Source: Pirellulaceae bacterium
Lineage (GTDB): Bacteria > Planctomycetota > Planctomycetia > Pirellulales > Pirellulaceae
Assembly: GCA_020852965.1 (NCBI GenBank)
Contig: JADYZV010000185.1
Coordinates: forward strand, 89,273 to 153,272
DNA length: 64,000 nucleotides
Direction: 5' to 3'
Part shown: positions 1 to 64,000 of the stretch, piece after piece
Numbering within the stretch: the stretch's first letter is position 1
How the letters are laid out: the number at the start of each line of letters is the position of its first letter
Position numbers and translations under genes: made by a program
Notes under the pieces: model-generated
What the model saw: only the letters and a program-made list of their open reading frames with translations
Database searches by the model: none
What the model was told of the DNA's origin: nothing

Positions 1-2197
1 CGACGCGTTCGTCGATTCCGACGGCATCGTAGTGCCCGCGTTCGACCATAAATGGACGTGGGGCGATGAGCGCCGCCATCTCGGCGTAGTTGAAGGTGGA
101 TCCCAAATCGAACTCGAAAATCTCGTACTCGTTGGTCCAGACGTACGAGTAATTCTCTCGCGTCGACGCGTTCTTATCGACCCAGTCATTGAAGTCACCC
201 GAGCAGATGGAAAGGCAATAGTCGGGAACGAGCGGCGGAATGCGCATGGCGCTCTTGCCGCCATAGGACAGCCCGTAAAAGGCGATGTGCTCGGCGTCGA
301 CATTGGGCTGGGACTTCAACCAGTTCACGATCTGCTGATGTTGTGGCACGATGATGGAAAACAGAGTCTTCTTGAGCGGGTAGGCCTTGCGCTGAAGGGT
401 ACGAAACTTGTCGTGCCCAATATAAAGATTCTGAGGGGCAAAGGTGATGTAGCCACGTTCGGCCAATTTGGCGGCGAAGTCGTGATAGGCTGGGTGATCC
501 CCTGCGATCGTGTCCTGGGGGCGGCCTTCCAAACCATGTTGGCAGACTACTACCGGCCGCTTTTCGCCGGGCTTCATATTCTTGGGCAAACACAGAATGC
601 CGTAAGCGATCACATCGGGAAAGACATCCAGCACGACTTCGTAGCCAGTCCAAGTTGGCCGGTCGTAAACGACCCGCGATCGCGCGTTGAAATCCATTAG
701 CGGTTCTTGAAAATGTCCGATGACTTCATCGCGAAAATAGTCGCGGTAGGGCTCGATGGATTGGCGATAGGCACCCGTGGATGATGTGTCGAGCTTGAAT
801 CGCCCCTCGCGCGAGTCGTAGAGATTACTGCCAAGATTCAAGAAACCTCGACGAAGTGCATCGCTCTCCCCCAGTTGCCATTGGTTATGTTGTTCGAGCT
901 CGTGAAACTGACGCTGTTGGCGGCCGGCTGCACGGTGGTTATCAAGTTTGTCGATAGCCTGAGTCTGTAGCGTGAAGCGAGCATCGGAACCTGGCCGTAA
1001 CGATTTCCAGAAGGCGAGCGTTGCGTCGGGAGCCATGGCAGGCATCGGCTGTTGCTCGGCGGCCACATGCATCACGGAGTGTTCGAGCGGCTCGACGATC
1101 CGTGAGAGTCTAGCGAGCTCGGCCGTGACATCTGCGTTGGTCGCTGGAGTCAATACGGCTGGCGCGCCACCGCCGCTGGGCAATTCGAGCGTGGGAGCAC
1201 CGTTTTCATCGATAATGATATTGCGAGGGACAACCATCGACGCGAGCTCGGCATCTCCAAACGCCTCGAGTAGACCGAACACATTGCGACTGAGAGGTTG
1301 TTGCCAGATCTGCTGCCGCGAACCAAAGTAGCCGCCCACACAGACCGAGTCGATGCGTGGGTCGAGTGCAGCGGCGTAGAGCGCGAGCATGCCACCTTCG
1401 CCATTGCCGATCACGCCAATTGGCAGCTCGTTTGATTCCGACGCACGCTCAAACCAATCAACGGCAGCCAGCACCTTTTGAACTTCGTAGCCGATCAGGT
1501 GCCGTCCCAGCACATAGGCGCTGCGATAGAGGTATTCGCGACTGGTCATTTTTGCGCGACCGTTGCGCGCTTTGAATTCGCGATCGATCAAGGTGGGGAC
1601 CAGCACACAACAACCGTTGAGGGCTAGCTGCCGCGCGAATTGATTCTCTGGCGGCAAGCCAGCTTCGAGTCCACAAATCAGCTCAGGGGTTTGATCGGCG
1701 TCAGGAATGGCGATTACGTTGGCGACGGGCCCATTGGCTACGAGCTCGGCGTCGGGCACGAGCCATAACCCTTCGCCGTGTACGTTATGGAGCGCTGGCC
1801 AGCGGACTGCGTAGACTTTGTAGCCGTCGCCGGTGGCGACCAAATGCGACTCGGAGGTGGACGAGACGAACTCCAACGCGTCGAATGCTGGTCGTTCATC
1901 GCGAACTCCAAGGATATGAGCCAAGCGTTCGCGGTTGGGTTTCAGCGATCGCTGGTAGACTACTGGCGAAGTGAAGTCACGCTGAAAGTGTTGCTCGCGC
2001 AAGGCTATGGAGCGCTCGATTTCTTGGAGCAGGAAGCGATCGACGCCTTCGACCAACCGCGCGGCGATATCTCCTTCCATTGTTAGAGGTGTTGTTCCCT
2101 GCAAGGCTGATCCTTTCAGCTCCTGGCCTGCAAGAAAGCCATTGCAATACAATAGTAACAGTGGGGTAGAAAGTAGAAGGCTTATTGAGCGATTCAT
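1..2197 (-). CDS. Secreted alpha/beta-hydrolase (acetyl xylan esterase/dienelactone hydrolase-like), 3' end beyond the window; absent from the ORF track because it has no stop inside the window
   Basis: Read by hand from ATG at 2197 (minus): MNRSISLLLSTPLLLLYCNGFLAGQELKGSALQGTTPLTMEGDIAARLVEGVDRFLLQEIERSIALREQHFQRDF...; continuous through IGVIGNGEGGMLALYAAALDPRIDSVCVGGYFGSRQQIWQQPLSRNVFGLLEAFGDAELASMVVPRNIIIDENG. Signal peptide and abhydrolase-like pattern. Confidence 0.75.
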   Translation of the reverse strand, partial: MNRSISLLLSTPLLLLYCNGFLAGQELKGSALQGTTPLTMEGDIAARLVEGVDRFLLQEIERSIALREQHFQRDFTSPVVYQRSLKPNRERLAHILGVRDERPAFDALEFVSSTSESHLVATGDGYKVYAVRWPALHNVHGEGLWLVPDAELVANGPVANVIAIPDADQTPELICGLEAGLPPENQFARQLALNGCCVLVPTLIDREFKARNGRAKMTSREYLYRSAYVLGRHLIGYEVQKVLAAVDWFERASESNELPIGVIGNGEGGMLALYAAALDPRIDSVCVGGYFGSRQQIWQQPLSRNVFGLLEAFGDAELASMVVPRNIIIDENGAPTLELPSGGGAPAVLTPATNADVTAELARLSRIVEPLEHSVMHVAAEQQPMPAMAPDATLAFWKSLRPGSDARFTLQTQAIDKLDNHRAAGRQQRQFHELEQHNQWQLGESDALRRGFLNLGSNLYDSREGRFKLDTSSTGAYRQSIEPYRDYFRDEVIGHFQEPLMDFNARSRVVYDRPTWTGYEVVLDVFPDVIAYGILCLPKNMKPGEKRPVVVCQHGLEGRPQDTIAGDHPAYHDFAAKLAERGYITFAPQNLYIGHDKFRTLQRKAYPLKKTLFSIIVPQHQQIVNWLKSQPNVDAEHIAFYGLSYGGKSAMRIPPLVPDYCLSICSGDFNDWVDKNASTRENYSYVWTNEYEIFEFDLGSTFNYAEMAALIAPRPFMVERGHYDAVGIDERV

Positions 2198-2557
2198 GTT
2201 GAGGGATTACCTGAGAGTGTACGACGCGTTGAGCCAACGGATAGCCAAGCCCAAAGTTAACACAAAGCAATTCTACTCGCTCCTTTGCACAGTGCATTGA
2301 TTCAGAATTCCATCCTCAGACGTGGTTGTGGGAATGCGGGGGTTGGGTTGGGTTTGACGCTGAGCTCTCCGTAGCTACCGTCGCCAGAGGGAAGACGATA
2401 GACGGAAAAGGATTGGCAGGGCAAAAAAGTGCGGTTTCCGCGTTTATGGCCCTATAACTGGCCGAAGTGAATCTTTGCGAGCTTCCTGCAAGGCGTTACA
2501 CTGAGGACATTCGTGGTCGGAGATCTCGCTATCGTTTTGTTTGGAAACTAGGAAGCT

Positions 2558-5500
2558 ATGTCTATTCGCATTTCACTAAGTCAGCGTTACCTGCGAGCCT
2601 GCGTCGGGCTGATCGTGTTGAGCGGCCTTGCTAGCAATAACCTTACCCGATCGCTGTGTGCTCAGCAGCCCGATTCCAAGCCTCAGAAAGAGTCTACGGA
2701 AGCGAAAGCAGAGAATAAAGGCCCGGCGTCCAGCAGGCGGGCGATCGCCTACTATTCCGAAGCAGCCGGTTTTCAAAACAAAGGCGCGTATGAGCTGGCG
2801 ATCGAGCAATGGAAGAAACTGCTCGACGAATTCCCCGAGGATCCGTTGGCTAGCAAGGGATGGCACTACATGGGGATTTGCTATACCCAATTGGAAGAGC
2901 CCAACTACGCTGAGGCGGCCACCGCTTTTGGAAATGCCCTCGAAGACGCTGCGCTCGAAGTCCGCGAAGAGTCGTTGATCAACTTGGCTTGGTGTCTATT
3001 CTCGCAGGGCCGAGCTGCCAAGCCTAGTTCGCCCGAGTACCGACAGGGGCTCGAACAAGCGCGCGAGCGACTGAGCGAATTCCTCAGGAGCTACTCCACA
3101 GGAAGCTACGTCGATCAAGCCTACTTTTATTTGGGAGAGATCGAGTACTCGTTGGGTGAGATCGATAAGTCGATCCCGTACTATCAAAGGCTGCTCGACA
3201 CCCGAGCCCTACAGAAGTCGAGTCTGCGACCTGGCGCGTTATACGCCATCGCGGTCGCTTACGAAGAAGCGAAGCAGGATGAAAATGCAATCAGACGCTT
3301 CCGACAGTTCTTGACCGAGTTTCCCAAAAATGCTTTAGCCGGTGAAGTGATTGTGCGTCTGTCCGACATACTGCTCAAGCAGGGCAAGACGGACCAGGCG
3401 GCCAAGCTGCTGGCCGAGGTGGTTCAGGGAGAAGCGGGCAAGATGAGCGACTATGCGCTGCTGCGACTCGGTTACGCTGCCTCGACGCAAGGCAAGAACG
3501 AAGAAGCAGCCGAGCACTATTCGGAACTGCTCAAGCAGTTTCCCAACTCAAAACACGCTCCCACTGCCGCGCTCTCGCTCGGGCAATGCCTGTACAAGAG
3601 CGGCCAGTACGATCAGGCGCTGGAAAAATTCAGCCAAGTGCTTCCCGCCAAAGATGCACAAGCCGCCGAGGCAGCGCACTGGATGGCGATTACCTTGCAG
3701 CGACAAAACAAGTCAGCCGAGGCACTGAAGATCGTACAAGAGGCGCTCGAATGGGGAGTCGACTCCCCGAACAGCGTCAATTTGCAGATGGACTACGCCG
3801 ACGCGTTATATGCCAATCCAGAATCATTGGATAGAGCGCGAGAGGCCTACGAAAAGATTGTCAAAGAACATCCCGACGATGCCTTGGCACCACGAGCTGC
3901 ATACAACGCGGCTTTTGCAGCGTTGCAAGGTGGCAAACTCCCCGAAGCACGGCAATTGGCCGAATTGTTTCTCAATCGCTATCCGCAGGATCCACTGCGG
4001 AATGATGTCAGCGCAATCGCTGCCGAAGTTCTGTTGCAGCAAGGTGAGCATGCCACAGCGGCTACCGCATACGAAAAATTGCGTCAGGCAGACCCCAGCA
4101 ATCCCGCCTTCGACCGCTGGACGCTGCGACTCGGGACGGCTCATTACTTGGCGGGGGACTATGCCGATGCCGTTCAGCTTCTCACCAGCGAAGCCGCTCG
4201 TTTCAAGAACAGCGACCAACAGGCTGAGGCGGAATTTGTACTCGGTGCCAGCTATCTCTACCAGGAGAAAGTGGCCGAAGCAATCGCGCATTTGACCGCT
4301 AGCCATCAAGCCAATGCCACTTGGTCTAACGCCGACGAGGTGCTGTTGATGTTGGCCGAGGCACATGAACGCAATAAAAATAATGACGCAGCGCGCAAGA
4401 CATTGGAGTCACTGTTAGAGCAATATCCCAATACGCTCCTCAAGTCGCAGGTGGAATACAAACTGGCTCAATTGTCGGCTGCCATGATTCAATTCGATGA
4501 AGCCATACAGCGCTACGAAGGTGTTGTCAGCAACCCCGACGCCTCTAGCTACCACAATTTTGCCACCTATGGCATCGTGTGGTGCTTAATGCAAAAAGAG
4601 GATTACGCTCAGGCGTTGGAGCGCGTGCAGCCATTGTTGGCACAAGGCCTGCGCGACTCGGTCGGTGGCGAAGCCAAATTGGCCGAAGGAGTTTGCCTGC
4701 GAAAAACGGGCAAGGAAGCTCAAGCCATCGTCGCGTTGGAGGAATTCCTCACCACCAAGCCGACGGGCACCTCGTTGGCCAACGGCTTATACGAGCTGGG
4801 ATTGGCCTATACGCAGCAAGGCGACTTGTCCAAAGCAACCGCCAGCTTTCAGCGCATCGTCCAAGAGGTCCCCGACTACCCTGCGCAGGACAAGGTGCTC
4901 TACGAAATCGCTTGGAATCAGCAAGAGAGCGGCCAGACCCCCGAGGCGGCTAAGACTTTCCAGCAATTGGTGGACAAATTCCCCAACAGCGAGTTCCGTG
5001 CCGAGGCGACCTATATGCTCGCACAGCAACAGTACGAAACTCAAGACTACTCGCGCGCTGCCGAAACCTACACCAGTGTGCTAGCGAGTACACAGGACCC
5101 CGAACTGCGCGAAAAGACGCAATACAAACTAGGATGGAGCCTGTTCCAACAGCAACGTTATCCCCAAGCGGCCAAGGAGTTCTCCGAGCAAGCCCAAGCT
5201 TTTGCCACTGGGACGTTGGCCGTCGACGCTAAGTTCATGCTGGCCGAATGCTCGTTTAAGCAAGAGCAATACGAAGCGGCACTACCGGCCTACGAACAGG
5301 CGCGACAAGCGGTCGAGAGTTCCACCAACTCGGTCGCATCCGAGCAGGTCAAATCGTTGATCTACTTGCATGGTGCTCAGTGCCTCCGTGAACTCGCGCG
5401 CTGGACCGAGTGTGAGAAATGGCTGAATGTCGTCATGAAGGACTATCCCAAAAGTCCTTACCTGTGGACGGCCGTTTATGAATTGGGATACTGCAAACAG

Positions 5501-5893
5501 AAGCAAGAGCAGCCGATGGAAGCGCTCAAGTACTACGGCCAAGTTGTAGAGAACAATCGCAACGAACTCGGCGCCCGAGCACGTTTCATGATGGGCGAAG
5601 TCTATTTTTCGCAACGCGATTTCCAACGTGCCATTGAAGACTTCACTCGTGTCGCCTACGGATTTGGCGGAGACAAGGCGCCCGATGATATCAAGAATTG
5701 GCAAGCCAAGAGTGCTTACGAGGCGGCGCGTTGTTACGAAATGCTGGCCAGCGATTTGCGGGGTGACAGCCAAAACAAAGCCATCGCCGGTGCGCGCAAG
5801 TTCTACGAGGATATTGTTAACGAACACGCCCAGCACGAATTGGCCAAACAGGCTTCCTCGCGCTTGGGTGAATTGCAAAAGACACTGAGGTAG
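2558..5893 (+). CDS. Large TPR-repeat protein (1111 aa), signal peptide, tol-pal/YbgF-like
   Basis: Many repeats of A..Y..ALEKF...P.S..A..A.Y.LG type; directly upstream of ExbB/ExbD-like genes. Confidence 0.9.
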   Translation: MSIRISLSQRYLRACVGLIVLSGLASNNLTRSLCAQQPDSKPQKESTEAKAENKGPASSRRAIAYYSEAAGFQNKGAYELAIEQWKKLLDEFPEDPLASKGWHYMGICYTQLEEPNYAEAATAFGNALEDAALEVREESLINLAWCLFSQGRAAKPSSPEYRQGLEQARERLSEFLRSYSTGSYVDQAYFYLGEIEYSLGEIDKSIPYYQRLLDTRALQKSSLRPGALYAIAVAYEEAKQDENAIRRFRQFLTEFPKNALAGEVIVRLSDILLKQGKTDQAAKLLAEVVQGEAGKMSDYALLRLGYAASTQGKNEEAAEHYSELLKQFPNSKHAPTAALSLGQCLYKSGQYDQALEKFSQVLPAKDAQAAEAAHWMAITLQRQNKSAEALKIVQEALEWGVDSPNSVNLQMDYADALYANPESLDRAREAYEKIVKEHPDDALAPRAAYNAAFAALQGGKLPEARQLAELFLNRYPQDPLRNDVSAIAAEVLLQQGEHATAATAYEKLRQADPSNPAFDRWTLRLGTAHYLAGDYADAVQLLTSEAARFKNSDQQAEAEFVLGASYLYQEKVAEAIAHLTASHQANATWSNADEVLLMLAEAHERNKNNDAARKTLESLLEQYPNTLLKSQVEYKLAQLSAAMIQFDEAIQRYEGVVSNPDASSYHNFATYGIVWCLMQKEDYAQALERVQPLLAQGLRDSVGGEAKLAEGVCLRKTGKEAQAIVALEEFLTTKPTGTSLANGLYELGLAYTQQGDLSKATASFQRIVQEVPDYPAQDKVLYEIAWNQQESGQTPEAAKTFQQLVDKFPNSEFRAEATYMLAQQQYETQDYSRAAETYTSVLASTQDPELREKTQYKLGWSLFQQQRYPQAAKEFSEQAQAFATGTLAVDAKFMLAECSFKQEQYEAALPAYEQARQAVESSTNSVASEQVKSLIYLHGAQCLRELARWTECEKWLNVVMKDYPKSPYLWTAVYELGYCKQKQEQPMEALKYYGQVVENNRNELGARARFMMGEVYFSQRDFQRAIEDFTRVAYGFGGDKAPDDIKNWQAKSAYEAARCYEMLASDLRGDSQNKAIAGARKFYEDIVNEHAQHELAKQASSRLGELQKTLR

Positions 5894-5905
5894 CGGAATG
5901 TGCGC

Positions 5906-6198
5906 GGCCCCATGCCAGCTTGCCTGGCATGAGCCAGAGTTTTGGTTGTAGAGCGGCTCGACTTCCACAGCTCCCCTCGCCAGCTTGCCTGGCAGGGAGC
6001 AAAGTTTTGAAGTTAGAAATGAAATGAGTGGATATGAGATATCGCGAGTCCATCCCGCCCCAATCGCCGCCACCGGCGGCGATTGGGGCGGGATGGACGC
6101 CGGGGGGATGATGGGCGGCTGGCTAGCCTCAAAACTGATTCACCAGCGAGGCAAGCTCGCGGGGGTCTAAGAATCCAGATCGCGGGGGTCTAAGAATA
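5906..6198. repeat. Cluster of CTTGC-loop hairpins plus a 47-bp perfect palindrome
   Basis: 5906 GGCCCCATGCCAGCTTGCCTGGCATGAGCCAGAGTTTTGG; 5971 CTCCCCTCGCCAGCTTGCCTGGCAGGGAGCAAAGTTTTGA; 6050-6096 CCATCCCGCCCCAATCGCCGCC-ACC-GGCGGCGATTGGGGCGGGATGG; 6127 reverse-strand copy. Confidence 0.9.
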
Positions 6199-6200
6199 AT

Positions 6201-7196
6201 GTGCGGGACAATTTAATGAGGATGATTGTGACTAACTACGCTCGCGTGATTTTCCTATTTGCAGCCATGCTGATCGCGTGTTGCAGCCATGTTGTTGGCT
6301 TGGCGCAAGAGGTCGGCAATAGCACGCCTGACGCTGGCGTTAGCCCAGCCGAATTGCAGCGTTTGGCGGCAGAGGCGGCCAGCAACCGCTCGAATCCGCC
6401 TGCACCTATCCCCGCCGAATTGCGCGGAAGCAATATCAATATCTTGGTGCTACTGCGCCAAGGTGGCGGGATCATGGCTGTGATCGCGGTCATCAGCTTA
6501 TTGGTCGTGGCGGTAGCCTTCGAGAGGCTCTTCGCTCTCAGGAGTGGTAAGCTCTTTCCCCGAGGCTTGCGGCGCGAAGTCAGGCGGGCGTGCGAGGAAG
6601 TTGGCCCGTTTCAACCGCACACGCTATTCGAAGCGGCCGATCGCTACCACTGTGCAGGCTCAAGGATCATCCACGAAATGTTGCGCAAGGTGGGGCGGCC
6701 AATCCCGGAAGTGGAAGCGGTCTTGGCAGAGGGGAGCCAGCGCGAAGCAGATCGACTGTATGGCAACGTCCGCTGGCTGACGCTGGCAGCCGCCGTGACT
6801 CCCCTGATCGGCTTGCTGGGAACGGTGTGGGGAATGATCATCGCCTTCCACGACACCACGCAGCTCGGTGCCGGCTCCAACAAAGCCGAGTACTTGGCCG
6901 AAGGGATCTATGTCGCGTTGGTGACCACGCTGGGTGGCTTGGCTGTGGCGATACCAGCCGCGATCATAGCCCACTTCTTCGAAGGCCGCATAACCAAGAT
7001 GTTGGCCTTGATCGATACCGAGCTTCGCCGGCTGATGCCGCGCTTCGAGTCGCAAGAGGGACGAACTCGTTTTGACCTCAACGAACGCGGTATGTTCCGT
7101 CGCGACGCGGCCGCCGTATCGCCTCCCGCCGATTCCGTCCGACGCACCGTCATTTCGCCCGATATCGCACCGCCCCCTCCGGTACGGCACAAGTAG
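6201..7196 (+). CDS. MotA/TolQ/ExbB proton channel family protein
   Basis: Three TM segments; LTLAAAVTPLIGLLGTVWGMIIAFHDT and ALVTTLGGLAVAIPAAIIAHFFEGRI are typical TolQ/ExbB motifs. Confidence 0.92.
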   Translation: MRDNLMRMIVTNYARVIFLFAAMLIACCSHVVGLAQEVGNSTPDAGVSPAELQRLAAEAASNRSNPPAPIPAELRGSNINILVLLRQGGGIMAVIAVISLLVVAVAFERLFALRSGKLFPRGLRREVRRACEEVGPFQPHTLFEAADRYHCAGSRIIHEMLRKVGRPIPEVEAVLAEGSQREADRLYGNVRWLTLAAAVTPLIGLLGTVWGMIIAFHDTTQLGAGSNKAEYLAEGIYVALVTTLGGLAVAIPAAIIAHFFEGRITKMLALIDTELRRLMPRFESQEGRTRFDLNERGMFRRDAAAVSPPADSVRRTVISPDIAPPPPVRHK

Positions 7197-7211
7197 AAGG
7201 GGAGTTACACG

Positions 7212-7625
7212 ATGGCAGTCACATTAAAACGTGGACAAGTGCTAGCGGTGTTGAGTATGACGCCGCTAATCGATGTCGTGTTTTTGTTATTAATTTTCTT
7301 TCTAGTCGCGTCGCGCTTGAGCCAGGAGGATCGTGAACTCGATATCCCGCTACCCTCGGCAGCCAATGCCATGCCGATGACGGTCGAGCCCCAAGAGATG
7401 ATCGTCAACATTGATCAGGATGGTGCCATTGTCGTCAACAGCCAAACCTACGATGCTGAAAAGTTTGAACGCATGTTGGCGCAAACGATTGCCGACAATC
7501 CGCTCGGGCAATCCGTCTTGATTCGCGCCGATCGCCGCGTACCATTGCAGACCCCCGTCGACGTGATGGACATCTGCCTTCAATCCGGTGCGAGTTACTC
7601 CCTGTCGATCGCGGACGCTGAGTAG
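7212..7625 (+). CDS. ExbD/TolR family biopolymer transport protein
   Basis: MTPLIDVVFLLLIFFLVASRL TM motif with conserved Asp, adjacent to ExbB-like gene. Confidence 0.92.
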   Translation: MAVTLKRGQVLAVLSMTPLIDVVFLLLIFFLVASRLSQEDRELDIPLPSAANAMPMTVEPQEMIVNIDQDGAIVVNSQTYDAEKFERMLAQTIADNPLGQSVLIRADRRVPLQTPVDVMDICLQSGASYSLSIADAE

Positions 7626-7862
7626 CGGTTAAGTGAGCCAGTTTCTCCGGCAGAAGAGACGCGCGGCCGAAGAGTTGGTCTGTTTAACCGCTGAAAGCGC
7701 GGCCGCGCGGGTGATGTACCAACCGAAACGATCGGGCGGCATGGGGGCGGATGACGAACGCGACGTGCAGCCGTCAACTTGGTGCTAGCCTCACTCCGAG
7801 CGCTGACGCGGTTAAACAGAAACCGTCGTCGGCAGCAGTGACGCGCGGCCGATGAGTTGATT
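7625..7862. repeat. Intergenic direct repeat (~55 bp, two diverged copies) with an inverted GTTTAACCGC/GCGGTTAAAC pair between
   Basis: 7625 GCGGTTAAGTGAGCCAGTTTCTCCGGCAGAAGAGACGCGCGGCCGAAGAGTTG versus 7809 GCGGTTAAACAGAAACCGTCGTCGGCAGCAGTGACGCGCGGCCGATGAGTTG; inverted arms at about 7682 and 7805-7816. Confidence 0.6.
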
Positions 7863-7975
7863 AATAGGCGCGGTAGCGCTGGCGGGGTTGAGTTTCTATT
7901 GTAAATAAACGCAAAAAGAGTGGGACAAAGCCGACGGCAGAAGTTAGGGAGATTTCAGTTTGCGGCGAAGACTGT

Positions 7976-8695
7976 ATGAAGGTTTTGCGTACAGAAAGAG
8001 GCATCGAAGTGCTGGAGGTGATCAACGAAGACTATGCCTTCGTGCTCACGCGACCCAAGGATGGAAAATTCGCAGTCTCCGTATTGCAACGGAGGGGAGT
8101 TAGCTCATCAGTTGATCTCCTCATTAGAGAACAAACGAATACTGCTAGGTATTATCTTTTGGATGCCTACAGTTATTACGGAAGAACCGTGTGGGGGCTG
8201 GTTCAAGGCCCAGGCTTCAAGCTGATCAAGATCGAGGCGTTCACTGGCGATGATGGAGAAGTGCTAGTCCGGGTAGACTTCAACTACGCACCCGTGAACA
8301 AACCGTACGAGGGTATGAAAAGTATTGAGGACTGGACACTCAAGAATGCATACCTTATTTTCGCGCCGAAAAATGGCTGGAAGTTAATTGAGTACGGTAG
8401 GCCGGTGTGGCCGAGAACTATAGTGACCGTCACTGGTCATCCCAGCGATCAGCTTGGATTCACAGAAACTTCCGTTGCGAGGTTTATTGGAGAGGACGGA
8501 AAGGTCAAACGGGAGGATCGGATAAGCCGTGCGAAGTCGAGTTACGATCCGATTCCCAAAGAGGAATTCTATTTGCGACATTATGGTTTTCCAGAACCCA
8601 ATTTTGATACTTGGTTCCGATGGCCGTGGATACTCGGTGGCTTGTCGCTGGGAGCGGTCTGCATAATGGTTGCTCGCCGATGGTTACGCCGTTGA
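7976..8695 (+). CDS. Hypothetical protein with C-terminal TM helix
   Basis: 239-aa ORF with hydrophobic C-terminus (WPWILGGLSLGAVCIMVARRWLRR); no family recognised. Confidence 0.6.
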   Translation: MKVLRTERGIEVLEVINEDYAFVLTRPKDGKFAVSVLQRRGVSSSVDLLIREQTNTARYYLLDAYSYYGRTVWGLVQGPGFKLIKIEAFTGDDGEVLVRVDFNYAPVNKPYEGMKSIEDWTLKNAYLIFAPKNGWKLIEYGRPVWPRTIVTVTGHPSDQLGFTETSVARFIGEDGKVKREDRISRAKSSYDPIPKEEFYLRHYGFPEPNFDTWFRWPWILGGLSLGAVCIMVARRWLRR

Positions 8696-8719
8696 ATGCA
8701 ACATAGAAAATGCCACCAC

Positions 8720-8860
8720 GGACATTTGGCTGCCGCAGATGCCATCGCCTGCGCAGGCCGCGAGATTGGGTTGACAAACGCTGTGGTGCGTCAGAGCTCC
8801 ACCTGTTGATCGGCTCACCTTGTGCACCTGCGGCCTGCTGCGGCTCGGCGTTAAACGAAT
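8720..8860. repeat. Dispersed ~140-bp repeat, copy 1 (second copy about 18780-18925)
   Basis: TGGCTGCCGCAGATGCCATCGCCTGCGCAGGCCGCGA...CCTGCTGCGGCTCGGCGTTAAACGA aligns with the 18.8 kb copy over its length. Confidence 0.75.
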
Positions 8861-8880
8861 TTAAGTGAGTCGGCGCAATG

Positions 8881-11800
8881 CTACATCGCTGCAGTGTGGC
8901 TGGGGATGTTGGTGATGAAGAGTTCTTGAGGAGACAAATGCTGGCGGGCTAGGTTGACTAGGTGCTGATGGTGAGTGAAAAAAATCACCTGCGTGCGATG
9001 CGATAGCTCAGCCAACACGTGCAGTGTGGCTACAGAACGAGCGTCATCAAAGTTCATCAGGATGTCGTCAACAATCAGCGGGATCGGTTCGTGGTGTGAC
9101 AGCCAAGCTTCTAAGCTGGCCAAGCGCAGCGCCAAATATAATTGATCGCAGGTACCGTCGCTCATCCCTTCGACCAATACTCGAGTACCATTGCGAAGGC
9201 CAGCCAGTATGGGCTCTCCCTTTTCGTTGTATTCGGCTTGCAGACCGGAGTATTGCCCAAGGGTTATCTGCTGGAAGATCTGGCTGGCGCGACCGAGAAT
9301 CGGACCTTGGTTCTTTTCGCGATGTCGCTCGATGGCTGCTTTGAGTACGACGGCGGCTACACGGCGCACGGCCAGCGATTGCAGTTCGACCTCCAATTGC
9401 GCGGCGATACTTTCGCACTGGGCATTCGCTTCAGCGGCTCGGCTGCTTCCGTCGAATTTCTGTAGCTCGATCTCGGCGGCACGAATCTGTCCAATGACGG
9501 CATCGCGCTGCTCTTTCAATTCAGCCAATGTCTGCTCAGCGAGAGCCATTCGCTGTTGGAGCGATTGTTCGCAACTCAACTCTTTTTCCACTTCGGCTAC
9601 AAAGTCAGGCAAGGTGGCTCCGGCACAAAAACCGAGTATTTCGTCTTCTAATTCGCTGGCGGCCAGCTCGTGCTCGCGGCGCTCACGAGCTTGATCGGCT
9701 GCGGGGGCGAGTTGATCGTAGTCGCTGACTTGCGCTTGTCGCAGCATCTCGTCGAGCTGAATCTTGGCTTGTTCGCCGCGCTGCTGCGCTTGTTGGAGCG
9801 CCAGGGTCAATTCGGCTTGACGCGCGATCAAGCCTTTGTGCTCGCGGTCGGCCACGCGAGCTTGTTCCAATTGTTGGACTAGCGCGCTAAGCGCCTGTTC
9901 GGCCGGCAGCTTGTGCAATTCGGGGGCGATCGCGGCGCACAGCGAGGCTACATCGGTTGAAAACAATTGTGCATCGCGATCGATGTGCTGCAAGCGCGTG
10001 CGGAAGCGATCGACCTCCTTGAATTTGGAAAATAGATCTCCTAGCGTATCCAAGCGGTTGTTGGCTTGCTCGGGGAGTGCGCTCTGTTCTAAGCCCAGGC
10101 GTTCCATTTCACTGGCCCACTCGCTTTGCAAATCGCCCAATTCGGTTTCGAATCTAGCGAATTCGGCTTGAGCCGCAGCCAATTTGGCTCGATCGTCGCG
10201 CAGTTGATCGTTCCATTGCTCGTGGCGGCTGACCTGGCTGGTCAGTTCGGTGAGTTTATCATCGACCCATTGCGTTAATTCAAGCAACGCGGGTTGTTCC
10301 GCCTTCTTGGGAGAGGATGAATGGGGATTTCTGTTAGAGCTTACGGGATCCAGCGTGTCGCGTATCTGTTTCAGTCGCTGGGTCAATTCGGTTAGCTGCT
10401 TCCGCTTGTGCGTGCAGTCTGATTCGAGCTGTCGCAGTTGCTTGAGTTGCTGTGAGAGCTGGTCTAGTTGTCGTAGCCAGTCCTGCATTTCATCGGGAGC
10501 TAGCGGAGTGATACCCGTTGGAGTCCACAATGCCTGCCAACGTTGCTCGATTTCCGCTCGCTGCGATTGCGTCTGTTGAAGTTCTGCTTGTCGTTTGGCA
10601 TAGCGTGTAGAGATCTGGGCAAGATCGTTGTGCAGCTTAGCTTTGGTGGCTACGCGATTGGCGTCGGTTCGCAAGGCATCGGCGATTCGATCCGCTTCTA
10701 GGACCGCATGCTGATAGGCGCTAGTCAAATCGCTCGACTCAGGGAAGTTCTTCAAATAGTCATGCAGCGCGGTGTCGTCTGTGGTTTTAGATTCCCAAGT
10801 GGCAACGAACAGTTGCCAGCCATATTGTCTGAGTCGTCGCATGCGATCCAGTTCGGCCAGAGTGGGGACCGCTTGTCCCGATTCGAGCTGCGACAACTGA
10901 GCCGACAAGGCGTCGCGCTGCTGTTCATCTTCGGCTAGTGTGCGATTCAATGCCTGCAGTTGACCATCGGCGGTAGAGAATTCCGTTTCGAAACGGTCGA
11001 GGCTAGCTGAGGAGGGGAGCGGTAGACATTCCAACTCCGTCAATTGTCCGGAGAATAGTGGAAGTTTCTTGAGAGCCAATTCGACTTGACGTTGCATTTT
11101 GCCGCGGTCTGCTTCGGCTTGGTTCAGCTCCGCTTGCACGTCCCCTTGTTGTTGAACTGCGCGCAACGAGGCGCGGAGCGCGGGTAGATCGAAGGTGATT
11201 GGTTGGACGGATAGGCGTTGCTCGCCACTGCTGATGTCCAATTGAAGTTGTTCGCAATTTTTGCGTTGGGCTTGCAAGCGTTCGAGTTGCCGCTGGAGTT
11301 GAGTTCCTAGACTGCGGATCTTGACCGTTTTGTCTCGAGGCAGACGTAGTTCTTCGATGGTGGACAGGTCGGGGCTGCGATCGAGCTCGCGCATGAGTTC
11401 TTGAGCTTCGCTTTCGCTGTCTCGGCAGCGAGCTTCGACCGCAGGCCGATCTACGAGCGACTTGCGAATACCGCCAACTCGATCGCGCAGTGCTTCGATC
11501 GCGTCGAAGGCGGCGAGGATCGCCGGCGGCACGATCAGAGATTCCAATTGAGCTGCGATCTTCGCCAGTTCGGTAGTTGCACCACTGGATTGCATCTGAC
11601 CAGTTTTCAGTTCGAGCAGCAGCTCGTTTGTGTGTTTTGCAAAGTCGCCTTCTAAACGCGGCACGTGTGCCAGAAGCTGTAGTTTCTGTTTACGAGTCTT
11701 CCAGCGATCGATGGGTGCCGAGGCCGATTCGATGCGCTGTAGTCGAGTCAATTCAGCTTGGATTTGGCTGAGCTGCTGATCGAGCTCGGCCTTGCGCTGC

Positions 11801-12453
11801 CGTTGCTGTTGGTGCTGTTGGTCACAGGTTTTCCAAGTATCGACGGTCTCTTGAGCGGCCCCAACCGCTTTGCGATGTTCGAGGTAGTCTTGCAAGTGTT
11901 GCTGAATGGAACCGCTGCGGAGCGTACTTTTGAGCAGTGCGTCGGCCTCTGTTTGAAGGTCGTTTTGCAACTGCTGTAGATTGACGACGCCAGCTCCGGC
12001 GGCGAACAACAACTCTCCCAATCGCCCTTTTCCAGCAGCGATGTCCTGTCCCCCCTCGCGCAAACGATGGTGGTTAATTCCGAACATCGACTGGAAGAAC
12101 TCCTGGTCGACATCCCCCATGAATCGCAGCAGCGCATCGTCCGCAACAGGCTCTTGATCTTGGCCACAGCGCAGCGATAGCTTTTGAGCCTTGCGGCGCA
12201 CGGAGGTTAGCTGTGTGCCATCGCTGTGTTCTAAACGCGCGCCAACGCGTAGCGACTTGTAGGGATGCTGGAAATCGTCGGGAGTGCTTGAGGGAAAGCC
12301 GTATAGGAAATGAGTGATCGCGCGCAGCGATGAACTCTTCCCCGCCTCGTTGGGGCCGTACAGAATATGCAGCCCGTGCGAACCCGCCGACAAGTCGAGT
12401 TGACAATCGGTAAACGGCCCGAAGGCGATCAATTGGAGTTCAGCAATCTTCAC
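8881..12453 (-). CDS. YhaN-like AAA family ATPase (SMC/Rad50-type)
   Basis: N-term FGPFTDCQLDLS..HILYGPNEAGKSSSLRAI (Walker A), long coiled coil, C-term DGTCDQLYLALRLASLE...PLIVDDILMNFDDAR (signature and Walker B). Confidence 0.9.
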   Translation of the reverse strand: MKIAELQLIAFGPFTDCQLDLSAGSHGLHILYGPNEAGKSSSLRAITHFLYGFPSSTPDDFQHPYKSLRVGARLEHSDGTQLTSVRRKAQKLSLRCGQDQEPVADDALLRFMGDVDQEFFQSMFGINHHRLREGGQDIAAGKGRLGELLFAAGAGVVNLQQLQNDLQTEADALLKSTLRSGSIQQHLQDYLEHRKAVGAAQETVDTWKTCDQQHQQQRQRKAELDQQLSQIQAELTRLQRIESASAPIDRWKTRKQKLQLLAHVPRLEGDFAKHTNELLLELKTGQMQSSGATTELAKIAAQLESLIVPPAILAAFDAIEALRDRVGGIRKSLVDRPAVEARCRDSESEAQELMRELDRSPDLSTIEELRLPRDKTVKIRSLGTQLQRQLERLQAQRKNCEQLQLDISSGEQRLSVQPITFDLPALRASLRAVQQQGDVQAELNQAEADRGKMQRQVELALKKLPLFSGQLTELECLPLPSSASLDRFETEFSTADGQLQALNRTLAEDEQQRDALSAQLSQLESGQAVPTLAELDRMRRLRQYGWQLFVATWESKTTDDTALHDYLKNFPESSDLTSAYQHAVLEADRIADALRTDANRVATKAKLHNDLAQISTRYAKRQAELQQTQSQRAEIEQRWQALWTPTGITPLAPDEMQDWLRQLDQLSQQLKQLRQLESDCTHKRKQLTELTQRLKQIRDTLDPVSSNRNPHSSSPKKAEQPALLELTQWVDDKLTELTSQVSRHEQWNDQLRDDRAKLAAAQAEFARFETELGDLQSEWASEMERLGLEQSALPEQANNRLDTLGDLFSKFKEVDRFRTRLQHIDRDAQLFSTDVASLCAAIAPELHKLPAEQALSALVQQLEQARVADREHKGLIARQAELTLALQQAQQRGEQAKIQLDEMLRQAQVSDYDQLAPAADQARERREHELAASELEDEILGFCAGATLPDFVAEVEKELSCEQSLQQRMALAEQTLAELKEQRDAVIGQIRAAEIELQKFDGSSRAAEANAQCESIAAQLEVELQSLAVRRVAAVVLKAAIERHREKNQGPILGRASQIFQQITLGQYSGLQAEYNEKGEPILAGLRNGTRVLVEGMSDGTCDQLYLALRLASLEAWLSHHEPIPLIVDDILMNFDDARSVATLHVLAELSHRTQVIFFTHHQHLVNLARQHLSPQELFITNIPSHTAAM

Positions 12454-12480
12454 GGTGATTTCTATATATGGTTTTGAAGT

Positions 12481-12590
12481 ATTGGACCCCTGTGAGCTTG
12501 CCTCACAGGTGAACGAGTTTTGGAGCTAGATGCGTTCGCCATAAGCATTGGACCCCTGTGAGCTTGCCTCACCGGTGAACGAGTTTTGGA
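12481..12590 (+). repeat. Two CTTGC-loop hairpin repeats (66-bp spacing)
   Basis: TTGGACCCCTGTGAGCTTGCCTCACAGGTGAACGAGTTTTGGA at 12482 and a near copy at 12548. Confidence 0.9.
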
Positions 12591-12625
12591 AATAGATCGA
12601 GGGCCTCACCAACGCCCCCATTTTT

Positions 12626-12660
12626 CCATCCGCTCGCCACCTCAGGTGGCGAGCGGATGG
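12626..12660. repeat. Perfect palindrome, 16-bp arms, 3-nt loop
   Basis: CCATCCGCTCGCCACC-TCA-GGTGGCGAGCGGATGG. Confidence 0.9.
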
Positions 12661-12804
12661 GAAAGTGGTAAGGCCAGGGTGTTTTAAACGTGCTCTACTC
12701 ATAAAACTTGGCTCACGCCAGACAAGCTGTCATGGGGCCGATGCGGAATCGAGATGTATGGTATAGCGAGCCGCGCGGGAGGGTAGCTTACAATTTGATT
12801 TAAT

Positions 12805-14133
12805 TTAAGGAGGTGAATCTGTAGTGCCGTGTTGCAGACGGTGAGTCAGCAGGGATTCGGCTTGGGACAATACTCCGGCCAGCCAGTCATCGGCTTGGGG
12901 ATCGTCTTGATCAGCGGCCTGAGTGAAGTTGAGTGTGCCGGGTTTTGTGGCCGCTCCTACGAGGCTCTTTAATTCGGGGGGGAGCTTGTTGATCACTGGC
13001 TGGAAATCAAAGCCGAGCGCATCGAGCTGCTGAGGCTGTGTGCGCAGTTGAGCGAAGAGTTCGGTTAGCTCGCCCAGGGCGGCTTCGTCAATCATTGGAG
13101 TCGTACCGCCGCGAACCGGCAAGCTGGTGTGCAACTTTACTTTTTCAATCCACAGTTTTCCTTGGCCAATGTCGAGCGCGAGGCCACGCACTTGATGGAT
13201 CCAGTGATCTTGGTACGCTTGCAGTTCACGATGCAGCTTGGTGGCTCCCACGAGTTCGACCCGTACGGCCAGCGGCTTGCTTTCTGAACCGAGCACTAAT
13301 CGCGAGAGGTGACCGCTGACGCAACTGAGTACGTCATCGGAATGCTGGACGGAACTGACGTCTACTTGGGCAGTCTCCCAACGCATGACATCGAGCGGAT
13401 GAAAAACCGGTTCCAAACGACGATCATCGTGCACGGTAACAACGTAGCATCCCTTGGGGCCGCTCTCGCGAATATGCCTCCCCTGAATGTTGCCGGAAAA
13501 GGCGACAAACGGATCTTGGCAAAGAACTTCGCGCTTGTGAATATGCCCCAAGGCCCAGTAGTCGTAGCCTTTGAGCTTAAGCCCGTCGAGCGAACAGGGA
13601 GAGTAGCGATCGTGCCCTTCGCGGCCTTCGGCGCTGGTGTGCAAGAGGCCGATGTTCAAGCACCCTCGCTCGGCGGCTGGATAGGCTTGCGACAGATCTT
13701 CGAGTACACACTCGGTTGCGAAGCTCTGTCCATGAATGGCCACATCGAGCGTTTCCAAGTGGACGGTTTGTGGTTTTTTGTGCGATAGGAGCGTGACGTT
13801 GTCCGGGAGCGGTAGAGATCGCGTCATCTTGTTGGCCGCGTCGTGATTGCCCGCGATGAAGATTAGGGGGATGTCTGCTGCGCGCAGTCGCGTGGCCTGC
13901 TGGACAAAGTACATACCGGTCTGGAAGTTTTTCCAGTCACCGTCATACAAATCGCCGGCGATAAGTACAAATTGGACTTGTTGCTCGATTGCCAGATCGA
14001 CCAAGTTGCTCAGCCCCTCGCGCGGGGCCCGACGAATTTCGTCGACGGGTGCTCCTTCGTACCGCTGCAAGCCCTTGAGCGCGCTGTCTAAATGAATATC
14101 GGCGGCGTGGATGAATTTGAAAATGGTGAACAG
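12805..14133 (-). CDS. YhaO-like DNA repair exonuclease (Mre11/SbcD metallophosphoesterase)
   Basis: ORF track (TTG at 14070) misses motif I; in-frame upstream reads (L)FTIFKFIHAADIHLDSALKGLQRYEG. Also VLIAGDLYDGDWKN, IAGNHDAANK, ALGHIHKRE. Pairs with YhaN-like gene downstream. Exact start uncertain (no ATG/GTG/TTG before the motif). Confidence 0.85.
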   Translation of the reverse strand: MFTIFKFIHAADIHLDSALKGLQRYEGAPVDEIRRAPREGLSNLVDLAIEQQVQFVLIAGDLYDGDWKNFQTGMYFVQQATRLRAADIPLIFIAGNHDAANKMTRSLPLPDNVTLLSHKKPQTVHLETLDVAIHGQSFATECVLEDLSQAYPAAERGCLNIGLLHTSAEGREGHDRYSPCSLDGLKLKGYDYWALGHIHKREVLCQDPFVAFSGNIQGRHIRESGPKGCYVVTVHDDRRLEPVFHPLDVMRWETAQVDVSSVQHSDDVLSCVSGHLSRLVLGSESKPLAVRVELVGATKLHRELQAYQDHWIHQVRGLALDIGQGKLWIEKVKLHTSLPVRGGTTPMIDEAALGELTELFAQLRTQPQQLDALGFDFQPVINKLPPELKSLVGAATKPGTLNFTQAADQDDPQADDWLAGVLSQAESLLTHRLQHGTTDSPP

Positions 14134-14253
14134 CCTTTGATGTAGCGAAACGCGGTGAGGTGTTTGAACGAGTCGTCAAAGTGCGTGAGAATAGAAATAT
14201 AGGCATTGCCGGTGGTTTGGGCCATGACGTTGAGCGGATGCGTTTGCGACTTT

Positions 14254-14331
14254 ATCCGTGCTCCGGCTCTGCCATCCGTGCTTCCACAGCGACAGGAAAA
14301 CTAGCACGGATGGCAGAGCCGGAGCACGGAT
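14254..14331. repeat. Perfect inverted repeat, 29-bp arms, 20-nt loop
   Basis: ATCCGTGCTCCGGCTCTGCCATCCGTGCT ... AGCACGGATGGCAGAGCCGGAGCACGGAT. Confidence 0.92.
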
Positions 14332-14484
14332 GACAGGCTGGGAAAATGCAAAAGGGTGTTGGAACGTGCTTCCTAGAGCGTCTGCTTGGACTGGACAATT
14401 GTCGCGTGGACGAGGAAAATATGAAATCAGATTGGTAATCGCTGCGGGGGACACTGGAGGGGGCGGATCGATCAACGGCTAGGT

Positions 14485-14810
14485 AGAAAACTGATTCACC
14501 GGCGAGGCAAGCTCGCAGGGGTCTAACAAACGGCTCGATTGATTACTGATTCACCGGCGAGGCAAGCTCGCAGGGGTCTAAGTAACGGCTCGATTGATTA
14601 CTGATCCACCGGCGAGGCTAGCTCGCAGGGGTCTAAGAAACGGCTCGATTGATTGCTGATCCACCGGCGAGGCAAGCTCGCAGAGGTCTAAGAAACGGCT
14701 CGATTGATTACTGATCCACCGGCTAGGCGAGCTCGAATGGGTCTAAGAGACGGTTAGATAAGATAGAAAAGTGACTCACCGGCGAGGCAGGCTCGTAGGG
14801 GTCTAAGTAA
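14485..14810 (-). repeat. Tandem array of six CTTGC-loop hairpin repeats, 55-bp period (last spacing 60)
   Basis: CTGATYCACCGGCGAGGCAAGCTCGCAGGGGTCTAA at 14491, 14546, 14601, 14656, 14711 (diverged) and 14771. Confidence 0.92.
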
Positions 14811-14842
14811 TAGTCCGAACGCTTCGAAAGCGAAATGCAAGC

Positions 14843-17629
14843 ATGACCGACCGCATGCGGTTTTCCGAAATGGCTGGCATCCAAGCTCAGCGCGAGGAGA
14901 TGGAATCGATTTGGCCACTGAACGCAGTACTGTGCTTGTTGGGCGCGTCGGTATTGGGCGTGGCCTTCTATTTTCTTGATCCTGCAGATCCGCGACCACT
15001 ATACAACCCGTGGAGCTATGCAATCGCGACACCGATCGTGCTGCTGGTGCTATCGGCGCTGCTCAGCACGGTGGTCAGCCGCGTGGTCGAGAAGTCGATG
15101 CAAATGGCCTTTCTGCTCAGTGTCCTGATCCACTTGGTGTTGATGGTAGCCGCCGTGAATGTGGTCATCTTTTCACGCATGTGGCCCGACGTGCTCGATT
15201 CTTTGGCGCAGCAGCGCGAAGAACTCAAACGAGAAAAGCTGCAAGCCAAACAGTACATTCGTCTATCGAATACTACGCAAACAGGGCGTCGTCCGGACTA
15301 TCTGAGGCCGGTCGAGACCGTGCATCAGCCGACCGAGGTCGAACCGGTCGACACGCCCATGTTGACGCTGGCTCGCTCCGATCGAGCTAATCTGGTGAGC
15401 CCATCGCCTAAGATCGAGTTGAGCCATACGCCGCATCTGCTCGAGCGCAATCAGCCAGCGACCTCCACTCCCCGCAGTACAGAGCAAGCGGCTTCGTTGT
15501 CGAGAAGCCTATCGAATACTCCGCGTTTGAAAACTTCTGCACCGATCCCTGAGTCTCAAGTGCTCGAGCTTTCCGAGCCCGCCGCGTTGGCCCCTTCGTC
15601 GTCAGCCTTGGCACGCAAACAGCCGCGACAGGCAGCCGAGCTGTCTCGGGCACCCAGGCTGCCCAGTGCTGGCACAGCCGCCGCGTCAGGGTTGACTACA
15701 CCGCGAGAACAGCGGCGTAGTGCAGCGGCGCAAGTCCCCAGACCGAGTGTAAACGATACGGCCGTTTCATTGCCGCGCAATACTGCTGGAGGCACGTTGG
15801 GGTCCGCCGGCCCGAGCTCGTTGCCGGTTCGCGGGATGGAATCGATCGGGAGTACCGATCCGGTTCCCAGTCAGGAGGTCGTGCTAGGTGCGGTTTCCGC
15901 TCAGCAGCGTCGCTCGTCCGTGCAACGCTGGCGCGCCAGTCAACTGCCTGAACTCGGAGCACCGCAAAGCCTTAGTGCGTCGGAGCAGCGTCGTTTATCG
16001 AGCGGTTTTCAAGGGCGCTCGCCAGCCCAATTGTCGCAAGCGCAAGAGGAGGGCGCGGCGGCCGTGCGCGATGTGGCTGGACTCAGCGGTGCCGATCTGG
16101 AGTTGGAGCGATCTTCGATTAGCCGTAGCGGTCAGCCGGGACCGACCGTGGTGCGCGGGGTTGACGAGCTGCTTAGTCAGCTTGAAACGCAGGCTGACGC
16201 AGCGTCTTTGGACACCGCGCAGGGTGCCAAGACCTCAGACGCTGTTGCCGCGCTCGATGCAGCAGCCAGTTTAACGCTATCGCGACGCGGTGGCGCTACG
16301 GGAAGTGCAATGAACGGTCTCGCTCCGCCTTCAACACTACTGGATATCGAGCAAACGTCTGGCGTTGGCGGTATTGCTCCTAAGCCGAATCCAATCGGTG
16401 GATTGATCAATCGCCGCGATGTGGCGCTCGACGATTGGGCACCTCCGCAACTCGAATCGCAGCGGTTCGCGCGGCAAGACATCGGTGGTCCGCTGGCGGC
16501 CGGCCAAGTCGCTTTGCCCAAGCCCGCGTTTCAACAGCGCATCGATCGGCTCAAGGATCGCAATCCGCGAGACGAATCGTGGCTCGCCCCTCAAACCGAG
16601 TTGGCCATCGAACGCGGTTTGGAGTTTTTGGCCAAACACCAACGTTCCGATGGCTCATGGCGACTGCAAGACTTCGATACTCAGGTACTCATGCGCAGCG
16701 ATACGGCGGCGACAGGTTTGGCACTGCTATCCTTTCAGGGTGCCGGCTATACCCACAATCAATTCAAGTATGCGGGGACCGTTAAAAGAGCAGTACAGTT
16801 TTTGGTAAGTCATCAGCGGGCCAATGGCGATTTATACATTCCACAGGACCCGGCATCGGACCAGAACGCTTGGCTGTACTCGCACGGAATCGCCTCATTG
16901 GCGCTGTGTGAAGCGGTGGGGATGACACAAGACGAGCAACTACGACCTGCAGCTCAGAAGGCGATCGACTTTATGGTCGCCAGCCAAGATCCGCAACTCG
17001 GCGGCTGGCGTTATCGTCCCGGGGCGGGGGCAGATACCAGCGTTACCGGTTGGTTCATGATGGCTTTCAAAAGTGGGCAACTGGCGGGCTTGAACGTTCC
17101 TGAAACGACATTCGATGCGATCGAGAAGTATTTGGCGGCCAGCCAGGCACCGAGCGGCGAAGCCTATTTGTATCGCTATAATCCGTATGCTGCCGACACG
17201 CCACAGCAGCGTCATGGTCTGGCCCCCACATCGGTCATGACCAGCGTTGGTCTGTTGATGCGACTCTATTTTGGCTGGAAACGCGATCGTGCCGAGATGA
17301 TGGACGGAGCGGATTACCTATTGGCACATCCCCCCGAAAACGGCAGCCTGGCAGCCAGTCGTCGCGATACGTACTACTGGTACTACGCTACCCAAGTCAT
17401 GTTTCACATGCGCGGCGAGCGTTGGGAGAAATGGCACGATCGACTCTACCCACTGCTGATCAATAGCCAAGTCGTCGACGGGGAGCTAGCGGGAAGCTGG
17501 GACCCGAACTATCCCACACCCGATTTATGGGCGCGTTATGGCGGTCGCTTGTACGTGACGACCCTCAATCTATTATCATTAGAGGTCAGCTATCGCCATT
17601 TGCCACTCTACGAGGCGGCTGCGCAATAA
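14843..17629 (+). CDS. Membrane protein with C-terminal prenyltransferase/squalene-oxidase (terpene-cyclase-like) repeats
   Basis: N-term TM helices; Ser/Ala/Pro-rich linker; C-term AIERGLEFLAKHQRSDGSWRL, AVQFLVSHQRANGDLYIP, AIDFMVASQDPQLGGWRYRPGAGADTSVTGWFMMA. Confidence 0.85.
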   Translation: MTDRMRFSEMAGIQAQREEMESIWPLNAVLCLLGASVLGVAFYFLDPADPRPLYNPWSYAIATPIVLLVLSALLSTVVSRVVEKSMQMAFLLSVLIHLVLMVAAVNVVIFSRMWPDVLDSLAQQREELKREKLQAKQYIRLSNTTQTGRRPDYLRPVETVHQPTEVEPVDTPMLTLARSDRANLVSPSPKIELSHTPHLLERNQPATSTPRSTEQAASLSRSLSNTPRLKTSAPIPESQVLELSEPAALAPSSSALARKQPRQAAELSRAPRLPSAGTAAASGLTTPREQRRSAAAQVPRPSVNDTAVSLPRNTAGGTLGSAGPSSLPVRGMESIGSTDPVPSQEVVLGAVSAQQRRSSVQRWRASQLPELGAPQSLSASEQRRLSSGFQGRSPAQLSQAQEEGAAAVRDVAGLSGADLELERSSISRSGQPGPTVVRGVDELLSQLETQADAASLDTAQGAKTSDAVAALDAAASLTLSRRGGATGSAMNGLAPPSTLLDIEQTSGVGGIAPKPNPIGGLINRRDVALDDWAPPQLESQRFARQDIGGPLAAGQVALPKPAFQQRIDRLKDRNPRDESWLAPQTELAIERGLEFLAKHQRSDGSWRLQDFDTQVLMRSDTAATGLALLSFQGAGYTHNQFKYAGTVKRAVQFLVSHQRANGDLYIPQDPASDQNAWLYSHGIASLALCEAVGMTQDEQLRPAAQKAIDFMVASQDPQLGGWRYRPGAGADTSVTGWFMMAFKSGQLAGLNVPETTFDAIEKYLAASQAPSGEAYLYRYNPYAADTPQQRHGLAPTSVMTSVGLLMRLYFGWKRDRAEMMDGADYLLAHPPENGSLAASRRDTYYWYYATQVMFHMRGERWEKWHDRLYPLLINSQVVDGELAGSWDPNYPTPDLWARYGGRLYVTTLNLLSLEVSYRHLPLYEAAAQ

Positions 17630-17798
17630 ACTCGAAATGGCCTTGCCCTTCAGAAACGAGGCTCCCGCAAGGGCGCAGAGCTCGCAAAGAATTCAATTGG
17701 AGTTGCTTTGCGCATTCGCGTGAGATTGGAGAGCTAATGACGACCGATTTTTCCGTATCAACTATCAAGCCCCTTGCATTTCTACGAGAGACACCAAC

Positions 17799-18554
17799 AT
17801 GCTGATCCGACCGTCTAGTTTCTTTCTTGTACTTGCCTATTTAACGATGACCGGCTCCAGTTGGGCCCAGGATTACTCGCCTAACCCCAAGGTGCCTGAT
17901 TCCATTGACAACATACGCGCTGCCGTCGATGACACGGGGCCGGGCTGGCGCTCGCTGGGCGAAAAGGACTTTACCCACGTCAACAGCGCACCGGACACCT
18001 GGACTTGGAAAGAGGGAGTGCTGCATTGCACGGGGCAGCCGGTGAGCGTGCTGAGAACTACGGAACAAGTCGCCAATTTTGAAATGGTCGTCGAATGGAT
18101 GCACGAAAAATCAGCCGGCAACTCAGGAGTCTTCGTGTGGTGTACTCCCAAATCGATCGAGCAGCTCACTCAAGCTGGTAAGCCTGGATTGCCCAAAGGG
18201 ATTGAAGTACAGATACTCGATCATGGCTATACGCAGTTGATCGAGAAGCAGGGAAAGTCGACAGCCTGGTTCGGCACCAATGGCGACGTATTTGCGGTAG
18301 GAATCAAGATGACTCCCTTTCCGCCACTTTCCCCTGATGGCTCGCGCAGTTTTCCGCGACAGCATCGAGCCAAGGGACATGGACACTGGAATCAGTACTA
18401 TATTCGCGCCATCAACGGCGAAGTGCGACTGTGGGTCAACGGCGAAGAAGTCTCCGGTGGGACCGCAATCGAGCCTGCGCATGGGTATCTGAGTTTGGAG
18501 AGTGAAGGGTCTCCGATTCAGTTTCGCAAGCTCCGCATTCGCGAATTGCCGTAA
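17799..18554 (+). CDS. DUF1080 (3-keto-disaccharide hydrolase-type) secreted protein
   Basis: Signal peptide; WRSLGEKDFTHVN..., GVLHCTGQPVSVLRTTEQVANFEMVVEWMHEKSAGNSGVFVWCTP, GIEVQILDHGY, ...EVSGGTAIEPAHGYLSLESEGSPIQFRKLRIREL. Confidence 0.9.
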   Translation: MLIRPSSFFLVLAYLTMTGSSWAQDYSPNPKVPDSIDNIRAAVDDTGPGWRSLGEKDFTHVNSAPDTWTWKEGVLHCTGQPVSVLRTTEQVANFEMVVEWMHEKSAGNSGVFVWCTPKSIEQLTQAGKPGLPKGIEVQILDHGYTQLIEKQGKSTAWFGTNGDVFAVGIKMTPFPPLSPDGSRSFPRQHRAKGHGHWNQYYIRAINGEVRLWVNGEEVSGGTAIEPAHGYLSLESEGSPIQFRKLRIRELP

Positions 18555-18779
18555 GGTTGTATTGATGGGTCGGGTATGAGGCAAATTGTTTAACGACTAG
18601 ACGGAGTAGTCGGTGGATCATGAGTGTTGTCCACTACGGAGTGTGCAAGGGTGCGCCCGTAATTTGATCAGCGCGAGAGCAACGGCTGCGTAGGCGCAGT
18701 CAGGAGCGGAGTCGATCCCACCTGCCCAGGGCGCGGGTTCGAAAGAGAATGTGGACAGAGCGAGGTTGACATACGCATA

Positions 18780-18925
18780 TGGAGGTAGCAGGTGGCTGCC
18801 GCAGGTGCCGCCGCCTGCGCAGGCCGCGACAGAGGGTTGGCAAGTGCTGTCGCGCGTCGGAGTTCACGTGTTGATTGGCTCGCCTCGCGGTTCGCGTCCT
18901 GCTGCGGCTCGGCGTCAAACGATTT
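18780..18925. repeat. Dispersed ~140-bp repeat, copy 2
   Basis: TGGCTGCCGCAGGTGCCGCCGCCTGCGCAGGCCGCGA...TGTTGATTGGCTCGCC...CCTGCTGCGGCTCGGCGTCAAACGAT; see copy at 8720. Confidence 0.75.
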
Positions 18926-18939
18926 CGAAGCAACCATCG

Positions 18940-19180
18940 TTTAACCCGGATTATTCATAACCCGCAGCGTCAGCAAGGACGTTTGAGTCAGAGTCGAAAA
19001 TTATAAGCATGAATTACCTTGGTTTTTCCCAACCCACTTGCAGTTGCGTCAAACGTCCTTGCTGACGCTGCGGGTTACGATTGCATAGCAGACTGTTTTT
19101 TGCTCGTATGACGTAATCCTATTCGCTATCATCGTTTACTTCGTTTTCTCGCAGACTCATGAATAATCCGGGTTTAACGC
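18940..19180. repeat. MITE-like nested inverted-repeat element
   Basis: Outer arms AACCCGGATTATTCAT / ATGAATAATCCGGGTT; inner arms TAACCCGCAGCGTCAGCAAGGACGTTTGA / TCAAACGTCCTTGCTGACGCTGCGGGTTA. Confidence 0.8.
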
Positions 19181-19307
19181 CTATCGGAATGGCTACTCGC
19201 AATGCAGTCTCAACCGGCTGCCGCACAAGCTATACTAGGTGGCGAAATGTACGACCAAATTTGAACTAAACAAAACAGACGAAACGTAAACCTACGGACA
19301 GTGCCTT

Positions 19308-20621
19308 ATGCAAAATTGTGCCAAGCGACGAAACAATGCCAATTATTTTACGCGAATTCAACTATTGTTCGCGTTACTGATGCTGTTCGTCTTACCTCGC
19401 CCCGCTTGGGCTCAAACCGCCGAACAGATTCCTTGGGACATGGGGCGATTGAGCCAAGCGCCTGACGTCGAGTGGATCGACCAAACCAGCCCGGTGCACT
19501 CGCTGTTCTATGTGGGCGAACCGTTTGAGGGAAAGCCAACGCAAGTTTTTGCTTACTATGCCAGCCCGAGTACGCTCGCGGATGACTCGGAGCAGACCGA
19601 TGAGGAATCTCAAGAAAAATACCCGGCGGTCGTATTGATCCACGGTGGCGGTGGAACGGCATTTCGTGAATGGGCTGAACTGTGGGCTGAGCGAGGCTAT
19701 GCGGCCATCGCGATGGATCTGGCTGGATCTCGTCCTATAGAAGGGACCAATCCGCATGAAGTGAAGAACAGAAGCCGCATCGATGGCGGTGGTCCGGGGC
19801 AGGGGGATGACGAGAAATTTGGCAGCATCGACAAGCCGCCCGGTGAACAATGGCCCTATCACGCTGTTGCCAACGCAATACTTGCCCACTCGCTGGTCGG
19901 AAGCTTTGATGAAGTGGACGCGGGGCGCACTGCGGTGACAGGCATCAGTTGGGGGGGCTACCTGACGTGCATCGTCGCCGGAGTTGACTCCCGTTTTAAA
20001 GCGGCGGTTCCCGTGTATGGCTGCGGCTTTTTGAATGAAAACAGTATTTGGCTGCCACGATTCGCGAGCATGACCGCCGAGCAGCGTCAGCGCTGGGTCG
20101 AGCTGTGGGATCCGTCGCAATACTTGCCTCGCGTGACGATGCCGATCCTGTTTGTCAATGGAACCAATGACTTCGCCTATCCGCTGGACAGCTACATGAA
20201 GTCGTTCGATGCGGTTCCCAATCAAGTGCCTGTCAATAAACAACTGTGTATCACGGTCAACATGCCACATGGTCATCCGCAGGGTTGGGCGCCCCAGGAG
20301 ATTGGGCTGTTCGTCGATCAGTACTTGAAGAATGGACGCCCGTTGCCACAAGTCGGCACACCGCAAGTGATTGACGGACAAGTCAGCGTGCCAGTGTTGG
20401 GTTCGACCGCAGTTGTTTCGGCGGAGTTGCACGCTACGCAGCAGACCGGCGAGATCAATCATCGCCAGTGGACGAGCACAACGGCATCAGTCGGCGGGGA
20501 TCAGGGTGCAGACCAAGTCATTGCGAAGGCGTTACCGACTGGCACGACCGCTTGGTTTGTAACCGTCCAAGACGACCGCGGTGCCGTGGTCAGTACGCGG
20601 GTCGAGTTTGCTTTAAAGTAG
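19308..20621 (+). CDS. Secreted alpha/beta-hydrolase family protein (dienelactone hydrolase/prolyl oligopeptidase-like)
   Basis: VVLIHGGGGTAFREWAELWAERGYAAIAMDLAG; nucleophile elbow TGISWGGYLTC; FVNGTNDFAYPL; MPHGHPQGW. Confidence 0.9.
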   Translation: MQNCAKRRNNANYFTRIQLLFALLMLFVLPRPAWAQTAEQIPWDMGRLSQAPDVEWIDQTSPVHSLFYVGEPFEGKPTQVFAYYASPSTLADDSEQTDEESQEKYPAVVLIHGGGGTAFREWAELWAERGYAAIAMDLAGSRPIEGTNPHEVKNRSRIDGGGPGQGDDEKFGSIDKPPGEQWPYHAVANAILAHSLVGSFDEVDAGRTAVTGISWGGYLTCIVAGVDSRFKAAVPVYGCGFLNENSIWLPRFASMTAEQRQRWVELWDPSQYLPRVTMPILFVNGTNDFAYPLDSYMKSFDAVPNQVPVNKQLCITVNMPHGHPQGWAPQEIGLFVDQYLKNGRPLPQVGTPQVIDGQVSVPVLGSTAVVSAELHATQQTGEINHRQWTSTTASVGGDQGADQVIAKALPTGTTAWFVTVQDDRGAVVSTRVEFALK

Positions 20622-20709
20622 CACGGCGGTCCCCGCAGTGAGTATGCAATCGTATACACGAGCACGAGTGGGATGGTTGGCGAGGCTTGCAAGAACAGCG
20701 TTGCAGTTC

Positions 20710-20811
20710 ATCGGTGGAGATCACCGAGCTACGATAAAACAAATATAATTCGGTGGGGACCACCGAGCTACGATAAAACAAATAGAATTCGGTGGGGGCC
20801 ACCGAGCTACT
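20710..20811. repeat. Three tandem GTAGC-type hairpin repeats
   Basis: TCGGTGGRGRYCACCGAGCTACG(ATAAAACAAATA) x3, about 40-bp period. Confidence 0.9.
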
Positions 20812-21643
20812 TTGTGGGCTGACAGCGCGGACAGAAAAAAGTGGAGCGTTGGGCTTGGACCATGCGCTCGATAACTCCTTTTTGGCAGGTAGAGCAGGGG
20901 AGGCCAGCGCGGTCATAGACCAAGTGGCAATTCTGATAGCTGCCTGGATCGTTGAGCGTGTTGCGGTAGGTCCCATCTTTCAATGTGGAACCTTCGTGCG
21001 CGATGGCATCGAGCAGAATGGCTTGCATGGCTGCATGCAGCGTGGCGACTTTCGAGCGACTGAGCCGCGCGGCGGGGAGTTGCGGATGGATGCGGGCCAC
21101 ATGGAGCATTTCCGAAGCATAAAGATTGCCCACGCCGGCGACCAACTTCTGGCCTAACAAGGCGACTTTTACTGCTCGCTGAGTAGCAGCAAGCCGCTGT
21201 GAGAATTCTGGTAGGCTAATGGCCAGTGCATCGGGGCCCAAACGTCCATCGATGATGCGCGCCGCGATGTCCTGTTGTTTTAGCAATTCGACCGTGCCCA
21301 GACCGCGTCGATCCCAGAATTGCAAGCGCAGTGCGGGAGAACCTGTGAAGTCGATTTGTAAGCGAACATGCTCGGGGTCTGGCGGAAGCTCTATGGCTAC
21401 CAGCCCAGTCATCTTGGGTTGCAAGACCAAGGCCCACTCGCAGGTATGCAGCAATACGCGTTTGCCCAATCTCGAGATTTGCGTCACCTCTTCGCCTTGT
21501 AGTCTACGAGCGATGACGGACACACCAGGTTTCATGGCGATAGGGCGATAGCGACAGGCGGGTTTGCTGACCGACTCAATCGTGCGTCCGACGATTTGAG
21601 CAATGCCGCGGCACATGGTTTCGACTTCAGGTAATTCAGGCAT
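20807..21643 (-). CDS. mutM: Formamidopyrimidine-DNA glycosylase
   Basis: MPELPEVETMCRGI N-terminus (ATG at 21643; the longer ORF start is out of context) and C-terminal zinc finger CHLVYDRAGLPCSTC...STFFCPRCQP. Confidence 0.95.
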   Translation of the reverse strand: MPELPEVETMCRGIAQIVGRTIESVSKPACRYRPIAMKPGVSVIARRLQGEEVTQISRLGKRVLLHTCEWALVLQPKMTGLVAIELPPDPEHVRLQIDFTGSPALRLQFWDRRGLGTVELLKQQDIAARIIDGRLGPDALAISLPEFSQRLAATQRAVKVALLGQKLVAGVGNLYASEMLHVARIHPQLPAARLSRSKVATLHAAMQAILLDAIAHEGSTLKDGTYRNTLNDPGSYQNCHLVYDRAGLPCSTCQKGVIERMVQAQRSTFFCPRCQPTK

Positions 21644-23219
21644 CGGGCGCGTCGCTCTCGGGCGTGGTCGATGCTTGGGATGCTGCCGCGTCGTGCTTCG
21701 TGATTGAATGGCTAGCGGCGTGGTTGGTCGTAGCGGGGTGGCGAGTGGTGCTCGGAGAGTGCGCATCGCCGGGCGCTGAAGTTGCAGCCGCAAGTGGGCT
21801 GGTTGCATTTTCTGATGAGTTGGTACCGAGAACGTAGTCGTGTTGCTCGAAGTGTAGGAGCTCGCGCTGCAGGATACTGAGCAGCGTCTGTAGCATGGCT
21901 ACCACCATCGGTCCGACGACAATGCCGATCGGTCCCAGGGCTTGTACGCCTCCCAACACGCTAAGCAGCGCAAGCAGTGGATGCAATTGTGATTGCCCAT
22001 GCAGCACAACCGCTTTCACCACGTTGTCGATGGTGCCAACCACCAGCACGCCCCACGCGGCCAACAAGCCAGCCGCCCAAACGTGATCGTTGAGAGCTAG
22101 ATAGATCGCAACTGGAACCCAGATAATGGCTGGCCCCACGAATGGAACCATAGCAAAGGCAGTGGTGAGCATAATCAGCAGCGACAAATACTCCATGCCG
22201 GCGAAGTAGAAGCCGACACCGGCGGTTAGACCTTGTGCGACTGCAGAAAGGACTGTGGCTAGCACCACGGCGCGACTAATTCGATCAAACTCGAGCAGTA
22301 GCTCTTGTTCGTAGGAGTCGTCGAGCGGACTGAGGTGCATGATGTTCTTAATCATGGCTGGTCCGTCGACTAGAAAGAAAAATGTAGTGACGACTAGAAT
22401 GACGCTCCCGAAGATCAGCTTGGCGATAAACGTACCCGTGGCACCAGTCAGCGAAAGCAGGCGTGGGCGGACGAATGCAACAGCGTCTTTGACCCAAGAA
22501 TTGATCTTCTCTTTGGTGGGATTGACCGTATCGCGTGCGAAGGCGGTCAGTGAGCCCCCCAGTAACGCGGTTCTCAGTGAGCTGTATTTCGACTTGAGAT
22601 CGACGGCCAATTTGGCCGCACCAAACTCTTCATCGCTTGGCTCGCCAACTTGTTGGGACAGTTCGATCAATTCGTCGAGCTGCGAATCGTAAATCGTATC
22701 GGACTGCTCCTGTACGGATAGTTTCAGATTGACTAGTGTCTGTGTGGTGCGTTTGCCGATCCGGCGCAGGTTGGCGTTCTCTTCGCTTACGACTGAATCG
22801 GAGGTGTTGGCAATGATTTCGTCGAGTTCTTCACTGACCAAGCGCAGTTCGTCATGATAGCTGGGCATCTCGAGGCCCAGTGAGGCGCGGAGTTGGCTGA
22901 TACGCAGGGCCACCGTCTGGGCATCGAACTGCTCGATCAGCCTCAATCCCTGCACGGCAGAGGCGGTCCCCACAGCAGCCATTGGCAGCAACATCGTGAG
23001 CATGATCAGCAGAGTGGTGAGTCCCGCCGCCACACGTGGTCGCTGGCCCGTTTTCTCCAAGACCCAGCGGTGCAGTGGGCGAAATACAACTACCAACACG
23101 GCAGCCAGAAAGACCGGGATGAAGAAACCAAACAGGACTTTGTAGAACAGCAGTCCAATGATAACGATGATCGCGATGAGGACGGCGAAGGAGACGAGGC
23201 GAGACATAGAGAGCTGCAC
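21636..23219 (-). CDS. AI-2E family transporter (PerM-like)
   Basis: Multi-TM; FFIPVFLAAVLVVVFRPLHRWV; LLIMLTTAFAMVPFVGPAIIWVPVAIYLAL; SVLGGVQALGPIGIVVGPMVVAML. Confidence 0.9.
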   Translation of the reverse strand: MQLSMSRLVSFAVLIAIIVIIGLLFYKVLFGFFIPVFLAAVLVVVFRPLHRWVLEKTGQRPRVAAGLTTLLIMLTMLLPMAAVGTASAVQGLRLIEQFDAQTVALRISQLRASLGLEMPSYHDELRLVSEELDEIIANTSDSVVSEENANLRRIGKRTTQTLVNLKLSVQEQSDTIYDSQLDELIELSQQVGEPSDEEFGAAKLAVDLKSKYSSLRTALLGGSLTAFARDTVNPTKEKINSWVKDAVAFVRPRLLSLTGATGTFIAKLIFGSVILVVTTFFFLVDGPAMIKNIMHLSPLDDSYEQELLLEFDRISRAVVLATVLSAVAQGLTAGVGFYFAGMEYLSLLIMLTTAFAMVPFVGPAIIWVPVAIYLALNDHVWAAGLLAAWGVLVVGTIDNVVKAVVLHGQSQLHPLLALLSVLGGVQALGPIGIVVGPMVVAMLQTLLSILQRELLHFEQHDYVLGTNSSENATSPLAAATSAPGDAHSPSTTRHPATTNHAASHSITKHDAAASQASTTPESDAPDA

Positions 23220-23486
23220 GTAGAGTTGAGGGTAAACGACGAACTGAATTAGCCGAAATTGGGAGGCACCATTGTAGGATAAAATGGGCGTAGCGAGTAA
23301 GGGAACGTTCGCCCCCCCTCCGAACCCAGCAGGCTGGGGAGTAAACTAGCCATGACTCAGAAATCTGTAGCTACCGTCACCAGACGGTGGAATTGGAGCC
23401 GACAATCGCTTGGCAACGGTAGTTACAGACCAGCGGTAGCTACAGGCATTATCCATACGTACTCGAAAACACACTGAACTGAACCC

Positions 23487-24515
23487 ATGGCATTTTGGAA
23501 TAAGAAGAAGTCTGACAGCGATTCATCCGACGCAGCAGCTCCCACGGAGTCCCAAGGGGGCGCCGAGCAAGCGGGCGCGAAGGCATCTGGTGGAGGACTG
23601 TTGGGAAAATTCAAGTCTGGTTTGGCCAAGACGAGTCGCGCACTAAATACCGACATTCGCGACTTATGGAAAAGCCAAGGAGAGTTGGTCGATGAAGATT
23701 TCCTGAAGAAGCTGTTTGCCATATTGGTCAAGAGCGACATGGGTGGCGACATGGCGCGGCAGATTCGCGATCGCATCGGCGTCGACTTTCGCGCGAGAAA
23801 GGTCGAGCTCGACGAGGTGCTGGAGATCATCGCCCAAGAGATCCAGGAATCGTTACAACAGGGTGGGACAGCAATCCGCTTTGCTGCAGCCGGGCCGACA
23901 GTAATTTTGGTCGTGGGCGTCAACGGTTCGGGCAAGACCACGTCGATCGCCAAATTGGCATATCGCTATACGAAGCAAGGCAAACGAGTTTTGTTGGGAG
24001 CCGGCGATACCTTTCGCGCCGCTGCCGTCGAACAGTTGACGATTTGGTCGCAGCGAATCGGCTGCGATATTGTGACCGCCAAGCAGGGTACCGACCCAGC
24101 CTCGGTCGCTTTTCAAGCCACGAAGCGAGCATGCGATGAGAACTATGACATATGCATTTTGGATACCGCCGGGCGACTGCAGACGCAAAGCAATCTGATG
24201 CAGGAACTCGACAAGATTCGACGCGTGATCGCCAAGCACATTCCCGAAGCACCGCACGAAGTGTTGTTGGTACTCGATGCCACTGCTGGGCAGAATGCAA
24301 TCAGTCAAGCGCGAGGCTTCTCGGACGCAGCGGGCTGCTCGGGAATTGTCCTAGCCAAAATTGATGGGTCAGCCAAAGGGGGTGTCATTGTTCCCATTCG
24401 CCAGCAATTCGATTTGCCAGTCAAGTTGGTAGGGTTAGGTGAGCAATTGGAGGATATGGCTGAATTCGATGCGGAGTTGTTTGCGAAGGCGCTGTTTGAC
24501 GACTATCGCCGTTAG
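23487..24515 (+). CDS. ftsY: Signal recognition particle receptor FtsY
   Basis: VILVVGVNGSGKTTSIAKLA, GAGDTFRAAAVEQL, ILDTAGRLQTQSNLM, DATAGQNAI, KIDGSAKGG, VGLGEQLEDMAEFDAE. Confidence 0.97.
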   Translation: MAFWNKKKSDSDSSDAAAPTESQGGAEQAGAKASGGGLLGKFKSGLAKTSRALNTDIRDLWKSQGELVDEDFLKKLFAILVKSDMGGDMARQIRDRIGVDFRARKVELDEVLEIIAQEIQESLQQGGTAIRFAAAGPTVILVVGVNGSGKTTSIAKLAYRYTKQGKRVLLGAGDTFRAAAVEQLTIWSQRIGCDIVTAKQGTDPASVAFQATKRACDENYDICILDTAGRLQTQSNLMQELDKIRRVIAKHIPEAPHEVLLVLDATAGQNAISQARGFSDAAGCSGIVLAKIDGSAKGGVIVPIRQQFDLPVKLVGLGEQLEDMAEFDAELFAKALFDDYRR

Positions 24516-24957
24516 GGTGTTGTCAAAGTGCTAAACGAATCGTGGTGGGGTTAAGGCTGAGCATCGCTCTGGTGCTCTACCCACATTTCAATTGAGGGCA
24601 GTGGACGAAGCCTGCGGTCCGATTGAATCGTTAACCATTTGGGACTCGTAACCTCGTCCACGACAACCAACCCCAGAATCGAATAGGGTTGAAGTACCAG
24701 CACCTTTGTCACAGTCGTCATGGCTTATCTATTCCACAGCTTCTGCTTAGCCTGGACAAAGCATTGTAAAAGAAAACACACGAATTTGTCTGGCATTTGT
24801 ATTCGATAACTAGCATTGGAAACGCATGCATGGATGGGGTCGTTTCTTGGCGCATAGGATTATCGAATCTTCCAAATTCGGTGTGGCGGTCTTAGCTCCG
24901 AGTCCCATCGCGCGACCCAACCTGGGTCGTTGACAAGGGTTTCGAAGTTTTTCAAGG

Positions 24958-26343
24958 ATGAATAAAATGAAGATCACTAAGTGGGCGCTCTCTGCAGCGA
25001 TCGCTGCGACGTGCATCGGTGCGTCGGCTTTCGCAGAGGGGCCAATTCAAAATGTTAGCACAGACTATAGCTACTATGCTCAGTCGCCGGCACCGGTAAC
25101 CTCTGGAGTTGCCAATCGCGAACAGTATTCTGCGGTAATACCTGCAGCATGCGCTTGTGGCGACTCGCCAGTGAGCAATTGTGACGATGCCTTTGGGAGC
25201 GTCGGCTGCGATGGCAGCGTGCTTGCCTGTGACGGCAATGGTTGTGATGGGGCATGTGGAGCTGGTGCAGCACCTTGGACGCTTTTCTCAAAGCCGGTCG
25301 CTGGTTTCACGGTCGGGGGCTGGACCAACGTGGGCTACCATACCGCCAATAACGCCGGCTTGGGGCTGCTGAATAATGGCGTTCCAGCCAACTTCAATAA
25401 CTATGCGGACCATGTGCAACTACAACAACAATGGTTGTACGCTGAAAAAGTTGCCGACGGCAGCAACGGCTTGGGGTTCGGCGGTCGCATCGATTACTTG
25501 TACGGTACGGATGGGCCCGACACTCAGGCCTTCGGTATCCCCAACAATCACTGGGATAACAGTTGGGACCATGGAGGCGCCTATGGTCACGCCATACCAC
25601 AACTCTATGCTGAAGCAGCTTATGGCAAGTTATCCGTGAAGGCGGGACATTTCTTCACGATTATTGGCCACGAAACCGTGGCCGCGACGGGCAACTTCTT
25701 CTACAGCCGCCAGTTCACGATGTACAACGCGGAACCGTTTACGCATACTGGTGCACTGACGCAGTACAAACTGAATGACGACACCACCATGTGGAATGGA
25801 TATGTCACAGGTTTTGATAGTGGTTTCGAGGACAATGGTGATGCCTACATCGGCGGCTTCTCGCGCAAGCTGAGCGATCGCTCGAACTTGATCTATACCA
25901 ATGCATGGGGACGCTTTAATGACAAGCTGATGATCAATGGCAATCATGTTGCCGAGCGCGGTCAACTCCACAGCATGGTCTTCAGCTACGCAGTAACGGA
26001 CAAGTTGAATTACATCAACCAAAACGACTATATGTACACGGAGGATGCAGCGGGCACCAGTGTTCGCAATACGTTTAGCTCGATCCACTATCTGTTGTAC
26101 AACGTCAACGACTGCGTTGCATTGGGAAGTCGATCGGAATGGTTCAACTTCTCTAGTGGACTTCAGAACATTCACAATTCGGACATCTTGAACCAAACAT
26201 TTGGTGTCAACTACCGCCACAACGCCAACCTGGTCTTCCGGCCCGAAGTGCGTTGGGTGTGGGACAAGGACACCGTGGGTGTGAATGAGAACGGCAAGTC
26301 GAGCCAGGCCTTCTTCGGTACCGACATGGTCATGACCTTCTAA
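24958..26343 (+). CDS. Outer-membrane porin (BBP2-like beta-barrel)
   Basis: Signal peptide; GGWTNVGYHTANN; KAGHFFTIIGHETVAATGNFFYSRQF; C-terminal GTDMVMTF with terminal aromatic. Confidence 0.8.
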   Translation: MNKMKITKWALSAAIAATCIGASAFAEGPIQNVSTDYSYYAQSPAPVTSGVANREQYSAVIPAACACGDSPVSNCDDAFGSVGCDGSVLACDGNGCDGACGAGAAPWTLFSKPVAGFTVGGWTNVGYHTANNAGLGLLNNGVPANFNNYADHVQLQQQWLYAEKVADGSNGLGFGGRIDYLYGTDGPDTQAFGIPNNHWDNSWDHGGAYGHAIPQLYAEAAYGKLSVKAGHFFTIIGHETVAATGNFFYSRQFTMYNAEPFTHTGALTQYKLNDDTTMWNGYVTGFDSGFEDNGDAYIGGFSRKLSDRSNLIYTNAWGRFNDKLMINGNHVAERGQLHSMVFSYAVTDKLNYINQNDYMYTEDAAGTSVRNTFSSIHYLLYNVNDCVALGSRSEWFNFSSGLQNIHNSDILNQTFGVNYRHNANLVFRPEVRWVWDKDTVGVNENGKSSQAFFGTDMVMTF

Positions 26344-26386
26344 GAGCTAGACCAGTTGTTCAAACAAGATCGCCACACCACCATCA

Positions 26387-26420
26387 CGGCCAGCAAGCTC
26401 TCGTTTGCTGGCCGTTTTTT
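26387..26420 (+). terminator. Rho-independent terminator of the porin gene
   Basis: CGGCCAGCAAGCTCTCGTTTGCTGGCCGTTTTTT. Confidence 0.9.
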
Positions 26421-26704
26421 CGTTTCTGCACAAATACGTGCATATTTAGCGTCTCACCGGTGGGGCACAGCGAGCTAGTAGGCAGTTATGCCTAACGAAC
26501 AGGCAGCCACGCGAACAATACGTGCATTTTCGAGTATTGTCGACGCGATCGCTATAAAAACCATAAATTCTTGTAGGTGTAAACCAAGCCTTTGCGAGCA
26601 CTCCTTAGTTGTAAACCAGGCCTTTGAAACGACTTACACCTTCATATCACCGACACTTATACACCCACAGGTACAATAACTGCTTTTGAATTTACCCAAT
26701 CGAG

Positions 26705-26916
26705 CTGCTTAAGTCTCGACTGAGGAAGCTCTGGTCGCATGTCAGGACTTCCCAACGTGGCGAAAGGACTAGTGAAAGCGAGTTGGCACTCGGTACTTGC
26801 GGCTTCGGCTATCGCACTTCTAGGTGGCGTAAGCGACCGCAAACCATGGTACTACCCAAGAAGTTGCCTGGGGCAATCGGCTTCGGCTGATGCCGCTCCA
26901 GGCAGCTTTTTTAGAA
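26705..26916 (+). ncRNA. Candidate structured RNA ending in a strong intrinsic terminator (family not recognised)
   Basis: GGTCGC(26733)...GCGACC(26837) closing stem; internal CGAGTTGGCACTCG and TGCGGCTTCGGCTATCGCA hairpins; then AGTTGCCTGGGGCAATCGGCTTCGGCTGATGCCGCTCCAGGCAGCTTTTTT. Confidence 0.45.
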
Positions 26917-27220
26917 AAGAGGTTTTCTCCGCGAGTTTTTCGCTAGGAATACTCTACTCCTTCGGCTCACAACCGAGCCCGAAGGTGCCCCGCATGGCCC
27001 TGCGACGAGTGTCCGCCCACTCGTCTGGGGCGGGGTATCTTCATCTTTGCCAGAGCTCCCGGTCAATTGTCTTATTGACAAAGCGCGAATGGACGTTTGC
27101 AGAGGTCGTGGAGCTGTTACGATAGGAGCGAAACGTCCTGGTTTCATTTGGATCGCATGGAAAATGAAGCTCGACATTTTAGAAATCGCCAGATGCTTAG
27201 CATTACTACGGAGTCGCCTC

Positions 27221-28867
27221 ATGACCGTCTTTCGCTTTTTTGTTTTGGTTTGCGTACTGAGCATGAGTTTCTCAGGGCTGTCGGCCCAGGAGCTCGAACT
27301 GCAACTCCGTAATCAACATCCGATATCGGAAGGTGCCGATCGATTCTATCGGGAGACGCACAACGAAACATGGCAGCCTGCTCAAACGGCGGTGATCGTG
27401 TGCGATATGTGGGATGCGCATCATTGCGTCAATGCCGTTCGTCGTGGGGCGGAGTTGGCACCGCGCATTGATGCGTTCGTGCGTGCAATGCGTTCGCGCG
27501 GGGCGACGATCATTCATGCACCGAGCAGTTGTATGGAATACTACGCTCAACACCCCGCACGGCTCAGGGCCCAAGCTACGCCGCTGGTCGAGTCCATGCC
27601 GGCTGACATCGAAAACTGGTGCAATCAAATCCCCGCAGAAGAAGCTGCGACCTATCCACTCGACCAGTCTGCGGGTGGTGAAGACGACGACCCCGACGAG
27701 CACCGCCGGTGGGCACAGCGACTGGAAGCCAGTGGACGAAACCCGCGATCACCCTGGCAAGCGCAAACGGCGGCGATCGCCATCGATCCCAAGCAGGACT
27801 ACCTTAGCGACAGTGGACCTGAGATCTGGAGCATTCTCGCCGAGCGCGGAATATCCAATGTAATTCTAGCTGGCGTACATACCAACATGTGCGTGTTGGG
27901 ACGCCCATTTGGTTTGAGGCGTTTGGTGATGGGGGGCAAAAACGTCGTGCTCGCTCGCGACTTGACGGATACCATGTATGACCCGCAGGCCTGGCCCTAC
28001 GCCAATCACTTCACGGGAACCGACCTAATCATCAGCCACATCGAGCGCTACGTCTGCCCTACAATTTCAAGCGACCAGGTGCTGGGAGGGCAGGAGTTCC
28101 GCTACGCGAGCGACCGACGCCCGCGCCTAGTTATGCTAATTGCCGAGGACGAGTACAAGACCGAAACTACTTTGCCAGTTTTTGCGGCCAAACATCTCAG
28201 CCATAATTTCCGCGTGACCACTTGTTACGCACGCGAGTCGGATCCGTCGAAGTTGGTCGGAATCGAAGACGTCGCTTCGGCGGATGCATTATTGGTGAGC
28301 GTCCGACGTCGCGCTTTGCCCACGCGCGACCTCGAATTGGTGCGCGAGTTCGCGGCGCGCGGCAAGCCGATGATTGGCATCCGTACTGCCAGCCATGCGT
28401 TTTCGTTGCGAAAAGGGGAACCGCCCACCGGCTTCGACGTCTGGCCTGAATTTGACGCCGAGGTTTGGGGAGGAAGTTATAGCGGACATCATGCCAATAA
28501 CTTGTCTACTACGCTCGAACTTGATGCCAGTGCCATGGCGCATCCCATTGTGGCCGCTGCTGGACTTACCTCGGGCTTCAAACCAGGTGGCTCGCTGTAC
28601 AACACAGCCCCCTTGTTACCTGGGACGGAGTTGCTGCTCGTCGGCAGCGTCCCCAATGATGAAACGCCACAACCGCTGGCGTGGACCTTTGTGCGCAATG
28701 ATGGCGGCCGTTCGTTCTATACTTCGCTGGGGCATATCGACGATTTTGCACAAGCCGAGTTTGAGACTTTGCTGTCGGCTGCAATCCACTGGGCGTGTGA
28801 CTTGGAACTTCCCGCATTGGCTCAAGTCGAAACCCAGAACACGCGCTATGCCAGCGGCGGGAGCTGA
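27221..28867 (+). CDS. Isochorismatase-family cysteine hydrolase fused to a ThuA-like domain
   Basis: VIVCDMWDAHHCVNAVRR, GVHTNMCVLGRPFGLRRL (isochorismatase-like); C-term HNFRVTTCYAR...PMIGIRTASHAF...WPEFDAEVWGGSYSGHH (ThuA-like). Start set to the ATG before a signal peptide. Confidence 0.85.
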   Translation: MTVFRFFVLVCVLSMSFSGLSAQELELQLRNQHPISEGADRFYRETHNETWQPAQTAVIVCDMWDAHHCVNAVRRGAELAPRIDAFVRAMRSRGATIIHAPSSCMEYYAQHPARLRAQATPLVESMPADIENWCNQIPAEEAATYPLDQSAGGEDDDPDEHRRWAQRLEASGRNPRSPWQAQTAAIAIDPKQDYLSDSGPEIWSILAERGISNVILAGVHTNMCVLGRPFGLRRLVMGGKNVVLARDLTDTMYDPQAWPYANHFTGTDLIISHIERYVCPTISSDQVLGGQEFRYASDRRPRLVMLIAEDEYKTETTLPVFAAKHLSHNFRVTTCYARESDPSKLVGIEDVASADALLVSVRRRALPTRDLELVREFAARGKPMIGIRTASHAFSLRKGEPPTGFDVWPEFDAEVWGGSYSGHHANNLSTTLELDASAMAHPIVAAAGLTSGFKPGGSLYNTAPLLPGTELLLVGSVPNDETPQPLAWTFVRNDGGRSFYTSLGHIDDFAQAEFETLLSAAIHWACDLELPALAQVETQNTRYASGGS

Positions 28868-28898
28868 GTAAGCGTGTACGAGTTAGTTCGCTTATTTA

Positions 28899-29148
28899 CC
28901 ACGAAACACACGAAGAACACGAAAGGCTGGTTCTGTTCTTCTCTAATTGTTTAGTACACCCGCGATTCCATCCTCAGAATACTTAGTGGACGATCCGTTC
29001 ATATTACTCTTGTAAACCTGGAACCATCGCTCCCATGATTTTGCAACTTTCATCTTGGAACAGTATTTCAGCATTGCTCATTACCTCTGTAGCTGGACCG
29101 CAAAGGCACCCAGCAGAATTTCTTTCGTGTCCTTCGTGTGTTTCGTGG
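28899..29148. repeat. 27-bp inverted repeats about 200 bp apart
   Basis: CCACGAAACACACGAAGAACACGAAAG (28899-28925) versus CTTTCGTGTCCTTCGTGTGTTTCGTGG (29122-29148); one mismatch. Confidence 0.9.
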
Positions 29149-29300
29149 TTAGTACAACTCCCAATCCTCACAACCGGAATAGCCCCAGGCAATTGCCGTT
29201 GATCTGAAGCGACATGCGGCGCGGTGGGCTGCGACGGTGGTGGGGAGCGATTAGGCTGAGCAGATTCAGCCCGCTTCACTGGACGCTATCCCAACAAGCC

Positions 29301-30611
29301 ATGATCTCACTTCGACTTATACTTTTGGTGCTGGTTACTCTCGGTTGTCGCGAGTTGGCGGAGGGGAATGCCGAAGCGGCTCCGTTGTTGGCCAGCTTGG
29401 CAGCGATGGGAATCTCGCTGGGGTTTGGCTTGCTGTTCAAAGCTTCAACGCTACACGTACTGGCAGGCAGCCCTCAGCCGCTTAGCCCAGCCTGCTGGCA
29501 GCGATGTGCGCAAGCGCGTACCAATGTCGAACGGGCATGGATTGCGGTCCTGCCATTGGCCCTGTTGGCTACCGGGTGGGGCGCGGCCCTCAACGGTCTG
29601 CAGGAGCAAGGCCTGCCACAAGCGGTCTCGCTGTTGGGCTGGTTCCTACCAAGTCTGTTTCTGATCGTCCTGTTAGAGTTAACCGCAGCACAGTTTGACG
29701 AGCTCTATCATCAGCCGCCAACGCCCCAAGATACAGCTCACTGCGGCATCCCAGAACTGCTGGAGGACTCGCCCGCGACCACCGTCTCCTGGCAGCGTGA
29801 ATGGCTACTTCGCTTGCGGTTGGGCGACATGGCTAGCTTGGTGACCTGCCTCACACCAGTATTGGCAATTGCCGCCTTGACCGACGCGGCGAGCTACTTC
29901 GCCAACGATGTGTGGATGACGCGCATGATTCTCGCAGCGACCTTGTTGGCGCTGTTGGCCGTCGTGCTATTCCTTCCTGTTTGGTTGGGGCGTTGGATGG
30001 GAGTCGTCAGTTTGCCTGACGGAGCGCTGAGTCAGCGAGTTACGAGGCAGATGCAAGCGCTCAACATTCGTGGTGTGCGCCCCAAGTTGGTACTCAGCCG
30101 AGGGCGTTGGCCCGGAGCTGCGGTAGTTGGTTGGTTTCCGCAATTTCGGCAATTGTGGTTGGGAGACGCACTGATCGAGCGCCTGTCATCTCGACAGTTG
30201 GATATGGTGGTCATGCACGAATTGGCACACATCAAGCGGCGACATTTCTTGTGGAGGATCTTCCCCGTGGTGTGGGCGGCCAGCGTCGTGGGACTGTTCG
30301 GAGTTTTTTGGCCGAGCGATCCAGCCTGGGAATTGTCTGGAACCTTTATCTCCAGCATCGCGGCGAGCGTGGTCATGTTAGCTGGGGTGGGGGTGATGGC
30401 ACACGCCTGCGAGTTGGACGCCGATGTGTCCGCCTGTGTTCTAGCCCACCAAGCCTGCCCCTGGGCCGTGGACGATTCGGCAGCAGCGGCACGAGAATTA
30501 GGGGACGCGTTAGCGGAACTGATGCCTGCGAGCTCTTCGGCCACAGAAGCCACTTGGTTGCATCCTAATCTAGGGCAGCGTCTGCACAATCTGGCCCGCA
30601 ACTCTCTCTAG
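29301..30611 (+). CDS. M48 family metallopeptidase (membrane)
   Basis: MVVMHELAHIKRRHFLWR zinc motif, several TM helices, CELDADVSAC; likely start MISLRLILLVL. Confidence 0.88.
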   Translation: MISLRLILLVLVTLGCRELAEGNAEAAPLLASLAAMGISLGFGLLFKASTLHVLAGSPQPLSPACWQRCAQARTNVERAWIAVLPLALLATGWGAALNGLQEQGLPQAVSLLGWFLPSLFLIVLLELTAAQFDELYHQPPTPQDTAHCGIPELLEDSPATTVSWQREWLLRLRLGDMASLVTCLTPVLAIAALTDAASYFANDVWMTRMILAATLLALLAVVLFLPVWLGRWMGVVSLPDGALSQRVTRQMQALNIRGVRPKLVLSRGRWPGAAVVGWFPQFRQLWLGDALIERLSSRQLDMVVMHELAHIKRRHFLWRIFPVVWAASVVGLFGVFWPSDPAWELSGTFISSIAASVVMLAGVGVMAHACELDADVSACVLAHQACPWAVDDSAAAARELGDALAELMPASSSATEATWLHPNLGQRLHNLARNSL

Positions 30612-30943
30612 AATCCATCAAAGTAGCTATGTACGCGGCCCATGGAAGCCAAGGGGTTGAAGCGTTGGCACACGGCGTAGGGGACTGTGCCTGCTACTCT
30701 GGAGATACCGGCTCAAGGGACTATGCCTGCTACAGTGGCGACAGCGGCATGATTGTTGCATTCCTTACTAGCGCGTTAAACGGCTCGAACCTTACGTCAA
30801 AGTGGCAATTGGCGCTAAAGTGATGAAGCAGTCGTTAGCGGAAGTCGATGGACGAATATGGCGCACTATTGTTTCTCAACACGCGCCTCGCTCCTTCCAT
30901 TTCCATCAAGACGCGCGACATTTGAGTTTCACGAGGCCAACCC

Positions 30944-31201
30944 ATGGAAATTGTAACTGACCACCACAGCGCTTCACGCGAGCTACTTCAACGCGTCGAC
31001 TCGGCCATCAAAGGCAATCCTCACTTGTGTCGACATCAGGTCTTCTGCCAGGAAGAGTCTGGAATCGTCGTTCTACACGGTCGTGTGGGTTCCTTTTTCC
31101 AAAAGCAGATGGCCCAAGAATCGCTCAAACGTTTGGCAGGTGTTGAAAAAGTGATCAACGAGCTGGAAGTTGACTGGATGGCTTCTGTCCAACCCCGCTA
31201 G
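30944..31201 (+). CDS. Small BON-domain-like protein
   Basis: VFCQEESGIVVLHGRVGSFFQKQMAQESLKRLAGVEKVINELEV. Confidence 0.8.
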   Translation: MEIVTDHHSASRELLQRVDSAIKGNPHLCRHQVFCQEESGIVVLHGRVGSFFQKQMAQESLKRLAGVEKVINELEVDWMASVQPR

Positions 31202-31447
31202 TCCGTTTGCTGTAGTGGACGAGGCTACGAGTCCCTTGGATTCGGTATATATCGGGACTCGCAACCTCATTCACTACCGACTCGTAACCTCGTCCACTAC
31301 GGTATCTTCGCGTGGGGACCCTTGGAAATACTGTCTTCATCGCCTAACATCTGTGGTGACACAGGCAGCCGCATCCGTTGCAGGCAGGCCGATTCCCCGC
31401 AACCTCGCTTTTGTCCACCTTTAGCTGGACGCAAGGAGCATTTCTAA

Positions 31448-31966
31448 ATGTCACGATCAGGCGTAATCACCTTCAAAGGTACTCCCATGACACTCCAAGG
31501 GAGCGAGCTCAAGGTCGGTCAACCCGCCCCCGAATTCACCTTGCATTTCTTCGAGGGTGGTCTCAAAACGCTGACCAACGCAGATCTCAAGGGAAAGCCG
31601 ACCATCCTTTCCATCGTCCCCAGCTTGGATACCGGCGTCTGCCAAATCCAAACCAAGCGGTTTAGCCAGGAGTTGGCCAGCTTAGGGGACAAGGTCAACG
31701 CGGTGACCGTTAGCCGAGACTTGCCGTTTGCGCAAAACCGCTTCTGCGGTGCCGAAGATGTCAAGAACATGAAGGTCGGCAGCGACTACCAAGCGGGCGA
31801 GTTCGGCAAGTCGTGGGGCGTTATGATCGACGAGCTCAAGTTGCTCGCCCGCGCCGTATATGTGCTCGACAGTCAAGGCAAAGTGGTCTACGGGGAAATC
31901 GTACCCGAAGTCACCTCCGAGCCCGATTATTCGGCAGCCTTGTCTGCCTTGAAAGCGGCCAGTTAG
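31448..31966 (+). CDS. tpx: Thiol peroxidase
   Basis: ITFKGTPMTL...VGQPAPEFTLHF; SIVPSLDTGVCQIQTKRFSQE; VSRDLPFAQNRFCGAEDVKN. Confidence 0.95.
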   Translation: MSRSGVITFKGTPMTLQGSELKVGQPAPEFTLHFFEGGLKTLTNADLKGKPTILSIVPSLDTGVCQIQTKRFSQELASLGDKVNAVTVSRDLPFAQNRFCGAEDVKNMKVGSDYQAGEFGKSWGVMIDELKLLARAVYVLDSQGKVVYGEIVPEVTSEPDYSAALSALKAAS

Positions 31967-31970
31967 TGCG

Positions 31971-32432
31971 ATGCGCATCTACGTTGGCAATTTGACTTAT
32001 CGCTCCTCCGAGCGGGATGTCCACAAGGCTTTTGAGTCGTATGGCCAGGTGACAATGTGTCGGCTGGCCATCGATCCGCAAACTGGTCGTTCGGCCGGCT
32101 TTGCGTATGTGGAGATGCCCAACGAGGACGAGGCACAAAATGCCATCGCGCGCTTGAATGGAAAAGAGATCAACAGTCGCGTGGTCAGCGTTAGCCAAGC
32201 GACTGTGGAAGAAGCCCCCGCGCGGCCCGAGCGTTCGTCTCGACCCGAACGCTCATCCCGACCTGAACGCACCTATCGTGACTCGAGCGATTTGCCGCGT
32301 CACACACCCAGGCAACCGCGCGGCGAGCAGACGCGTGGGGAGAAGCCGCGATCCGATCAGCGCCCACGCAACGACGAGCGTCCGGTCGTAGACAATCCTT
32401 GGACCCGTCGCCGCCCACCTCAAGGCAAATAG
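31971..32432 (+). CDS. RRM-domain RNA-binding protein with Arg-rich tail
   Basis: RIYVGNLTYRSSERDVHKAFESYGQV (RNP2), RSAGFAYVEM (RNP1-like); tail PERSSRPERSSRPERTYRD... Confidence 0.95.
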   Translation: MRIYVGNLTYRSSERDVHKAFESYGQVTMCRLAIDPQTGRSAGFAYVEMPNEDEAQNAIARLNGKEINSRVVSVSQATVEEAPARPERSSRPERSSRPERTYRDSSDLPRHTPRQPRGEQTRGEKPRSDQRPRNDERPVVDNPWTRRRPPQGK

Positions 32433-32451
32433 CCGTCCGATACCGTTTTCA

Positions 32452-32521
32452 ACGTAGCTCGGCGGTCCCCCGCCGAATTTGGCCTCTGTATTCACGTAGC
32501 TCCGCGGACCCCCGCCGAATT
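32452..32521. repeat. Two GTAGC-type hairpin repeats
   Basis: ACGTAGCTCGGCGGTCCCCCGCCGAATT and ACGTAGCTCCGCGGACCCCCGCCGAATT. Confidence 0.85.
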
Positions 32522-32596
32522 GAATTCCCCATATCAAGCGAACGGTAGTATAATGACGCTGTCAATTCTTCCTATCAATCAAGGCGGTCTTCGCGC

Positions 32597-32815
32597 ATGT
32601 TTGGAATCGGCTTCCAGGAATTATTGATTGCGTTCGTCATCTTTGGGATGATAGCTGTCCCTGCTGCGGTCGTGGTGGCAGTGCTTATTCGAACACAACG
32701 CTCGCAGCAAGATGCGGTTCTTCGGAATCCAAATTTGGTCACTTGTCCAGATTGCGGTGGGACGGTTTCGAAAAGCGCGCTGAACTGCCCTCACTGTGGT
32801 CGACCGCGACCATGA
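32597..32815 (+). CDS. Small membrane protein with C-terminal zinc ribbon
   Basis: One TM helix; LVTCPDCGGTVSKSALNCPHCGRP. Confidence 0.75.
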   Translation: MFGIGFQELLIAFVIFGMIAVPAAVVVAVLIRTQRSQQDAVLRNPNLVTCPDCGGTVSKSALNCPHCGRPRP

Positions 32816-32816
32816 G

Positions 32817-33080
32817 CTAGGTTTGCGCAGGGCGACTATAGCCTTTGTTTTCGAGCGCTTGATAGACCTCTTCAAGTGTCTTCTCGCCAAAATTGGAAAT
32901 GCTCAACAATTCCTTGGGAGTGCTCTTGAGCAGATCGCGCACGGTGAAGATGCCTTTCTCCTCGAGACAATTGGTGGTGCGCACTGCCAAGCCAATTTCG
33001 GCTGTGCTCAGATCGAGTTGCTCGCGCAGATAACGGGCTTTTTCTTCGGCTTGACTGATGGGAATTCGTGTGACTGCCAT
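32817..33080 (-). CDS. Free-standing RNA polymerase alpha-subunit C-terminal-domain-like protein (87 aa)
   Basis: LDLSTAEIGLAVRTTNCLEEKGIFTVRDLLKSTPKELLSISNFGEKTLEEVYQALENKGY matches the alpha-CTD pattern LxLSVRxxNCLxxxxIxxVGDLVxxxxxxLLxxxNFGxKSLxEI. Confidence 0.88.
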   Translation of the reverse strand: MAVTRIPISQAEEKARYLREQLDLSTAEIGLAVRTTNCLEEKGIFTVRDLLKSTPKELLSISNFGEKTLEEVYQALENKGYSRPAQT

Positions 33081-33254
33081 GTTGGAATCCTTCCTTTACT
33101 CGAATCAAAAAACGGTGAATGACATCGATCGTTCGGTGCTTGGCTCGCACCATCGGATCGTTCCGAAGATCGTCGCCAAAGAGTATAACGTAAGCAGAGC
33201 GGGGCGCAACGATCGGCCCACTCATTTTTTTCGGCGATTTGCTAGCAAAGTGAA

Positions 33255-35621
33255 ATGATGTCATCGCAATTGCTCGACGGACTCAACCCATCGCAGATTG
33301 CTGCTGCGACCCACATCGACGGGCCCCTGCTGATGTTGGCCGGCCCTGGCAGTGGTAAGACGCGGGTGATCACGCACCGCATCGCGCACATGATTGAAAC
33401 GGGAATCGATCCGAACCAGATCGTCGCACTGACGTTTACCAACAAAGCGGCTGGGGAGATGCGAGCGCGGCTGGAACGCATCGTGGGACGCAACGACGTT
33501 TGGCTCGGCACCTTTCACAGCTTTTGCGTGCGTCTGTTGCGTCGCTATGCGCGACTGGTTGGTCTAACCGAGAACTTTAGTATCTACGATACCGATGACG
33601 CCAAGGCGGCGCTGCTGATGGCCGTTGCCGAAGCCGACTTTGAATTGACGCATACCACGCTCGGCAAGTTAGCCAATCGGATCAGTTACTTTAAAAATCG
33701 ACTCGTCACTCCAGACATCCTTCAATCCGAAGCTTTCTCCAGCAACGATCACCAAGTCGCCCAAGTCTATCCGGTCTATCAGCAGTTGCTGCTGCGCAAT
33801 AGTGCAGTCGACTTCGACGACATACTGATGCACGTGGCCACGCTGTTACGGTCGCATCCCGAATTGCGTCAGACGCTTGACGCGCGGTTTCGTTACATCA
33901 TGGTCGACGAATATCAAGACACGAATTTGGCGCAGTACGTGATTGTGCGTCATCTTTCGGTCGATCACCCCAACCTGGCAGCTACGGGCGATCCCGATCA
34001 GTCGATCTACGGCTGGCGTGGTGCGAACCTCGACAACGTGACGAATTTGGAACGAGACTACCCAACTTTGCGCGTGTTGCGATTGGAAGAAAACTACCGC
34101 AGTACTCCTGAGATTCTGTCGGTGGCCGATTGTCTGATTCAACACAATACCTACCGCAAAGCGAAGACATTGTTGCCGCTGCGTTCAACGGGCCATTGCG
34201 TGCGATTGCACACCTATCCGACGGCGCGGATGGAAGCCGAGCATGTGGCCGATCAAATCGTAGCGCTGGTCAATGAGGGGGACTACGAGCTCAACGACTT
34301 CGGCGTATTGTATCGCACCAACGCCAATTCGCGATTGATCGAGCAAGCGTTGACGCGTAGGCAGATCCCGTTTCAGTTGATTGGCGGCTTCCGCTTCTAC
34401 GCGCGAAAGGAAGTGAAAGATTTGGTTGCGTACTTGCTGCTGATCAACAATCCCGAGGACAACGTGGCTTTTCAGCGGGCGGTCAACACGCCGTCGCGTG
34501 GCATTGGCAAGCAGACCGTCGATAAACTCGAGCGTTTGTCTCGCGACCAAGAGACGTCGATGTTGGAAGCCGCCAGACATGCGGTCGCGCATCAAACGCT
34601 CGGCAAGCGCCCGCTTTCGGCGATTGTCGGCTTCTTGAAGATCTACGATCAACTTTGCAGTTTGGTGCGTGGGCCGTTGGTCGATCTGCTGCAGATGACT
34701 ATTGAGTTGACTCACTTTCGCGAGCATGTCATCAAGCGGCGGCGTGGCGACGAATCGGAGGGGGACGCGCTGACGAACTTGGATGAACTCTTGGCCGAAG
34801 CGCACGAGCTGGACATCTTGGCCAACGACGAGCAGACCGCATTGGAAACTTTTCTCGAAGTCTCCGCGCTTCAAGCGGACACGGATCGGTTAAGCAGCGA
34901 CAAGAACATCGTCACGTTGATGACGCTGCACGCTGCCAAAGGGCTCGAGTTCCGCTGTGTGTATTTGATCGCAGTCGAGGAGAATATCCTGCCGCACATT
35001 CGTAGCAAGGACGATCCGCTATCGTTAGAGGAGGAGCGACGACTGCTATTTGTCGGGATTACTCGGGCCAAAGACCAATTGCAGCTCAGTTATGCCAAGA
35101 GTCGAGGATTCTCGGGGCAGGGGAGTGGAGTCCCCAGTTCGTTCCTGGTCGAGCTACCGCGCGGTGAATTGGACGTGGTCGATCATTGCGAGCGCTTCGA
35201 TGACTATACCGATGCCGACGGAGGCTTTGATGAGTATCACGATCCGTCCAGCGAAGCGGGCTGGGACGAAGCCAATCAGCTTGACGGCAGCTTGGATGAC
35301 GGAGCGAGCTACGTGGACTTCGACGAATCGTGCCAACTTCCACCCGAGGAGATGGCAGCTCGGCTGGGGCGAAAGCGCAAGCCCGCCCCTTTTCCGAGAA
35401 TCCGTAGCGGGCTCGATTTCAGCGATCACGACTCGCCACCCACAGACCCTTGGGCCGAGTATCGCCCAGGGCGTACGGTGCTGCATCAAAAATACGGTCA
35501 AGGAGAAATCATCGCCGCCAGCGGCCACGGCCCCAAGCGATCGGTGACGATCCTATTTATCGACGACAATTCGCGGCATACCTTTCGGCTGTCGCACGTA
35601 CCACTTGAAATTCAGCACTGA
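33255..35621 (+). CDS. UvrD/PcrA-type ATP-dependent DNA helicase
   Basis: LNPSQIAAATHIDGPLLMLAGPGSGKTRVITHRI; FTNKAAGEMRAR; VDEYQDTN; GDPDQSIYGWRGA; LMTLHAAKGLEF; VGITRAKDQL; C-term KYGQGEI. Confidence 0.96.
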   Translation: MMSSQLLDGLNPSQIAAATHIDGPLLMLAGPGSGKTRVITHRIAHMIETGIDPNQIVALTFTNKAAGEMRARLERIVGRNDVWLGTFHSFCVRLLRRYARLVGLTENFSIYDTDDAKAALLMAVAEADFELTHTTLGKLANRISYFKNRLVTPDILQSEAFSSNDHQVAQVYPVYQQLLLRNSAVDFDDILMHVATLLRSHPELRQTLDARFRYIMVDEYQDTNLAQYVIVRHLSVDHPNLAATGDPDQSIYGWRGANLDNVTNLERDYPTLRVLRLEENYRSTPEILSVADCLIQHNTYRKAKTLLPLRSTGHCVRLHTYPTARMEAEHVADQIVALVNEGDYELNDFGVLYRTNANSRLIEQALTRRQIPFQLIGGFRFYARKEVKDLVAYLLLINNPEDNVAFQRAVNTPSRGIGKQTVDKLERLSRDQETSMLEAARHAVAHQTLGKRPLSAIVGFLKIYDQLCSLVRGPLVDLLQMTIELTHFREHVIKRRRGDESEGDALTNLDELLAEAHELDILANDEQTALETFLEVSALQADTDRLSSDKNIVTLMTLHAAKGLEFRCVYLIAVEENILPHIRSKDDPLSLEEERRLLFVGITRAKDQLQLSYAKSRGFSGQGSGVPSSFLVELPRGELDVVDHCERFDDYTDADGGFDEYHDPSSEAGWDEANQLDGSLDDGASYVDFDESCQLPPEEMAARLGRKRKPAPFPRIRSGLDFSDHDSPPTDPWAEYRPGRTVLHQKYGQGEIIAASGHGPKRSVTILFIDDNSRHTFRLSHVPLEIQH

Positions 35622-35660
35622 ACAAAATCCAGCACTGAACAGTCGCTGAATGGTTACACG

Positions 35661-35693
35661 AAGAGAGCCCACTCTGACGAGCGGGCTCTTTCG
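35661..35693. terminator. Terminator-like hairpin between convergent genes
   Basis: AAGAGAGCCCACTCTGACGAGCGGGCTCTTTCG. Confidence 0.7.
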
Positions 35694-35724
35694 AATTTAT
35701 GCAGTTGGATTGAACGAATTCAAC

Positions 35725-35958
35725 CTATTCGGCAGCCGCATCGATAGCTTCTTTGGCCTTGTCGGAACCCGAATCGATAGCACCGTCAACGTGCTCTTTG
35801 GCCGCATCAGGAACGACTTCACCAGCAGCGTCATGGCCGGCACCGGCAGTCGTGTCAACACCTTCCTTGGCCTTATCAGCCACAGCACCAGCGTCGCAAC
35901 CGACAAAGGCAACCGTAAGAGCAACAACGCTCACGATCGATACAATTTTCTTCAACAT
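35725..35958 (-). CDS. Small lipoprotein-like protein (77 aa), Ala/Lys/Asp/Glu-rich
   Basis: MLKKIVSIVSVVALTVAFVGCDAGAVADKAKEGVDTTAGAGHDAAGEVVPDAAKEHVDGAIDSGSDKAKEAIDAAAE; lipobox-like VGC; AAGGAGATTTCCC context upstream. Confidence 0.75.
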   Translation of the reverse strand: MLKKIVSIVSVVALTVAFVGCDAGAVADKAKEGVDTTAGAGHDAAGEVVPDAAKEHVDGAIDSGSDKAKEAIDAAAE

Positions 35959-36169
35959 GGGAAATCTCCTTGAAAGGGAAGGCTCAACCAGAGTTCATGG
36001 ACGCCCCTCGCTTCTGGTAGCCAGAGGACGGGAGCAGCCGGTCGCTCTAGCCCCTACTGGGCGAAACGCACGCAAGAATGGCTGCTCATAGGGGGAGATG
36101 CTGCCTAACGACCGATTATTCCCAGAACCAAGGGAAAAATCTCGGAAAGACAATTGCCGCTGAACGTCC

Positions 36170-36237
36170 ACTACATCCAAGGGACTCCTCACCCGCGTCC
36201 ACTACATCCAAGGGGATCGTCACCCGCGTCCACTACT
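36170..36237. repeat. Tandem GTCCACTACATCCAAGGG repeats
   Basis: CGTCCACTACATCCAAGGGACTCCTCACCCG / CGTCCACTACATCCAAGGGGATCGTCACCCG / CGTCCACTACTAG. Confidence 0.85.
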
Positions 36238-37543
36238 AGAACAAGCTGGCTGGATCGCTCCGAAACAGCTTGCGGATGGCAAGTGCGCCACTAACGCAGC
36301 ACATGGCTAGAGTCAGCACCCACACGAACAGGATGCGATCCCAGGTCATGCTCATAACAAGCCCACTTCCCCAAGCCAATAACCAGTACATCCCTTGGGC
36401 TACGATCAAGCCGGGGACAAATCCCAGGCAGGCCAGGTAGAACGACTGTGACAGAATGACACTCCAGAAATAGGCAGTGCCGTATCCCATGGCTTTGAGC
36501 GTAGCGAATTCGGGCATATGTTCGTTGATGTCGGTGAATTGAATCTGAAAGCAGATGATGGCTCCCACGACGAGCCCCATGATGGTGCCGATGAGGAAGA
36601 TCTTTCCAATCGGAGTTTGGTTTGCCCAGAAATTTTGTTCGCGCGCGATGAAGTAGCTGGTCGGCCTGACATCGATTGCTTGCGGTGCGATCCGCTCGAT
36701 CTGCGCCGCGATCCGCTCGAGTTCTGCGTGCGAGCTAGCGTCGACTTGAAGCAACCCCACGTCGACCACATCGGCGGGATCTCCACCTGGGGAACGCCAC
36801 GGAAAATAGTCGCTGATCATGCGAGCGCTCATCAGCAGCGAGCCATCGTTGGCAAAATCGGTTCCCAACGTGAACTGTCCGACGATCTTCAGGCTGCGAT
36901 TGTTAAGTTCTACCGCGTGGCGCTCGAGCTCAGCGGGATTTTTGGCAAAACCATAAGCGGGCTTGCTTTGTGTGTCGACCAACGCCCCTTGCTGAGCATC
37001 GGCAGCTTCTAGCCGTGCGAACAAACGCGAATCGCGAAAGAATTTCGGGTGCTGCATTTCGACTGCGATCACGCGCAGCGGTCGAGGAACATGCCCCTCG
37101 ACCATTACCCGAGCGGTGGCGCGTTCGACGCTGACGCTACTGACTGCGATCACACCCGGTATCGATGCAGCCTGTTCGAGCAGTGCCCGTGGAAAACGTT
37201 GCTCTGTCGAGATGTTATAGCGCGCTTGACTGACCATTGCCAAGTTGGCGACGTGCGGATCAAACAGCGTAAATAGCTGCACGTTGTTGTCGATGAGCGC
37301 GTTGCGAAAGCCGATCTGCATGAACATCAATACAACCGCGAAGCCCACACCGGTCGCGGCCAACAGGCATTTCTTGAAGTCGCTCGTCAGGTTTTTCCAG
37401 GCTAGTGCAGTACGCATAGGTTCCATGACAGTCGGGTTGTGTGACGCGAGCGATGTCAGTGCCACGCACATACAAATTGGTTTAGAACAGGCTTGCCGGC
37501 TCGGCTTTCCAAAGTTTTCGCAGAGCGAGCAAACCACTAACAC
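36236..37543 (-). CDS. ABC transporter permease (FtsX/DevC-like)
   Basis: C-terminal EFATLKAMGYGTAYFWSVILSQSFYLACLGFVPG; four-TM layout; paralogue of next gene. Confidence 0.88.
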   Translation of the reverse strand: MLVVCSLCENFGKPSRQACSKPICMCVALTSLASHNPTVMEPMRTALAWKNLTSDFKKCLLAATGVGFAVVLMFMQIGFRNALIDNNVQLFTLFDPHVANLAMVSQARYNISTEQRFPRALLEQAASIPGVIAVSSVSVERATARVMVEGHVPRPLRVIAVEMQHPKFFRDSRLFARLEAADAQQGALVDTQSKPAYGFAKNPAELERHAVELNNRSLKIVGQFTLGTDFANDGSLLMSARMISDYFPWRSPGGDPADVVDVGLLQVDASSHAELERIAAQIERIAPQAIDVRPTSYFIAREQNFWANQTPIGKIFLIGTIMGLVVGAIICFQIQFTDINEHMPEFATLKAMGYGTAYFWSVILSQSFYLACLGFVPGLIVAQGMYWLLAWGSGLVMSMTWDRILFVWVLTLAMCCVSGALAIRKLFRSDPASLF

Positions 37544-38753
37544 AGCTCATCAATATGCCTAGCCCAGCCACTAGGCCAATGCGGCCGGAGTTCATTAGAA
37601 GCGGAATGCCTGTCAGGTTATAGGTCAAGCGGTACAGCAACTCCGCCGCGATCCAACTCGCGGCGAAGCCAAATAGACTGAGCACAATGGCTTGAGTCAT
37701 GACAATGCTCGACAAGTAGAGTCGCGAGTAGCCCATGGCGAGCAACGTCGCATACTCGCTGAGCCGATTGGAGACGTCGGTCGAGAGAATCATATAGACG
37801 ATCGCCGAACCCACCAGCAGCGAGAGCACTACGCCCATTTGAAAGATCAGCCCGAAGGGAGTTTGCCACAGCCAACGAAATCGTTCAGCCGCCAGTGCTT
37901 CCTCTTTGGTGAGTACGGTCATGACTCCAGCGAACTCGTCCACGTTGTCATTCTGCGGACGAACGCCTGCTGGCATGACGCGCAAGCGTTGCTTGATGCG
38001 TTCGATCACTTGCGCTTGCTCGGCGGCATCGGAGCTATCGAGCTGTAGCAAACCCAGCGAAGTTGTCGTATTGATATCGATGGGGGCCATGCGAGCAAAG
38101 CCGGCCGGGCTGGTAATCAAAGCACCGTTGGCTGCCAGGCCGGTCCCCAGACGATAGAGCCCTGTAATGGTGAACGACTTGCCGCCAATTTCTGTTTCTC
38201 GCCCCACGTCAGCGTCGCTGAAACGCCCCAGCCGCCAAGGCAAGAATGGAATCAGCGGCTGGTCGTCGAGCGGTCCGTAGTCGGCTTGCGTACTATCGTC
38301 GAGCAGAATGGTGTCTTCACGAAGCTGGCTCGAAAGCGTTTGTATCTGCGGTGAGCGGAAAACGGGTAAACTCGGTTCGAAAGCCATGACTGCAATCGGC
38401 AAATACTGACTCTGAAAATCCTCATCTAGCAACTGGGCGCGAGTTGGCAAGGATCGCCAATTCTGCACGCTGATCCAAAGCGGCTGGGCGGAACGAACGC
38501 CGGACGTGTTGGCGGCGACTTTCAATTCGCTGCGCTCGATCTGCCCCGCCTCGTACAAATGCAAGTAGTCCGGGGCGCGCAGCAGCACATCGAATTCGAG
38601 CTGCTCCAGCACATTGGTGGCCGTAAAAGCGACCGCTCCCATAAACCCCAATTGCATGAAAACCAGCAACAGGGCAAAGGCAACTCCCGCAATGGAGACT
38701 CCCGTCTGCAATGGCTGGTGCAACAGATTGTGCAGTGCCAGTGGTGTCTTCAT
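37482..38753 (-). CDS. ABC transporter permease (FtsX/DevC-like)
   Basis: FMQLGFMGAVAFTATNVLEQLEFDVLL; LSEYATLLAMGYSRLYLSSIVMTQAIVLSLFGF. Confidence 0.9.
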   Translation of the reverse strand: MKTPLALHNLLHQPLQTGVSIAGVAFALLLVFMQLGFMGAVAFTATNVLEQLEFDVLLRAPDYLHLYEAGQIERSELKVAANTSGVRSAQPLWISVQNWRSLPTRAQLLDEDFQSQYLPIAVMAFEPSLPVFRSPQIQTLSSQLREDTILLDDSTQADYGPLDDQPLIPFLPWRLGRFSDADVGRETEIGGKSFTITGLYRLGTGLAANGALITSPAGFARMAPIDINTTTSLGLLQLDSSDAAEQAQVIERIKQRLRVMPAGVRPQNDNVDEFAGVMTVLTKEEALAAERFRWLWQTPFGLIFQMGVVLSLLVGSAIVYMILSTDVSNRLSEYATLLAMGYSRLYLSSIVMTQAIVLSLFGFAASWIAAELLYRLTYNLTGIPLLMNSGRIGLVAGLGILMSCVSGLLALRKLWKAEPASLF

Positions 38754-40000
38754 AATGTTTCGTGCGCAGCCTGAGTTGCCACCGGCGTGGGGCTTGAGGC
38801 GGTTGTAGACTCCGTCGGCGGTGACGTCTGAATCTCGACGACGACTTGCAATTGCAACCAGTCCTTGGCGATTTCCGTGGATGGAGCATCCAGATTGACG
38901 ATAGCGGTCACCGTGCGGTAGTCGGCGCGCGCCAGGGGGTTGAGCGAGCGCAGTTGCGGGCGGCCGACCAGCTTGAATTTCTGGACGACCTGCCCCTTGA
39001 GCACTTGCTCCCCCAGCGCGCGACTGGTAATCGTAGCGGCCTGCCCGGGCACGACCGTTGGAGCGTCCATTTCGTTGATCTCAATCTCGCACACCAACGC
39101 GCTCAAATCGGCCATTTCAATTTGCGGTCCAGGCAGACTCGACTCGCCCGTATTCACGTTGACGGCCAAGATGACACCGTCGATGGGGGCCAGCAGGCGG
39201 GTCGTAGCGCTTTGTTCGACTGCGGCGGCGATTTCGAGGTCGAGGATCTCGAGCGCCTGCGAGCTCTCAGCCGCAGCCAGTTGTTCGGAGGATGCTTGCA
39301 GCTCTAGCTCGACAGCCTGTAAACTCCACGCCAATTCCTCGCTCGTCTGCTTTTGCGTTTCTGCTTGTCGGGCGTAGTCCAGCTCCGCTTGGGCGACCTG
39401 GATACGTTGGCGATCGATTTCTAACTCGCCGACGAACCCTTGGGTCGTAGGATTGGCGGAGATGTCCAGCAGTTTCTGGAATACGTTCTTCGATGCGTCG
39501 ACCAGTTGCTTGGCCAAGTCGAGCAGTTTGTCAGTGCGGTGGGCAGCGGCCTGCCGGGCTTTTAGCTGTTCGAGTTTAAGCTCAGTGGCCGAAAGCTGCT
39601 GTTGCGCGGCCGCGATGGCTTGCTCGCGCTGAGCCGCTGCATCTTCGCGCCGTTTGTGAAGCGTTTTGAGTTTCGCGTCGGCCACTTGTCGCGATTGCAT
39701 GGTTAGCAACGTTTGCCCCGCCTGCACTTGATCGCCAACGGCTACTCCCACGTGACTGACGATATCACCAGGTGTCGCGGACAATTTCACAATACCACCC
39801 GCCGGTAGTATTTGTCCTTGAGCGATGATCCGCTGCGGCGTCACCGCTTTGGGTGGTGCAGAAGCCGTCCGAGGCGTCGAGCCGCTGGGAGGTCGATCGC
39901 ACCCCCCGCTCGACAATACTGCGCTAAGCACCATGATGCTCGCTGTGGGGGCGTAGTGAAAAGTGACGAGGCGACGAAGGGATTGTGCAGGTCCGGACAT
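38750..40000 (-). CDS. HlyD/DevB-like periplasmic adaptor, lipoprotein-like N-terminus
   Basis: GGIVKLSATPGDIVSHVGVAVGDQVQAGQTLLTM; long coiled coil; LLAPIDGVILAVNVNTGE; VPGQAATITSRAL. Confidence 0.9.
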   Translation of the reverse strand: MSGPAQSLRRLVTFHYAPTASIMVLSAVLSSGGCDRPPSGSTPRTASAPPKAVTPQRIIAQGQILPAGGIVKLSATPGDIVSHVGVAVGDQVQAGQTLLTMQSRQVADAKLKTLHKRREDAAAQREQAIAAAQQQLSATELKLEQLKARQAAAHRTDKLLDLAKQLVDASKNVFQKLLDISANPTTQGFVGELEIDRQRIQVAQAELDYARQAETQKQTSEELAWSLQAVELELQASSEQLAAAESSQALEILDLEIAAAVEQSATTRLLAPIDGVILAVNVNTGESSLPGPQIEMADLSALVCEIEINEMDAPTVVPGQAATITSRALGEQVLKGQVVQKFKLVGRPQLRSLNPLARADYRTVTAIVNLDAPSTEIAKDWLQLQVVVEIQTSPPTESTTASSPTPVATQAAHETL

Positions 40001-40141
40001 AGCGGAGAGGTTGGTCCTAGGTGCGTAGTTCGAATGGTAGCGCTAAAATATCCACGTTAGTGGCTCACTCGATTATAATTAAGAATTAGGGACTCTGCAT
40101 GAGAGTCGCATCCCCGAACTCGTAAAGACTAAGATTGTTCC

Positions 40142-41302
40142 ATGACGGAAGCTACCGCGCCAACTTCGGCGATGCGTTTTGATCCGGAGATACGTCAGCG
40201 CATCGCTGCAGGGCAGACGCCTGCCATCTCTGCGAGGCATTTGCAGCACTACTATGGCACGGGGGAATTGAGTAAGCAGGTGCTCTTCGATAATTCGCTG
40301 GAGATCTATCCGGGGGAAATTATCATCATGACCGGGCCCAGTGGCTCGGGAAAAACGACTTTGTTGACTTTGATCGGCACCTTACGCCAGGCTCAAGAGG
40401 GGGAATTGTTCGTCCTGGGGCACTCCTTGCACGCTGCAACCAAATCCGGCCTGCGGGCGCTCAGGCGAGAAATCGGCTTTATCTTTCAAGCTCACAACCT
40501 GTTCGATTCGTTGACCGCCACGCAAAACGTTCGCATGGCGCTGGAGCTGGCCGATCCCGGTGCTGGCCGTCGTGCGCAGACGACTCGAGCCCAAGCCATG
40601 CTCGAAGCCGTCGGGCTCGGGGAGCGCACGGGACACAAACCCAAACAGCTCTCTGGTGGTCAGAAGCAGCGCGTGGCCATCGCTCGCGGTTTGGTACATC
40701 AACCTCGCTTAGTGCTGGCCGACGAACCGACCGCCGCATTGGACGAGGCGAGTGGCCGACAGGTAGTCGAATTACTGAAAAAGATGGCCAAGGAACAGCA
40801 GGTGACGATCGTCATCGTAACCCATGACAATCGGATCTTAGATGTGGCCGATCGCATCGTCAATTTAGTCGATGGCAGCATTCGCAGCGATGTGTTGGTG
40901 CAAGAGACGGCCATCGTCAGTCAGATGCTGATCAAATGCGACGTATTCGCGCATCTGTCGCCACGCGGATTGGCCGAAATGGCCGACCACCTGCTGTGTG
41001 AAACCATCCCGGCCCACCAGACAGTGATTCGCGAAGGGGAGGCGGGTGACAAATTCTACTTGATTCGCACAGGGCGAGTTTCCGTGCAACGCGCGGCGCA
41101 GTCCCAGCCATTGGCGATTCTGAAGGAGGGGGATTTTTTTGGCGAAATGGCCTTGCTGACCGGACAACCTCGCAACGCCAGCGTTGTGGCGCTCGAAGAG
41201 ACCGTGCTATATTCGCTTAGCCAGGACAAGTTTCGACAAGCGATCGCGCAGCAAGCGTCGTTCGAATCGGAAATCAGAAGAAGCTTGTTCGACCGTCAGT
41301 AG
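40142..41302 (+). CDS. DevA/LolD-like ABC ATPase fused to a C-terminal cyclic-nucleotide-binding domain
   Basis: MTGPSGSGKTTLLTLIGTLR, QLSGGQKQRVAIARGLVHQPRLVLADEPTAALD; then VFAHLSPRGLAEMADHLLCETIPAHQTVIREGEAGDKFYLIRTGRVSVQR...LKEGDFFGEMALLTGQPRNASVVAL. Confidence 0.95.
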   Translation: MTEATAPTSAMRFDPEIRQRIAAGQTPAISARHLQHYYGTGELSKQVLFDNSLEIYPGEIIIMTGPSGSGKTTLLTLIGTLRQAQEGELFVLGHSLHAATKSGLRALRREIGFIFQAHNLFDSLTATQNVRMALELADPGAGRRAQTTRAQAMLEAVGLGERTGHKPKQLSGGQKQRVAIARGLVHQPRLVLADEPTAALDEASGRQVVELLKKMAKEQQVTIVIVTHDNRILDVADRIVNLVDGSIRSDVLVQETAIVSQMLIKCDVFAHLSPRGLAEMADHLLCETIPAHQTVIREGEAGDKFYLIRTGRVSVQRAAQSQPLAILKEGDFFGEMALLTGQPRNASVVALEETVLYSLSQDKFRQAIAQQASFESEIRRSLFDRQ

Positions 41303-41470
41303 TAGTCGCTATCCACCCACTATCGCTAGGACCTTTTGCCGCAAAGGGGATCGATGCCGCATTATTCCCTATTTATCGTGACTTTAAGTGGGCAAAGCCT
41401 GATGACAAAATGGAGCGGTGCGGTCTATACTTTGGAGATTGCATAGGCAATGGCAATTGCCTGATATTTC

Positions 41471-41956
41471 GTGGTTCTCATCGGCAGGGTCGCACGGATG
41501 ACTCCAGACGCAAGTTTTTACCAGTTTTCGAAAGTGGTATGGCAGCTTGTCAACGACCAAGCTCGCCAGGCGCTCGTTCGCAAAGAGTTCAGCCCAGACG
41601 ACGCGCGTATCGAATCGGTGCGGTGCGTCCACCTGGAAGAAGAAGGGGAAATGGCCTACGGTCGTCAAGTCTGGTTCTTTGAAGCCACCGCCTACGACGC
41701 AATCGGTCGACAACATCGGCTGTTCGGAGCGCTCGATTTCTCAGTGCAGTACGCTCTACTCGTTCCGATGCGAGCGATGTTGATGGACGAGCCCCAGCAC
41801 CGACAACGCTTTCTGCAATCGATCGTCCACCCCTACGACTCACAAGTTTGGGTCAACCCATCGACCAAAATCTGGGTACGGCTCACTCTGGCGTCTGTCA
41901 TCTTGCTGTCTGCCACGTGGCTGCTTTCGCTGGCTGCTTGCTTGATGGAGACCTAA
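41471..41956 (+). CDS. Hypothetical protein with C-terminal TM helix
   Basis: 161-aa ORF; LASVILLSATWLLSLAACL. Confidence 0.6.
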   Translation: MVLIGRVARMTPDASFYQFSKVVWQLVNDQARQALVRKEFSPDDARIESVRCVHLEEEGEMAYGRQVWFFEATAYDAIGRQHRLFGALDFSVQYALLVPMRAMLMDEPQHRQRFLQSIVHPYDSQVWVNPSTKIWVRLTLASVILLSATWLLSLAACLMET

Positions 41957-42070
41957 GCTTCCCCCCATCGAAGTCTCGGTCGCCTGACCACAGGAACCTA
42001 CCGTCTGGCGACGGTAGCTACGCATCGCTAGACCGCAGGAGGCTGGCGACGGTAGCTACGGCTTCTTCGA

Positions 42071-42334
42071 CTACGGTGGATCGTAGCCTCCGCGATGGAA
42101 TGGATGGCAGCGTAGAATCCGCTTGCAACCGCGTGCTGTCCCTCTCAGGAGCCCATATTTCTCGATGGCGGTAATCATATAGGCACTGCAAGTCGGTTGA
42201 AAGCGGCAACTCGACCCAAGCAAGGGCGACAGGCCGCGCTGATAAACTCGTACTAGGCCAATCGCGCAAAGCGCCGGCCAGCGTTTAACTCGCTGCAGGG
42301 TGATAACGGTAGGATGCTGATCGGTAGTTCCCAT
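42071..42334 (-). CDS. yidD: Membrane protein insertion efficiency factor
   Basis: [63 protein letters not shown]. Confidence 0.95.
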
Positions 42335-42593
42335 CTCTGTATTCTACGGCATTCCAAACTCGTCGGTGCAGTAGCCGCCGCGATCTTGCACCTCGTTCAT
42401 GCCCCCTGCCAGCTAGTAGACCGTTGATTTGGTACGCCGTACATTCCTAGAGAACCTCAGGTGCAAGCCAGCGCAGGGGACCGACGAAAAAAAGTTCTGC
42501 TATGGCGATTTTTCTTGCCCGGTCGCAGTTCGGCTCTACAATAGTCGTCGGATCAATGGTGCGTGTGCTGTAGAGCGGAGGTCGAGCTGGGTT

Positions 42594-42935
42594 ATGAGTC
42601 GTTGCAAGTGTATTGGTTGGTGGCAGCAAGAAGGGTATGGTCGGCAACCCATGCATCAACTGCAAATTTCATTTCAGCAGTCGCAGATTGCAGGGAGCGG
42701 CGTTGACATGATCGCTCCCTTCACACTGACTGGCAATTTGCGATCGGACGGAACGGTTGAGTTCGTCAAACAGTACACCGGTAGGCACACGGTGCTGTAC
42801 GTGGGCCAGTACGATGGCGAAGGGACGTTCTACGGAACGTGGGACATCGACGGCTACCGTGGCCAGTGGTCGATCAAAGTTATCCAGTCTGACGCCTATG
42901 GCTCGGTCGAAGGTGTGTACGACGAAGTTTCGTAA
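42594..42935 (+). CDS. Small hypothetical beta-rich protein
   Basis: MSRCKCIGWWQQEGYGRQPMHQLQISFQQSQIAGSGVDMIAPFTLTGNLRSDGTVEFVKQYTGRHTVLYVGQYDGEGTFYGTWDIDGYRGQWSIKV; ORF track start 42429, likely later ATG. Confidence 0.6.
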   Translation: MSRCKCIGWWQQEGYGRQPMHQLQISFQQSQIAGSGVDMIAPFTLTGNLRSDGTVEFVKQYTGRHTVLYVGQYDGEGTFYGTWDIDGYRGQWSIKVIQSDAYGSVEGVYDEVS

Positions 42936-42939
42936 CGGT

Positions 42940-44634
42940 CTATTGAATTTGGAAGTCAAGTGTCGACTGGCCAAACTTGCGACCCTTCATATCCTCGACC
43001 GTCAGTTTGAGCTGGTATTTGCCCGGCTCAATCTTCTGCGGCATGTAGATGCGATAAGCGATGAAGTAATCGCGGCGCTGATTACGGCAGAGGTGTGAAT
43101 CCATCGGCAGCAACTGGTCGGCAATGCGGCGACCGCTTGAGTCGACGATTTCGTAGCTCCCTTGCAACTGCGTTTCGTAGCCCTTGCCTTCGGTATGCGT
43201 GCTGACGAAATTGTCCAGTTCGCAGTACAGCAGCAACTCTTGATCGGGTTTGAACGCGTACTGTGGAAATTTGGTAACTACGCCAAAGCCATCGACTTCC
43301 GTGCAGAACGTGGCGTTGCGCACTTCCAAATTGCTGACCGCAGCCAAGTGGCTGAGCGCTTGACGCTGGCTGAGCATGGCTAGGGTGTAACGCTTAATAT
43401 CGACGGGATTTCCTGTCGGATTGGTGACTTCAAACAGCGCTTTGAGCGAGTGGCGAATGAAATCTTGGCCGTTGGTCTGCAAGCCCTCGATCGGTTCGCT
43501 GGCCGCTTCGATGTCTCCCAAACTCAAGTGCAGCAGCCGGTCGACCATCTGTCGATGAACTTGCTCTTGGGGGCCGTCTGAAGCCGCTTGCTGTTCCAAT
43601 TGAGAAATGGCGGCAGCGATGTGTTGTCGCCAATCGAGATTGTCCGCGCTTGTTTCCACCTCAGAGTCCTCACCGGATCGCAGTGCGGAGTCGACTGGCT
43701 GGCCGGCGCTGGCATAGCTGGCGGAGACGACGCCGGCAGGTGGCGCTGTGCGCTCAGCCACATCGATTGTCGAGTCGGGTCGCGCCGGAGCCTGGTCGGT
43801 CAGTTTTCGCGAGTAGGGCTCGTCTACACCATTGGGCTTGGCGGAAGCATCGCGTGGCTGGCGATTGGATTTACGCGCAGCCAATTGGTACTTCGAAGTA
43901 TCCGTGTAGCCGTCTGGCTCGGCGTGACCATTGTCCTGTGACCCCGATCGCGCAGACGCTTCATCCGTAGTTTGGACAAAATCGGCTTCTTGGATATGGT
44001 CGTCGTCAATGCTTCTGTGAGCAGACGCAGCTCGTGTTTCAACCGGAGACTTTTGATCGGTACGAGGGGAGGGGCTTGGATCATCGATATCTTCCGCAAG
44101 GTTGCGAGCTTGCAAGGCACTCATCTCGCGTCGCAATAATTCACGCTGGGCCGGTGGGACATCGACCAGCATTTCTTCCATATCGCTTGTACGGTCGGCC
44201 TCTCTGCTGGCATTTTTTGGTCGGTTGGATCCCCCTCGACGATTGGTCAATTCATTGGCAGCGGCTGGGGGCACCAGCCCTTGGCCGCTGTCAGCGGTCA
44301 TATAGTTGGCAGGGTCCTGAGACTGCCCTGGACGCAGACGCGACGCAAGCGCGCCACGCCCTGCGCCGCGCTGCCCCGATTGTTGTTCGATTTCGATGAG
44401 GCGGTCGAAACTGGGCTCGGAACTGGCCGTTCTCCACGGGGTACGGCAGCCGCCTACCGCCAAAATGAGCAGCATTGACAGTCCCAGTGATATAAGCCGT
44501 GCTACTTTGATAGCTATAGCGCGGAGCTCGCAAGGGCCACCAAGGGTACCAGCGAGTGATAATCGTCCAACAAGCATGCTGCGGCCTTCCATTGCAGTTA
44601 ATCCACTCCTGAATAATGGGCGGATAGTAGGCAA
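42940..44634 (-). CDS. Hypothetical secreted/lipoprotein-like protein, low-complexity middle, conserved-looking C-terminal domain
   Basis: LISLGLSMLLILAVGGC; Ser/Asp/Ala-rich middle; C-term FCTEVDGFGVVTKFPQYAFKPDQELLLYCELDNFVS...LKLTVEDMKGRKFGQSTLDFQI. Confidence 0.7.
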   Translation of the reverse strand: MPTIRPLFRSGLTAMEGRSMLVGRLSLAGTLGGPCELRAIAIKVARLISLGLSMLLILAVGGCRTPWRTASSEPSFDRLIEIEQQSGQRGAGRGALASRLRPGQSQDPANYMTADSGQGLVPPAAANELTNRRGGSNRPKNASREADRTSDMEEMLVDVPPAQRELLRREMSALQARNLAEDIDDPSPSPRTDQKSPVETRAASAHRSIDDDHIQEADFVQTTDEASARSGSQDNGHAEPDGYTDTSKYQLAARKSNRQPRDASAKPNGVDEPYSRKLTDQAPARPDSTIDVAERTAPPAGVVSASYASAGQPVDSALRSGEDSEVETSADNLDWRQHIAAAISQLEQQAASDGPQEQVHRQMVDRLLHLSLGDIEAASEPIEGLQTNGQDFIRHSLKALFEVTNPTGNPVDIKRYTLAMLSQRQALSHLAAVSNLEVRNATFCTEVDGFGVVTKFPQYAFKPDQELLLYCELDNFVSTHTEGKGYETQLQGSYEIVDSSGRRIADQLLPMDSHLCRNQRRDYFIAYRIYMPQKIEPGKYQLKLTVEDMKGRKFGQSTLDFQIQ

Positions 44635-44693
44635 TCAAGCACTGTGTAGCAAGTTAGATTGGGTAAGAAACCTACGTCTGTAGCAGAAATAAT

Positions 44694-44835
44694 GTAGCTC
44701 GGTGGTCTCCACCGAGGGAAAAAGTAGCTCGGTGGTCTCCACCGAGGGAAAGAGTAGCTCGGTGGTCTCCACCGAGGAGTCACGTTGGAGATCAACGCGC
44801 TAGCTTCCATCGCGTTGGGGACCAATGCGCTACAA
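44694..44835. repeat. Five GTAGC-type hairpin repeats in row, two with different stems
   Basis: GTAGCTCGGTGGTCTCCACCGAGG x3, then CGTTGGAGATCAACGCGCTAG and GCGTTGGGGACCAATGCGCTAC. Confidence 0.88.
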
Positions 44836-45066
44836 TTACCCTAGTCCGAAAACTTTGCGCAGTCTGTAAAAAGCTCAAGATCGGAATCTACGCTACCGAT
44901 AGATTCGAAAGAGGCTCGATACAGCCCAGAGGGCACTTAGCTAGACATGCCTTGATTCGATAGGGCCACTTCAAGTACTACTATTAGCGCACACCCCATA
45001 GCTCCGCCCGTAGTTCGCGCGGACGTTGAGGGAACGGCGAGACCCAAAAGCAGGGAAGGGATTGTT

Positions 45067-46605
45067 ATGCCAAGGACGGCATCGGCTCGAAGTATCGACT
45101 CAGATCGCTTGCGTTCGCGCCCCGTGACTCCGCGCTCTGCGAGGCCTAGCGTGTCCGGCCCCGAGTTGGCCGCCGAGCTACCCCCGGTTTTGTTTCGCCT
45201 GCCTGCGCTCACTGCCAGTCCTCCGAGAGTGGAGCGACTCGCGCCGGAGACAGACCAAGCCTCGTTGGCTCGCGGCGCTCTGGCTGCTGAAATGCGTGAC
45301 ATTCCCGAGTCGGTTACCGAAACAGCGTGCGCGCAAGACGACACCACGGAACCGGCCTATACCCCCCAGGTAACTCTGGAAACATTCGGCGGACAGTCAA
45401 ACTCCGTATCCGAAAATGCCCCAACGGCTGAAACCTCGTCTACGTCCGCAACACCTGTTGATGCGCCGGAAGTAGCGGCTCCGGCTCCGGTTGCGAACAA
45501 CGTTCTTCAGCGAACTTGGTGGGAACATTGGTCAAGCGGTGTCGTATTGATCTTACTAATCATCGCGTTGGTCACGGCGAGCATCATTGCTCTGAACGAT
45601 AGCGGAAGAGCCAAGCCGGATTACTTGGCGAGCCAAGCCGAATCGTCGGTGGGTGACGAATTCGATTTGTCCAGCATAACCATTCCGGAAATTACCATCC
45701 CGTCCACCCCTTCACGCAATAACAATGGCATAACGGCCGCCCCGCTTCCCAAGGATAAGGAAACTGCTGACGAAGCGCTAAATCTGGCAACGATCAGCAC
45801 ACCTGCCGTGGCCGCGCCCGCCGCCTTGGCTCCCCAAGCGACACTCGATCAACCGGTCGGAGTCGCAGCACCGCAACTATTTGTTGACAACGTATCGCTG
45901 GGGAATGCCGCCCAAAGTAACGCGGGCTTAGCAATTCCCAGCCTAACGACTAGTAGTCCAACGGTATCGCTCGAACTACCCAATGCCGTGTCGCCAGCGG
46001 ACTCTGAAAAAACGGCTACGGATGGATCGAGTCCGACGTTCTACGACGGAGCGTCGCGCACCATGGAGCAGCATGCAGCCTCTGGAAACGCAGTTGGGCA
46101 AACCTGGCCAACGGAAACCGGGACGGCCAGCATGCCCGGTGAAGGGGTCGCCCATTCCGCCGGTCGACCGATCGATACCAATATGCCAAGCTATCCGACA
46201 ATTTTGGCCTCCGCAACAGGAGAAGCCAACGGCGCACCGAACAGGCCTGTCTTCTCGACCGCTTCCCACGCTCAGACGGCTGGTCCATCAGCGGCACTTG
46301 AGGTGCCCAGCCCGGATGCAGCTCCCACCAACCAAGGTACGAGCCACCACGCCGGCCCAGCTCCGACAGCCACGGTTGTGCCGTCGGCGACTCCCGACTT
46401 GAACGGCAATTCGCTGGTGAGTGAATATTTCAAGTTCAAACAGATGCGTCAAGCTGCCGAAGCGACCGCCGAAAATCGCTTTCCAAGTTCGACACCGATA
46501 GCCACACAGCCCAATGCAGCTCCCCATTCGATAGGGAGTGGTTCAGGGTTTACGCTGGGAAGTCCGCAAGCGGGTACGCCAGTCGCGCCACCGCTACCAC
46601 ATTAG
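45067..46605 (+). CDS. Hypothetical single-TM protein of polysaccharide locus
   Basis: TM WWEHWSSGVVLILLIIALVTASIIAL; low-complexity; sits upstream of the tyrosine-kinase-like ATPase. Confidence 0.65.
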   Translation: MPRTASARSIDSDRLRSRPVTPRSARPSVSGPELAAELPPVLFRLPALTASPPRVERLAPETDQASLARGALAAEMRDIPESVTETACAQDDTTEPAYTPQVTLETFGGQSNSVSENAPTAETSSTSATPVDAPEVAAPAPVANNVLQRTWWEHWSSGVVLILLIIALVTASIIALNDSGRAKPDYLASQAESSVGDEFDLSSITIPEITIPSTPSRNNNGITAAPLPKDKETADEALNLATISTPAVAAPAALAPQATLDQPVGVAAPQLFVDNVSLGNAAQSNAGLAIPSLTTSSPTVSLELPNAVSPADSEKTATDGSSPTFYDGASRTMEQHAASGNAVGQTWPTETGTASMPGEGVAHSAGRPIDTNMPSYPTILASATGEANGAPNRPVFSTASHAQTAGPSAALEVPSPDAAPTNQGTSHHAGPAPTATVVPSATPDLNGNSLVSEYFKFKQMRQAAEATAENRFPSSTPIATQPNAAPHSIGSGSGFTLGSPQAGTPVAPPLPH

Positions 46606-46708
46606 CAATAGGTTGGTAGCCAAAGATTGACAGAGGACTGTCGACCGCTAGCTGCCGAGTGGATTACTGATAATCAACGCACAGGATACCCCTGTCAGGG
46701 AACCGATC

Positions 46709-48256
46709 ATGTCTAAGAGTCTCAATCAAGCGTTCATCAAAGCATACTCGAAAGAGAGCGCCCGCGCGCCGGCCCAACCGCGCACATCATCGCCAAAGAT
46801 GTATGGCAATGACGATCTCATGATTCGCTTCGACACGGCCACGTGCGGCAGTATTTCGGCACCGCATCTGAAAGCCTCGAAGCGGCTCAAGGAGACGGTC
46901 GTCACAGCGACGGTTTCACCGCGCTCGGCAAAGGTAGAACAGCCCGCACGTCCGCAAGCGGCACATACAAAGTGGCCTGACGCTCCGCCGTCGGATTTCT
47001 TTTCGGCTGCACAGCCTAAGCACCCTCAAGCTGCTCGCATGACGATTCCGCAAGTGCCGACTGAGCTCGACCGGCAGAAGAGTGATAGCAACGAAGCACT
47101 TCGCAGCGCGATCGCGGCGCAGATGTCGCGTGCAGGCGATTGGGGTGATTCGTCGACGGAACCGTTCCTGGGCGAAAAGCCCATACATTCAACGGGTCAG
47201 ACGCGGCAAGCTGTGTTGTCCGGCAATGGCGATTCGCTGCGAGATCAACCAGCCAAGCCTATGGAGATCAAAGAACTCGACACCCCGAAACTACTGTCAC
47301 CAGCATTGTTGTCGCAACAAAGCAGCGACCCAGGCGAGTTCTTTCGGCTGGATCGCCCCAGTTATGTCCCCGCACCAGTTCCGCTCGACGACGCCCTTCC
47401 TATTGACCAGCTAGGCGATACTTTTGACGATAGCGGAGAACTGAGCTCGGAGATTTTCGAGCATTCGTCGAATCGCTTCGACTTGGAGTCCCGTTCGAAA
47501 CCATCCGCCGTCCCGCTTCCACACGCGTCCAGCCAAGCCGTGCGCGTCGAGCAGACGCAGTCGGTCGAGCGCGAGCTGCGTCGTGCCAAATTGCGCATCT
47601 TCAATCCAGTGTGGGAAGTCGACAGTTTTCAGTGGCCCGATATCTGTCTTGAACTGCTCGAACAACGCGCCGATAGTCTCGATGCGGTGGCTCGCAAATT
47701 GAACGAAGCTGTTCAGGAAGGCTTGCAAGTTCTGGCGATCACCAGCCCACAAGGTGGCGAGGGGCGAACCACGGTAGCCTGCTGCCTCGCCAAGCTGGCT
47801 GGGAGCCGAGGCCTAAACGTCGCTATTGTCGATGGGGATATCGAAAATCCATCACTCAGCTATCAAACCAATCTGGATCTCGAACAAGACTGGAAGACGG
47901 CGATTCTCAATCAATTGCCCTTGGAAGAAATCGCCGTTCATTCGATCGATGATCAAGTTACCTTGGTGCCGCTGATCGGTCCGATCGACCAGTCGGAAAT
48001 GGCGGCTGGCGACAATCGCATCGAGTTCATGTTGCACGAACTTTCGGAGAGTTTTGATTTGGTCATTGTCGACATGGGTCATATGAGCTCACCACGCAGT
48101 CTGGTCAGCAGCCTCGGAGCGCGCGGTGTGATCAGCGCCGTTGTGGCCGTGGTAGACCATCGCACTGCAGATGCACAGCAAATTGATCTGTGCCTACGCC
48201 GTATTCGCCAGAGTGGAGTCGCTTCGATCGGTGTGGTCGAGAACTTCGCCGCGTAG
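46709..48256 (+). CDS. CpsD/CapB-like tyrosine-kinase-family ATPase
   Basis: VLAITSPQGGEGRTTVACCLAKLAGSRGLNVAIVDGDIENPSLSYQ; FDLVIVDMGHMSSP. Confidence 0.8.
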   Translation: MSKSLNQAFIKAYSKESARAPAQPRTSSPKMYGNDDLMIRFDTATCGSISAPHLKASKRLKETVVTATVSPRSAKVEQPARPQAAHTKWPDAPPSDFFSAAQPKHPQAARMTIPQVPTELDRQKSDSNEALRSAIAAQMSRAGDWGDSSTEPFLGEKPIHSTGQTRQAVLSGNGDSLRDQPAKPMEIKELDTPKLLSPALLSQQSSDPGEFFRLDRPSYVPAPVPLDDALPIDQLGDTFDDSGELSSEIFEHSSNRFDLESRSKPSAVPLPHASSQAVRVEQTQSVERELRRAKLRIFNPVWEVDSFQWPDICLELLEQRADSLDAVARKLNEAVQEGLQVLAITSPQGGEGRTTVACCLAKLAGSRGLNVAIVDGDIENPSLSYQTNLDLEQDWKTAILNQLPLEEIAVHSIDDQVTLVPLIGPIDQSEMAAGDNRIEFMLHELSESFDLVIVDMGHMSSPRSLVSSLGARGVISAVVAVVDHRTADAQQIDLCLRRIRQSGVASIGVVENFAA

Positions 48257-48359
48257 CATCCTCGCCGAACTCGCCAAGAGTTCGAGTTTTTCGATTGCGC
48301 ACCAAAGTCTTGGCGACTTCGGCTAACCTTCCCCCTTCGCTAGCCCCGGAATCGAATCC

Positions 48360-49214
48360 ATGTACGAATCGCATTGGAAGCTATCCGAACGCCCGTTCGA
48401 GAATCGCAACGACAGCAAATTCTACTATCCGGCAGAGACGCATCAAGCATCTTTATTGAAGCTGCACTATGCGATCGAGAACCGCCGCTCGGCTGCAGTT
48501 CTATGTGGGCCTGGTGGAATGGGGAAATCGCTATTGGTCGATGCCTTGCAAAGGCAACTCAGTGAGACCTATCGACCGATCAGCCACGTGGTCTTTCCAG
48601 CCATGAACGCTGCTCAGATGGTTCGCTACTTGGTCGCGAAAATGGGCGCCGGGACACCAGCGACCGACATGGAAAGCGGGTCGACGGAACCGCACGACAT
48701 GGCCGCTGATGTGCTGGCGTTCGAGCGCTTCCTGCAGCATAACTTGGAGCGGCAACGCCACGCAGTGGTGGTGGTCGATGAAGCCCATCTGCTCGAACAA
48801 TACGATCTGCTCGAACCATTGCGACTCCTGCTCAACTTGGCCGCGATCGATTCGAGCGGGGAAGCTGCATGGACCCTGGTGCTCGTGGGGCAACCCACGC
48901 TGCTGACGCACGTGGAACGCTACCATGCATTAGACGAACGCATGGGGGTCAAATGTATGCTCAATCGACTGCTCCCCGACGAGACGACGGCTTACATTCA
49001 GCACCGATTGCGAAGCGTCGGAGCCGATACCGAAGACATTTTCGATTACCCTGCACTGGAACGCATTCATGCGTTGACTCAAGGCATTCCACGTCGCATC
49101 AATCGACTGTGCGATCTAGCGCTGATGGTCGGCTACGCAGAGGACCGTACCATCATCGATGCGGAAGTCATCGACAACGTGCATAGCGATTTGGCTCCAG
49201 CCAACGTACACTAG
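48360..49214 (+). CDS. ExeA-like AAA ATPase
   Basis: [70 protein letters not shown]. Confidence 0.92.
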
Positions 49215-49372
49215 TCCTGTGTCATGACTTAAATCTTGTAGTGGAACGGGTTACGAGTCCGCTGGCAACTCTCAGGTCGACGAGACGACCTGCGAGTCCA
49301 TATATGTCGTTGCGGCCCAGAGAATCGCTACCTCATCCACGACAGTCTTACCAATCCAGGAGTCGATCTCAC

Positions 49373-50425
49373 ATGTCCAACGCATCCATTTCAAGTTTAA
49401 TTCAAAGTGGGACTAAACTGTTTCTCGATTCGATCGATCCTGAACTGGTGAAACAGAATTTGGCTTGGGGGGCGGTTGGGGCGACGAGCAATCCGATCAT
49501 CGTATCCGGCCTGATCGAGTCAGGTCGATTCGATCAACAGTTGGACCAGTTGCTCGAAGCTGGCCAGGACGATAGCCAGATTGCATGGGCACTGACCGAT
49601 CAACTGGTGCGTCAAGCGCAAGAGGCATTTCACCCCGTATGGAAGCAGACGGGTGGCAATGCCGGTTGGGTCAGTTTCGAACTCGATCCGCTGATTGAAG
49701 ATACCGAAGCCAACCTACCTCATGCCGAGCGGGTCGAGCGTTATATCGAATTGGGGCGGCGCTGGTCGGCAGGGCACGACAATCGCATGATCAAAGTACC
49801 TGCCACGGCGGCTGGCCTGGATGCCTTGCAAACGCTTTGCGCCGACGGCGTAACGCTCAATGTCACCTTGGTGTTTAGCATGTCGCAATACGTCCAAGCT
49901 CGCGACAAAGTGTGGGCTGGAGCGCAACAGCGCACTTCACTGGCAGGCTTCAAAAGTGTCTATAGTATTTTTGTTTCGCGCGTCGACCAGTACACAGCCA
50001 AACACGTGCCGGAGTTGTCCAAGCAAGCTCAAGGTCAAGTTGGCATCGTGAATGCCAAGCGGATTTGGCAAGCCAACCAGCAGTTTTGGGAGGCGCACCA
50101 AACGCCATTGCAACAAGAGATCATCTTTGCCAGCACCGGGACCAAGGACCCTGCCGATCCACCGACCAAGTACGTGGCTGCACTGGCGGGTAGTGACATT
50201 CAAACCAATCCGCCCGCCACTAACGAAGCGGTAGCAGAAAGCGGAATGCAATTCACTCGACAACTCGACCAGATGCCTGACAAGTCCGTTTTGGCCGACA
50301 TCGATCAGCGGGTCGACATGCAACACTTGGAAAAGACGTTGATGGAGGAGGGGGTGGCTAAGTTCTCGGAGCCGCAAAAGAAATTGTTGCAGACCATCGC
50401 CCGCAAGCGCGCCGCGAAAAAGTAG
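49373..50425 (+). CDS. tal: Transaldolase
   Basis: [98 protein letters not shown]. Confidence 0.95.
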
Positions 50426-50545
50426 GCTAAGAAATCGGTAAACTCTTACGAAATTCTCCCTTGAACTCTATTCTTCGTCTTGCTCCTTGGAAGAGCTTGC
50501 GGGTATCGCAAAAGTGTTAGGCGAAAATGGAGTAGTGTTCTACTG

Positions 50546-51238
50546 TTACAATCGCACGATCATGTCGTCGGCAGCAAAGCGCACCTTGGCAGCGTGCGCT
50601 TGCGTATCCTCGGGGTGCCGGTAGCCGATGGCACAACCGACCGCCGAGGTGTAGTCGGTCCCAGCCAAGCCCAACACCCGATCATATTGGTCGCGATCGA
50701 TGCCTTCCATCGGACACGTATCGATGCCTAACACGGCAGCGCTCAGCATTAGTTGGCCCAAAGCGATATACACTTGGTGCGTGTTCCAATCGAGGTGTGA
50801 GTGCATATTGCCAATAATGTTGATCAACATTTTGCGGTAGCCAGCCATAGCCAGTGGGTCCAGCTCGCGCGCCTGACACATGTGATCGATAAAGCTGTCG
50901 ATATAGTCGGCATCCATGGTCCGCCGCGCGGCCAGCACCACCATATGCGAACAGTCCTGCGGTTGTTTTTGGCTCCACGAAATGCCGGGCAACTGGGCCT
51001 TGATGGCTGGATCGGTTACGACCACGAACTTCCAGGGTTGCAGCCCATAACTGCTGGGGGTAAGAATGAGACTCTGTTCGAGCGCTTGCCACGTCTGGTC
51101 AGGTACGCGTCGAGCGGGATCGAAGCGTTTGACCGCATAACGCCAATGCAAATGATCCAACAATTGTCGTGTGGCTTCAGGTGGAGACTGATCTTCGGGC
51201 ATAGAGACTAAGCCTGTTCGTTTTTCGTAAATCGTCAA
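50546..51238 (-). CDS. Nitroreductase family NAD(P)H oxidoreductase
   Basis: HWRYAVKRFDPARRVPDQTWQALEQSLILTPSSYGLQPWKFVVVTD; GIDTCPMEGIDRDQYDRVLGL. Confidence 0.93.
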   Translation of the reverse strand: MTIYEKRTGLVSMPEDQSPPEATRQLLDHLHWRYAVKRFDPARRVPDQTWQALEQSLILTPSSYGLQPWKFVVVTDPAIKAQLPGISWSQKQPQDCSHMVVLAARRTMDADYIDSFIDHMCQARELDPLAMAGYRKMLINIIGNMHSHLDWNTHQVYIALGQLMLSAAVLGIDTCPMEGIDRDQYDRVLGLAGTDYTSAVGCAIGYRHPEDTQAHAAKVRFAADDMIVRL

Positions 51239-51352
51239 GGCGATATTCAGGGGTTCGACGGCCTGCGTTACCTAGGGCATTGTAGTCTGCTGACTGGCCG
51301 GGATGAAGGAGTGTCTGCTGTTTAACCACGAGTGAAGGTGTAGAAAACAACC

Positions 51353-51859
51353 ATGTTAAATATTTATAAACGAGCCGAACAGATTGATGTGACCGCATGG
51401 ATCGCCGAAACCGCGACCGTCTTGGGGGATGTATGGATCGGTTCCGGTAGCAGCGTGTGGTTCGGAGCCGTACTACGTGGAGACGTCGAGACGATTCGCA
51501 TCGGCGAGAAGACAAACGTGCAAGACTTGGCCTGTCTACATGCCGACCCTGGCAAACCGTGTACGCTGGGGAACCGTATTACCATGGGGCACCAAGCTAT
51601 CGTGCATGGCGCGACGGTCGAAGACGAGTGTTTGATTGGCATTGGTGCCATCGTACTCAACGGTGCACATATCGGCCAGCAGTCGATCATCGGGGCCGGT
51701 GCATTGATCGCGGAGGGAAAGGTCATTCCCCCGCGCTCGCTCGTCGTAGGGATGCCAGGCCGCGTGATTCGTCAAGTTAGCGATGAGGAAGTCGAACGAC
51801 TCGCTCACGGTTGGCAGCACTACGCCGACGCCGCGCAGCAATATAAAGCTCGCGTCTGA
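51353..51859 (+). CDS. Gamma carbonic anhydrase family protein
   Basis: VLGDVWIGSGSSVWFGAVLRGDVETIRIGEKTNVQDLACLHAD; MGHQAIVHGATVEDECLIGIGAIVLNGA hexapeptide repeats. Confidence 0.95.
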   Translation: MLNIYKRAEQIDVTAWIAETATVLGDVWIGSGSSVWFGAVLRGDVETIRIGEKTNVQDLACLHADPGKPCTLGNRITMGHQAIVHGATVEDECLIGIGAIVLNGAHIGQQSIIGAGALIAEGKVIPPRSLVVGMPGRVIRQVSDEEVERLAHGWQHYADAAQQYKARV

Positions 51860-52007
51860 CGTGCGTCTCGCGTGAGCATGCCTTGGTGCGAAGTGCTGCC
51901 GAGCAGCATTGACATGCGTGGGCGACAAAAATAGGCTACAATACACCCCAAGTGGGGATACCCTTCTAGCCATAGGGCCGAGCGCGATTTCCCCACTCGA
52001 ATGACTG

Positions 52008-53662
52008 ATGGTGGGAGGTGGCCGCAATGAAAAGGAAGAACTTCAAACGGCAATGGAAGTAATCAAAGCGTCCACGGAAGAGCTCCAACAGCTCAAGAAC
52101 GAACTCTCGAAAGTCAACGTCCAGCTTCTGGAAAAAAACGCTGAACTGAGTCGAAACAACAGCGACATCGAAAACCTGCTGGTAAGTATGAAAATATCCG
52201 CATTGTTTCTCGATGAAGATTTGTGCATTCGAAGATTTACAACAGCGATCGAGGATCTGTTGCCCTGTTCATCGTCAGACGTGGGTCGACCAATTGCCGC
52301 AATGTCCGCTCGCTTCGTCGATCACTCTATGGTGCAGCAATGCCAACAAGTACTGCGAAGTTCACAGCACCAGGAACGTGAGGTCACCCTCGACGACGGG
52401 AGAACCTTTCTTCGCAGAATCTACCATACCAAACCGTTGACGATGGTGTCTGCGGTGTAGTGTTGACGTGGGTGGATATCACCGAACGCAAGGTGGCGGA
52501 GTCAGAACTTGCCGATCACCAGCAGCGGTTGCAAGCGATTTTGCAGACGGCTTCGGATGCGATCGTCACCACGAATTCAACCGGTGTGATCGAGACGTTA
52601 AATCCCGCCATGGCGCAGATGTTCGATTGGCCGGCTGACGAATTGATCGGTAGCAGCTTTCTAAATCTGGTCAGCGCTCTGTCGAGGCTTGAGTTTGAGG
52701 AACTCCTCTTGCATTGCGACAGACTTTCTGACGAACATCAAAAGTTGGGTATTAGCGAGGTGACTGGTCATCGACGCGACGGGCGACAGTTCCCAGTCGA
52801 AATCACGGTTTGTTCCAAGGACCATAGTGGGTTCTTCACATTCATCCTTCGCGATATTTCCACCCGGAAAGTGCTACGGAAGAAATTGCTTGAAATCGCT
52901 GATGATGAACAGCGGCGAATCGGTCAGGAACTACATGACGGAACTCAGCAGGAATTGACCGGACTTTTGTTGCTCGTCGGTTCGATTATCAGCCGATTTG
53001 AATTCGCTCTACCCAGTGCCGTCGATACAATCCGAGCGGAAGGTAGCCCGGGCTGGATATTGGCTGACTCCGATTACATGCAAATCAACGATGCACTACA
53101 GAAACTAGTTCGCGGCTTGAATTCAGCCTGCCAACACGTGCGAGAGATTTCACACGGCATTACGCCACTGCAGATCGCAAAAGACGGACTGTGTGCCGCA
53201 TTGGAAAAGCTGGCACAGTCGATCGATTCCCCCCCGTCGATCCATTGTCGATTCCATAGCCATGGACTTGCTGCGCTCCCAAGCAACACAGTAGCCATTC
53301 AACTGTACCGTATCGTACAAGAAGCCGCACTTAACGCGGTCCGACACGCCAACCCTACGCAGATTGCCATTTCGTTCACCTGCCTCGAAGGTGGGATAGA
53401 CATCGAGGTCAGTGACGATGGACAGGGTTTCGAGATACCCAAACAATCCAATCAGTATTCTGGCAGCGATGGAATAGGGCTGACGATCATGAAATTCCGT
53501 GCCAATACGATCGGTGGCGTGTTGAACATCGAGCGCAACGACACGGGTGGCACCACGGTTCGAGTATCGCTTCCGGTAGGATTACTGGACAATGAAAAGG
53601 GTACGCTCCCCGACGAGAAGCGTGCTCGCAGACGGTCACCTCCCCGTTTTCCGCGAGAATGA
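52008..53662 (+). pseudogene. Frameshifted, 5'-truncated PAS-histidine kinase derived from a CheB/CheR-PAS hybrid
   Basis: ORF 52008-52460 ends ...RIYHTKPLTMVSAV*; next frame reads TVDDGVCGVVLTWVDITERKVAESEL and continues to a HisKA_3/HATPase (RRIGQELHDGTQQELTGLLLLVGSI). N-term STEELQQLKNELSKVNVQLLEKNAELSRNNSDIENLL is typical of the CheR-PAS junction. Confidence 0.8.
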
Positions 53663-53870
53663 ATCGGAGCACACGTCAGCTCCATGGCAGTTCTAAGCGG
53701 CGGGGCGAGTCGACTCTACACTTAGCGGAACCTATTGTGCTAATATAGTCGGTTGTCGGGGTGCAATATCGAGTTGCAATTCGACTTCCCAGGGGTAGGC
53801 TAAGCGTCTGGTCGCCAAAGCGATATCGTCATATTTTCTTCTGAAAAGCAGCAGCTTTAGCGGAGGGGTA

Positions 53871-56800
53871 AAGATGAATCCGTTGCCTATAAAACTGGAG
53901 AGATCGAGCGTTCAACTCCATCCAGAAACGCTCGGGCTGGACGCGCTCGAATTCAATTCGAAAAGCTGGAGCAGCGTTTACTGTTCGCTGCCGACTTGCT
54001 GCTGCATGAAGCTGACTTGGACTACATTGGAGCTTTCCGAGTCCCCCAAGGGAAAATTGGCAATGTGGGACAGGCCACTTTTGGCTACGGTGGAACTGCG
54101 CCAGCTTATAATCCAACCAACAACTCACTGTTCCTCGTCGGCCATGACTACGATCAAGCGATCGCCGAAATATCCATTCCGGAGATTATCGATACCAACC
54201 AAATCAGTAATTTGCGAACCGCCTCCTTGCTGCAACCGTTTTCGGCGGTCCGCTCACGTATACCTGACTTCACCCTCAGTGGTGAAACAAAAATTGGTGG
54301 GTTACAAGTTGTCGACAATCAACTCGTTGGTACGTTTTACGAGTACTACGATGCGAACGGAGACGCAGTCGACTCACACTTTAAACTTGACTCACTCAAC
54401 TTAGCATCTGCCAATGTTAGTGGCCTGTATCAAGTAGGCAACTATGGGGGTGGTTTCGTTGGTGGCTACATGACACCGATCCCTGAGGAGTGGCAGGCCG
54501 AATTGGGCGCTCCTTACCTGACTGGCCAAGCCGCGCTGTCGATCATCAGCCGGACTTCGGTGGGCCCGGCCGCCTTCGGTTTTGATCCAGCCCAGCTAGG
54601 TAGCGCAACTGCGCCCGCTACGAATTTGGTTAGCTACCCACTCGCGCATCCACTGCGCCCAGAGACCAGCACCAATCCGCTATTCAATCTGACGTCTAGG
54701 ATAACTGGTGTCGTCATGCCGCCGAACACAAGCTCCGTAATCTTCTTTGGATCGCATGGTACCGGCGAATACTGCTATGGCACCGAGGTCGAGTGCAACG
54801 ATCCGGTCAAAGAATCCAAAGGGACCCACTCGGTGGGCGGACTGTATGAGTACCAAGCCTGGGCCTATGACGTTCATGATTTAATTGACGTCAAGAACGG
54901 CTTGAAAGAATCCTGGCAAATACAGCCCTACGATGTTTGGACATTTGATCTACCGATGGGGGGAGCTCGAAAGGAAATTGGCGGAGTCGCCTTCGATTCG
55001 CAATCGGGACGTATCTACGTGTCACAACAGCTTGTGGACGGAAACGGCAACTATCCGATCATCAACGTCTTTCAGTTACCGACGGGACCATCTACTCCAA
55101 CTGGTCCGACGATTAGCAGCATCCAAACCGAGAGTGTGGTCGAGAATTCAGCAGTAATTCAATGGAACACGAATGTGCCGACTACCGGCCGCATCGAATA
55201 TGGCGTGACTTCAAGTCTGGGAAGCACATCGACCAGCAGCGCGGCCCTCGCTACGTCCCACTCGGTCACGTTGAGCGGCTTGCTGCCCGACACCTCCTAT
55301 TCCTTTCGTATTCTTGCTCAAGACGCGAACGGTGTAGAAACCGATTCCAGCCTTGGTACGTTCCAGACCTCAGCCGATCCAACTCTCCCCAGTTCGTCAA
55401 TCTTTTCGTATTCCAATCCTCGACCGCTGGCAGCTGCAGACCCAGCCACTACGGTCAGTGTCAACAATGTCAATCAGTTGATCGCCGCGGTCAATCAACT
55501 GCAATCGGGACAGACCATTCAAATCGCTCCAGGTACCTATAATCTGAATGGAGTAACCGACGCGCTGTACATCCCTCAGGGCATTTCGAATTGGGCGATT
55601 CGCGGTTCGACCGGCAACCGCGACGACGTCATTATTCGCGGTGGTGGAATGAACGGCTCAGTATCCTTCGGGTTTTGGGTCGGCAATAGTACCCAAGGCA
55701 CCTTTGCGGACTTCACCATCGACGGCATACGTGAACACGGCATCATCGCCAATCCAGGGGCTCACGATATTCTCTACCATGGGTTACGAATGGTCGACAT
55801 CGGCGACCAATTCATCAAGTCCAATCCCGCCTCCGCAGGCCAAGGAAATGACCGAGGAATCGTGGAGTATTCCATCTTCGAGTATCGCGCTACGGCACCG
55901 GATAACTATACCAACGGTGTCGACGTTCACGGTGGTGACGACTGGATCGTGCGCTACAACTTGTTCAAAAACTTCATCAGTCCAGCGGGTCAACCGATAG
56001 CCGGACCATCGGTGTTGTTCTGGAACGGCAGTACCAATACGCGCATCGACAGCAATACGTTCATCAATGATGCCAGGGGAGTATCGTTGGGGTTGGAGGA
56101 CAAACCCGGTACATTCGACCACCGGGGTGGCACAATCACCAACAATATGTTCTACCGTGCCGCTGGATTGTCCGGCACTATCGATGTTCCCATCTATGTG
56201 GCGGACTCACCCGACACTACAATTTATTACAACACCGTGTTTGATCAGGGAAACTATCCCAATGCGATTGAGTATCGGTACGCCTCGACGAACAATATGG
56301 ACGTTCGCAACAACCTGGTCAACAAGGCCATAGTTGCTCGCGATGGTAGCTCAGGTACAGTCGTCAACAATGTGACAACGGCTACGGCTACCATGTTTGT
56401 CAACCCAGCTGCGGGGAATCTACATTTGCAGTCAACGGCGACCGCCGCCATCAACCGTGGTACTGCAGTTGGCGTGGTACGTGACCTCGATGGTCAACTG
56501 CGCGACGCACAGCCCGACATCGGCGCCGACGAGTTTCTCGCAACGACAAATCCAAATCAAGCCCCGATCATCTCCAACCAGTCGTTCTCGATCAATGAGA
56601 ATGCGACTAATGGGACGGTGGTGGGAACCGTGGTTGCCAGCGATCCCGAAGGCCAAGCTCTGACATACTCTATCCTCTCCGGGAATACAAACCACGCCTT
56701 TGCGATCAACGCCAACACAACTGGGCGACCGGGATTCTAAAAGAGTCTCGACGCGGCCTAGCGTATGGGCTCTACGTATCGGACGATCACTCTCTGCCTG

Positions 56801-57417
56801 CCGTCTATGTCAATCTTGGAGGTTCTGATTTGAACGCGACGAGCAGAACGGCTCTTCCACTTGACACCTGGTCGCATCTAGCGGCCACGTTCGATGGTTC
56901 GAAATTAAAACTGTTCGTCAACGGAATCCAAGTTGCTGAGCGACGCGCTGTGGGCTCGGTAATTCAAACCAATTCGCCATTGCGAATGGGAGCAAACTCC
57001 GTGTGGGGAGAGCATTTCGATGGAACTATGGACGAAATTCAACTTTTCAACGCCACCTTGACTGCAGCGGAAATTGGCCTGTTGGCGGCGCCTAGCTCTC
57101 AAATAACTGCTCGTGCAAATGCGCATGCAGCGCCCTTGGAATTCGCCTCCTATGGGGTTGGAGCACGTTGGTCCGCAGGAGAATCAGTAGCCGTCACCAG
57201 CGAACTCTTGATGGATGCAACCACGGGGCCCAACTCTACAGACTATCCGGCCATTATAGACCAAGTGTTTTCAGGAAACCTGGACATGGATCTAGATGGT
57301 TTGTCACTATTGCGGAACCAAGCTGCGGACGCCGACGATCTATATTCTCAACTAGCTCTGGAAACTAATCTACTTGCCAGGTTGTATGGGCGTTGCGTCA
57401 ACCCCGCGCATCGCTGA
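53871..57417 (+). pseudogene. Frameshifted planctomycete-type surface protein: LEPR-XLL-like N-terminus, FN3, parallel beta-helix, cadherin-like and LamG parts
   Basis: Frame of ORF 53996 reads upstream as ARIQFEKLEQRLLFAADLLLHEADLDYIGAF without a start; ATG at 53874 is in another frame. Cadherin-like part ends ANTTGRPGF* at 56740, next frame reads WATGILKESRRGLAYGLYVSDDHSLPAVYVNLGGSDLNATSRTALPLDTWSHLAATFDGSKLKLFVNG (LamG). Confidence 0.75.
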
Positions 57418-57836
57418 CCGATTCAATGCACCGAGAGAGTACATCCACAGCATGGCCTGATAGCGATCGTTATGGTACCCCTGGTAGTCATTGCGAGAAT
57501 CAAAGCCAAATTTGTCTTTGAATTCGGCTGCGGACCCATAGAAACATCCCTCCCCCTCGTCGACGGCGAAAGTTCGGGAACCTTGATCAGGCCAACATGC
57601 GTTGGGTCTTGCGCATGCGTAACGACATATAGCGCATCGCGATCCTCACGGTAGCCGATAATTCCCATCGAGTAGTCGAAACGCGTATTCAGGGGCTCCT
57701 CCCATGTCCCATGCATCGGGATGTCAAAACTCCCTAGGTATCTTAGCTGGCTCTCCTGAATGAGAGGCTGATCGGCCGCCACTTGGCCTAGTAGTACCCA
57801 GCCGACCATGTGTGTAAAAGCTGCTACGGTAAACAT
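57378..57836 (-). pseudogene. Frameshifted secreted-protein remnant related to the N-terminal domain of the 53996 ORF
   Basis: MFTVAAFTHMVGWVLLGQVAADQPLIQESQLRYLGSFDIPMHGTWEEPL...IKVPE, then frame change to FAVDEGEGCFYGSAAEFKDKFGFDSRNDYQGYHNDRYQAMLWMYSLGALNRSAMRGVDATPIQPGK*. Confidence 0.75.
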
Positions 57837-57851
57837 GAGAACATCCTACTT

Positions 57852-59849
57852 TCAAAACTGAATTGCATTTGAAGTTTCTGGAAAACCTCGATCTGAAGAT
57901 TTTTCGTTGGATTCTTTTTGTGAATTCGTCGAAGGCGTCACCCTCAAGCCCTCACCATCGATGTAGTCTCGATACCATTGTTCCAGACACATCAAGTTCC
58001 AAATCTTATCGCCATGGTTCCAACGCCCGCTTTCGTGTTCGCAGACCAACGCCCGGATGGCAGTTGATTGAAAGTAGCCGCGTGCGAGCGCAGTGTCTGA
58101 CAACAGTACGTCGCGTACCATCGACTTGAGCGGACCACGGAACCAAGCGTTGAGCGGGACACAGAATCCCATCTTTGGACGAACCTGTAGCTGACGAGGA
58201 ATCATTTGAGCGAAAGTATGTGTGAGCATCGGTTTGGGGACCGAACCATCTTGGTGGCGACAGAAGGGAATCGCCAAAGCTCGTTCCACCACCCGATGAT
58301 CCAAAAAAGGGCTTCGGCACTCTAGGCCGTGAGCCATGCTGGTAATGTCGACCTTTGCGAGTAGATCCGACGGAAGATAGGTCTGCAGGTCGGCTTGCAT
58401 CGCTCGTGAGCTCGGTGATCTGTTTGAACATTGCAACTTTTCAATCAACCAGTCCTCGGGGGTATCTCGAAGCTGGCGACGAAAGTCGACGGACAACAAT
58501 GCGTTTCTACCTACCTGATGAAAGTAGGATACCCAGTGGATGTAACGTTCGTTCGCAGGCCTCCTGAGAAGGCTCATCCTGAATCGCAACTTAGCCAATT
58601 TGGCAAGCTGTCCGTCTGAGCCAGGTAACCACTGCCAAGCCGAGTTAGCCACGACGCTGCGCACGAACTTGGGCAATCGATCAAACTGTCTCAAACGCTC
58701 AATCGTATGATAGCGAGGATATCCGGCGAACAATTCGTCCCCTCCGTCACCGGTGAGCGCAACCTTTACGTAGGCCCGTGTCGCTTTCGCCAAGCCGAAG
58801 GTTGGAATGGCGGAGCTATCCGCAAAGGGTTCGTCGAAATGCAACGTTAGCGTCTGCAACAGATCGGCCGAGGATGGAGTTACTGCCAGTTCTTGATGGT
58901 CTGTTCCTAAATGCACGGCAGCTTGCCGGGCGAAAGGCGTTTCGTCGAATGCCGCTTCTTGGAATCCCATCGAAAACGTCTTGGCCGGATGAGGCAATAA
59001 CTGTTGCATCAATCCAACAATAACGGTCGAATCCATACCGCCAGAAAGAAAGGCCCCAATGGGTACATCGCTTCGCAAACGCAAGCGTACTGCTTGTTCC
59101 AGTTCGTCTCGTAGTTGTTCACGCAATTCATGCACCGGCTGCTCTGATTCGAATTTCCAGTCGGGTTGCCAATAACGTTCGATACTTAATCGTCCGCACC
59201 GATAGATCGCAAAATGCGATGGTGGAAGCTTCTTAATTCCGCAGAACATTGTGCGAGGGTGCGGGACATACCCGAAGGTGAGATACTGATTGAGCGCCTC
59301 TATGTCTACCTCGCGGCGAATTCCTGGTGCATGTTGTAGGATCGCCTTGATCTCGCTGGCAAACAGGAGTTGGTCATCCACATGGCGATAGACCAGCGGC
59401 TTTTGCCCCATTCGGTCCCGTGCCAAGAACAGAACTTGTTGTCGAGCGTCCCAGATGGCGAATGAAAACATCCCGCGAAGCCGGTGAAGGCATTGAGGCC
59501 CGAGCTCTTCGTAGAGATGAACAATGGTCTCAGTATCGGTATCGGTTTGAAAGCAATGACCGCGAGCCTGCAATTCGTGCCGCAGCTCTCGGTAGTTGTA
59601 GATTTCCCCATTGAACGTAATCCATACCGTTCCGTCTTCATTGGCAAGTGGTTGTCGCCCTCCCTCCAGGTCAATGATGGCGAGACGACGATGGCCCAAT
59701 GCAACCCCCGTGCCGTTTGGATTCTGCTTGGCGTAGGTGCCGCGCCCATCCGGTCCGCGATGTCGCAATACGTCTGTCATTGCGTCGAGCGTCTGAGCCG
59801 AAATGCTCCGCCGCTTCTCATTCCACACAACACCAACAATACCGCACAT
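57852..59849 (-). CDS. asnB: Asparagine synthase (glutamine-hydrolyzing)
   Basis: MCGIVGVVWNEKRRSISAQTLDAMTDVLRHRGPDGRG; SGGMDSTVIVGLMQQ; LTGDGGDELFAGYPRY; GLECRSPFLDHRVVE. Confidence 0.96.
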   Translation of the reverse strand: MCGIVGVVWNEKRRSISAQTLDAMTDVLRHRGPDGRGTYAKQNPNGTGVALGHRRLAIIDLEGGRQPLANEDGTVWITFNGEIYNYRELRHELQARGHCFQTDTDTETIVHLYEELGPQCLHRLRGMFSFAIWDARQQVLFLARDRMGQKPLVYRHVDDQLLFASEIKAILQHAPGIRREVDIEALNQYLTFGYVPHPRTMFCGIKKLPPSHFAIYRCGRLSIERYWQPDWKFESEQPVHELREQLRDELEQAVRLRLRSDVPIGAFLSGGMDSTVIVGLMQQLLPHPAKTFSMGFQEAAFDETPFARQAAVHLGTDHQELAVTPSSADLLQTLTLHFDEPFADSSAIPTFGLAKATRAYVKVALTGDGGDELFAGYPRYHTIERLRQFDRLPKFVRSVVANSAWQWLPGSDGQLAKLAKLRFRMSLLRRPANERYIHWVSYFHQVGRNALLSVDFRRQLRDTPEDWLIEKLQCSNRSPSSRAMQADLQTYLPSDLLAKVDITSMAHGLECRSPFLDHRVVERALAIPFCRHQDGSVPKPMLTHTFAQMIPRQLQVRPKMGFCVPLNAWFRGPLKSMVRDVLLSDTALARGYFQSTAIRALVCEHESGRWNHGDKIWNLMCLEQWYRDYIDGEGLRVTPSTNSQKESNEKSSDRGFPETSNAIQF

Positions 59850-59870
59850 AGCCAGGACTACTTGTGGCTC

Positions 59871-60593
59871 TCAACCAATGGATGGAGACGATTGCGGAAC
59901 GACACACCTACGCGGACCTGGCAAACTCGATCCGTAGGCAGCCACCTGCTTTACGACGCGGGCGGGCACACCAATGGCGATGCAGTGAGCCGGGATCGGT
60001 TTCGTGACTACGGCTCCCGCTCCGACAATCGCACTGATGCCAACGTCCGCCATGACAATGGCTCCAGCTCCAATCCAAGCTCCGTTTCCGATCCGCACTC
60101 GATGATAGATTTGCGGCTGCATATGCATTGTCTCGCCTGGATTGGCAGGTCCATGCTCTCTGCCGCCGCTTAGGATTTGCACGTGGTCGGCCAGCATGAC
60201 CTCTTCCCCGATTTCAGCGAATCCGATGGAGCAGAAGCGTCCGATGTATGCGCGATTGCCGACGCTGGCCTGCGGCATAGAAACAACACTCAGCCACCCA
60301 AAATGTACGTCCTGTCCACAATGCGAGATCGTCCAACGATAGAATGCTTGGCGAGCCAATACGCCGCGCATTCCCGGTATGCGCGCGATCGACTCGCTCG
60401 CCAGTCGAAACGCTTCGTCCCCCATAATCATGCGCATTAGACGCATGACTCCCAGACGCGGCAATGCGCATAGCGCAAATGCCGTCTGCAAACAACGCTT
60501 GGCCAGTAGGAATGTCGTGGTACGAGGCTGCCGCAGCTTAGTGATGAAATCAGCTTGCGTGGGAGATTGCATGGGACTGATCGACCTAGGCAA
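59871..60593 (-). CDS. Hexapeptide-repeat acyltransferase (WcaF/polysaccharide type)
   Basis: VGNRAYIGRFCSIGFAEIGEEVMLADHVQILSGG; RIGNGAWIGAGAIVMADVGISAIVGAGAVVTKPIPAHCIAIGVPARVVK. Confidence 0.9.
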   Translation of the reverse strand: MPRSISPMQSPTQADFITKLRQPRTTTFLLAKRCLQTAFALCALPRLGVMRLMRMIMGDEAFRLASESIARIPGMRGVLARQAFYRWTISHCGQDVHFGWLSVVSMPQASVGNRAYIGRFCSIGFAEIGEEVMLADHVQILSGGREHGPANPGETMHMQPQIYHRVRIGNGAWIGAGAIVMADVGISAIVGAGAVVTKPIPAHCIAIGVPARVVKQVAAYGSSLPGPRRCVVPQSSPSIG

Positions 60594-61365
60594 GTGCGTG
60601 CAGTTCGTCGATCAATCGCTTTAAAGCGTCCCGTTGAGGTCCCTCGCCGGCGATTCGCAGGACGCATCGGAGTCCGTCCGAATTCAATTCTGCGACTGCG
60701 CGAATCAGTAGATCAAAGCCTTTTTCGATCGAGAGCCGTCCCATCGCGCCCACAACTAGCGCCTGGCCGGACGAACTGCGTGAAGCCAAGCGTGGCGTTG
60801 CACATTGGAAGGCATCGACGTCAATGGCGTTAGGGATCAGATGGCATCGCGGAGGGGGAACACCACATTTCAAACACGACTTGTACAAATCGTCTGAAAC
60901 GCAGATCACCGCATCATACCGCGATAGGCAGCAGCGGTCGATCGCGTAGTAAATCGGTGTTCGGCTAGTATGTTCAACCCAACCATGAACGGTCGTGACC
61001 AACTTTAGTGGGCAGAATTGGGTCACGATCAGCCCCAATGCGTTACTTTTGTAATCATGTCCATGCCAGATGGCCACCTTTCGCTGACGGCAGTGACGGA
61101 TCAATTCCGTCAGGACGCGCCAATCCCATGCACCTCGATCGGCGATCGAGATCAATTCTGCTTGGGCTTCTGCAGCGCGCTGCCGTAGTCGCTCGAAGCC
61201 CTGGTCGGCAGGAGGGTGCATGTAGGCGCACGAGCAGCGATAGCCTAATGGACGTAGGAAACGCGGTGAATGGAGAATCGTTTTCTCAGGTCCTCCGCCG
61301 TAGCCAGTTACCCCTCTGACGTGAAGCACCAGTGGGCAGCGATCATCTGTGTTCAATTGCAGCAT
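60586..61365 (-). pseudogene. C-terminally truncated GT4-family glycosyltransferase
   Basis: LVLHVRGVTGYGGGPEKTILHSPRFL...VAIWHGHDYKSNALGLIV...IPNAIDVDAF...VVGAMGRLSIEKGFDLLIRAVAEL...RIAGEGPQRDALKRLIDELHALA*; ends before the expected EGxxxxxLEAMA region. Confidence 0.8.
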
Positions 61366-63763
61366 AACCTTCACGCACCGTATCTTGAATGCAAGACCAG
61401 TCAAAGCGGCTGACGACGAAGTCGCGCGCGGCCCTACCCAGCGCGCGCCTTCGATTTGGGTCTGCCAAAAGTTCGTCCACGCACCTGGCAAAATGCGCGG
61501 GAGAATCTGCCAAGAGCAACTCCTTCCCATCGGTGACGGGAATACCTTCCGCGCCTCTCGAAGTCGACACCACGGCTTTCCCCATCGCAAACGCTTCCAA
61601 AATCTTGAGTCGAGTGCCACTCCCTTGCTGGAGCGGTACTACAAAAAGTTGGCTTTGATGCACGAAGGGACGGACGTCATCCACTTCACCAATCACTAGG
61701 ACTCGTTGCCCATCATGCAGCGCGCGAACTCGAGCTGCAGGGCGACGACCAACAATTCGCAGCTTCACTCCACTCGTGCCGATTCTTGGCAGCACGTCTT
61801 TACAGAAAAATGCCATTGCCTGTTCGTTCGGAAAATAGTTCATGGCACCTGTGAAAATCAGTGAATCCTCTTCCTCGTAGTGGCCGAGTTGCGGTTGGAA
61901 ATACAGGCAGTTCACTCCATTGGCGGCTACTCTGTAGACGGCCTTGGAGCTCATTTCAACGCGTGACCAAGGCAATCCTTCGTATTGAACCAGAGCGGTG
62001 CGAACGCAGTTGCCTACTGCGACAACTCGATCGCATCTTCCGAGCAACATTTTGTTAGCCCATACTCGTTTAGCGCGCCGATAGTCAGGGTAGTCACGGC
62101 CATGCTCGGTGAACACGATGGGAAATCGCAATCGCAATATGCGAGCCATCGACGAATAGAAGAAAGCCGCATATTGATGCGCATGAACCAACTTCACATC
62201 GTGCAATCGAAAGAACGCCGCCAGTTTGCATACGCAGCGAGCGTCAAATCCCGGCTGTCGATCAAGAACAACTATTTCAAAGCCCGCCGCGCGCATTTCT
62301 GATCCCATGGATCCCAGGGCGTCTAAGCATGCGATGACGACTCGATACGTATCCTGACAACGTTCCGCAAAAGCTCTGGCGAGTAATTCGGCTCCTCCCA
62401 CATTGAGAGAGTGCAAAACGTGGCACAAGGTCGTTTCGATATAACCCTGTTGAAGAGCAATCCCCAGGGGGCGGGTGCAGTTACGAGTCGGGAATGCCAT
62501 CAACTGTTGCCAAGCCCTATCGAGCAGATCTTCCCCGCGCCTGCGAAAGGCGTTGTGCTGCTTCATGGTTGTGGCGAGTTGAGCTGCGCACAAAAGGACA
62601 TTCCCTTTTCGCAAGTCTTGAGCGGCCCAAGTCTCGGTAGGGTATTCCAACTGCGATGCCTTATCTAGATAGAGTTGTTCGTTGGTCGTCATCCAGTCTG
62701 CATAGTGCAATAGTGCCGCTCGACAGTATTCTCGACATGCTGAAAACTCACCTACGCCTGTGGTGAGCTGCCAAACTCGTGCAAGACTCTGCAGTTGAAC
62801 GGTGTACGACCATCGCCGTTCGACATCGAGAAACTGCTTGGAGTCTAATTCGTCATAGGGATGAATTGTCCGCCGAATCAGCTCTTCCGCCTTCCAGAGA
62901 TGCTGCCTGTCTCCACTGACTAGCCAGCCGTCCATCAGGCAATTGATCGAGTTGCCAACCCCACGACCAGGCAGGTGGTCTTCAGGCGACCGCGTGCAAC
63001 TTGCCGCTCCCGTCGGCGATTCGCTGACGACTCCCAAAAGGTGCTGTGACCCATCGTCCATGACTGCGACCCACTTGGCCAATTCGAGCACGGCTTCCCG
63101 CGCTCGCCGATCTCCCGTCAGGTAGTAGTAAAGTAGTAGCCCCGAAGAATAGTTGTGCTCGTTCGATGGACCTCCGCCTTGAGTTGGACTTGCTTTGCCA
63201 TTCATTTTCCTGGAGTAACTTCGATGGCCGCTGGTCGCTGCGTCTTGATAGTGGGCGGTGTGCCAGAACAGCCCTCCCGAATAGGCTGATTTGTCCTGAT
63301 CCGTATGATATATATCGATGTCCATGATGTGCCGCGCCAAAGGCTCTGCCAGTTTCCACCAACGGACATCTCCGCTCCCCAGGTAACAGATCAACATACT
63401 GTGCAGCAGGTCATATTGATTGTTGTTGTGAGAGATTACCGGTTTGGTTCCTTGATAGTGAAGGTTCTCGTGATCTGCCCAACTATCTCCGTAATTGCGC
63501 CAGCCGTACTCGTCAATCTCCTCTCGTTTAGCGAAGAAACAGTGCTTTCCTTCTAAGGCCTCCGACATCAAACACCGAAGCTCATTGCGATGTGGCATCG
63601 TGGGGGAAGTGAAAAACGAGATCGCACCACATTCAGCAATCGATCGTGGATCAAGAGTCACCTTGAGCGGCGAATGCGTCCAATCCAATGCAGCATGAGA
63701 CGAACTCCCCCCCAGTCCGAACTGAAGCCAAACGTCGCGAGTCCACTCCGGGATGTAGCACAC
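61343..63763 (-). CDS. Chimeric ORF: central barrel of a PcRGLX/RIFT-barrel-like protein + GT4 N-terminal part + C-terminal part of another GT4 glycosyltransferase
   Basis: WRNYGDSWADHENLHYQGTKPVISHNNNQYDLLHSMLICYLGSGDVRWWKLAEPLARHIMDIDIYHTD...; then TLCHVLHSLNVGGAELLARAFAERC...; then SLIFTGAMNYFPNEQAMAFFCKDVLPRI...VVPLQQGSGTRLKILEAFAMGKAVVSTSRGAEGI. Confidence 0.75.
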   Translation of the reverse strand: MCYIPEWTRDVWLQFGLGGSSSHAALDWTHSPLKVTLDPRSIAECGAISFFTSPTMPHRNELRCLMSEALEGKHCFFAKREEIDEYGWRNYGDSWADHENLHYQGTKPVISHNNNQYDLLHSMLICYLGSGDVRWWKLAEPLARHIMDIDIYHTDQDKSAYSGGLFWHTAHYQDAATSGHRSYSRKMNGKASPTQGGGPSNEHNYSSGLLLYYYLTGDRRAREAVLELAKWVAVMDDGSQHLLGVVSESPTGAASCTRSPEDHLPGRGVGNSINCLMDGWLVSGDRQHLWKAEELIRRTIHPYDELDSKQFLDVERRWSYTVQLQSLARVWQLTTGVGEFSACREYCRAALLHYADWMTTNEQLYLDKASQLEYPTETWAAQDLRKGNVLLCAAQLATTMKQHNAFRRRGEDLLDRAWQQLMAFPTRNCTRPLGIALQQGYIETTLCHVLHSLNVGGAELLARAFAERCQDTYRVVIACLDALGSMGSEMRAAGFEIVVLDRQPGFDARCVCKLAAFFRLHDVKLVHAHQYAAFFYSSMARILRLRFPIVFTEHGRDYPDYRRAKRVWANKMLLGRCDRVVAVGNCVRTALVQYEGLPWSRVEMSSKAVYRVAANGVNCLYFQPQLGHYEEEDSLIFTGAMNYFPNEQAMAFFCKDVLPRIGTSGVKLRIVGRRPAARVRALHDGQRVLVIGEVDDVRPFVHQSQLFVVPLQQGSGTRLKILEAFAMGKAVVSTSRGAEGIPVTDGKELLLADSPAHFARCVDELLADPNRRRALGRAARDFVVSRFDWSCIQDTVREGYAAIEHR

Positions 63764-63870
63764 GGATCTGTGCCTCGGGCAATCGCCATCGCTCGCGAAG
63801 CAATTGGGCCGTGTTCCGGCTGTTGGCGATGCAGTACTCGGCCTTGGCCAAGACGCGCTTCACTAAAAAA
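63651..63870 (-). pseudogene. Fragment of a further GT4 glycosyltransferase, adjoining an IS-like terminus
   Basis: VKRVLAKAEYCIANSRNTAQLLRERWRLPEAQIRVLHPGVDSRRLASV then out-of-family tail. Confidence 0.65.
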
Positions 63871-63873
63871 GTA

Positions 63874-64000
63874 TGTCATTTTGCGCTTTAAACGGGACCA
63901 TCATTTTGCGCTTCAAACGACACCAGTTTTGGTCGTTTGTTGAATAAGCTTCGATTTGGTATCGTTTGCCCGCCTTGGTCTACTCTATTCTTCGGCAGGC
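63874..64000. mobile_element. Probable end of an IS21-like insertion sequence (rest beyond window)
   Basis: TGTCATTTTGCGCTTTAAACGGGACCATCATTTTGCGCTTCAAACGACACC: terminal TG and duplicated internal TCATTTTGCGCTTYAAACG subrepeat, typical of IS21-family ends. No transposase visible. Confidence 0.4.

Follow-up and report, generated by a model that had tools for sequence, protein, structure and literature searches.

The locus reported here resembles exopolysaccharide clusters of the PEP-CTERM/XrtA (EpsH) type (PMC1569441) in its glycosyltransferases of the stp1 (TIGR03087) and stp2 (TIGR03088) types and its amidotransferase of the TIGR03108 type. The scores lie below the NCBIfam cut-offs (180.8 of 316.65 bits for stp1, 88.3 of 409.05 for stp2 and 635.1 of 816.9 for eps_aminotran_1), and by these cut-offs the genes are relatives of the XrtA/PEP-CTERM families rather than members. 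No exosortase was found within the locus; exosortase genes (PF09721) were detected only on contigs C155 and C117 of the same genome. Deletions are known to fuse fragments of neighbouring genes, and such fusions in the M. tuberculosis complex appear not to be immediately functional (PMC12803068, a 2026 preprint). In bacterial pseudogenes, the most frequent lesions include short indels and premature stops (PMC2916853). We found no direct precedent in the literature for hybrid glycosyltransferases formed in polysaccharide loci.

The window is the whole stretch of 64,000 nucleotides that was analysed (G000:C185:89273-153272), and its right edge coincides with the contig end. Its features are given below from right to left, with the glycosyltransferase family 4 (GT4) genes labelled G1 to G4.

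63874..64000, no strand assigned: end of an IS21-like element, starting TGTCATTTTGCGC, at the contig end
63720..63869, minus strand: G1 GT4 fragment, parent residues 138-187 of 386
61343-63763, minus strand: 806-aa ORF (ORF list), comprising the next three segments
62435..63742, minus strand: PcRGLX-like toroid segment (PF21346), parent residues ~398/432-849 of ~900-931
61955..62434, minus strand: G2 GT4 N-terminal domain (PF13439), parent residues 35-~204
61343..61936, minus strand: G3 (stp1/TIGR03087-like GT4) C-terminal domain, parent residues 206-396 of 403
60601..61365, minus strand: N-terminal part of G4 ("GT344", GT4), parent residues 3-258 of 412, C-domain missing
59871..60593, minus strand: intact hexapeptide acyltransferase (PF00132), 55-64% identical to parents over most of its length
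57852..59849, minus strand: intact asnB-type amidotransferase (XrtA-associated, TIGR03108-like), full length
57403..57836, minus strand: remnant of a 372-aa protein downstream of asnB, residues 27-89 and 261-320 (tblastn, G153 parent)
53879..57417, plus strand: remnant of a convergent 1231-aa surface protein, parent residues 44-960, then 1024-1146 (tblastn, G153 parent)
52008..53662, plus strand: CheB/CheR-type PAS fragment, then a PAS histidine kinase, with a frameshift at ~52460 between them

Pfam and NCBIfam searches divided the 806-aa ORF into a PcRGLX_3rd domain (residues 38-155), a GT4 N-domain (455-603) and an stp1-type GT4 C-domain (574/634-790, the TIGR03087 match covering 574-790). 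Parent alignments gave the order PcRGLX, G2 N-half and G3 C-half, with joins at residue 443/444 and at ~604-609. A first-pass annotation had called this ORF an in-frame chimera and proposed segment-wise HMM searches; the ORF list, the domain segmentation and the parent alignments all agree with it. It had taken the first segment for the central barrel of a PcRGLX/RIFT-barrel-like protein lacking its N-terminal domain. The N-terminal half is indeed absent (~400-430 residues), but the segment is the C-terminal alpha/alpha toroid and not a RIFT barrel, and the C-terminal ~80 residues are missing as well. The segment is 44-56% identical to homologues in G032, G153, G164 and others (tblastn), the G2 domain aligns to G2 of G032, G153, G164 and G233, and the G3 domain is 58.6% identical to G3 of G153. 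The G4 part is 57% identical to both G153 and G032; its ORF runs from a natural start at 61365 to 60586 and overlaps the acyltransferase ORF by 8 bp, and the longer parent gene bears out the earlier description of a GT4 lacking its last part. The neighbouring asnB, also described as intact, is 61% identical to its G153 counterpart over 631 aa. Further left, the surface protein remnant lacks its N-terminal 43 aa and carries fn3/cadherin and Laminin_G_3 domains (Pfam), and the CheB/CheR-type PAS frame is open for 151 aa, whereas its homologues, including two in the same genome (C24, C40), mostly have 900-1,700 aa. The GC content of the affected region is 0.52-0.56, against 0.55-0.58 upstream, with no sharp break.

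Genomes of the same family hold parent genes in the order G1, PcRGLX-like, G2, G3, G4, acyltransferase, asnB and 372-aa protein. In G153 (contig C66), the neighbours are a PcRGLX-like protein of ~920 aa, G2 (421 aa), G3 (403 aa), G4 (~410 aa) and the acyltransferase (236 aa), followed by asnB (658 aa), the 372-aa protein and the convergent 1231-aa surface protein. G079 (C286) places G1 (~385 aa) directly before PcRGLX, 45 bp upstream. Intact collinear parents occur in G153 (C66) and G079 (C286/C184), and partly in G032, G164 and G233; unspliced parents, which the first-pass annotation had proposed to seek in sister strains, are found adjacent and in the same order in these same-family genomes. 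Every window segment maps to the parents with order and strand unchanged, and identity is mostly 45-65% over thousands of codons. The conserved order and the identity are far beyond chance. Because the window segments are collinear with the parents, the patchwork is a single operon from which internal pieces have been removed. The order G1-acyl-asnB-PcRGLX-...-G4 in G032 prompted us to consider circular permutation or tandem duplication, an idea we dropped because G153, G079, G233 and G189 have the window's own order.

We searched for the 806-aa protein in 241 same-family genomes and 40 relatives. Its parts were matched separately, in genes of normal length, and full-length homologues with the same architecture, which had been named as grounds for abandoning the chimera, were found in none of them. 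Candidate natural PcRGLX-GT fusions in G233 (1301 aa) and G222 (1237 aa) were rejected, each being two ORFs parted by a stop codon that the search program had read through. Same-genus genomes gave no PcRGLX match, and comparison of the flanks found no sister copy of the locus in them, just single conserved genes at ~70% nucleotide identity. A scan of genome contigs returned distant partial matches only, and the missing N-part of PcRGLX and N-half of G3 were not found anywhere else in the assembly. The short and fused forms could be the old, normal architecture of this lineage, and the open frames would accord with that; we found nothing further in its favour, and the separate normal-length matches, together with the want of any PcRGLX match in the genus, make it barely credible.

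The sizes of the deletions were read off the relatives' parents and are approximate. The joins of the minus-strand genes are as follows.

J1, 63720..63745 (~63.73 kb), minus strand: G1 residue ~187 to PcRGLX residue ~398; ~1.8 kb in G079; frame changed
J2, 62429..62440 (62.434 kb), minus strand: loss of the C-tail of PcRGLX and the N-terminus of G2; ~0.3 kb in G153; in frame
J3, 61937..61954 (~61.945 kb), minus strand: loss of the C-domain of G2 and the N-domain of G3; ~1.25 kb in G153; in frame
J4, 60570..60603 (~60.59 kb), minus strand: deletion of ~0.46 kb, G4 residue ~258 to the acyltransferase start
J5, ~57579, minus strand: 372-aa protein residues 89/261, ~0.5 kb, out of frame

J1 removes the C-part of G1 and the N-half of PcRGLX, and the homologies to both genes span ACTCGCGACGTTTG (about 14 nt), a possible short microhomology. 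The J2 sequence reads ...QQGYIE / TTLCHVLHSL, against QQCYIEMYFV and PTICHVLHSL in the parents. At J3 (...RVEM / SSKAVYRVAANGV; G3 side ...YRVAANGV), the switch from the N-domain of one GT-B protein to the C-domain of the adjacent one falls no more than ~8 residues from the matching point of the fold; G2 and G3 are adjacent in G153. The parent G4 extends 150 residues beyond J4, and its stop overlaps the acyltransferase ATG. The two segments at J5 overlap by ~7-10 nt, and the last 60 residues of the 372-aa protein are gone too. Near 56.7 kb, a cadherin-like repeat of the surface protein is joined to its LamG domain with a change of frame. The first-pass annotation had counted at least four joins within 3.3 kb; these are present in the sequence, and the damage goes on outside that stretch, at ~57.4, ~57.58, ~56.7 and ~52.0 kb in the window as well as on C68. 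Short overlaps of sequence (about 4-14 nt) at several joins suggest illegitimate recombination at microhomology as the mechanism. No long direct repeats were found in 51.9-63.9 kb.

The IS end that starts TGTCATTTTGCGC recurs at the ends of contigs C187, C109, C108 and C155, the shared stretch of 126-127 bp running out to the contig end, and the opposite terminus, TGTCACGTTGCGC, lies at the start of C68. The termini and two repeats are the IS21 features seen; the interior (istA/istB region) was not found in the assembled contigs. A GT4 fragment cut at an IS-like end had been reported at 63651-63870; the fragment is present, but its homology covers 63720-63869 only, with 50% identity to G1 of G079. 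Searching the genome with full-length G1 located residues 1-142 at C68:537-115 (52% identity). Because this N-terminal part adjoins the opposite IS terminus, we read G1 as split by the IS21-like element and C68 as the upstream part of the same locus. Compared with G153, C68 has joins in a 2060-aa surface protein (298/656) and an epimerase-like protein (207/253), an in-frame fusion of an oxidoreductase with an acyltransferase, and a polysaccharide ABC ATPase joined at 114/285, in which the ATP-binding (nucleotide-binding) core is gone. In all, the damage extends left to about 52 kb in the window and reaches ~14 kb into C68 from its start.

Across both contigs, a total of about 26 kb holds at least ten deletions, each of roughly 0.1-1.8 kb; the ten joins counted are J1-J5, the join near 56.7 kb and four on C68. 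The reading frame is preserved in four out of ten (J2, J3, the ATPase join and the oxidoreductase-acyltransferase fusion), where chance would give 3.3 (the binomial probability of at least four is about 0.44), and nothing in the join frames suggests selection for chimeras. The frames bear on the proposal, made from the first reading, of deletion-driven domain shuffling. Deletions in a surface-polysaccharide locus with adjacent unspliced parents are borne out; constructive shuffling finds no such backing in the frame counts, in the removal of catalytic parts by most of the joins or in the IS insertion. Under selection, the whole 806-aa protein, or its G2N-G3C part at the least, would have been kept as a working hybrid glycosyltransferase. 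The preserved frame at J2 and J3 and the complete two-domain glycosyltransferase that J3 yields speak for this, and AlphaFold models both Rossmann-like halves (mean pLDDT 72, pTM 0.52; shallow alignment of 13 sequences), a middling model of the 806-aa chain that would neither prove nor exclude a working hybrid. Yet joins keep the frame about as often as chance would have it, PcRGLX has lost its start and promoter side, the upstream G1 is broken by the IS, both G4 and the ATPase of the ABC exporter are cut short in their catalytic parts, and the architecture occurs in none of the other genomes searched. We consider such selected shuffling very unlikely.

The lesion spectrum is the unusual point. 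In 7,338 retained codons, we found one in-frame stop, located in the weakest alignment (31% identity), and there is one frameshift at ~52.46 kb; if small lesions were only as frequent as large deletions, two or fewer among twelve would have a P of about 0.02. The scarcity of small indels and stops, which are typical of pseudogenes (PMC2916853), counts against decay. The broken genes are no less identical to G153 (mostly 50-65%) than the intact asnB and acyltransferase, and because they are no more diverged, decay would require deletions that are recent and clustered. The predominance of large deletions over small lesions would fit a recent burst, or possibly an assembly error. In the latter case, contig ends would have been joined under poor coverage, dropping 0.1-1.8 kb each time, and the strain may hold an intact operon. 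Many collinear deletions with hardly any small lesions, several joins with ~7-14 nt overlaps resembling short-overlap merging and the position at contig ends all speak for this. Against it, the contig ends overlap by exactly 127 bp at the IS boundary, which points to assembly from a k=127 graph, where a join should need spanning reads, and deletions of 1-1.8 kb would exceed usual paired-end inserts. Moreover, the damage tracks one functional locus over two contigs, which also received an independent IS insertion, whereas other loci and glycosyltransferase clusters are intact: the genes in 0-51.9 kb of the window have normal lengths and, in families that match, normal domain coverage, and the genome's other polysaccharide clusters (C190, C155) have genes of normal length. 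An assembly artefact is the rival we take most seriously, although we think it unlikely.

The simplest reading is local decay. We consider it probable that an ordinary exopolysaccharide cluster is eroding by internal deletions and IS insertion and that the fusions are accidental by-products. An XrtA/PEP-CTERM-like operon, complete in relatives, would have lost its function in this strain; an IS21-like element would have inserted into G1, and at least ten deletions would have taken internal pieces while gene order and strand were kept. The sequences show the collinearity, the missing parts, the IS flank and the loss of the ABC ATPase core, and from there we infer the loss of function and the order and mechanism of events. 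The 806-aa ORF would result from two frame-keeping deletions that brought the PcRGLX toroid together with an acceptor domain from G2 and a donor domain from G3, and the truncated G4, 372-aa protein and surface protein from joins that failed to keep the frame; asnB and the acyltransferase may be whole by chance or not yet hit. Catalytic parts are lost from G1, PcRGLX, G2, G3, G4, the 372-aa protein, the ABC ATPase and the epimerase. Judging from the protein families, this locus could scarcely make or export its original polymer, because the ATPase core, the G4 donor domain and the epimerase segment are gone. We give little credence to a more far-reaching version, in which a burst of kilobase-scale, microhomology-flanked deletions confined to the cluster also yielded a still-folding G2/G3 hybrid GT-B enzyme with possible new specificity.

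If the joins are real, a mutational pattern in which large deletions outnumber small lesions calls for an explanation. The locus offers a worked case, with intact parents, of a polysaccharide cluster eroded by internal deletions with in-frame chimeras as by-products. It is also a warning to annotators that the 806-aa PcRGLX-GT4 protein should not be taken as a real multidomain enzyme. Among PcRGLX-like proteins (PF21346), the segment at 62435-63742 matches the domain and the full-length operon homologues, but both of its ends are gone. Unlike the PEP-CTERM/XrtA clusters, the locus is broken by deletions and an IS. Its piecemeal loss of non-functional genes together with IS insertion resembles pseudogene erosion under deletional bias (PMC2916853), with the difference that large deletions dominate here. 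Like the deletion-born fusions of PMC12803068, it has fragments of neighbouring genes fused by deletion, here in an open frame of 806 aa running over J2 and J3, from parents that are adjacent in G153; it differs in having many small deletions in one locus and no evident spread by hitch-hiking on an adaptive deletion. Deletion-born fusions are an already described class, and this locus is probably another decaying cluster of a known type.

The same IS21-like terminus lies at the ends of five contigs of the source genome, G000 (C185, C187, C109, C108 and C155), and each of them breaks exactly 126-127 bp into it, suggesting that the assembler used a graph with k=127. No interior of this element was found among the G000 contigs. 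C155 (L118) begins at a copy of it and contains a normal-looking GT cluster; exosortase (PF09721) genes occur on C155 and at C117:4266-7218, both outside the decayed exopolysaccharide (EPS) cluster.

The upstream half of the EPS locus occupies positions 1-14000 of C68 (within L115, C68:1-20000) and carries at least four additional deletions, including those that gave rise to:

L115 8216-8971, ABC ATPase without its ATP-binding core
L115 12991-13776, in-frame oxidoreductase-acyltransferase fusion

The left boundary of the decayed region may be marked by a remnant in the window, because the gamma-carbonic anhydrase, nitroreductase and transaldolase genes to its left all look intact:

Window 52008-53662, truncated CheB/CheR-type PAS protein, then a histidine kinase, with a frameshift at ~52460

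Two GT4-like stretches elsewhere in G000 are possible pseudogenes whose lesions would be of a commoner type:

C32:310-1203 (L082), GT4-like match with in-frame stops
C73:50705-51658 (L083), GT4-like match with in-frame stops
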